A stretch of DNA of 33,077 bases, taken from the NCBI GenBank assembly GCA_024274875.1, contig JAJSAH010000005.1, positions 1-33,077 of the forward strand, in the 5' to 3' direction. Shown here piece by piece: positions 1 to 33,077 of this stretch. A program made the translations under genes and the position numbers. The notes beneath the pieces are model-generated. The model saw only the letters and a program-made list of their open reading frames with translations. It was not told where the DNA came from and ran no database searches. The stretch is from an archaeon (GTDB lineage Archaea > Micrarchaeota > Micrarchaeia > CAILAH01). How positions within the stretch are numbered: the stretch's first letter is position 1; the number at the start of each line of letters is the position of its first letter.

Positions 1-249
1 AACCGCGCAACCTAGGCCAGCAGTTATTGGTATTGCTTGCTGATTAGTTATCTTTATGTTGAGTTCTCCATCTCCGTTCAACCCAGCGACTTCACACTTA
101 AACCCAATAGGTAGGTTGCATGAATCCTGCATGCGCGCTTGTGGGTTGAGCACCTGCAATGCTACTAGAGCGCCCAAAACAATAACTATAACTAAAAGCG
201 CCCATCCGTAAGTCATCAAATATTCCATAGCTGCTTGAGCTCTTCTCAT
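1..249 (-). CDS. Class III signal peptide / type IV pilin-like protein (3' end truncated by window)
   Basis: Not in ORF track. Reverse translation from ATG at 249 gives MRRAQAAMEYLMTYGWALLVIVIVLGALVALQVLNPQARMQDSCNLPIGFKCEVAGLNGDGELNIKITNQQAIPITAGLGCAV with no stop to position 1. QAAMEYLMTYGWA followed by a hydrophobic stretch is a typical archaeal class III signal peptide. Confidence 0.85.
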   Translation of the reverse strand, partial: MRRAQAAMEYLMTYGWALLVIVIVLGALVALQVLNPQARMQDSCNLPIGFKCEVAGLNGDGELNIKITNQQAIPITAGLGCAV

Positions 250-312
250 AAAAACACCTGTTTTGTAATTGCGAAGCAAACTTTAAAAATAGATATGCGC
301 CACAATATGTGC

Positions 313-951
313 ATGATGTCTTCGCGCAATCGCAGGAAAATTTTTAGGAATATTGGTTTGTCTGCATCTTTATTTATATCTCAACCTGTTTTTGCTGAGC
401 CGCCTATCACATGCATATGCAAGAGACCGAGCAAGATTGAGTATATATCAGATGGCCAGTCGCGCGAGGTTAGCATAAGTGAGTTCACCAGTAGGTTTGG
501 AAAGGTCATCGCAATGTATTGCGGGGTGAAGCACACATTCTTAGTGCTTGAGAATGCAATGGTGAGGACAGGCGGAGGCGCTAAAGTGTTTGAGACCGGG
601 AGCACAGATGTTTGCATCAAGAAAGAAGGGAAAAGGATATGTAAGATTGCGGATGTTGAGATGTTGTCGGGAAAAGCAGTGTATGCTGAAGTAGAATGGG
701 GTAAGGTTGCGGTTGTGGTTTTTAATGATAAATCGATGACTATTTTCAAGAGGTTGGATTCAGAAAACAACTTTATTTCAGTTAATACTGAGCCATTCGA
801 AAAGATTGATTTGCGCAATATCAGCATTAAGATAAGAGGAGATCCTGCTATAACTACCATTGAAGTATTCTCTCGCTATAAGCAGATAATTGAGCTAGAG
901 ATAACAGGAACAACCTATGGCAATATAAAAATTAATGAAAAGAAAATTTGA
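313..951 (+). CDS. Secreted protein of unknown function (signal peptide, Cys-containing)
   Basis: ORF 235..951. An internal start at about 313/316 gives a signal-peptide-like N-terminus (MMSSRNRRKIFRNIGLSASLFISQPVFAEPP) and reduces overlap with the divergent pilin-like gene. Confidence 0.55.
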   Translation: MMSSRNRRKIFRNIGLSASLFISQPVFAEPPITCICKRPSKIEYISDGQSREVSISEFTSRFGKVIAMYCGVKHTFLVLENAMVRTGGGAKVFETGSTDVCIKKEGKRICKIADVEMLSGKAVYAEVEWGKVAVVVFNDKSMTIFKRLDSENNFISVNTEPFEKIDLRNISIKIRGDPAITTIEVFSRYKQIIELEITGTTYGNIKINEKKI

Positions 952-952
952 A

Positions 953-1870
953 TCATCTATTTCTTATTCCTGCTAGTGATAGCAGAGAAATTCCTATCAA
1001 TAAAATTGCGGTCAGCGGGCACGCGCTTTGAGCAGGTTGCAGATTTGGCTCGCTTTCAACCGGATGCGCAGGCTCCTGTTGCTCCCCAGTTTCCTGTTCA
1101 CCGCTTTCACTCTCTTGCTCACTAGTGCTGCCAGCATCCTCTCCGGTTTCGCATGCAGTATTCTTTATTTTATCTTTAAGCTGCTCTGCTTCATCTTTTG
1201 CATTTGTAATGGACTGCACCATGTTTGAGAAATCGCATCTTGATAGGTTGCGCTTGAGCGCATTCAACTGCGCTTCAACATCTCCCAACATAGTTTTGTC
1301 GCAGCATAGGCAATTAGCAAGCTCAGCTTTCGCGGCATTCAACACTGCTTCAGCATCTTGAATCTTGTCTAACATCTCTGCTTCGTAGTTTGAAGGAGTG
1401 TGCTCTATATCCATAGGTATTGAGTATGTATATTCGGAATCATCATACCTGCACACAGCTCTCAACTTAATCCACTCATCAAGCGAAGCTTTGCCTTCTC
1501 CTTTCCCGCCGAACCATATGTTAATCCTTGCATCGCAGCTTTCATCAGACCCTATAATGCATAACTTTTCTTCATCTGTATATTCTTCAGTTGAGAAGTC
1601 ATAGTATGAGTAATATACATCCATCTGGCCAGAGCAATAATCCCGCGGGTATTTTAACTTAAGCACAACTATGCTGTACTGCTTATCTGATGGATTATCG
1701 CAGTTAGAAATAGATAGTCCGCTTGATGTGAAGGCCCCTCTTGTAGTTTTAAAAGAGTTAGCGGTTGCGCTGAACGTCCTAGCAGCGCTCGCAAGCATAA
1801 TGCCTGCAAGCAGAAACACAAACACATACTTCAAGGTCCTATTCAACATATGCATCTCCTCATATATCAA
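953..1870 (-). CDS. Secreted/surface Cys-containing coiled-coil protein with C-terminal TM anchor
   Basis: N-terminal hydrophobic signal (LNRTLKYVFVFLLAGIMLASAARTFSA), acidic E/Q/G/S linker, and C-terminal hydrophobic segment plus basic tail (CPLTAILLIGISLLSLAGIRNR). Confidence 0.65.
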   Translation of the reverse strand: MIYEEMHMLNRTLKYVFVFLLAGIMLASAARTFSATANSFKTTRGAFTSSGLSISNCDNPSDKQYSIVVLKLKYPRDYCSGQMDVYYSYYDFSTEEYTDEEKLCIIGSDESCDARINIWFGGKGEGKASLDEWIKLRAVCRYDDSEYTYSIPMDIEHTPSNYEAEMLDKIQDAEAVLNAAKAELANCLCCDKTMLGDVEAQLNALKRNLSRCDFSNMVQSITNAKDEAEQLKDKIKNTACETGEDAGSTSEQESESGEQETGEQQEPAHPVESEPNLQPAQSACPLTAILLIGISLLSLAGIRNR

Positions 1871-1876
1871 TTAACA

Positions 1877-3109
1877 TTAAAAGCCATACTTGGATTTTGA
1901 GCCAAGCAGATACTCAATCTCCAGCAACCTGTTGTATTTTGATAACCGTTCGCTTCTGCATGGCGCGCCTGTTTTAATCATCCCGCAATTAAGCGCAACT
2001 GAAAGATCGGCTATGAACGGGTCGCAGGTCTCACCGGATCTGTGGCTAACAATAACACCGCATCCATTATTCATCGCTAAGCTGGCTGCATCGAGCGCCT
2101 CGCTAAGCGTTCCAATTTGATTCACTTTAAGCAGCAGAGTGTCTATCGCGTTCATATCAAGCGCATTTTGAATGCGTTCAGTATTTGTTACAGTCAAGTC
2201 ATCGCCCACCACTCTGCATTTCGTGGCCTCGTTGAGCATTTTGAAAGAATCAAAATCATCCTCGTTGAATGGATCCTCAATGCTGAATATTTTGTAATTA
2301 TCTATGATGCTTAGGTACTGCTCGCAGAGTTTTGCAGAACCAATCTTTTTGCCGTCTATTGAATATTTGCCGTTAGAGAAAAACTCGCTTGCTGCGCAAT
2401 CTAGCGAAATAGATACCTTCTTTTCGCGCGCGCACTTATCTATTGCAGATTGCACAAGGTCTAATGCATCGCTTGTTTTTGTTAAAGGCGGGGCGAACCC
2501 TCCTTCATCTCCAACATTGCATGCGCCTTTACCGAACTTATTCTTTATGATTTGCTTGAGTTCGTGGTAAATCTCAACTCCCATTCGCATTGCATCCTCA
2601 AAGGATTTTGCGCCGTGAGGAACAATCATGAATTCTTGAATAGATAAGTCATTGCCTGCGTGTTTGCCTCCGTTTATTATGTTCATCAGAGGAATTGGAA
2701 GCCTGCGCGAAGATGCGTTTAAATATTCAAACAATTCTTTTCCTTCTCCATTGGCCGCCGCGCGCGCAACTGCCATTGACACTGCTACTATTGCATTCGC
2801 GCCAAACTTTGATTTGTTTCTCGTGCCATCAGCCATTATCATTGCGTTATCTATTTTGCGCTGTTCGCGCGCATCCATTCCCCGAATGTAATTTTCTATC
2901 GCGCGCACATTAGCAACTGCTTTATTCACACCTTTTCCGGAATACGCTTTGCCGCCGTCCCTCAATTCAACAGCTTCATGCTTGCCTGTTGAAGCGCCGC
3001 TCGGCGCAGCAGCTCTACCGGAATAATTATTTGTATAAACAGTCGCCTCAACTGTGGGATTGCCTCTTGAATCAAAAATCACTCTGCCCTTAACATCCTT
3101 GATTAGCAC
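1877..3109 (-). CDS. eno: Enolase (phosphopyruvate hydratase)
   Basis: FDSRGNPTVEATV, ASTGKHEAVELRDG, SIEDPFNEDD, HRSGETCDPFIADLSVAL motifs; GTG start. Confidence 0.97.
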   Translation of the reverse strand: MLIKDVKGRVIFDSRGNPTVEATVYTNNYSGRAAAPSGASTGKHEAVELRDGGKAYSGKGVNKAVANVRAIENYIRGMDAREQRKIDNAMIMADGTRNKSKFGANAIVAVSMAVARAAANGEGKELFEYLNASSRRLPIPLMNIINGGKHAGNDLSIQEFMIVPHGAKSFEDAMRMGVEIYHELKQIIKNKFGKGACNVGDEGGFAPPLTKTSDALDLVQSAIDKCAREKKVSISLDCAASEFFSNGKYSIDGKKIGSAKLCEQYLSIIDNYKIFSIEDPFNEDDFDSFKMLNEATKCRVVGDDLTVTNTERIQNALDMNAIDTLLLKVNQIGTLSEALDAASLAMNNGCGVIVSHRSGETCDPFIADLSVALNCGMIKTGAPCRSERLSKYNRLLEIEYLLGSKSKYGF

Positions 3110-3161
3110 AGCTATTTATATGCATCACAACTTTTTTAATGTTTAATAAGCGAATTCATCT

Positions 3162-3368
3162 ATGCAAGTGTTTGTTGATGGCGAAGAAATGCGCGCTGAA
3201 GCAATCTGCAGCTTAAAAAGTAAAACGAAAGTGCAGCATTTTTTAGAATGCATAGGGATGAACAGAGAATCTGTGATTGTGAAAGCGAATGGGAGGATAT
3301 TGACAGAGAATGATTGCATCAATCCAGGGGATCGGATTGATTTGATAAGGGTATCGAGCGGTGGTTAA
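3162..3368 (+). CDS. Ubiquitin-fold sulfur carrier, ThiS/MoaD/TtuB-like (SAMP-like)
   Basis: 66 aa, beta-grasp-like, ends exactly in ...RVSSGG-stop; immediately upstream of a TtuA/Ncs6-like gene. Confidence 0.85.
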   Translation: MQVFVDGEEMRAEAICSLKSKTKVQHFLECIGMNRESVIVKANGRILTENDCINPGDRIDLIRVSSGG

Positions 3369-4289
3369 TTGAAGTGCTCTCGCTGTTCATCTGATGCTGT
3401 CATATATCTAACTTATTCGAATCAATACATGTGCGCATCGCATTTGAGCGCATATGTTGAAAAGCGCATAGGAAATAATATGCGGAATTATAAAATGATC
3501 AAAGGGAGAAGACGCATAGGTATAGCGGTTTCTGGAGGAAAAGACAGCCAAGTTATGATGCATGCAATGCGCAAACTGATTGGAAAAGATAGGAGGCGAG
3601 AGCTCATTGCAATAACAGTTGATGAGGGAATACGCGGGTACAGGGATAAGAGCATAGAATGCGTGGTGAAGTATGCTGAATTGCTTGGCATTGAGCATCA
3701 CATATTCTCATTTAACGATTTTGCTGTGCAAATGGATGCGTTGATGAATAAGGGGCGAACAGACCCTTGCTCGTATTGCGGCGTATTTCGCAGATGGATT
3801 TTAAATAAGGCATCGCGCGAACTATCGCTTGACGCGCTTGCGATAGGGCATAATTTAGATGATGTTGTTCAAACGCTCCAGTTAAACATAATGCGAAATG
3901 AGCCGTTGCGCATAGCGCGTTTCACACCAAACGGCGGCGTGTTTAATGACCGCATGTTTGTGCCTCGCATAAGACCCATGTTCAACATTCCTGAGAAAGA
4001 AATAATCGTGTATGCTCTTATAAAATCCATACCTTTTCATAACGGAGAGTGCCCATACGCAGGGCATGCTCTGCGCAACCCCGTGAGAGAATTCATTAAT
4101 GATATGGAGTCAAAATATCCTGGAATAAAGTTTAGAATGCTAAACTCATACCTGTCTCTTCTCAATCATCTTAATTTTCCTGCGCTGCGCGATAATTCAA
4201 TTTTGCGATGTTCATCATGCGGTGAGCCATCATCTTCAAAAATCTGCAAGCGTTGTTCTTTTCTTAATTCCGCAATCTCTCATTCATAA
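3369..4289 (+). CDS. TtuA/Ncs6-family tRNA 2-thiolation adenylase
   Basis: PP-loop SGGKDS, N- and C-terminal zinc-ribbon cysteines (CSRCSS..., CSSCGEPSSSKICKRC), PCSYCGVFRR and GHNLDDVVQT motifs; TTG start abutting the upstream stop. Confidence 0.88.
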   Translation: MKCSRCSSDAVIYLTYSNQYMCASHLSAYVEKRIGNNMRNYKMIKGRRRIGIAVSGGKDSQVMMHAMRKLIGKDRRRELIAITVDEGIRGYRDKSIECVVKYAELLGIEHHIFSFNDFAVQMDALMNKGRTDPCSYCGVFRRWILNKASRELSLDALAIGHNLDDVVQTLQLNIMRNEPLRIARFTPNGGVFNDRMFVPRIRPMFNIPEKEIIVYALIKSIPFHNGECPYAGHALRNPVREFINDMESKYPGIKFRMLNSYLSLLNHLNFPALRDNSILRCSSCGEPSSSKICKRCSFLNSAISHS

Positions 4290-5651
4290 TAATAGATCCC
4301 TTTCTCCATTCCGCACTCTTTCAAGTTTTTTTAGAAAAGCGCGTTTAACTTTCAAATCAAGAGTATCAACAAGCTCTTTGATGTATTCTTCTCCCATTTC
4401 TCTAACCGCATCGCCTGCGTAATCGCTTAAATATTCTTGAAAAGTAAGCAATGCATTAGGAAGGCAGAATTCATGTATGTCTCCTGGTTTTGCCAAGCTC
4501 ATGAACGTTTCACCAGTTCTCCCAACTCTGTAGCATGCAGTGCAGAAGCTTGGGATCATCCCGAGAAGCATCATAGATTTTATCGTATCATCAAGGGAAC
4601 ATCGGTCAGATATGCTGAATTGCTCGAGAATATGCCTATTGCTGTATCCGCCCGGTGATGTGCGCGATGCAGCTGAGGTCTGAGACACGCCTATTCCAAA
4701 AGCTCTCAATCTCGTTTCATGGCTTTCTCGCGTGGACATGATTATGCCGGTATACGGCAAAGCTAACCTGATTATTGCAATTATTTTTAGGAGCTCGCGT
4801 TCAGAAATGCTGTAAGGCGCGCGCCTCCATTTAACGCTCTCAGCAGGTTTCCAGCGCGGCACAGAGATCGTGTGCGGCCCTACATTGAAATTGCGTTCTA
4901 ACTCATTTGCATGCATTAAAAGCGCAAGAACCTCATACCTGTAATCATACAACCCATAAAGCACTCCTAATCCTACATCATCTATGCCTGCGCTAAACGC
5001 TTCGTGGTGCGCAAACAACTGTCTTCTGTAGTTTGATTTTGGACCTGAGTGCAATATATTATATGTTGGTTCATGATATGTCTCTTGGAATAATTGATAT
5101 GTGCCTATGCCGGCTTGATTGAGCAATGCATAATCATTTTTATCTGTCGCGGCAATATTTACGTTAACTCTGCGGACTTCCCCCTTTTCTGTCTTAGTGC
5201 AATATATTGCGTTAATCACATCAATAACGTAGCCTATTGGGTTTTCTATTGGGTGTTCGCCAAACTCAATGAGCACGCGTTTGTGCCCCATCTCAATAAT
5301 TTTTTTTGTTTCTTCCTTTACTTCATCAATAGTCAGTTTTTTGCGTTTTACTTTGTTTTTCGACCTAAATCCGCAGTAAGTGCAGTTATTTATGCAATGA
5401 TTGGATGCATACAATGGAGCGAACAACACAAGCCTATTACCATAAATCTCATTTTTCACCTGCCTTGCTGAATCGAATAATTCATTCATCAACCCTCTAT
5501 CACTTATGTTAAGCAACACTCCTACCTCTTCAAGTTCGAGGCCGCTTTTTTCCATCGCTCTCTCAAACACCTTCTTTGCATCTGTTTTAGTAGCTCTTTT
5601 AGTCCTGCGCAATATCCTGCGAATTTTTTTATCATCGATGAAATATGGCAT
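4284..5651 (-). CDS. hydG: [FeFe]-hydrogenase maturase HydG (radical SAM tyrosine lyase)
   Basis: CINNCTYCGFR (CX3CX2C), IGTYQLFQETYHEPTY, GIDDVGLGVLYGLYDYRYEVLALLMHA, and a C-terminal CTACYRVGRTGETFMSLAKPGDIHEFC matching the CX2CX22C auxiliary-cluster motif that separates HydG from ThiH. Confidence 0.93.
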   Translation of the reverse strand: MPYFIDDKKIRRILRRTKRATKTDAKKVFERAMEKSGLELEEVGVLLNISDRGLMNELFDSARQVKNEIYGNRLVLFAPLYASNHCINNCTYCGFRSKNKVKRKKLTIDEVKEETKKIIEMGHKRVLIEFGEHPIENPIGYVIDVINAIYCTKTEKGEVRRVNVNIAATDKNDYALLNQAGIGTYQLFQETYHEPTYNILHSGPKSNYRRQLFAHHEAFSAGIDDVGLGVLYGLYDYRYEVLALLMHANELERNFNVGPHTISVPRWKPAESVKWRRAPYSISERELLKIIAIIRLALPYTGIIMSTRESHETRLRAFGIGVSQTSAASRTSPGGYSNRHILEQFSISDRCSLDDTIKSMMLLGMIPSFCTACYRVGRTGETFMSLAKPGDIHEFCLPNALLTFQEYLSDYAGDAVREMGEEYIKELVDTLDLKVKRAFLKKLERVRNGERDLLL

Positions 5652-5659
5652 AAAGACAC

Positions 5660-6904
5660 CTATATTGATATGTCCGTTGGCGCTCGGCCGATGGACTTGA
5701 TCACTTCTATTTTAGAATTGATTGACTTAATAAGGTTTACATCGCGCGGGTATATGTCATAGTTGCCAGCAAACTCGTCCGGAGTTGCATTGATCATGAA
5801 TGAGTTTGCGCCGCACATCATCCCTTTCCTTAACCCATCTTTGTCGATCGTTTCCAGAGCAGTTGTAACTAATATGTTTGCGTCAGGATGCGCAATTCTG
5901 GCGGTTGCGATGGTTCTGTACCATAAATCTGCATTCTGCTGTTTTGAGTTGCGCAGCGGAGTTTCAGCGTGCGGTATGAATGGGCCGATTGAGTACATAT
6001 CAGCATCAAGGTTTCGCGTCATAATAATATCATTTGCAATATCCTCAATCGTTTGGCCGGGAAGCCCGACCATAAATCCTGTTGCGCATATATAACCAAG
6101 TTTTTTTGCATATTTAATCATATGCAGGCGTTCTTTGAGGCTTCCTTTCGAGCCGGCAGGGTGCATTGAGTTGTACAAGTCCTCATTAGAAGTTTCGAAC
6201 CTTAACAGCACGCCCCTTGCTCCGGCATCATAAGCTTTTTTATAGAATGATTCAGTGCGCGTGCCGCAGCTTATGAAAATCAACGCGTTGAATCTTTTGG
6301 CTATTTCCTCAACAATCTCGCTGAACATTTCATCTGTGTAATGCTCGTCTTCGCCGGATTGGAGGACGATGGCCTTAAACCCAAGTTTTTTAATGGCATA
6401 CTCTACATTCCTGAACAGTTGGGTTTTTGACATTCTGCACCGCACCAATTTACGATTGCTTTTCCTGATTCCGCAATATTTGCAGTCGTTTATGCAATAG
6501 TTTGAGAATTCTATTATTCCGTGAACGCAGCATGAGTTTTGCTTGCGCGCGCTTCTGAGAGCATTAGCCATTGCAAATATTCTATCATCATTAGATTTGA
6601 GCATTTGAATAAGGTCTTCCTTGTTCAGCGAACGGTCCAATAATTCCTCAAGCGCAGCAGGGGGTTTGGACAACTCGGAATCTATCCGTTTCAATTCCAT
6701 AAACTTATTTTTCCATGAGCTTAGCAATCGCTCGGCTTCAATCCTGTCGATTTGCTCAACAATTAAACCACCCTGCGCATACACATAATCTCCTTCACTT
6801 AACTCAAAGAATTCATTCACTGCATTTCGCGTTTCACTAAAATACTCCAAAATTACATTTCTCCCGCGGATGCCGACAACCTTGCCGGGAATGGCATAGC
6901 ACAT
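5660..6904 (-). CDS. hydE: HypC/HupF-like domain fused to HydE-like radical SAM protein
   Basis: N-terminus MCYAIPGKVVGIRGRNVILEYF...EGDYVYAQGGLIVEQIDRIEAERLL is HypC-like. It is followed by IIEFSNYCINDCKYCGIRKSN, IVLQSGEDEHYTDEM, TGFMVGLPGQTIEDIANDI, YSIGPFIPHAETPL, MCGANSFMINATP, all of the HydE type. 8 nt upstream of hydG. Confidence 0.9.
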   Translation of the reverse strand: MCYAIPGKVVGIRGRNVILEYFSETRNAVNEFFELSEGDYVYAQGGLIVEQIDRIEAERLLSSWKNKFMELKRIDSELSKPPAALEELLDRSLNKEDLIQMLKSNDDRIFAMANALRSARKQNSCCVHGIIEFSNYCINDCKYCGIRKSNRKLVRCRMSKTQLFRNVEYAIKKLGFKAIVLQSGEDEHYTDEMFSEIVEEIAKRFNALIFISCGTRTESFYKKAYDAGARGVLLRFETSNEDLYNSMHPAGSKGSLKERLHMIKYAKKLGYICATGFMVGLPGQTIEDIANDIIMTRNLDADMYSIGPFIPHAETPLRNSKQQNADLWYRTIATARIAHPDANILVTTALETIDKDGLRKGMMCGANSFMINATPDEFAGNYDIYPRDVNLIKSINSKIEVIKSIGRAPTDISI

Positions 6905-6932
6905 TCAAATCGCTGAATAATGGATAAAATAT

Positions 6933-6943
6933 CTTTTTATATG
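6933..6943 (+). promoter_or_regulatory. Putative TATA box for the psmA/exosome operon
   Basis: ctttttatatg in the divergent hydE/psmA intergenic region, about 52 nt upstream of the psmA ATG; ggtgat RBS-like sequence just upstream of the start. Confidence 0.5.
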
Positions 6944-6994
6944 TTTGTATTGTTAATAACTTAGTTTTTGTTTAATGCTAAAAGGTGATTATGA

Positions 6995-7726
6995 ATGTAT
7001 CCAGTTTCTCCACAGGCATATGATCGTGCCATAACCGTGTTCAGCCCTGATGGAAGACTTTTTCAGGTTGAGTATGCAAAGGAAGCAGTGAAAAGAGGGA
7101 GCACAGCAATTGGGATCACATGCAAAGATGGTGTGGTATTGGTTGCCAACAGATTCGTGCAGAACAACTTAATTTTGCTTGATTCAATAAGAAAGGTCCA
7201 TATAATTGATGACAATATCATAGCAACATCATCAGGTCTTGCTGCAGATGCGCGCAGATTGATTGAGATGGCGAGGGTTGAAGCGCAAAAGCACAGAGTA
7301 ACATACTCAAAGCCAATAAGCGTTCTGCAGCTCAGCAGAAACCTTGCGAACACTATGCAGATATACACGCAGTATGGCGGCATAAGGCCTTTTGGAGTAT
7401 CGATGCTTCTCACAGGCATCGATGGCGCTGACATATCCCTATATGATGTTGAACCAAGCGGCGCGTACACAGGATATTTTGCCACAGGCATTGGATCGCA
7501 TAAAGATGAAGTTGAGAAACTGCTTGCTGAGAAGTATTCGCAGGAAATGAGTATTGATAACGCAATTTCAATGGGCATAAAAATATTGGTGGATGTGTGC
7601 AATGAAGATGAGGTAAAACACTGCAATGAACGAACGCTTGATGTTGCGCTTGTCCATAAGAAAGATGTTAAGGCCAAGTATCTTTCCGAACAAGAGATAA
7701 AAAAGTATCTGTCAAAGGTGAAATAA
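6995..7726 (+). CDS. psmA: Proteasome subunit alpha
   Basis: YDRAITVFSPDGRLFQVEYAKEAVKRGSTAIGI, canonical archaeal alpha-subunit N-terminus. Confidence 0.97.
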   Translation: MYPVSPQAYDRAITVFSPDGRLFQVEYAKEAVKRGSTAIGITCKDGVVLVANRFVQNNLILLDSIRKVHIIDDNIIATSSGLAADARRLIEMARVEAQKHRVTYSKPISVLQLSRNLANTMQIYTQYGGIRPFGVSMLLTGIDGADISLYDVEPSGAYTGYFATGIGSHKDEVEKLLAEKYSQEMSIDNAISMGIKILVDVCNEDEVKHCNERTLDVALVHKKDVKAKYLSEQEIKKYLSKVK

Positions 7727-7730
7727 TTTT

Positions 7731-8438
7731 ATGGTATCGCTTGACAATGCAGTGATAATTAGGTTGGAAAAAAACGGAGAACGTTTTGAAATTTTTGTGG
7801 ACCCAAAACTTGCTGCAGAGTATAGGAAGGGAAAGCAAATTGAGTTGAGTGATTTGCTGGCAGCGTTTGATGTGTTTAAAGATGGCCGTAAAGGTGATGT
7901 GCAGTCTGAAGATGCGCTTAAAAAAGCATTCGGCACAACAGATTTTGATTCGATTGCAAAAGAGATATTGATTAAAGGAGAACTGCACCTTACAACTGAA
8001 CAAAGGCGCAGGGCTATGGAGGATAAGCGCAACAAGATTGTGCAATATATATCGCAGAATTATGTGGATCCGCGGACTGGAGCGCCGCACCCTCCAAAGC
8101 GCGTTGAGTTGGCTATGGAAGAGGCGCGAGTTACTATAGACCCTATGAAATCGGCTGAATCGCAAATAGATGACATAGTCAAAAAATTAAGGCCGATTAT
8201 ACCGCTGAAATATGAGGTTGTGAGGGTTGGAATCAAGGTTCCTGCGCAGCACGCGGGAAGGGCGTACGGGTTGATTAAGGAATTTGGAATAAAGAAAGAG
8301 GAATGGCTGAATGATGGTTCTTTGGTGGCTGTGGTGGAGATAGCTCCTGGGCTTCAATCAGTTTTGTATGATAAATTGAACAAACTTACGCATGGTGATG
8401 TTCAAACTAAGGTATTGAAAGAAGGAGGTATTGCATGA
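7731..8438 (+). CDS. SBDS family ribosome maturation protein
   Basis: VIIRLEKNGERFEIFVDPKLAAEYRKGK, YISQNYVDPRTGAPHPPKRVELAMEEA; conserved superoperon position. Confidence 0.96.
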   Translation: MVSLDNAVIIRLEKNGERFEIFVDPKLAAEYRKGKQIELSDLLAAFDVFKDGRKGDVQSEDALKKAFGTTDFDSIAKEILIKGELHLTTEQRRRAMEDKRNKIVQYISQNYVDPRTGAPHPPKRVELAMEEARVTIDPMKSAESQIDDIVKKLRPIIPLKYEVVRVGIKVPAQHAGRAYGLIKEFGIKKEEWLNDGSLVAVVEIAPGLQSVLYDKLNKLTHGDVQTKVLKEGGIA

Positions 8439-9058
8439 GAAGGATAGTTTTTCCTGGCGAGCTGTTATCCGATAAGAGGATAACCTCTCGCGGCATATAT
8501 GTTGAAAATGGCAAGAGTTATGCCGCGCTGATTGGCTTTTATGATGATGAGAAAGAGGTTTTCATACCTTTAGAGGGAGCATATGAACCAAATGTTGGCG
8601 ATTTGCTGATAGGCATTGTCTCGGATGTGAAGCCGAACGGGTATGTTATAGAGGTTGGCCTGCCAAGCGATACATTCATGTCAGCTCGCGATTTCAGGGA
8701 ACCGCTGGGTATGGGCGAAATAATTGTGGCAAAAGTTAAATCAGTGAGTGAAACTCGAAGCATATCATTGGCTGATCCAGCAGTTCTCAAAGGAGGGAAT
8801 ATAATCAAGATTTCATCTGTGAAAATACCGCGTGTGATAGGCAAGAAAGGTTCTATGTTATCGCAAATTAAAGACGCAACGAAATCTAAAATCATTGTTG
8901 GAAAGAATGGATGGATATGGATAAAAGGTGGAAATGAGTATCTTGCGACAAAAGCGATTTTGAAGATTGAAAAGGAGGCGCATACAAGCGGTCTCACGGA
9001 TAAGATCGGCGAGTTTTTGAAAAATAATGAAAATGGTGATGAACATGTCGGGCAATGA
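8435..9058 (+). CDS. rrp4: Exosome complex RNA-binding subunit Rrp4
   Basis: S1-like region followed by KH-type region (VPRVIGKKGSMLSQIKDATKSKIIVGKNGWIWIKG). Confidence 0.93.
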   Translation: MRRIVFPGELLSDKRITSRGIYVENGKSYAALIGFYDDEKEVFIPLEGAYEPNVGDLLIGIVSDVKPNGYVIEVGLPSDTFMSARDFREPLGMGEIIVAKVKSVSETRSISLADPAVLKGGNIIKISSVKIPRVIGKKGSMLSQIKDATKSKIIVGKNGWIWIKGGNEYLATKAILKIEKEAHTSGLTDKIGEFLKNNENGDEHVGQ

Positions 9059-9776
9059 AAACATAAAGTTGATTGTAGATGGCAAACGTCTTGATGGCCG
9101 CGAACTCGATGAGATGAGGCCATTGAAGATTACTGCGGGATTGCTTAACAAAGCAGATGGTTCGGCTTTAGTTGAGTGGGGCGGAAATAAAATACTTGCA
9201 GCAGTTTACGGGCCTGTGGAGTGCTTTCCTAGACATGAGAGCAATCCGTATAAGGCAAAGTTGAGCTGCAGGTATCTTATGTCTCCGTTCGCATCAAAGG
9301 ATGAGCATGGAAGGGCAGGACCTAATAGAAGGTCTATCGAGCTGTCTATGGTGCTTGGGAAAGCGTTGGAGAATGTAGTGATGCTTGAAAAATACCCGCG
9401 CGCGATGATTGAGGTGTTCATAGAGGTGTTGCAGGCATCTGGCGGGACGAGGTGCGCAAGCCTTGTTGCTGCATCAGTGGCGCTTGCTAATGCAGGAATC
9501 CCTATGAAAGATCTTCCGGTGGCAGTCGCTGCAGGAAAGATTGATGGAAAGGTATGTTTAGATTGTTCGAAAGATGAGGATAATTTTGGGCAGGCAGATG
9601 TGCCGATTGCGCTTGCGCCTAGGAACAATGACATACTGCTTCTGCAGATGGATGGATTGATGACTAAAGATGAGTTCTTTAAGGCGCTGGATTATATTGA
9701 GAAATCGGCGCCGGAAATACACAGGCTTGAAGTTGAGGCGCTTAGAAAAGCATATGAAGAAACTGATGCGCAGTAG
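9045..9776 (+). CDS. rrp41: Exosome complex exonuclease subunit Rrp41
   Basis: RNase PH family: DGRELDEMRPLKI, LVEWGGNKILAAVYGP, QADVPIALAPRNNDILLLQMDG. Track start is 9027; ATG at 9045 reduces overlap with rrp4. Confidence 0.95.
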   Translation: MSGNENIKLIVDGKRLDGRELDEMRPLKITAGLLNKADGSALVEWGGNKILAAVYGPVECFPRHESNPYKAKLSCRYLMSPFASKDEHGRAGPNRRSIELSMVLGKALENVVMLEKYPRAMIEVFIEVLQASGGTRCASLVAASVALANAGIPMKDLPVAVAAGKIDGKVCLDCSKDEDNFGQADVPIALAPRNNDILLLQMDGLMTKDEFFKALDYIEKSAPEIHRLEVEALRKAYEETDAQ

Positions 9777-9784
9777 GTGATGTT

Positions 9785-10558
9785 ATGGTTGAAGTAATGG
9801 ATGAAATAAAAAAATCATATGTTAAACTTTTGCTCAATAACGGGGAACGCGCGGATAAGAGAGGGTTCTTTGATTACAGAACCATAGAGTCGAATAAGGG
9901 TGCAATACAGACTTCTGATGGGTCTGCATGGGTCAAAATAGGCGATACGCAGGTGATTGCATCAGTTAAGTTCGATGTGGTTACTCCCTTTTCGGATAGG
10001 CCTGAAGAAGGGGTTCTTTCAACAAGCGCTGAGTTATTGCCTATGGCGTCTCCTACTTTTGAGCCAGGACCTCCCAGCGAGGAAGCAATAGAGCTTGCGC
10101 GGGTTGTCGACCGCGCGATAAGAAGCGCTGAGATAATAGACATGAAAGGCCTTTTCATAGAACCTGAAAAAGTATATGGCATTTACATTGATCTGTATGT
10201 GCTTGATTACGATGGCAATTATATGGATGCTGCATCATTAGCCGCGATGGCTGCGTTGAGAAACGCCAAGGTTCCTGCGTACAGAGATGGAACTTTGGTG
10301 AGAGATGGCACTGAAAAACCGTTGGAACTGAAAGGTGATGCGCTTGAGTTTACATTTGTGAAAATTGGCGGTCATATACTGCTTGATCCGTCTTTAGATG
10401 AAGAGCATTCTGCTGATGCTCGGCTCACTATAGGTATTTGCGGCGATAAGATTTGTTCTATGCAAAAGAACGGGCGCGGCGCGCTCAAACGCTATGAAGT
10501 CGAGAAAATGGTTGATGTGTCTTTGCAGAAATATAATGAGATGAAAAAGCACCTATGA
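9785..10558 (+). CDS. rrp42: Exosome complex subunit Rrp42
   Basis: RNase PH family: GERADKRGFFDYRTIESNKGAIQTSDGSAWVKIGDTQVIASVKFDV; follows rrp41. Confidence 0.95.
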   Translation: MVEVMDEIKKSYVKLLLNNGERADKRGFFDYRTIESNKGAIQTSDGSAWVKIGDTQVIASVKFDVVTPFSDRPEEGVLSTSAELLPMASPTFEPGPPSEEAIELARVVDRAIRSAEIIDMKGLFIEPEKVYGIYIDLYVLDYDGNYMDAASLAAMAALRNAKVPAYRDGTLVRDGTEKPLELKGDALEFTFVKIGGHILLDPSLDEEHSADARLTIGICGDKICSMQKNGRGALKRYEVEKMVDVSLQKYNEMKKHL

Positions 10559-10565
10559 AAAAAAG

Positions 10566-10575
10566 CTTTTATATT
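10566..10575 (+). promoter_or_regulatory. Putative internal TATA box upstream of eL43
   Basis: aaaaaaagCTTTTATATTattt lies about 40 nt upstream of the eL43 ATG (10610), in the only sizable gap of the superoperon. Confidence 0.5.
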
Positions 10576-10609
10576 ATTTGTTTTTTAATATGTGAGAGTT
10601 GGTGTTAAT

Positions 10610-10936
10610 ATGGTAAAGTTTAATGTTCGCGGAGGTTCAAAGCACAGAAAGGCGTATAAGAAAATCATGGCTGCGAAGAATGCCAAATATGAATGTCCTG
10701 CATGTTCGAAATCTTCCATAAGGAGAAGTTCAGCAGGGGTTTGGGTGTGCAGGTCATGCGGTGCTAAATTCGCTGGTGGCGCATATTCGCTTACTACTCC
10801 TGCAGGAAAGCTTGCGATGCGTTTGATCTCGGATCTTCAAAAATCCGGCAAAGTTCAAGAGAAGGTCGAGGTTATAGAGAAAGAAATTGAGCAGGCAACC
10901 GAAATTGAGAATGAGCCAGAAGAGGAAGAGGTGTGA
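10610..10936 (+). CDS. rpl37ae: Ribosomal protein eL43 (L37Ae)
   Basis: GGSKHRKAYKKIMAAKNAKYECPACSKSSIRRSSAGVWVCRSCGAKFAGGAYSLTTPAGK with Cys4 zinc ribbon. Track start 10592; ATG at 10610 follows GGTG. Confidence 0.95.
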   Translation: MVKFNVRGGSKHRKAYKKIMAAKNAKYECPACSKSSIRRSSAGVWVCRSCGAKFAGGAYSLTTPAGKLAMRLISDLQKSGKVQEKVEVIEKEIEQATEIENEPEEEEV

Positions 10937-10942
10937 TTGCAT

Positions 10943-11074
10943 ATGTACAGATGCGTAAACTGCAATAATATAATAGAGAAAATGGATCCTAATTATGTGA
11001 GATGCCCTTACTGCGCGTCGCGCATAGTGTTCAAATCGAGACCGCCTGTGGCGAGAGAAGTCAGCACTGATTGA
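10943..11074 (+). CDS. rpoP: DNA-directed RNA polymerase subunit Rpo12 (RpoP/Rpc10)
   Basis: Not in ORF track (43 aa): MYRCVNCNNIIEKMDPNYVRCPYCASRIVFKSRPPVAREVSTD. CX2C...CPYC ribbon and the SRIVFKSRPPVAREV tail are characteristic; expected position between eL43 and Brix. Confidence 0.93.
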   Translation: MYRCVNCNNIIEKMDPNYVRCPYCASRIVFKSRPPVAREVSTD

Positions 11075-11075
11075 T

Positions 11076-11522
11076 ATGTGCTACATCACAACAAGCCGCA
11101 AAGCAGGCCCCATTACCAGAAGGCTTGCGAGAGCTTTGTCTAATTTATTCGGCTGTTATTATAACAACAGAGGAAAAAAGAGTTTTAATTCTGTGTTGCG
11201 CGATGCAGAGGATAGAGGCATGCGCAAAGTAGTATTTGTGCATGAATATCATGCGAATCCAAGAATCATAAAAGCAGTTCGCATAAACGGGAATGAGTGG
11301 AGTGAAATCGGAGAAGTGAGGTTTAACTGCGTTAAGGTTGAACGGATGACTCGGAGAGCAAAACCGAATGATGTCGCTGTAAATGCAATGCATAGAGATT
11401 TTATTAGAATATTCAACTTGCGCAAAAAGGGAATTTATGTGCGCAGTCATGCAACATTTAGCAGGAATCTAATAATTGTTCTCCTTAATGGCGTTGAAAA
11501 AGTTGTTTTAAAATTAGTTTGA
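11076..11522 (+). CDS. Brix-domain (Imp4-like) rRNA biogenesis protein
   Basis: ITTSRKAGPITRRLARALSNLF...RGKKSFNSVLRDAEDRGMRKVVFVHEYHANPRIIKAVRI; conserved superoperon position. Confidence 0.85.
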   Translation: MCYITTSRKAGPITRRLARALSNLFGCYYNNRGKKSFNSVLRDAEDRGMRKVVFVHEYHANPRIIKAVRINGNEWSEIGEVRFNCVKVERMTRRAKPNDVAVNAMHRDFIRIFNLRKKGIYVRSHATFSRNLIIVLLNGVEKVVLKLV

Positions 11523-11523
11523 T

Positions 11524-12288
11524 TTATACATAATCGGTTCTATTTCTCCCATTATCATTATTATTCTCTTGTTCCGTTTGCTCTTTATCTGCCGTCTTAT
11601 CTATTTTATTCTCTATATCTTCACTCGCTTCATCAATCTCCTCCTCGTTTTGCCCATTAACTCTAACGCTATTTAGATTCTCTTTAAGGTAATCGAGTAA
11701 GAGGTGTAACGAATCAGCAAGGTTATAGTATGCATTGATTGCGTATTTTGCGAGTTTTGATATAGAATATGCAAGCGCAGTCGCTGCGCCTACATATACA
11801 ATATCAGAAACGCAGTTTACTGCGCCGTGCAGTGCATCACTAGTGTTTTTAGGCAGGTTCATAAATAGATTGTATGCGCTTGCACTGACCGACACAAGCG
11901 CAGGTATGGAGAATGTTGCGCAGATCGTAGCGGCAAATTTCCCAATCTTTTCAACACCGATGGCTTTTGGTTCGTATATCTCAACTCCCGCAATTTCTTT
12001 TTTTAGGATATGTTCGTCGAACGCTTCAACACCGCGCTTGATTATAAATGCAGATGCAATTCCCGTGAAAGTAAGGTATGGATGCTCCACAATGTTGATC
12101 AACGCGTCTTTGTTCATGCTGAGAAATTTTGAGCCAGCGTTATAAAAATCCTGCGAGTTATAACCATAACTCAGCATCTTGCCAGCTTCAACAAGTAATA
12201 AAGAGGACAGCATCGCTTTGCCCAAAGGAGTCTTCTTGCGGGATGCGCTCACCTCCCTATTTCCTGATTCAGCGGATTTCTGTGCCAT
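11524..12288 (-). CDS. Multi-pass membrane protein of unknown function
   Basis: Several hydrophobic helices, basic N-terminus, acidic Glu/Asn-rich C-terminus; no recognised family. Confidence 0.6.
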   Translation of the reverse strand: MAQKSAESGNREVSASRKKTPLGKAMLSSLLLVEAGKMLSYGYNSQDFYNAGSKFLSMNKDALINIVEHPYLTFTGIASAFIIKRGVEAFDEHILKKEIAGVEIYEPKAIGVEKIGKFAATICATFSIPALVSVSASAYNLFMNLPKNTSDALHGAVNCVSDIVYVGAATALAYSISKLAKYAINAYYNLADSLHLLLDYLKENLNSVRVNGQNEEEIDEASEDIENKIDKTADKEQTEQENNNDNGRNRTDYV

Positions 12289-12313
12289 GGATATATTGCA
12301 TTAGATATGTTAT

Positions 12314-12502
12314 TTAAATATTTCGCTTATCTCTTGCAAGCATGTCTATGCTAATCTTGATCCCTTTTAAGTGCAGTATATTATACAATGAAAACAATAG
12401 CACTGAAACGAGAAAATACGCAATTCTGATAGATTGGGATGGCTCTATAACCATCAGGCACATGAAAACTAAAATAAGGAATGCAATGATGAGATGTATC
12501 AT
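12314..12502 (-). CDS. Small two-TM membrane protein
   Basis: 62 aa with two hydrophobic segments; its ATG directly abuts the stop of the eL41 ORF. Confidence 0.5.
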   Translation of the reverse strand: MIHLIIAFLILVFMCLMVIEPSQSIRIAYFLVSVLLFSLYNILHLKGIKISIDMLARDKRNI

Positions 12503-12616
12503 CTAAAGCTCCCCTACTCTGCGCTTAATCTTCCTTTTCATTCGTTTCCTTCTTTTTTTAAGCCATTTCCATCGCATTCTTCCCTTTTTCTTCCATTTCC
12601 TTGGTATTGCTCCCAA
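12503..12616 (-). CDS. rpl41e: Ribosomal protein eL41
   Basis: Not in ORF track. Minus-strand frame from TTG at 12616 reads MGAIPRKWKKKGRMRWKWLKKRRKRMKRKIKRRVGEL-stop. RWKKKGRMRWKW plus a Lys/Arg helix is the archaeal L41e pattern. Confidence 0.85.
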   Translation of the reverse strand: MGAIPRKWKKKGRMRWKWLKKRRKRMKRKIKRRVGEL

Positions 12617-12667
12617 ACAATTACACCTCTCTGCATAATCGGATGCACTCTTTAAGACGGAAACAAT

Positions 12668-13225
12668 TTAAAACTTAACCTTAACTGCCTCTCTCTCTTC
12701 ACCTTCTGCCCTGAAAAACTGCTCCTGCTTGAACCCTAATAATGAAGCAATCAAGTTGCCTGGGAACATCTGCACTGAATTGTTGAAATCATACACAGAA
12801 TCATTGTAAAACTGCCTTGCATAAGCAATCTTATCTTCAACTTCTTTCAGCTGGTTTTGAAGGTTAATAAAGTTCTGATTTGCTTTCAGTTCAGGGTATG
12901 CTTCAGCAACGGCAAACAAACTCTTCAACGCACCGGCAAGCATATTGTCAGCTTTTGCAAGGTCGGCTGGACCTTTTGCCTGCATCATTGCAGCTCGCGC
13001 CTTTGTAACATTTTCAAACACCGATTTTTCGTGTTTTGCATATCCCTTAACCGTCTCGACGAGGTTAGGTATCAAGTCAAATCTTTTTTTGAGTTGGACA
13101 TCAACCTGTGCCCAAGCAGTGCGCACTCTATTTCTCTTCACAATAAAGCTATTATAGTATGATATGATAGCTGCAACCAATCCTAAAGCGATCAATCCAA
13201 TAACCAGCAGAATTATTTCAAGCAT
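12668..13225 (-). CDS. lemA: LemA family protein
   Basis: N-terminal [76 protein letters not shown]. Confidence 0.96.
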
Positions 13226-13286
13226 TCACTCACCAATATAAAATTAGGAAATAACTTTTAAAAACATATAATGAGAATATCCTGCG

Positions 13287-13541
13287 ATGGCAGATGAGGA
13301 TGAAATAAATTTGGCGATTGCTGAATTCATATCAACATACAAGGGAGAGATCGATGCGGTTATAACGCAGTTTGGAAGGAGAGGGTTCACAGTAAAGTTC
13401 AGCGGCGCAGTGTGCAAGAATTGCGGGCCGGAGGATTATATACAGGGGCTTTCGTACTTACTCAAGCTCAAAGGGATTGATGTTAAGCTCGTTAATTATA
13501 AAGAAGATAACGGCGCATACTTAGCTGAGTATGCGTTCTGA
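13287..13541 (+). CDS. Small conserved-looking protein of unknown function (84 aa)
   Basis: Compact ORF with TATA-like ctttta/aaaa at about 13255-13263, roughly 27 nt upstream of the ATG (leaderless geometry). Confidence 0.6.
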   Translation: MADEDEINLAIAEFISTYKGEIDAVITQFGRRGFTVKFSGAVCKNCGPEDYIQGLSYLLKLKGIDVKLVNYKEDNGAYLAEYAF

Positions 13542-13543
13542 AG

Positions 13544-14956
13544 TTAAAACCCAAAATTAATTATGTTTATTCCTTTTATGCCGGTTTTCTCAACCAACCT
13601 GTTCAATGATTCTTTGTTCCTGTGCGTGAATTTCATTTGACTACGGACTTTGCTTGGATCAAGATAACCCCATCGTTTAAGCGCTGCTTTTAATTCCTTA
13701 TGCGTTTTTGCGTATTTTGGCAGAGGTATGCCTTTGCTGATTGCTTCCGCTGCTTGAAGCATAGATTTTGCGCCTGCGCGAGTGCCTCCAGGATGACCGT
13801 GAACACCGCCGCCAGCTTGCATAATCACATCTCTACCATGCACAGCAGCAACCCCATCGCATAAGCCCGCATTCAGACCGCCCGATGCTACGGGAAACAC
13901 GGTCTTTATCTTCTTATTCCATTCGTAATCAAGCTTTCCCATATAATACATGCCCTTAATTTTTTGCTCATAGATGATATCGCGCAAAAATCTTACATGA
14001 ACTGGAGAACCTTCCATCTTGCCAACTCCAGTTCCAACATGCAATTCATCAACTCCAAACAACCTATAGAATTTCTCAAATATGCCGAATGAAATTCCAT
14101 AATTGCCTCTTTCAAGAGCGCCGTATCCTGCCCTATGCGCGTGTATGAACATTTTCCTTCTCTTTAATTCATCTATGACATCCTGCAACGCGCCGAATCC
14201 TATTATGTAAACATCGATCATTGCCATTACCCAGCCGTGATCGTGCAAGTAATCTATCCTGTCCATCATATCGCATAATCTTGCGGTGATATTTGGAGAG
14301 TACAGAACCTTTCTTCCAGTGCGCTTCTCAACTCTATCTATGATTTTAAGCATTTCATTTACTCTCTGTTTAAACCTGCAGAATTTTTGGTCGACAAGGT
14401 TCTCATCGTCTTTCACGAAATCTATGCCTCCCATATATGATTCATACGCAACCTTTGCAAACTGCTTTGGGTTCAGCCCAACTTTTGGTTTTACTATTGT
14501 CCCAACATGAGGTCTTCGAGATTTAAGCGTACCAACATACTTTCTTAAACCCTCCATGCCGTGCAAAGGACCTTCAAATTTTGATTGAAACCTGCGCGGA
14601 AAAGTTATATCTAAAATTCGCATCTCATACAGCTCTTTAAGACCGAACAGATTTCCAAATACTGATGCGCTTAATTGAAGGACATTCTCAATTTCAAAAT
14701 GTTCAAGGGGATATGCAATGTATATGAACCCTGCGTTTTCCGCAATCTTATCAATCCTGAACACACGCGCGCGCAATTTCCAGACTTCCTTGTTCAAAGT
14801 TTTAAGCTTGGTCCAAGTGCCTATGCTTGATTCAGCCGCAATTGCTTCAGCAATCTTTTCAATCCTTTCCCTGCCACGCGCCCAAATGAGCATAATAATA
14901 TCATTTCTTGCGGGAGAATATTTTTCATCTAGGTATGAATAACCTCCGTACGCCAT
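13544..14956 (-). CDS. rbcL: RuBisCO large-chain, form III-like
   Basis: ESSIGTWTKL, GTIVKPKVGL, GGIDFVKDDEN (carbamylation-Lys motif), GVGKMEG (loop 6 Lys), SGGLNAGL, GGGVHGHPGGTRAGAKS. Track start 15028; ATG at 14956 (MAYGGYSYLDEKYSPARNDIIML) is more consistent. Confidence 0.93.
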   Translation of the reverse strand: MAYGGYSYLDEKYSPARNDIIMLIWARGRERIEKIAEAIAAESSIGTWTKLKTLNKEVWKLRARVFRIDKIAENAGFIYIAYPLEHFEIENVLQLSASVFGNLFGLKELYEMRILDITFPRRFQSKFEGPLHGMEGLRKYVGTLKSRRPHVGTIVKPKVGLNPKQFAKVAYESYMGGIDFVKDDENLVDQKFCRFKQRVNEMLKIIDRVEKRTGRKVLYSPNITARLCDMMDRIDYLHDHGWVMAMIDVYIIGFGALQDVIDELKRRKMFIHAHRAGYGALERGNYGISFGIFEKFYRLFGVDELHVGTGVGKMEGSPVHVRFLRDIIYEQKIKGMYYMGKLDYEWNKKIKTVFPVASGGLNAGLCDGVAAVHGRDVIMQAGGGVHGHPGGTRAGAKSMLQAAEAISKGIPLPKYAKTHKELKAALKRWGYLDPSKVRSQMKFTHRNKESLNRLVEKTGIKGINIINFGF

Positions 14957-14994
14957 AAAATGCACCAAGCATAAGTCCGCAACAAGATTTATAT

Positions 14995-15135
14995 TTATAT
15001 GTTCCTTCCTCTCATGCATCTCACGCAAATTCCATCAACTTGATCGTTCACGCATGTTGGCAAACCGCATATTTTGCAGGTTATGCAAGGTTTGCATACC
15101 TTGCCGCACACATGGCATATGCCGGCTTTTTCCAT
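14995..15135 (-). CDS. Small Cys-rich zinc-binding protein
   Basis: MEKAGICHVCGKVCKPCITCKICGLPTCVNDQVDGICVRCMRGRNI (46 aa, multiple CX2C); lies between the AAA-wHTH and RuBisCO genes on the same strand. Confidence 0.6.
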   Translation of the reverse strand: MEKAGICHVCGKVCKPCITCKICGLPTCVNDQVDGICVRCMRGRNI

Positions 15136-15145
15136 ATTCACACCA

Positions 15146-16225
15146 TCACTCCTTTGCAAATAGCAATCTCCATTTCTTAGTGAGAACATATTTGTAAGGT
15201 CTGTTGAGCGTCCGCGTGCATACTGGATTCCTAAGGCCTTTCCTAAACATCATGTCTGCATCGGTTTGCAGCATAAGCCTGCCAATCTCTTTAGTTATGC
15301 TGCCGTATGATATGCTCAACTCTTCAGCAAGCTGTTTGGCGCTTTTCGGAGAAATAAGCGATTGTATGATTCTGCGCTGGTTGTCTGATAAATTCTTATA
15401 AATTCGTTCAATGTTTTCATCATTGTGTTCAGCAACAGGTTTCCCAGCAAGGAATATTTCAAGGTCTGATTTAGTAATCTCCCTGTCAAGTTTTTCATCA
15501 ACATAGTACATCGCAGCGTTTTGACAGTTGATGAGCACTTCCCTAGGAATGTTGCCGGAAAGGCTGGCTATGTATTCAAGCGTTTCATCGGCAAATGGGT
15601 ATGTCCCCTTGCCGCCGCTGTTCTCAATTCTTTCCCTAATCATATTAATCAAATCATCTTTCAGCGGGATAGGAAATGCAATCTCCCTGGCAACTCTACC
15701 TTCCCTAAATGAGTCCTTGTAGATTTCATAACTTGATAGCGGGTTAATGCTGGTCGATACTATTGAAGAGTTAGTATTGTCTTTTATTGTGGCAAGCAGG
15801 CTTGCAATGCCATCATCTTTTAATAAGCCTGCCTCATCTATCAGCAGCACTAAATGGCGGTTGCCTAAAAACGATGAAATCTTGTCCGCGAGCGTTTTGT
15901 CACCTCGGAACATCTGCTTAAATTTTCCAAGCAGGCCACCTTCTGCAGCCAATCTCCTATTGAGCAATGTTAAAAATTCATTTTTTGAACCAATTTCCCT
16001 AAAATCTGCAAACACACATACATATTTGTTCTTAGGAAGGTTGGCGCTTAAATAATGCAGGAGAGAGGTTTTACCCATGCCGGCAATGCCGTATGCGCTT
16101 ACAACTGATCCTGATTCAACATACTTCACTAACTCGTCTGCAAGCTGCTTAAAAACAAAAAAATCGGCGCTAGGCCGGTAATCGAAGGGATTGCTTCGCC
16201 AGCCTAGCGTGTGGTACCATGGCAT
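15146..16225 (-). CDS. AAA ATPase (Orc1/ExeA-like) with C-terminal winged-helix region
   Basis: Walker A GIAGMGKTSLLHYL, Walker B LVLLIDEAGLL, C-terminal LSDNQRRIIQSLISPKSAKQLAEELSISYGSITKEIGRLM wHTH-like. Track start 16243 is TTG; ATG at 16225 (MPWYHTLGWRSNPF) preferred. Confidence 0.8.
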   Translation of the reverse strand: MPWYHTLGWRSNPFDYRPSADFFVFKQLADELVKYVESGSVVSAYGIAGMGKTSLLHYLSANLPKNKYVCVFADFREIGSKNEFLTLLNRRLAAEGGLLGKFKQMFRGDKTLADKISSFLGNRHLVLLIDEAGLLKDDGIASLLATIKDNTNSSIVSTSINPLSSYEIYKDSFREGRVAREIAFPIPLKDDLINMIRERIENSGGKGTYPFADETLEYIASLSGNIPREVLINCQNAAMYYVDEKLDREITKSDLEIFLAGKPVAEHNDENIERIYKNLSDNQRRIIQSLISPKSAKQLAEELSISYGSITKEIGRLMLQTDADMMFRKGLRNPVCTRTLNRPYKYVLTKKWRLLFAKE

Positions 16226-16239
16226 ACAAGATCTACCCT

Positions 16240-16392
16240 TCAAAACATTGCGGGGATAGTATCAATGGCTTTTTTCTTAACGCGCTTATGCACTCTTATG
16301 ATTACATCTGCACCTTTGCCCTCTAACTCTACATCCATATCTTCTGAAAACTTCTTTGCAAGCTCCTTATAGCGCATCCGCCCAACACCCAT
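16240..16392 (-). CDS. Small basic protein of unknown function (50 aa)
   Basis: Not in ORF track. Minus-strand ATG at 16392: MGVGRMRYKELAKKFSEDMDVELEGKGADVIIRVHKRVKKKAIDTIPAMF-stop; 14 nt upstream of the AAA ATPase ATG. Confidence 0.55.
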   Translation of the reverse strand: MGVGRMRYKELAKKFSEDMDVELEGKGADVIIRVHKRVKKKAIDTIPAMF

Positions 16393-16402
16393 TTACATAA
16401 CC

Positions 16403-16453
16403 TCGACAAATATATATGCGTAAATATTTATAAATCTATCTTTGATTTGTCGA
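16403..16453. promoter_or_regulatory. 9-bp perfect inverted repeat flanking a TATA-like promoter
   Basis: TCGACAAAT at 16403-16411 and ATTTGTCGA at 16445-16453 flank AAATATTTATAAATC. Confidence 0.5.
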
Positions 16454-16538
16454 ACTATACTGGAAATTCTGGAAATGCACCTCCGAAACTGCAATATATT
16501 ATTAATGAGATTTTGTACTGGCGTGCAGGAGTGGTTAG

Positions 16539-16808
16539 ATGATAGAGGATGAGATAATTCATTGGTGGAAAGATGATAATGGAGAACCGCATCGAACAAT
16601 ATTGAGTTTAGAAAGCGAGGATCCGCAGGTATACAACAGTTTTCCAAAAGACGGAAAAGTGATAGTGCGTTTGGTTAACACTGTAGGCTCTCAAGCAATA
16701 AAATTAAGCCCTGATGAAGCGTTGCGCGTAAGCACACAGCTGCTTAGCATTTCAAAAGAACTGCTGAATAAGAAGAGAAATTTATGGAAGAGAGTTGATG
16801 CAGATTAA
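16539..16808 (+). CDS. Small protein of unknown function (89 aa)
   Basis: GGAG-like RBS (gcaggagtgg) upstream, good coding character; no recognised family. Confidence 0.6.
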   Translation: MIEDEIIHWWKDDNGEPHRTILSLESEDPQVYNSFPKDGKVIVRLVNTVGSQAIKLSPDEALRVSTQLLSISKELLNKKRNLWKRVDAD

Positions 16809-16815
16809 GATTAAG

Positions 16816-19449
16816 TTAAGCAACCAAACTCACGCGGTCTTTGAAAGCAAATTTTGCAATTTCTAACGCAATTAATGGAATTGCTGCCGCTCCAATCACC
16901 CATCCCCATTCCCTAAAACTCAATGCGCTTATTTTTAGCACTCCCGCCAAACTTGGCGTGTACATGAATAAGATATGGATTGTAATAGTTAATGCAATCA
17001 TCGCGATGAGAAACCTATTGGAGAGCATATCTTTCATGAACATTCTTGGAGTTCTTATGCTCATCGCAATTGCCAGTTCTGCAACAACAAGGTATGTAAG
17101 TATTATTGTCCTGCTTAATGGCACATCAAACCCATTTGCCAATGCATAGTAGAACAACGCAATGCCTGGGATGGATATGATTATAGATAGCAAGATAAGT
17201 TGAGATAGGTTGCGCGCAGACAAGAGCTTATTATCTGAGTTGTAATTCCTCATAATTCCTTTTCTTGGAGGATCCATCCCTAGCGCAACTGCAGGTAGCC
17301 CATCAGTCAGCAAGTTAATCCATAACAGATGCAGCGGAAGTAGAGGTATGAGGTATGAACCGGCATGCTCGTATCCTGTCGAGCTCAACAGCGCGAGTTC
17401 GGCAAGCAGCGCCATAACAGATATTATAATTATTTCAGAGAAATTTGCGCTGAGCAGAAAATACACAAACTTTTTTATGTTTGAGAATATTGTGCGTCCC
17501 TCTTTTACAGCAGCAACTATTGTTGCAAAGTTATCATCCAAGAGTATTATATCCCCCGCTTCTTTTGCAACATCCGTCCCCATTATTCCCATCGCAACGC
17601 CTACATCCGCAAGTTTCAGCGCAGGCGCATCATTAACGCCGTCTCCCGTCATCGCAACAACCTTTCCTTTCCGTTTGAGCGCTTTCAAGATTCTCAGTTT
17701 TTGTTCTGGGGATACTCTTGAGAACACTTTAACTTCGCACACGATATCTTCAAGTTCATTCTCACTTATTCTGTCCAGCTCATCACCACTTAGCGACGCT
17801 TTGCTCATATTTTCATTGTTCGGCAGTAGCCCTATCTCCTTTGCGATTGCGATTGCTGTCTGTTTATGATCGCCTGTAAGCATCTTAACCTCTATTCCTG
17901 CGCGCCTGCACATTCTTATTGCATTATACACTTCTTCTCTGGGCGCATCATATATGGCCAACATACCATGAAATATAAGATCGTTCTCCGCGAACTCCCT
18001 GTCGAGTTTGGGTTGGTTTACATCGACAACTTTGTATGCAACCCCCATAACTCTGTATGCGTTGTTCGCATACCTGCCCATTATTTTGATTATCTCATTT
18101 TTGCGCTGAGCGGTCATTTTCACGATTCTGCCACCATCACTCACAGTTCTGTTGCAGCGTTCCAGAAGCACTTCAACAGCTCCTTTAACGCATATTAGAT
18201 ATTTTTCATCTTTTGAATGAACTGTGGACATGCGTTTGAGCGATGAATCAAAATTAAATTCGGTAATTAATGGCAGTTTTTCAATCTCTCTCGTCTTGGA
18301 TAAACCCACATTCTTTGCTGCAAGAAGCATAGCTATCTCTGTCGAGTCTCCAACTGGTTTCTCGACATTCTCAATTTCTGCATCTGTGCACAGCATTCCG
18401 CATCTCAACATATCGACAACTTCTTTTGGAGGTATAACTGCTTTCTTACCCATTAGCAGTTTTGCGTTTGCAGGGTTATCTCCTACGAGCGAATACTCCG
18501 ATCCGCCGCACCATATTTTTCTGACTCTCATTTCATTCTTTGTTATTGTGCCAGTTTTGTCGCTGCATATCACATTAACGCTTCCCAACCCTTCAACTGC
18601 AAGCAGCCGTTTCACGACTGCTTTCTTTTTCGCCAGCCTTTGCAGCCCAATCGCAAGCGTTATAGTCACAACGATTGGAAGGCCTTCTGGGATTGCCGCA
18701 ACTCCTAAACTGATAGAAAACATGAGCGCATCGAGCGGTGGATTGCCCAGCGCATAATTTGCACCAAATATTGCCAATGCAATCGCAAGCACTAAGATTC
18801 CGATGTTTCTGCTTGCATTCTCCAGCGTTCTTTCAAGTGGGCTTTTCTCCTTTACTGTCTCGGCAGTCAGTTTTGCAATCTTGCCAAACTTAGTATTCTT
18901 TCCTGTCGCTTCAACCCTAAGCACCGCTTTGCCGGTTGATACTATTGTGCTTGCGTATGCATAATCATCAACTGATTTTCTAATAGGCCTGCTCTCGCCG
19001 GTGATTATTGCTTCGTTGCACCAGAAATTTGTTGGATGAAGCACTTTGCAATCCGCTGGCACTTTATCTCCTTGTTCGACCAGCACGATGTCCCCAGGAA
19101 CAATATACTTGGCATCAATCATTTTGATAATGCCTTCCCTGATAACGCGCGCATAACTTACACTGATTTTTCTCAATGCTTCTATTGCTTTACTTGCTCT
19201 GTATTCCTGCACGAATCCAAGCACCGCGTTCATAATAACAATCGCAATTATGGCAGCTGAATCTATATGCTCCCCAACTGCATATGAGAATGCTGCGGCA
19301 AGAATAAGTATGATCACAAACAGCGATTTGAATTGGTCGACGAGTATGGATAACGCGCTTTGCCCTTTTTTAAGGTCAAGAGCATTTTCTCCGTGCTTTT
19401 TCAGAAGAGCGAGAGCAGTTTCCTCGCTAAGCCCTTTATAATGCTCCAT
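16816..19449 (-). CDS. P-type cation-transporting ATPase (P2 type)
   Basis: DKTGTITKNEMRV phosphorylation site, TGES, MLTGDHKQTAIAIA, TGDGVNDAPALKLADVGVAMG; multiple TM helices. Confidence 0.97.
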   Translation of the reverse strand: MEHYKGLSEETALALLKKHGENALDLKKGQSALSILVDQFKSLFVIILILAAAFSYAVGEHIDSAAIIAIVIMNAVLGFVQEYRASKAIEALRKISVSYARVIREGIIKMIDAKYIVPGDIVLVEQGDKVPADCKVLHPTNFWCNEAIITGESRPIRKSVDDYAYASTIVSTGKAVLRVEATGKNTKFGKIAKLTAETVKEKSPLERTLENASRNIGILVLAIALAIFGANYALGNPPLDALMFSISLGVAAIPEGLPIVVTITLAIGLQRLAKKKAVVKRLLAVEGLGSVNVICSDKTGTITKNEMRVRKIWCGGSEYSLVGDNPANAKLLMGKKAVIPPKEVVDMLRCGMLCTDAEIENVEKPVGDSTEIAMLLAAKNVGLSKTREIEKLPLITEFNFDSSLKRMSTVHSKDEKYLICVKGAVEVLLERCNRTVSDGGRIVKMTAQRKNEIIKIMGRYANNAYRVMGVAYKVVDVNQPKLDREFAENDLIFHGMLAIYDAPREEVYNAIRMCRRAGIEVKMLTGDHKQTAIAIAKEIGLLPNNENMSKASLSGDELDRISENELEDIVCEVKVFSRVSPEQKLRILKALKRKGKVVAMTGDGVNDAPALKLADVGVAMGIMGTDVAKEAGDIILLDDNFATIVAAVKEGRTIFSNIKKFVYFLLSANFSEIIIISVMALLAELALLSSTGYEHAGSYLIPLLPLHLLWINLLTDGLPAVALGMDPPRKGIMRNYNSDNKLLSARNLSQLILLSIIISIPGIALFYYALANGFDVPLSRTIILTYLVVAELAIAMSIRTPRMFMKDMLSNRFLIAMIALTITIHILFMYTPSLAGVLKISALSFREWGWVIGAAAIPLIALEIAKFAFKDRVSLVA

Positions 19450-20696
19450 ATGCTTACATCATTGCCAACATTTTTTAATCTTCTTCTGTCAAACGCGAGC
19501 ATCAGCAAGTATGCAATTTTTGTGATAGCTTTGCCAACCGCCTTAGCGATTCGCGTTTTCATTGCTCGCTTAAAGATTCGATTTAGAATCAATTTTATAC
19601 TGCGAACTTTCACTGCAATAAATTCTAATCCCATTTTTGCACGGCGCTTAAAATAAGATATGCATGCGCGCACCTTCAGGTTGAATTGATGAAAAATCAG
19701 TTTTATATTGCGTGCAGTTATCTTAATGCTCCTGCGCACACCACGCATTTTTCCACTTTTTATGTTCATTCTGTTTATTTGGGCATGTTTGTGCATTCTT
19801 ATAAATGGCTTTAGCTTGCATTGGGACAGGAAAGAGTGCGACAAAATCCCCACAGCAAAGGTTGCAGGATACTTACAATCTATTACATACTGAACATTAA
19901 ATTGCAGCGCATTATCAGCATTTTTCACCATGGTAGTTGATGAATTGATTGCGTTAGAATAATATAATTTATTTGTATTGCCTGTGCAGTATACAAATTC
20001 TGTTTGCATAAATTTGAACTGTCTTGCGAATCGTTCGCTCAATGGACCCTTGCGGGATGGTACGTACGATGAAATTGCGCAGCGAAGCGCATCGTTTCTT
20101 CGAACTAATTTGAATGCGCGCGAATTGCCAGCTAAAAATTCCCTGCAATCTTTTTTGCAGTGCTCAGCGGAATTATTCATCTGCAAAGGCTTGAGAAGAT
20201 TAAGCGATCCCACATCAAGCTTGATAGATTTGAGGTCTTTTACGTCTGCATAACTGCCTGCGCAATGGTCAGCCCAACTCACATTTTTGCCAGGATTCTT
20301 AGGCAGTTCTATGTCATCAAGATATGGATCGTATTGCACAGTTATGCGGCAATTCCTATCAATAACTATATTATGAAGCGCCGGGAAAAATGGCCTGCCA
20401 TTCACAAATGCAAACGGGAGCCCGCCGTTAACATATCCCTGTATTCCTCCGTTGCAATCCTGCTCAAGTTCCACCGCTTTGCCTTTAAGCTTAGTAATCC
20501 ATTCACCTAACTCACTCTTTTTCACCTGTACGCTGAACGATTGCTTGAGTATATCAGCGAGGTTGTTTCCTGCCCGCACGCTAAGTATATTGTCTTCAAT
20601 TTTTCCCATCTTATCTTTTATTCTAATCCAAACTCTTACTTTTTTATTAGCAGATGGAATTGGTTTGTTGCATTGCAAAGCAAAACATCCATGCAT
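19401..20696 (-). CDS. Cys-containing protein with strongly cationic amphipathic C-terminal region, unknown function
   Basis: 431-aa ORF. N-terminal half has many Cys (CNGG, HCAGSY, HCKKDC, YCTG); C-terminal third is Lys/Arg/Ile-rich with an imperfect 36-aa repeat. Overlaps the ATPase start out of frame by 49 nt. Confidence 0.6.
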   Translation of the reverse strand: MHGCFALQCNKPIPSANKKVRVWIRIKDKMGKIEDNILSVRAGNNLADILKQSFSVQVKKSELGEWITKLKGKAVELEQDCNGGIQGYVNGGLPFAFVNGRPFFPALHNIVIDRNCRITVQYDPYLDDIELPKNPGKNVSWADHCAGSYADVKDLKSIKLDVGSLNLLKPLQMNNSAEHCKKDCREFLAGNSRAFKLVRRNDALRCAISSYVPSRKGPLSERFARQFKFMQTEFVYCTGNTNKLYYSNAINSSTTMVKNADNALQFNVQYVIDCKYPATFAVGILSHSFLSQCKLKPFIRMHKHAQINRMNIKSGKMRGVRRSIKITARNIKLIFHQFNLKVRACISYFKRRAKMGLEFIAVKVRSIKLILNRIFKRAMKTRIAKAVGKAITKIAYLLMLAFDRRRLKNVGNDVSIWSIIKGLARKLLSLF

Positions 20697-20746
20697 GATT
20701 TATAAAGAAGTATTAAAATTAAAAGCGTGAGCGCCATTAAGATAAT

Positions 20747-21175
20747 ATGGATGAGGAACATTCAGCAGGCGCGGTAGTGTTTTATCTTAACTCAGAGCCC
20801 AAATATTTAATACTGCATTATAATGAAGGGCATTGGGATTTTCCGAAGGGGCATATTGAAGAGGGCGAGGATGCGCTTGCCGCGATGATCAGGGAAGTGA
20901 AGGAAGAAACCGGATTGGATGTAGATGTGGTGTTTGGGTTCAGCGAAAGAATAGATTACTATTTCAGAGCCAGGTATGACAACCACAGGCTTAAACATAA
21001 GATTGTTGATTATTTTCTTGCAAAAGCGCCTAGCGCAGATGTGGAGTTGTCGCACGAACATATGGGATATGAGTGGCTTGAATACGAGCATGCGCTTGGC
21101 AAGATAACTCATGCAAACTCAAGGAATGTGCTGAAAAAAGCGCATATGTTTTTAAAATCTCTCACTAAAACCTAA
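20747..21175 (+). CDS. Nudix hydrolase (Ap4A hydrolase-like)
   Basis: Nudix box GHIEEGEDALAAMIREVKEETGL. Confidence 0.93.
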   Translation: MDEEHSAGAVVFYLNSEPKYLILHYNEGHWDFPKGHIEEGEDALAAMIREVKEETGLDVDVVFGFSERIDYYFRARYDNHRLKHKIVDYFLAKAPSADVELSHEHMGYEWLEYEHALGKITHANSRNVLKKAHMFLKSLTKT

Positions 21176-21195
21176 AACATAGTGTTGGTGATTTT

Positions 21196-21516
21196 ATGCC
21201 TGAAGAAATAAAAAGCGTTGAACAGTTCGAGACCTTGCTCAGCCAGAACAAACATGTGCTTGTTGATTTTTGGGCCCCATGGTGCGGTCCCTGCAGAATG
21301 GTTTCTCCTTTGGTTGAGCAGCTGGCTGATGCATACAAGGACAAGTTAAAGGTAGTTAAGATAAATGTTGATGAGGTGTCTGATCTTGCAAGGCAGTTTG
21401 GGATAATGGGCATCCCCACGCTGATGTTGTTTGAGAATGGCAATGTAAAAGACAAAGTTGTGGGTGCGCTGCCGCTGGATGCCTTAAAAAACTTCATTGA
21501 GAAAAACATATCTTAA
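21196..21516 (+). CDS. trxA: Thioredoxin
   Basis: LVDFWAPWCGPCRMVSPLVEQLA, cis-Pro region GIMGIPTLMLFENG; GGTGAT RBS upstream. Confidence 0.96.
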   Translation: MPEEIKSVEQFETLLSQNKHVLVDFWAPWCGPCRMVSPLVEQLADAYKDKLKVVKINVDEVSDLARQFGIMGIPTLMLFENGNVKDKVVGALPLDALKNFIEKNIS

Positions 21517-21881
21517 ACTATTTCCAACCTAATCCTGTTCCCTTTATTATCATATGCAGCCATATTTTTTGGTGCGTAGGGATAACATATAATTATATGG
21601 CGCCTCTTATGCTTTGCGAAGAACTCAATATCTGCTTTAGACGGAAGATTGCTTTGCGATGGGTGCGAATGCACTGTACCATCATAATCCAGCCCAATAG
21701 GGATTTCCCAATCATATATTAAAATATGTCCTCTTCCGCTCATGCTTTTTGGATAAAACAGCAAATCCTCCACTATTCCATCAATTTCCCTCAGCATTGC
21801 ACCGAACTCATTTGGGTGCGCGTTTGCTGAATATTCGCAGATTAGTTCTACAATCTTTTTCTTGATTTTTAGCGTTTCCAT
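21513..21881 (-). CDS. JAB/MPN (JAMM) metalloprotease
   Basis: GTVHSHPSQSNLPSKADIEFF (HxHPSxx...SxxD). Confidence 0.88.
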   Translation of the reverse strand: METLKIKKKIVELICEYSANAHPNEFGAMLREIDGIVEDLLFYPKSMSGRGHILIYDWEIPIGLDYDGTVHSHPSQSNLPSKADIEFFAKHKRRHIIICYPYAPKNMAAYDNKGNRIRLEIV

Positions 21882-21885
21882 AATA

Positions 21886-22611
21886 TCATAGGGCTATTCT
21901 CCCGAGTTTTTTTGCGAGCGTATTCCTCTTCTTTTTCACAAAATCCCTGATCTTTTTTATTTCAATGGGATCTGCTGATATGCCCAATGCGTTCCACAGT
22001 TTGCCATCCGAAGTTGCTAAAAGAGCATTGTACCCTTGAATTTGCGCGTCGTTTGATAAAAACTTTCCTCCTCCAACATATTTTGCAACAAGATTCACAA
22101 AGGCCTCAGGTGATTTTATATCGCCTCTTTTCATTCCAACTCTTTCCATTTCTCTCCTGTAATACATCGCGATAAACCTAATGTTCCACTCATCATTCTT
22201 AAGCAATCTCACTGCAACCTCCTTCCCAATATTTTTATGCATATATTTTTTGTACAATTCAATTGCAGTGCTTATTCTAACTTGCGCAATACCTATGCTT
22301 GGATTCATGCCAAGGAATAACCCTATTTCATCTTTCCAATCCTCATACCTTGGCCTGCATTCATTTTCATTTACGAGGGTTGCAGCAATCAGCAATGAGC
22401 TTACACCATTTTCTTCAGCGATCGCACGTATTTTATCGCGCATGTTGTATATAAATGAATATATATTTTCAGTTTTGCATGCAAACACCTTCGGCACGAC
22501 AAGTTTGCTTTCATACAAATCGAGCCTATTTGATGGAGACATAGCAAGCGTTGCAGTTACTCCACCAACCGCGAGAGCAATATTCGCAAACCATCTATAT
22601 TTCTTTCCCAT
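21886..22611 (-). CDS. Membrane-anchored/secreted lysozyme-like (transglycosylase SLT-type fold) protein
   Basis: N-terminal hydrophobic segment, then AATLVNENECRP...SIGIAQVRISTAIEL...LLKNDEWNIRFIAMYYRREM, resembling the E-S/N-x ... S-x-G-x-x-Q-[IV] ... N-I arrangement of SLT domains. Confidence 0.6.
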   Translation of the reverse strand: MGKKYRWFANIALAVGGVTATLAMSPSNRLDLYESKLVVPKVFACKTENIYSFIYNMRDKIRAIAEENGVSSLLIAATLVNENECRPRYEDWKDEIGLFLGMNPSIGIAQVRISTAIELYKKYMHKNIGKEVAVRLLKNDEWNIRFIAMYYRREMERVGMKRGDIKSPEAFVNLVAKYVGGGKFLSNDAQIQGYNALLATSDGKLWNALGISADPIEIKKIRDFVKKKRNTLAKKLGRIAL

Positions 22612-22643
22612 GAAAAATTTAAGGTAAAAATACTATATAAATT

Positions 22644-23111
22644 TTACTGTTGTGCTGAAATTGCAAGTTGAATCACAGATTTGAGCGGACCATCGCATTT
22701 CTCAAGCATTTGCTTATCAGGCATCTCACCACTCTGCAAGAATTTGATATCGCTTTGGCTGAGCGCGCAAGTCATATCCGCACCTTTAATCCCAGACGCG
22801 AACATTTGATACTCTTCAGGAATAGCACCGCTGCTTATCTCATCAAGCCTTAGATACACAATGCAGTCTCCTGCTGATGACCTTCCCTTAACTTTCATAT
22901 ATAGTTTTGCTTGGTCATTATCTAAGTTCATCTCTGCTGGTTCGCACGCAACGATTTTTCCCTCGATGCATTCAACAGTTTCGCACTTCTCCACATGTAT
23001 AGGGGGATTAGCTGGTTGGTATTTTTGCGCATCCATCCCATTCTCGAACAGTCCGCAGAGCCCTGCGAATAACATTAGTCCAAAAAGCAATGCAACTTTT
23101 TCCATAACCAC
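22644..23111 (-). CDS. Putative lipoprotein / secreted protein
   Basis: Hydrophobic N-terminus with lipobox-like LFAGLC (MEKVALLFGLMLFAGLCGLFENG). Confidence 0.6.
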   Translation of the reverse strand: MVMEKVALLFGLMLFAGLCGLFENGMDAQKYQPANPPIHVEKCETVECIEGKIVACEPAEMNLDNDQAKLYMKVKGRSSAGDCIVYLRLDEISSGAIPEEYQMFASGIKGADMTCALSQSDIKFLQSGEMPDKQMLEKCDGPLKSVIQLAISAQQ

Positions 23112-23138
23112 TTATTTGCAAGCACTTTTATATATTTA

Positions 23139-24125
23139 TTATATACACAGGGCGTTTTGCATGCCCTCTTCATTTTTAATGTGTCTAGATGAGAATACGC
23201 ATAAAAACCATCTCTTAACATCCTTTGACCTTCGATCATCTGAAATCAGCACGCATATGTCTTCTTTGTCAAACCCTTCCAATTCTGCGATCTCGTTCAC
23301 AGCGCGCACGCGCTCGTTGATTTTTGATAGTTTTGGTGGTTCATCAACCACTATCCTGAACTGCTCCTCATAATACTCATGCTTCTTCAAACTTCCCATA
23401 ATCTTCGGTGCATGCTTTGAGAGAAAGTCAATCGCTTGTTCATCAGTCATTCGGAAATAGTTCTCGTCCAAATGCTCATAACTTAGATCGTGCGCGCGTT
23501 TAAGCATTGCCCACGCAGCCATATTCCAATGCGAATTTGCCAAGTAGTTATATACTCTCCATCTTGTTCTTTTCCATTTCTCCGCATCCATTCTAAAATA
23601 TACATCGTCTTTAATAAGCTCAAACCTCTGCGCAAGCTCGTGCCTTGAATATATCGGCTCATTTTTAAGCACAATTGTATCAAACTTGTGCAAGTTATCT
23701 ATGTTATCCAAATCAATCTTTCCGAACATGATTTTTGAAATGCTTTGACCCTTATCAAAAATTTGCATTACCTGATTGTAGATCCCGCATTCCCTCAGCA
23801 TCCCTGAAATGCTTGATTGCATTATCAATACTTTGGATAACTTCTCATGGTCGTATCCAAATTTTGCTTCCATATATTCCTCAGCTATATGGTTAAAAGG
23901 GGGGCTTCCTATGTCATGCAGCAACCCTGAGACAGCTATCGCAGTTTTCCATCTACTAAAACTTTCGTTTAGCATATTAGATAATCTTGATACGCTGACG
24001 GAATGTTCATACCTATCAGGAATTGGACCAGGAAACTCTGCAAACTGCTTAGGGACTGCTGATAGAGATATGCCTCTAAGCCTTTGCACATGTCGATGTT
24101 TTGCGATTCTCTTTATTATGCTCAT
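23139..24125 (-). CDS. HD-domain phosphohydrolase
   Basis: RYEHSVSVSRLSNML ... AVSGLLHDIGSPPFNHIAEEYM (H...HD...H...D pattern); start abuts the mutL stop. Confidence 0.85.
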   Translation of the reverse strand: MSIIKRIAKHRHVQRLRGISLSAVPKQFAEFPGPIPDRYEHSVSVSRLSNMLNESFSRWKTAIAVSGLLHDIGSPPFNHIAEEYMEAKFGYDHEKLSKVLIMQSSISGMLRECGIYNQVMQIFDKGQSISKIMFGKIDLDNIDNLHKFDTIVLKNEPIYSRHELAQRFELIKDDVYFRMDAEKWKRTRWRVYNYLANSHWNMAAWAMLKRAHDLSYEHLDENYFRMTDEQAIDFLSKHAPKIMGSLKKHEYYEEQFRIVVDEPPKLSKINERVRAVNEIAELEGFDKEDICVLISDDRRSKDVKRWFLCVFSSRHIKNEEGMQNALCI

Positions 24126-25823
24126 TCAACCAATCCTTTTGAATTTTCTTTCTAGATCTCCCCAACTCATCCGCACCACGGTCGGCCTGCCATGAGGACA
24201 TGTATATGGATTTCTGCATAATTTAAGGTTTTCTATAATTGATTTCATTTCAGCATGCGATAGAATATCTCCGCCTTTGACGGCGGCTCTGCATGCCTTA
24301 GTGGCAACAACTGAATCCATTCTATCTATATCATGTTTTCCATACGTTTTTATCTCATCGATAATATCTATGATCACTTTCGGGTTAGATGCTTTACCGA
24401 ACACTGCAGGCACAGATACTACTGCATACTCAAACTTGCCAAACCTTTCAATGTCGAACCCATACCTTTCCAGCAAGTTAGCGTGTTTTGAAATAAGTTC
24501 ATCTTGCTCAGCGCTAACAGCGATTATGAAGGGCTTGATCAGTTCGTTCTTAGATACAGCATTTTTTGATAACTGATCCATAAATTTTTCATATAGAATT
24601 CTCTCTTGCGCTGCGTGTTGATCAATCAAAACAATCCCTGAATTATCATATCCTACTAGATAAGTCTTGTTTACTTGCCCCAACAGCAATATGTTGTTGA
24701 ATTTCGAGGTCTCATGCCCAGCATTTATCTTCTTGCAGACAGGTTTGACAGTAATATCGCTAAAATCCAACTGCACTCCTTTTTCAATGGGATATGCATG
24801 CGCGCTTTTTGCAAGTTTTGCGTCAGCATCCACGGACACAAAATTGTCTTTGGTTATAATGCTATCTCTTATTGCATTTATTATGCATTCCTTAACAGAA
24901 TGCTCATTTCTGAACAATATCTCTTCTTTAGATGGATGCACATTCACATCAATCATTTTGGGATCAATATTTATGTAGAGCACGAACACAGGATTGCGCT
25001 CCAAAAACAATTTATCAGCATATCCTTCTTCAACGGACTTGCTAACCAAGTTATTCTTCACGAGCCTGCCATTAACGAACAGTACTTGATAATCCCTGGT
25101 TTTGCGCGTGTATCCTGGTTTTGATATAAAGCCCAAGATTGCTACGCCCCCTGCTGAATGTTTAGTTTCAACGACATTGCGCGCAATCTCTTTTCCGAAC
25201 GCGTGGTATATCTTATTAACTAGGGTTGTTTTTGGTGAGTTAAACGCAAGATTTCCGTCTTTGTAGAGCATAAAATGTATGTTTTGGCTAGCTAGAGAAT
25301 ACCTTGTAATAAGCGCAAGTATGCTCTGAAATTCTGCATCATCAGATTTCATGAATTTCAAACGTGCTGGAAGTTTGCTTAACAGATTGCGTATCTCAAC
25401 AACAGTGCCTCTGTTAATATCGCTTTTGCTTATTTGAATAGGGTTTCCCTGAGAATCAAACACTGCTTTATATCCATTTGATTGAACAATCAGATCGCTA
25501 ACTGCTGAGATGCTGGCGAGCGCCTCTCCCCTGAACCCTAAAGTATTGATGCGCAGTAGGTCATCTTCAACCTTAAGTTTGCTTGTTGTATGCCGCTTCG
25601 CGCATAATTCAAGATCATCTTTGCTCATTCCTCTGCCGTTGTCCGCAACGCGTATAAGAAGTTTGCCGCCCTTATCAATATGCACTTTTATTTCTTCAGC
25701 ACCCGCATCGATGCTATTCTCTATTAGTTCTTTAACCACTGATTTAGGAGATGTGATAACTTCTCCGGCAGCGATTTTGTCGCGCACTTTTTCAGGAATA
25801 GCGATTATACTCATTTCACGCAC
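24126..25823 (-). CDS. mutL: DNA mismatch repair protein MutL (endonuclease-type)
   Basis: KIAAGEVITSPKSVVKELIENSIDAGA, DNGRGM, GFRGEALASI; C-terminal DQHAAQERILYE matches DQHA(X)2E(X)4E; CPHGRPT. ATG at 25814 is an alternative start. Confidence 0.96.
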   Translation of the reverse strand: MREMSIIAIPEKVRDKIAAGEVITSPKSVVKELIENSIDAGAEEIKVHIDKGGKLLIRVADNGRGMSKDDLELCAKRHTTSKLKVEDDLLRINTLGFRGEALASISAVSDLIVQSNGYKAVFDSQGNPIQISKSDINRGTVVEIRNLLSKLPARLKFMKSDDAEFQSILALITRYSLASQNIHFMLYKDGNLAFNSPKTTLVNKIYHAFGKEIARNVVETKHSAGGVAILGFISKPGYTRKTRDYQVLFVNGRLVKNNLVSKSVEEGYADKLFLERNPVFVLYINIDPKMIDVNVHPSKEEILFRNEHSVKECIINAIRDSIITKDNFVSVDADAKLAKSAHAYPIEKGVQLDFSDITVKPVCKKINAGHETSKFNNILLLGQVNKTYLVGYDNSGIVLIDQHAAQERILYEKFMDQLSKNAVSKNELIKPFIIAVSAEQDELISKHANLLERYGFDIERFGKFEYAVVSVPAVFGKASNPKVIIDIIDEIKTYGKHDIDRMDSVVATKACRAAVKGGDILSHAEMKSIIENLKLCRNPYTCPHGRPTVVRMSWGDLERKFKRIG

Positions 25824-25824
25824 C

Positions 25825-28323
25825 TCACACAGACCAAATATTAATACTGGTCTGTTTATCTTCCTCTATGCTTTTACCGCCTTTTGTTAATCTGCTCAGA
25901 GTTTCCCTATGCAAGAAGTCGTTTTGTTCAAGCATTTTTGAAATTTTGCTGGCGTTTTGCACAACTTTGTTAGGCAGTCCAGCAATTTTTGCGACATGAA
26001 CTCCATAACTTTTGTCAGTGCCGCCTTCGCACAGTTTATGCATAAACACAACTCCATTCTCCTCTTCTTTCACTGCAACATTGTAATTCTTAACAAAACC
26101 ATATTTAAGTGCAATCAGGTTGAGCAGATGGTAATGCGTAGCAAACAGAGTTTTGCACTTAATGTTTTCCGCGATGTATTCTACTATCGCCCACGCTATT
26201 GCCATACCATCATAGGTAGAGGTTCCCCTGCCGATTTCATCCAAGATTACTAAAGAGTTCTCTGTTGCATTATTGAGTATGTTGGCGGTTTCGGTCATTT
26301 CCATCATGAATGTTGATTGCCCGCGCCAAATATCATCTCTTGCACCAACCCTTGTAAATATGCGGTCGAACACTGCAAGGTTTGCTGATTTGGCAGGCAC
26401 ATAACATCCCATCTGTGCCATTATGCATATGAGCGCAACCTGTCTCATAATTGTTGATTTGCCAGCCATATTTGGACCTGTTATTATGGCTATTCTGTTA
26501 TTGCAGTCCATGCGAACATCATTAGGGATAAAATTAACCACAGCGCTCTCAACCACAGGATGTCTTCCCTCCTTTATATCAAGCACTCCGTCGTTGTTCA
26601 GTGATGGCCTGCAATAACCGCAATTGTGCGCAAGTTCTGCAAAACACATGTAAACATCAAGCTCAGCAATTTTATCTGAAATGCTGTGCAATTTATCAAC
26701 ATGTTCTTTTGCACGCTTAACCACCTGCGCATATATCTCTGATTCGAGCTGCCTGATCTTTTCTTCTGAATTAAGCAACGTTACCTCTATCTCCTTAAGC
26801 TCTGGAGAAATATACCTTTCCGTTGCAACCTGCGTTTGTTTGCGCACATATGCCTTCGGTACCATTCCTGCCTTGGATTTTGGGACTTCTATGAAATACC
26901 CTATAATTTTATTATATCTCACTTTAAGAGTTCTTATGCCGGTTTTTTCTCTTTCCTTCTGTTCAAATTCAGTCAACCATTTTTTTGAATTGTCAACCAA
27001 TTCTTTGATCCTGTCAAGCTCCTCACTGTATCCTTGCTTTATGACACCGCCGTCTCTAACAACCGATTTAGCATTTTCATCTATGCTCTCGCGTATTAAA
27101 TTCTCAATCTGTTCAGCGGTGTCCATAATTGAAAAATCATTGTAGAATGCGGTTTTAAGGCTTAAATCGCTAATGATTTTTTTAAGTTTCCTGCAATTCT
27201 CCAATGACTGCTTTAACATGAGCAGTTCTCTCGGTAGCACGGTTTCATAGGATATGCGCGCAGATATACGCTGCACATCACCAATATGTTTAAGCACATT
27301 CTTAATCTCCTCAATTGCCATTGGATTACTAGTGACCTCCCCAACATTATCGAGCCGTTCATTAATCTGTTTAACATCTGCAAGCGGTGACAGCATAAAT
27401 TTTTTGATTAGCCTGTTTCCCATAGGCGTGACAACTCCTTTGAATACGCTCAACAAAGTGCCTCTTTCAGAACCGTCAACCTGGTTTCTCACCAAATCAA
27501 GATTTCTTATGGTAATTGCATCAATCAGCATATTGTTGGATGCAGCATAGTATGATATCTTGCCTGCGCCCAGTGCAATTTTCCCGAGCAAAGTGTAATC
27601 GAGGTATGATAGCATTCCGGAGATTGCTTTGCGCGATAATTCATGCTCATCCAAACCATATGATGAAAACGACCTAACGCCAAACATTTTGTTCAATAAG
27701 TATGAGCCGTTTTCTTCATCGAATTTGTATGATTCAACTTCACTTATTTTAAACCCAAACTGCTTGCTGAGTTTTCCAACCCATTCATACCCAGGCAGAT
27801 TTCCTTTAGGAACGATGATTTCAGACGGTTTATATTTTTCAATTTCTGTTTCGATGCTATTCTCATCTGTTTCGGTAGTATGCATCTCCCCAGTTGAAAC
27901 ATCGCATGCGCACAACCCTATGCCGCGATTATCAGAATAAAAGCTCATTATGTAATTGTTTGATTTCTCATCTATCATATGCGGTTCGATCACCGTGCCT
28001 GGAGTGACTATTCTCACAACGCCTCTTTTAACCAATCCCTTTGCCTTTTTTGGATCCTCCAACTGTTCTACGATAACAACTTTATGCCCTTTATCAACGA
28101 GTTTTTTTAGGTATGTATCGAGCGCATGGTATGGTATGCCTGCAAGCGGGGCTTTTTTATCGCCTTTGCCTCTGTTTGTCAGCACAATATTAAGATCATT
28201 CGCGACGGTTTTCGCATCATCATAAAATGTCTCGTAGAAATCTCCCATTCTGAACAATACGATGCAGTCATCATACTTGCGTTTTACATCCCAATACTGC
28301 CTCATGGCTGGAGTAAGCTCCAT
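25825..28323 (-). CDS. mutS: DNA mismatch repair protein MutS
   Basis: FRMGDFYETFYDDA mismatch-recognition motif; Walker A GPNMAGKSTIMRQVAL; DEIGRGTSTYDGMAIAWA; FATHYH. Confidence 0.97.
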   Translation of the reverse strand: MELTPAMRQYWDVKRKYDDCIVLFRMGDFYETFYDDAKTVANDLNIVLTNRGKGDKKAPLAGIPYHALDTYLKKLVDKGHKVVIVEQLEDPKKAKGLVKRGVVRIVTPGTVIEPHMIDEKSNNYIMSFYSDNRGIGLCACDVSTGEMHTTETDENSIETEIEKYKPSEIIVPKGNLPGYEWVGKLSKQFGFKISEVESYKFDEENGSYLLNKMFGVRSFSSYGLDEHELSRKAISGMLSYLDYTLLGKIALGAGKISYYAASNNMLIDAITIRNLDLVRNQVDGSERGTLLSVFKGVVTPMGNRLIKKFMLSPLADVKQINERLDNVGEVTSNPMAIEEIKNVLKHIGDVQRISARISYETVLPRELLMLKQSLENCRKLKKIISDLSLKTAFYNDFSIMDTAEQIENLIRESIDENAKSVVRDGGVIKQGYSEELDRIKELVDNSKKWLTEFEQKEREKTGIRTLKVRYNKIIGYFIEVPKSKAGMVPKAYVRKQTQVATERYISPELKEIEVTLLNSEEKIRQLESEIYAQVVKRAKEHVDKLHSISDKIAELDVYMCFAELAHNCGYCRPSLNNDGVLDIKEGRHPVVESAVVNFIPNDVRMDCNNRIAIITGPNMAGKSTIMRQVALICIMAQMGCYVPAKSANLAVFDRIFTRVGARDDIWRGQSTFMMEMTETANILNNATENSLVILDEIGRGTSTYDGMAIAWAIVEYIAENIKCKTLFATHYHLLNLIALKYGFVKNYNVAVKEEENGVVFMHKLCEGGTDKSYGVHVAKIAGLPNKVVQNASKISKMLEQNDFLHRETLSRLTKGGKSIEEDKQTSINIWSV

Positions 28324-28411
28324 GCCTAATATTAGCGGTTCTCATTTTTTTAAGTGTTTTTGCAATTCACGAGCGCAAATCTCCATCACGCAGCGGAATT
28401 GCAGAGCATTA

Positions 28412-28870
28412 TCACAATTTATCGCGGTCCCACAACCAATCCCCTACATAGTGCATGTTAATAATAACTTTTCCAGTTTTCAACGATTTCATCTGCTCGG
28501 AATCAAACAGCGCTTTCCCAAGCGCGAGAACTTTTCCATGCCTTTCTTCTCTAATCGCAACAATTTCACCCTTAACGATGCCATCATCGATAGATACTAT
28601 TCCTGGCCGCATTATATCGGCTCCGTTCGAAATGAACCTTACTGCCCCCATATCAACCACAACTGATTTTAGCGAGCATCCATGTTCATAAATCCAATTT
28701 ATCGTGGGCACCCACTTACTCCCTTGCTTAAAATATGCGCTCTTGCTGTTTACCATAAGGATATCAAACCCTTTCTCATTATCTATCTCAACCACATCTT
28801 TTTTTGAGATTTGCAGCAGTCCTCCCTTTTCCAATGCGCGTATCTCTTTATTGCTTAATCTTCTTGCCAT
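28412..28870 (-). CDS. PUA-domain RNA-binding protein
   Basis: C-terminal VDMGAVRFISNGADIMRPGIVSIDDGIVKGEIVAIREERHGKVLALGKAL is a PUA signature (MCT-1/Tma20-like). Confidence 0.85.
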   Translation of the reverse strand: MARRLSNKEIRALEKGGLLQISKKDVVEIDNEKGFDILMVNSKSAYFKQGSKWVPTINWIYEHGCSLKSVVVDMGAVRFISNGADIMRPGIVSIDDGIVKGEIVAIREERHGKVLALGKALFDSEQMKSLKTGKVIINMHYVGDWLWDRDKL

Positions 28871-29165
28871 GGTATCCTCTCAACATCCAAACCTTTTTTA
28901 TAAACGGAAGCGCAAGAGTTGATAGTATGAAACCTGCAGTTGGAATTACTGCGTTCAACCAAGGCCCTTCGGTTCCAATTTGTTGCATATATATCCCTAT
29001 GATTATATATGTCATTATAGCTATGATAATCCTTCTTGACCAGGAAGTTTCCCATGCTTTGTCCTGTTCAACAAGCGCATTTCTTTTTTTGATCGCCAGT
29101 AATTCGTTTTCGAGGGCAGAAATTCTCTGTTCATGATTGTCTCTTGATGCGTTCGCATTTACCAT
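28848..29165 (-). CDS. Coiled-coil two-TM membrane protein, unknown function
   Basis: ORF 28848..29246; likely start MVNANASRDNHEQ at 29165. Coiled coil (ISALENELLAIKKRNALVEQD) then two hydrophobic helices. Confidence 0.5.
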   Translation of the reverse strand: MVNANASRDNHEQRISALENELLAIKKRNALVEQDKAWETSWSRRIIIAIMTYIIIGIYMQQIGTEGPWLNAVIPTAGFILSTLALPFIKKVWMLRGYHGKKIKQ

Positions 29166-29230
29166 AGTGGATATTTTGCACATAATGAATTTATGTTTTA
29201 TTTGGAAACTGGCAGATGCGCTAGGTAATT

Positions 29231-29239
29231 TTTTTATAT
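29231..29239 (+). promoter_or_regulatory. Putative TATA box for the UvrD-like helicase, leaderless geometry
   Basis: TTTTTATAT centred about 27 nt upstream of the ATG at 29262. Confidence 0.45.
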
Positions 29240-29261
29240 TGTTCATTTATAATCATCTATC

Positions 29262-31184
29262 ATGCATTATTTGAGCAACCAACAGAAAAGGATCGTTTTT
29301 TCGAACCATCCAGTTCAAATGGTGATTGCCGGGCCAGGATCTGGCAAAACATATGTCCTCACGCAAAAAGTTATCCATATATTAAAACAGGGGGTCTCTG
29401 AGAACGAAATAATCCTGCTTACATTCACTAATAAAGCCTCAAAAAATATGCTAAATAGGATTGAAAAATGCCTGGGATACAGACCTGGCATTCTAGGTGG
29501 AACCTTCCATCATATTGCAAACAAGTTTTTGAGGGAAAATGCACACTTCATAGGATACAAAAAAAATTATTCAATTATCGATGAGAGGGATTCAGTTGAT
29601 TTATTGAAGAGGGTGCTGAACGATCATTTTCATGATGTTGGTGATGCAATACCTAAACCAAGAGTTTTGCACAAAATTATTTCTTACTGCAAAAATTCCA
29701 AGACAAGCATCTCATCTTATTTAGAGGCGAATCTTAAAGGTTATATGGATCAGTCGTATCTCATTAATGAGATTATGAAAAAATACGATGATAGGAAGAA
29801 GCTCTTCAATATGATGGATTTTGATGATTTGTTGATATATTTTAACACATTGTTATCCAATAAAAATTTTAGGTGCAGTTTTCAGAATAAATTTACTCAT
29901 ATATTTGTAGATGAATTTCAGGATACGAACAGAATTCAATTTGATATTGTGCTTAAGATGCACAAAAATGGAAATAATTTATTCGTGGTTGGCGATGATT
30001 GTCAGAGCATATATGCGTTTAGGGCAGCTGACGTGAGAAATATGCTGAATTTCAAAAAGTGGTTCAACAACGCAAAATTTTTTTATCTGACTGAGAACTA
30101 CCGAAGTTCAAAAGCCATAATCAGTTTGGTGAACGAAATCATAGCTAATAATGTGAATAAGTTTGAAAAGAACCTGAAGTCTGTATCTTCTCTTGGATTT
30201 AAGCAACCCCGCCTTAATCTGTTCAACGATTTGGCAAGTGAAGCAAATTATGTGGCGGACAAAATTGAGGGTATGATAAAGAGGAATTGCGTTCTCCCTT
30301 CTGAAATAGCTGTTCTATATCGCTCAAATTATCAATCAGCGCACATCGAGATGGAGTTGTTGAAACGAGGCATCAAATATGTTAAGTTTGGAGGCCTTAA
30401 GTTTTTTGAGCAATCCCATATAAAGGATGTCTTAGCATTCCTTAAGGTATGCAATAATATGGATGATGAGATTGCATGGCTAAGGATTCTAAAATTGTTC
30501 GATGGAATAGGGGACATGACTGCTAGTGCGGTTTTTTCAAGAATAAGCGGTTTAGATGATGCACATCGCGCGTTAAGCAAAATCAATGATTCAAAGTTAA
30601 ATCAAATTAGAGAACTTATTAAATTATCAATAAATAAGTCGCCAGCCGACGCAATAGGCATATTCTTGGATGAGTTTTATAAACAATATATTAAGAAAAA
30701 ATACGGCGACTCTTATGATGAAAGAATAGAGGACATAGAGCAATTACTGAGCATTGCTAGTGAGTATGATCTGGTTGATAAATTTATTAGCGATTCTTTG
30801 CTAGATGCAAATTTAGTTGATGTCAACGAACCCAATTCAAGAATAATCTTATCAACAATTCACCAAGCAAAAGGGCTTGAATGGGATAATGTGTTCATCG
30901 TGGGTTTGGTGCAGGGTGCGTTTCCAACTAAGCATTCGTTGCATAGTGTTGAGAAATTAGAAGAGGAAAGAAGATTGTTTTATGTTGCGTGCAGCAGAGC
31001 AAGAACTGTTATTGAACTGTGCGCACCATTATCAAACAATGAATATTTTAATAGTTCCAGTTGCGTTGAAGTGTCGCAGTTTGTTTCAGAGGTTTCAAAT
31101 CTTTTGAAGAGCCATGACTATGCATCAAAGGAAAACAGCGATGATTATTCACTCGATTTTTTGAGCGCAGACAACTTATTGTGA
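29262..31184 (+). CDS. UvrD/Rep/PcrA-type superfamily 1A DNA helicase
   Basis: Walker A VIAGPGSGKTYVLTQKV, LTFTNKASKNMLNRI, IFVDEFQDTNRIQF, VVGDDCQSIYAFRAADV, LTENYRSS, STIHQAKGLEWDNVFIVGL, EERRLFYVACSRA. Confidence 0.95.
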   Translation: MHYLSNQQKRIVFSNHPVQMVIAGPGSGKTYVLTQKVIHILKQGVSENEIILLTFTNKASKNMLNRIEKCLGYRPGILGGTFHHIANKFLRENAHFIGYKKNYSIIDERDSVDLLKRVLNDHFHDVGDAIPKPRVLHKIISYCKNSKTSISSYLEANLKGYMDQSYLINEIMKKYDDRKKLFNMMDFDDLLIYFNTLLSNKNFRCSFQNKFTHIFVDEFQDTNRIQFDIVLKMHKNGNNLFVVGDDCQSIYAFRAADVRNMLNFKKWFNNAKFFYLTENYRSSKAIISLVNEIIANNVNKFEKNLKSVSSLGFKQPRLNLFNDLASEANYVADKIEGMIKRNCVLPSEIAVLYRSNYQSAHIEMELLKRGIKYVKFGGLKFFEQSHIKDVLAFLKVCNNMDDEIAWLRILKLFDGIGDMTASAVFSRISGLDDAHRALSKINDSKLNQIRELIKLSINKSPADAIGIFLDEFYKQYIKKKYGDSYDERIEDIEQLLSIASEYDLVDKFISDSLLDANLVDVNEPNSRIILSTIHQAKGLEWDNVFIVGLVQGAFPTKHSLHSVEKLEEERRLFYVACSRARTVIELCAPLSNNEYFNSSSCVEVSQFVSEVSNLLKSHDYASKENSDDYSLDFLSADNLL

Positions 31185-31185
31185 T

Positions 31186-33077
31186 ATGTTCGCTACCACA
31201 ATATATATAAACAAGATATTATCAAATTTCTGCGTGGAACTCAAAGAAGGCAGATTGTTTGATGTCGCTCGCAGGTTGCATAATGTGCTTAAGAATGAGG
31301 GCACTGATTACAATTTGCTGTTATATTTCTGGGATATGGTGTGCGAATATGCAGGCAATTTTCAACAAATTGAGCTAGTAGGAGATAACTTTTATGAAGT
31401 AAGAGATAGTTTGGCATTGTTGTACGCAGTATCCTCTGAAAAATTATCAAAAACCAACGACTATGATTTTGCTGAAGCGGTGCATGGCGTTTCCAAATAC
31501 TTATCAAAGATGCTGTATAAATCGAGAGGGATTTCTTTTGATAAAGATATTCTCGAGGCAGAAGTTTCCAATGATGATACATTCCTTAATAAAATCGTGG
31601 TGAAAATAAAAAAGCTTGTGAATGGAGATGATGAGGTTGCTAATGAGGATGTTGATGAAGTTTCAGTTAAAAGCGTGCCTCAAAGATTGCATGAGATTCA
31701 TTCAAAACCTCAAGACTCTAATGTGGTTCCGCTTAGTTTGGTAAAGCACAGCAAAACCAAGGATGAGTTGCAGTCAGAGGATAGAGAACAAACTGAGATT
31801 AAATTAAGGATAAAGGTTTTGGAAGCGCAGAGTGCGTTTAACCAAAAAAAGATTTCTGAACTGCAGAGTATCATTAAATCAAGAAAAGCAGAACAGGCCA
31901 TATCAGACCTGAGTTTGAGATTAAAAGTTCTTGAATCATACAACAAATCTCTAGTAAAAGAGTTATCTATGCTTAGGAAAGTTGTTGAATCTCAAAAGGA
32001 GCTCAGATCTCAGAGGATGCTTTATGAGAAAATAATCAAGAGTGCATTGGATTCGCAAAAAGGATACTATGAAAAAAGAATTTCAGAGTTAAAGAAAAGT
32101 TTAAAATCGCGCATAGTTTCTGGCGAAAGAAAATTCTCAAAACTGCGGGAGGATTTTGAATTATACCGTTCAGCGAGCGACGATGCGGTTGATGTGCTTA
32201 GATTTAAACATGCGCAGCACGAGAAGAAGATAAATGCGCTTGGATCGCAGAACGCTTCGCATGAAAATGAACTCTCTGAATTAAGAATAAAGTTTGAATC
32301 GATGCTTGCATCAAAAGTTGATGAGTTGAAAAAAGCATTAGATGAACAGAGGGATTTTGCAGATAACCGATTTTTAACCTTGCAGAGAAACCTGGAAATG
32401 CATAAAAAAACCAGTGAGCAAAAAATCTCTGATCTAAAATCTGCGCAAACATCGCAGGATGTTTCGATAAGGAAGGAGATCTCAGATATTCGCAAAGCAT
32501 TGGAACTGCATAAATCAGAGGTTGAGAATAGTTTGTCTATGATTAAGCATTATCTTGAAGAGCGGGTAGCATCCGCTGAAGCGGAATTAAATGCAGTTTT
32601 AGATGAGCATAAAGCGATGGATGAACGGCAGATTTCTGCAATTCGTTCCGAACTGAAATCGCATGATTCTGATTTGGGAAAGTTGAGCAATGAACTATCT
32701 TTAAGTGAAGTGCGCGTGCGAAAATACATTGATGAACAAAATGCTTCCCTGAAATCAGCTTATGAAGAAAAACTTTCAGATATGAGAGATGATGTAGCTT
32801 CCTTAAAATCAGTTCATGAAAAGGAATTATTAGATATGAGAGATGATGTTGCTTCTTTGAAATCAGCTTATGGAAAAGAACTTTCAGATGTGAGGGATGA
32901 TGTAGCTTCTTTGAAATCAGCTTATGGAAAAGAACTTTCAGATGTGAGGGATGATGTTGCTTCTTTGAAATCAGCTTATGGAAAAGAACTTTCAGATGTG
33001 AGGGATGATGTAGCTTCTTTGAAATCAGCTTATGGAAAAGAACTTTCAGATATGAGGGAAGATGTTACTTCTTTGAA
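31186..33077 (+). CDS. Long coiled-coil protein with 18-aa tandem repeats (truncated by window end)
   Basis: Not in ORF track. Frame open from ATG at 31186 (1 nt after the helicase stop) to the window end, at least 630 aa: MFATTIYINKILSNFCVELKEGRLFDVARRLHNVLKNEGTDYNLLLYFWDMVCEYA... then Lys/Glu/Ser/Leu-rich coiled coil. Confidence 0.85.
   Translation, partial: MFATTIYINKILSNFCVELKEGRLFDVARRLHNVLKNEGTDYNLLLYFWDMVCEYAGNFQQIELVGDNFYEVRDSLALLYAVSSEKLSKTNDYDFAEAVHGVSKYLSKMLYKSRGISFDKDILEAEVSNDDTFLNKIVVKIKKLVNGDDEVANEDVDEVSVKSVPQRLHEIHSKPQDSNVVPLSLVKHSKTKDELQSEDREQTEIKLRIKVLEAQSAFNQKKISELQSIIKSRKAEQAISDLSLRLKVLESYNKSLVKELSMLRKVVESQKELRSQRMLYEKIIKSALDSQKGYYEKRISELKKSLKSRIVSGERKFSKLREDFELYRSASDDAVDVLRFKHAQHEKKINALGSQNASHENELSELRIKFESMLASKVDELKKALDEQRDFADNRFLTLQRNLEMHKKTSEQKISDLKSAQTSQDVSIRKEISDIRKALELHKSEVENSLSMIKHYLEERVASAEAELNAVLDEHKAMDERQISAIRSELKSHDSDLGKLSNELSLSEVRVRKYIDEQNASLKSAYEEKLSDMRDDVASLKSVHEKELLDMRDDVASLKSAYGKELSDVRDDVASLKSAYGKELSDVRDDVASLKSAYGKELSDVRDDVASLKSAYGKELSDMREDVTSL
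32737..33077 (+). repeat. 54-bp (18-aa) in-frame tandem repeat array
   Basis: Units start at 32737, 32791, 32845, 32899, 32953, 33007 and 33061 (cut by window end). Consensus DVASLKSAYGKELSDVRD; units at 32845-33006 are nearly identical at DNA level. Confidence 0.95.

Follow-up and report, generated by a model that had tools for sequence, protein, structure and literature searches.

A HypC-HydE fusion encoded beside HydG as the likely core of a hybrid [NiFe] hydrogenase maturation pathway in uncultured archaea and bacteria

Two described systems build the CO- and CN-ligated centers of hydrogenases, HypABCDEF in [NiFe] enzymes and HydEFG in [FeFe] enzymes, and the two are regarded as distinct. 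A 33,077-nucleotide contig from a member of the Micrarchaeota (referred to here as the window) joins elements of both, since hydG follows a gene in which a HypC domain is fused to HydE. Which hydrogenase, if any, would such a pair serve? The window is contig C4 of genome G000 (833 kb, 24 contigs, 89.7% complete), and the two genes are as follows.

5660..6904, minus strand: HypC-HydE fusion gene, 414 aa (PF01455 and TIGR03956 matches, AlphaFold2 model, fold matches)
4284..5651, minus strand: hydG, 455 aa, 8 nt downstream of the fusion (TIGR03955, 520 bits; T. italicus HydG 4WCX)

Both open reading frames were found at these coordinates and on this strand, separated by 8 nt (5652-5659); together with the profile matches, this confirms the gene order given in an earlier note on this DNA. 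Both frames are open, and all catalytic motifs of the pair are intact. The pair is flanked by psmA, SBDS, Rrp4, Rrp41, Rrp42, and L37ae, and the GC and GC3 of its stretch match the rest of the G000 genome. The earlier note had judged contamination unlikely on the basis of the psmA and exosome flanks. We likewise ruled it out because the flanks are archaeal, GC and GC3 agree with the genome, and homologues occur in other metagenome-assembled genomes (MAGs). The fusion and HydG are also paired in three class-mates of G000 at 42 to 45% identity and are therefore no artifact of assembly.

The hydG product scored well above the TIGR03955 cut-off of 312 bits and matched T. italicus HydG (4WCX) with an E value of 1.8e-156. 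Three sites were located in it.

5373..5396, minus strand: radical-SAM [4Fe-4S] motif C86x3C90x2C93 (sequence motif)
4872..4874, minus strand: H260, the GPHTIS histidine, proposed ligand of the dangler iron (aligned with the GPHT histidine)
4464..4544, minus strand: auxiliary-cluster motif C370-X2-C373-X22-C396 (sequence motif)

H260 is presumably His265 in T. italicus numbering. The C-terminal CX2CX22C motif that the earlier note had read in HydG is thus present, and G000 encodes a HydG with both cluster motifs (CX3CX2C and CX2CX22C) of the HydEFG system. Characterized HydG cleaves tyrosine to p-cresol, CO, and CN- and builds Fe(CO)2(CN)Cys (PMC6212873).

The remainder of the fusion resembles HydE. 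TIGR03956 matched residues 91 to 389 with 249.9 bits, just below the equivalog cut-off of 254.6, yet the fold is that of HydE. The AlphaFold2 model, for which 53 family members were used, had a mean pLDDT of 91.8 and a pTM of 0.92, and its nearest solved structures were those of T. maritima HydE, at 1.8 to 1.9 Å in the best superpositions; some of the matched entries contain a bound Fe(CO)2CN species or bound complex B, the HydG product. Two motifs stand out.

6473..6496, minus strand: HydE radical-SAM [4Fe-4S] motif C137x3C141x2C144 (invariant in alignments A1 and A3)
6521..6532, minus strand: C125-C126-x-H128, a motif of fused HydEs (fixed in the fusions, a retrieval pattern having contained the motif)

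The second of these lies just before the first barrel strand. HydEs of the [FeFe] type have Arg at the position of the His, and the unfused HydEs of genomes G073 and G075 retain the second Cys and the His. Phylogenies of HydE and HydG, which the earlier note had proposed, gave different results. HydF-linked HydEs, including that of T. maritima, form one clade (support, 1.0), and fused HydEs form another (0.95), whose sister (0.98) consists of the unfused, [NiFe]-associated HydEs of G073 and G075, both without HydA. Two apparently unfused HydEs (L138 and L169) fell inside the fusion clade and were read as truncated fusions, because L138 is cut by the end of its locus and L169 is presumed to be truncated as well. 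The HydG tree mixed [FeFe] and [NiFe] contexts without separation whereas the HydE tree split them, and HydG was thus rejected as the discriminating enzyme.

HypC is a chaperone specific to [NiFe] hydrogenases. PF01455 matched fusion residues 1 to 63 with 35.9 bits (cut-off, 28.5).

6707..6904, minus strand: HypC domain, residues 1 to 66 (matches PDB HypC entries 2z1c and 3vyr)
6899..6901, minus strand: Cys2, the iron-carrying cysteine in classical HypC (Cys in 84/84 aligned fusion HypC domains)
6773..6775, minus strand: Gln44, at the position of the classical HypC His (Gln in 84/84 fusions)

The fusion has the N-terminal Cys2 of the MC-x-x-x-PG motif, and this residue carries Fe(CN)2CO in characterized HypC and HybG proteins (PMC8692609, PMC11565642). 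It lacks the conserved His of the GD-x-V-x-x-H-x-GF region, which is Gln throughout the fusions. Gln is likewise found in the stand-alone HypC proteins of G009 and G013, genomes without HypD, and His is found in the HypD-partnered HypC of G035 and in the PDB HypCs. Positions in this alignment are numbered by E. coli HypC, and it is G035 and the PDB sequences that carry the His/Gln conclusion. As judged from these proteins, the His-to-Gln change tracks the absence of HypD.

We then asked what else G000 encodes. The earlier note had found neither hydF nor hydA in the window, and a scan of the window's open reading frames agreed. It had suggested that an [FeFe] hydrogenase lies elsewhere in the genome or that another enzyme receives an organometallic product of the pair, and it had named HydF, HydA, and the Hyp proteins as the genes to look for. 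Profile searches of the 833-kb, ~90% complete genome returned no HydA (PF02906), no HydF match above the cut-off, and no HypD; HypF gave only partial, sub-cut-off matches. G000 thus contains no standard HydA/HydF locus: neither the HydF scaffold GTPase nor a HydA target was found, and the HypD scaffold and the HypF carbamoyltransferase of the HypCDEF system were missing as well. What G000 does encode, on contig C14, is a [NiFe] large subunit with all four Cys ligands (RICGTC and DPCMSC), closest to the alpha subunits of sulfhydrogenases (Group 3b) and accompanied by a small subunit and a protease-like gene. The pair lies apart from these [NiFe] genes. In G049, a genome of the same class whose contig is identical to JACCLL010000101.1 (Candidatus Micrarchaeota isolate Sv246), the interval between NcsA and psmA-SBDS-Rrp4-Rrp41-Rrp42 holds a [NiFe] operon with a protease and HypA; the corresponding interval of the window holds HydG and the fusion. 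The window pair's own target is probably the [NiFe] enzyme on contig C14. Of the two suggestions in the earlier note, the hidden [FeFe] hydrogenase did not hold up, and the product for another enzyme gained support, with a [NiFe] hydrogenase identifiable as that enzyme with fair confidence.

To place the pair in a wider context, 85,462 species genomes were scanned with the motifs MCYAIPG[KR] and N[SA]CCVH[AG]I, yielding 191 related stretches. The best 80 of the 191 were all full-length HypC-HydE fusions; the sample is silent on how common unfused relatives are, because only the best 80 by fusion match were kept. Among these 80, carriers belong to Micrarchaeota, other DPANN archaea, Omnitrophota, Margulisbacteria, Saganbacteria, Scalindua, other Planctomycetes, Elusimicrobia, Lentisphaerae, and others. 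The earlier description of the pair as archaeal is therefore correct in that archaea have it and too narrow in that most fusion carriers found are bacteria. HydG was present in 55 of the 80 loci, no more than 500 nt away in 52. A [NiFe] large subunit lay within ~6 kb in 28 loci, on the same strand in 27 of these, and the gap was mostly 450 to 740 nt, often with a protease and HypA between. The other neighbors (per 80 loci) were a HycI-type protease (32), a small subunit (28), a diaphorase subunit (26), an Fe-S subunit (24), HypA (21), and Mrp-type membrane subunits (10), and 42 loci had at least one of the large subunit, small subunit, HycI protease, and HypA. Chance adjacency is ~1% per locus if a genome of ~1.8 Mb with one or two large-subunit genes is assumed; the 28/80 observed is far above chance even at 3%, with related genomes not being independent. 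In G346, the gene order is HypB-HypA-fusion, such that the fusion occupies the place of HypC.

Co-occurrence was assessed with profile cut-offs in 50 genomes that carry the fusion and span many phyla, all of them MAGs. HydG was above the cut-off in 49/50 and the [NiFe] large subunit in 45/50; HypD was found in none of the 50, and HypF was above the cut-off in none. HydA was present in four and HydF in three. No clear [NiFe] large subunit was detected in five (G303, G327, G332, G339, and G347). Within the same class, three genomes with an unfused HydE beside HydF (G126, G288, and G098) had HydA in 3/3 and [NiFe] in 0/3, versus [NiFe] in 11/11, HydA in 0/11, and no HydF for the fusion genomes (Fisher P = 0.003). 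Two genomes, G322 and G337, carry both systems; in each, an unfused HydE adjoins HydF, the fusion adjoins [NiFe] genes, and there is only one HydG. This suggests that the HydG synthon is shared between the systems and that HydE decides where it goes.

Some relatives depart from this pattern. G001, G002, and G004, of the same family as G000, encode [NiFe] large subunits (those of G001 and G002 share 69% identity with that of G000), yet they are without HydG, HypD, and HypF, as are G005, G006, G009, G013, and G018, which also have a [NiFe] large subunit. A [NiFe] gene can thus exist with neither route in Micrarchaeota. These relatives may get their cofactor in another way, or their assemblies may lack the genes. 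Because of these genomes, our confidence is held below the level that the co-occurrence would give. In addition, G106 contains broken HydE/HydG pieces and G303 a HydG interrupted by a stop, and no [NiFe] gene was found in either.

The domain architecture, co-occurrence, gene neighborhood, lack of HypD and HypF, residues specific to the clade, and confidently predicted fold are the observations to be explained. We consider it likely, with good confidence, that a hybrid [NiFe] hydrogenase maturation pathway centers on the pair, with HydG and HypC-HydE standing in place of HypD, HypE, and HypF. Reading the chemistry from the genomes, HydG would convert tyrosine to CO and CN- and assemble an Fe(CO)2(CN)(Cys) synthon on the dangler iron, as characterized HydG does. 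The HydE domain would take the HydG complex and remodel it towards Fe(CN)2CO by swapping one CO for a second CN-, a step in which the extra Cys-Cys-x-His of fused HydE is probably used. The fused HypC domain would accept the unit on Cys2 and, in the usual manner of HypC, load it into the apo form of the large subunit; HypA and HypB would then add nickel, and the HycI-type protease would close the site. With HydG making CO and CN-, and HypC-HydE finishing and delivering the Fe(CN)2CO unit, HypD, HypE, and HypF would be replaced. A point against this proposal is that the known synthon of HydG is Fe(CO)2(CN), not Fe(CN)2CO.

That mismatch is one reason to ask whether the pair supplies only part of the center, such as its CO ligand or an Fe-CO precursor, while a HypE-like activity that is diverged or escaped detection provides the cyanides. 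The two CO and one CN of the HydG synthon would fit such a role, no source has been established for the CO used in anaerobic [NiFe] maturation (PMC12134894), and of HypD, HypE, and HypF the searches of fusion genomes covered HypD and HypF. However, HypF, whose thiocarboxamide product HypE uses, was above the cut-off in none of the fusion genomes tested, which also lack HypD, the scaffold that receives the cyanide from HypE; we regard partial supply as unlikely. An ordinary [FeFe] system, in which HydE and HydG make the diiron unit of the H cluster for a HydA encoded elsewhere and the HypC domain is incidental, would account for a normal HydG with all cluster motifs and for the four of 50 fusion genomes with HydA. 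It is already largely refuted and very improbable: HydA and HydF are missing from G000 and from 46 and 47, respectively, of the 50 others, the HydF-linked HydE in G322 and G337 is a different, unfused paralogue, and the fusions adjoin [NiFe] genes.

The [NiFe] link could also reflect a shared anaerobic lifestyle, the organometallic or radical product of the pair having a target other than a hydrogenase. The distance of the pair from [NiFe] genes in the window fits this idea, as do the five carriers without a clear large subunit and the relatives that have [NiFe] genes without the pair. A [NiFe]-specific chaperone domain, the strand shared by the fusion and 27 of 28 neighboring large-subunit genes (protease and HypA often intervening), and the absence of HypD and HypF throughout argue against it, and we find it quite improbable. 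Nor do we give much credence to the pair as a relic or a recent acquisition with no working role in this archaeon, a highly doubtful reading. G001 and G002 do retain the same [NiFe] enzyme without the pair, and decay is seen in G106 and G303; however, decay there accompanies the absence of [NiFe] genes, and in the window the frames are open, the motifs intact, and the composition that of the genome.

The hybrid pathway can be compared with known systems. Like HydE/HydG/HydF maturation, it has a HydG with both clusters and a HydE of the T. maritima fold; unlike it, nearly all carriers are without HydF and HydA, and HydE is fused to HypC, forms its own clade, and has C-C-x-H. With HypA-HypF maturation it shares the large subunit, HycI protease, HypA (and, in G346, HypB), and HypC Cys2, but HypD and HypF are absent in 50/50 genomes, and the HypC domain has Gln for His and is joined to HydE. 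HypX, the aerobic CO source, is likewise an add-on enzyme supplying the CO ligand; it uses formyl-tetrahydrofolate and works with HypCDEF (PMC12134894), whereas in the hybrid pathway both CO and CN- would come from HydG, a radical-SAM tyrosine lyase, and HypD and HypF are gone. In CPR bacteria, the Group 3b loci hyd1 and hyd2 adjoin "fam002," a family that is partly HypC-like, and the hyd2 small subunit is short, with a mean of 164 aa (PMC7304191); the loci studied here are similar in being [NiFe] 3b loci of reduced genomes, and the small subunit of G001, a relative of G000, is also short (165 aa). That paper makes no mention of HydE, HypD, or a maturation route (PMC7304191). In the literature searched, a scope that left aside preprints and most subscription journals, neither a HypC-HydE fusion nor HydG in [NiFe] maturation was described. 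The protein families are known; the implied pathway qualifies as neither a HydEFG nor a HypCDEF system.

It is fairly likely that these genomes hold a third route to the organometallic center of hydrogenases, in which both CO and CN- would come from tyrosine via HydG, HypC-HydE would convert and deliver Fe(CN)2CO, and HypD, HypE, and HypF would be fully replaced across many uncultured bacterial and archaeal phyla. If so, this would be a new way to build the [NiFe] Fe-CO/CN center, one of the oldest metal catalysts in biology, and it would give a concrete source of the anaerobic CO ligand in these lineages. If HydG feeds [NiFe] maturation, the question of the anaerobic CO source would become accessible to isotope labeling. 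The two hydrogenase worlds would share a synthon, with HydE as the branch point, and HydE and HydG, taken as markers of [FeFe] hydrogenases, would here mark a [NiFe] hydrogenase, correcting the annotation.

[NiFe] large subunits were encoded by three genomes of the same family as the window genome (G001, G002, and G004), on the contigs listed here, and no known route to the CO/CN ligands (a CO/CN maturation route) was found in these genomes.

G001:C32, G002:C48, and G004:C44, [NiFe] large subunits

The G001 and G002 subunits showed 69% identity to the [NiFe] large subunit of the window genome, and both retained the four Cys residues.

The following other genes were present in the window.

3162-3368, + strand, small ThiS/SAMP-like sulfur carrier, immediately upstream of an NcsA-like tRNA thiolase (3369-4289)
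13544-15028, - strand, large subunit of an archaeal RuBisCO, with matches to PF00016 and PF02788
24126-28323, - strand, paired MutL and MutS, which this archaeon may have obtained from bacteria

At three loci (L045, L046, and L047, in genomes G009, G013, and G018), [NiFe] genes were adjoined by an EamA/DMT-like transporter and, as observed in G009 and G013, by a stand-alone HypC of the Gln type. HypD, HypF, and HydG were not found in any of the three genomes.

Genomes G073 and G075 (loci L193 and L194) encoded an unfused HydE, accompanied by HydG, that was sister to the clade of HypC-fused HydEs. Both genomes contained [NiFe] hydrogenase genes, and neither yielded HydA, HydF, or HypD. This unfused HydE may represent an intermediate stage that preceded fusion. 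HydE/HydG was broken in G106 (L147), and a stop split HydG in G303 (L204); no [NiFe] large subunit was found in either genome, as if HydE/HydG integrity and the large subunit had been lost jointly.

Follow-up and report, generated by a model that had tools for sequence, protein, structure and literature searches.

Which hydrogenase is served by a protein that joins HypC, the Fe carrier of [NiFe]-hydrogenase assembly, to HydE, a radical SAM enzyme of [FeFe]-hydrogenase H-cluster assembly? The question is raised by a single gene within a stretch of 33,077 nucleotides (contig JAJSAH010000005.1, hereafter the window) from an archaeon of the class Micrarchaeia. The features of the locus are collected in Table 1. 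Elsewhere in the window, a minus-strand ORF at 13544-15028 resembles by eye the RuBisCO large subunit (GGIDFVKDDE motif), and neighbouring minus-strand ORFs at 24126-28323 resemble, also by eye, MutL and MutS.

Table 1. Features of the fusion locus, in window positions
Feature	Position	Strand	Evidence
HypC-HydE fusion gene, 414 aa	5660..6904	-	ORF; Pfam and NCBIfam matches; full length in 11 class genomes
HypC (HupF) domain, residues 1-63	6716..6904	-	PF01455 above cut-off; PDB HypC matches
Cys2 of HypC domain	6899..6901	-	invariant, 53/53 fusions
Gln44, where canonical HypC has a conserved His	6773..6775	-	53/53 fusions; alignment to 2z1c
HydE radical SAM domain, residues 91-389	5738..6634	-	TIGR03956 match; T. 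maritima HydE
CX3CX2C radical SAM [4Fe-4S] motif (C137, C141, C144)	6473..6496	-	sequence; alignments
CCVH (C125, C126, V127, H128), directly before the radical SAM motif	6521..6532	-	fusion alignment
HydG, tyrosine lyase, 8 bp downstream of the fusion	4284..5651	-	TIGR03955; PDB 4wcx, E 2e-156

Architecture of the fusion protein

The gene lies on the minus strand, which was not stated in the preliminary description of the locus, and reads from 6904 to 5660 as an ATG-started ORF free of stops and frameshifts. The N-terminal HypC domain is followed in the same frame by the HydE radical SAM domain. Pfam placed HupF_HypC at residues 1-63, Radical_SAM at 131-291, and BATS at 309-373. An AlphaFold2 model computed from a 53-row alignment reached a mean pLDDT of 91.8 and a pTM of 0.91, and its top PDB match in Foldseek was T. 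maritima HydE (3cix, E 8e-30). The architecture originally proposed, a HypC domain and a HydE-like radical SAM protein in one frame, is thus confirmed by the ORF, Pfam, NCBIfam, PDB, and AlphaFold2 results. An assembly join or frameshift near position 6680, which had been raised as a possible break, was considered and rejected: relatives in 11 class genomes align in a single open frame from residue 1 to residues 387-413, and the best 80 of 191 related loci from a genome-wide scan match the fusion from residue 1 to residues 412-414. Because full-length copies recur in the 11 class genomes and the scan yielded 191 related loci, the fusion is genuine and not an assembly artefact.

The N-terminal domain matched PF01455 (HupF_HypC) with 35.9 bits against a curated cut-off of 28.5 (E 8.5e-9), and a PDB search with residues 1-66 retrieved HypC of the T. 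kodakarensis type (2z1c/3vyr); the fusion scored below the cut-off of NCBIfam TIGR00074. Cys2, which in HypC is known to bind Fe, is present in 53/53 fusions. At the position where canonical HypC has a conserved His (T. kodakarensis His44, E. coli H51), the 53 fusions all carry Gln. In HypC/HybG, this His aids HypD binding (PMC9002611).

HydE was by a wide margin the top NCBIfam model for the window copy, with 249.9 bits for TIGR03956, slightly short of its cut-off of 254.6, as opposed to 132 for PylB and 85 for BioB. Relatives of the same architecture fall on both sides of the cut-off (286.3 bits for the copy at L023, 218.1 for that at L083). Residues 84-409 found T. maritima HydE in the PDB with an E value of 2e-64. 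The CX3CX2C motif is kept in 53/53 fusions. In the CCVH stretch, C125, C126, and H128 are invariant among the fusions, whereas T. maritima HydE reads V-H-I-R at this site and the HydA-type HydEs carry Arg at the place of H128. In the tree, the fusion HydEs and the unfused HydEs of [NiFe] genomes form one clade (97/89) apart from the HydA-type HydEs, whose own group is weakly supported (87/55).

The next gene had been read as HydG, and this identification held, with 520 bits for TIGR03955 against a cut-off of 312 in addition to the PDB match. The window HydG has both the radical SAM motif and the C-terminal CX2C...C motif of the auxiliary cluster, a pattern that is kept in 55 of 59 HydGs examined. 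At four loci (L242, L249, L258, L264), the HydG adjoining the fusion has CTAGYRC instead of CTACYR, which changes the auxiliary-cluster CX2C; judging from this residue change, these HydGs may yield a different product.

Hydrogenase and maturation genes in the class

The survey of the class covered 98 relatives first and then 301 genomes. The fusion was found in 11 of the 301 (G000, G023, G038, G049, G117-G120, G122, G129, G139), while G110 and G112 have a HydE that has no HypC domain and adjoins HydG, and G095, G131, and G153 have a plain HydE together with HydF, HydG, and HydA. G138, with a HydG fragment and no match to HydE, was left aside. HydE and HydG thus occur without HydA in 13 genomes, 11 fused and two unfused, and all 13 have a [NiFe] large subunit, which is present in 69/301 genomes across the class and in none of the three HydA genomes. 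Neither HydA nor true HydF was found in the host genome of the window or in the other fusion genomes of the class. Weak, partial GTPase matches to HydF appear in every genome; strong full-length ones are limited to G131, G153, and G095.

HypD occurs in five class genomes and full-length HypF in four of those five (short single-domain HypF matches, seen in many genomes, were excluded from the counts); none of the five has HydG, and neither gene was found in any of the 13 [NiFe] genomes with HydE and HydG. In the host genome, tblastn with E. coli HypD and HypE gave no match and with E. coli HypF two short partial matches, and the same queries recover HypC, HypD, HypE, and HypF at class loci where these genes are present. 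Neither HypA nor HypB was found in the host genome. Its [NiFe] large subunit, small subunit, and protease lie on another contig, C14, where a profile search showed no separate HypC; in G139, the fusion lies about 3 kb from the large subunit. Among 66 large subunits examined by pattern search, the second CxxC motif is present in all and the first in all but one; the fusion genomes of the class each have a large subunit with both of these Ni-binding motifs.

In a further 52 class genomes, a [NiFe] large subunit is present but HydG and HypD are both missing, implying another route, import, or an inactive enzyme there, and the correlation is not exclusive. A DUF6390 protein recurs beside the [NiFe] genes, chiefly where HydG and HypD are both missing from the genome. 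Such proteins, most with an EamA-type transporter, lie near the large subunit at L185, L186, L187, L188, L190, L191, L192, L194, L196, and L199, and one lies beside [NiFe] genes of G122 (L084:6807-8641). In five of the sampled genomes with neither HydG nor HypD, a HypC-like gene is found close to the large subunit. In G009, the gene (L091:13898-14596) encodes a HypC protein of 233 aa whose second part resembles DUF6390; the others are in G013, G018, G082, and G229.

Two peculiarities of the small subunits were also seen. That of G117 (L098:6229-8292) reads as 688 aa and diverges from its relatives immediately after GGC (GGCIPGDTMMIF... as opposed to GGCNGCTLE in G118), which suggests a possible intein. 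The small subunits of the soluble [NiFe] enzymes of the class (L084:8504-9031, L093:8549-9070, and L082:10348-10818) reach only about 160-176 aa, with CCEDS at the expected CxxC of the proximal cluster.

Fusion loci in other archaea and bacteria

Species-representative genomes scanned with the fusion alignment yielded the 191 related loci; the same kind of scan with a single protein yielded none. More than a dozen phyla of archaea and bacteria are represented among the best 80 of the 191, led by Omnitrophota (32), Planctomycetota (8), and Elusimicrobiota (5) and including Margulisiibacteriota, Saganbacteria, Lentisphaerota, Chlamydiota, Patescibacteria, DPANN archaea, and others. These 80 loci were picked by fusion motifs rather than by neighbours, and 76 of them have a clean fusion ORF, with flanks of at most 10 kb per side and often shorter. 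HydG lies within 700 bp of the fusion in 52 of the 76. The flanks contain a [NiFe] large subunit at 33 loci and any [NiFe] structural or protease gene at 39; about half of the loci have no [NiFe] gene in the available flank, many flanks being short. As a rough background, the host genome of the window has one [NiFe] large-subunit locus per approximately 830 kb. HydA is near the fusion at three loci, and HypD, HypE, and HypF are at none within the flanks, the stretch covered in bacterial hosts.

In bacteria, the fusion is often located within a [NiFe] operon. L253 and L271 read small subunit, large subunit, HycI, HypA, fusion, and HydG, and at L213 a cluster of the membrane-bound type is followed by HycI, HydG, and the fusion. 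At L276, on an Omnitrophota contig, the fusion lies within a [NiFe] operon, and several kilobases away are HydA, a separate HydG, and the first part of a plain HydE (LRGIIEFSN motif).

Proposed role in [NiFe]-hydrogenase maturation

We consider it likely that HydG and the HypC-HydE fusion constitute a [NiFe]-hydrogenase maturation system in place of HypD, HypE, and HypF. This reading draws on the large subunit in all 13 HydA-less class genomes with HydE and HydG, far above its share in the class, and from the missing HypD and full-length HypF in the same genomes. It is further based on the motif-picked loci, which often show [NiFe] genes and never HypD, HypE, or HypF in their flanks, on the operons at L253, L271, and L213, and on L276, where the HydA, HydG, and plain HydE set is kept separate. 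The distinct HydE clade, a HypC domain that keeps Cys2 but not the His supporting HypD, the CxxC motifs retained in the large subunits, and the proximity of the fusion to the large subunit in G139 point the same way. Against it count the 52 genomes with neither route, the loci with no flanking [NiFe] gene, the missing HypA and HypB in the host genome, the restriction of the HypDEF result in bacterial hosts to the flanks, and the ratio of CO to CN discussed below.

HydG is established to make an Fe(CN)(CO)2-cysteine synthon, which HydE receives from it directly (PMC12752695), and HypC delivers Fe(CN)2CO to the large subunit in its apo form (PMC9002611). The architecture, its conservation, the neighbourhoods, the co-occurrence and absence of genes, and the residue changes are observed; all of the chemical steps, the hand-over through HypC, and the ligand set are what we infer from them. 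HydG would cleave tyrosine to form an Fe(CO)x(CN)y-cysteine unit, which the HydE domain would take over, releasing or remodelling the Fe-diatomic fragment by radical SAM chemistry. The fused HypC domain would capture this fragment via Cys2 and hand it to the apo large subunit, as HypC does elsewhere, and HypA (where present) and a HycI-type protease would complete the site. The fusion would in this way unite the hand-over from HydG to HydE and that from HypC to the large subunit in one protein. The known HydG product has two CO and one CN, whereas known [NiFe] sites have one CO and two CN, so that the ligands would have to be rearranged, HydG would have to make another product, or the [NiFe] site would have to carry unusual ligands.

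Alternatively, HydG and the fusion could be an ancillary supply that gives CO, or Fe-CO, to a HypCD-type scaffold in the manner of HypX, with cyanide made by HypEF or unknown proteins. CO as a ligand is already known to be made in two ways (HypX, PMC6802093), and the HypDEF result for the bacterial loci concerns the flanks only. However, the class survey found no HypD or full-length HypF in the 13 genomes, and the HypC domain is here joined to HydE and no longer has the His involved in HypD binding, which makes this arrangement unlikely.

The preliminary description had the fusion serve an [FeFe] hydrogenase, HypC being the dock through which the HydG synthon reaches HydE. HydE and HydG are indeed known only from H-cluster assembly (PMC12752695), and the three loci with HydA nearby are in keeping with such a client. 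The idea of a dock or carrier that receives an Fe-CO-CN unit which HydG makes and HydE acts on fits the data. The H-cluster as the client is probably wrong, because in the class the genomes with the fusion carry a [NiFe] large subunit but not HydA or true HydF, because bacterial fusions are often found in [NiFe] operons, and because HydA at L276 has its own HydG and plain HydE. The class genomes with HydA likewise use plain HydE, and taken as a whole this earlier reading is very unlikely. That the fusion makes a different Fe-CO-CN cofactor for an unrecognised client, its link to [NiFe] enzymes being indirect, would agree with the loci that have no [NiFe] gene in their often short flanks and with the lack of the fusion in most [NiFe] genomes of the class, but is very unlikely given the large subunit in 13/13 class genomes with HydE and HydG and no HydA, and given that in several phyla the fusion is tightly placed in operons between HypA/HycI and HydG.

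Returning to a maturation system in place of HypDEF, a wider version can be offered tentatively. HydG and HypC-HydE might build [NiFe] sites without HypDEF in many phyla, possibly with non-standard ligands such as Fe(CO)2(CN), and the [NiFe] genomes of the class that have neither route might use a third one, involving the HypC-like, DUF6390, and EamA genes. If the proposed role is correct, tyrosine-derived CO and CN would serve both classes of hydrogenase, the [NiFe] and [FeFe] maturation pathways would be linked in evolution, and HydE/HydG would be a misleading marker of [FeFe] hydrogenase in these groups. A short route to [NiFe] enzymes could then be attempted in vitro or in E. coli.

Comparison with known maturation systems

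In the titles and abstract openings of open-licence papers, we found no HypC-HydE fusion and no HydG in [NiFe] maturation, and an earlier report is possible. This agrees with the preliminary description, to which no such fusion was known, yet the fusion is not rare. All component families of the system are already known. With the HypC/HybG/HupF chaperones (PF01455; 2z1c, 3vyr), the fusion has in common the beta-barrel, the start Met-Cys, and the MCYAIPG motif; it differs in being joined to HydE, in the change of His to Gln, and in the lack of a HypD partner in the class genomes. With HydE (TIGR03956; T. maritima, PDB 3ciw, 5few, 7o1t), its best family and fold match, it shares the radical SAM barrel and CX3CX2C, whereas the N-terminal HypC, CCVH for V-H-I-R, a clade of its own, and class genomes that have no HydA or HydF set it apart.

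As a system, it shares the HypC domain, HypA (in several operons), and a HycI-type protease by the large subunit with canonical HypABCDEF plus protease, but the 13 class genomes have HydG and HydE instead of HypD and full-length HypF, and no HypD, HypE, or HypF is found in the flanks of the loci. Adjacent HydG and HydE are common to it and to the HydEFG machinery of the H-cluster, whereas the fusion genomes of the class have neither HydF nor HydA and their HydE is fused to HypC. HypX provides [NiFe] enzymes with a diatomic ligand from an alternative source (PMC6802093), as the system proposed here would do, but it employs formyl-THF/CoA chemistry rather than radical SAM chemistry and works with HypCD.
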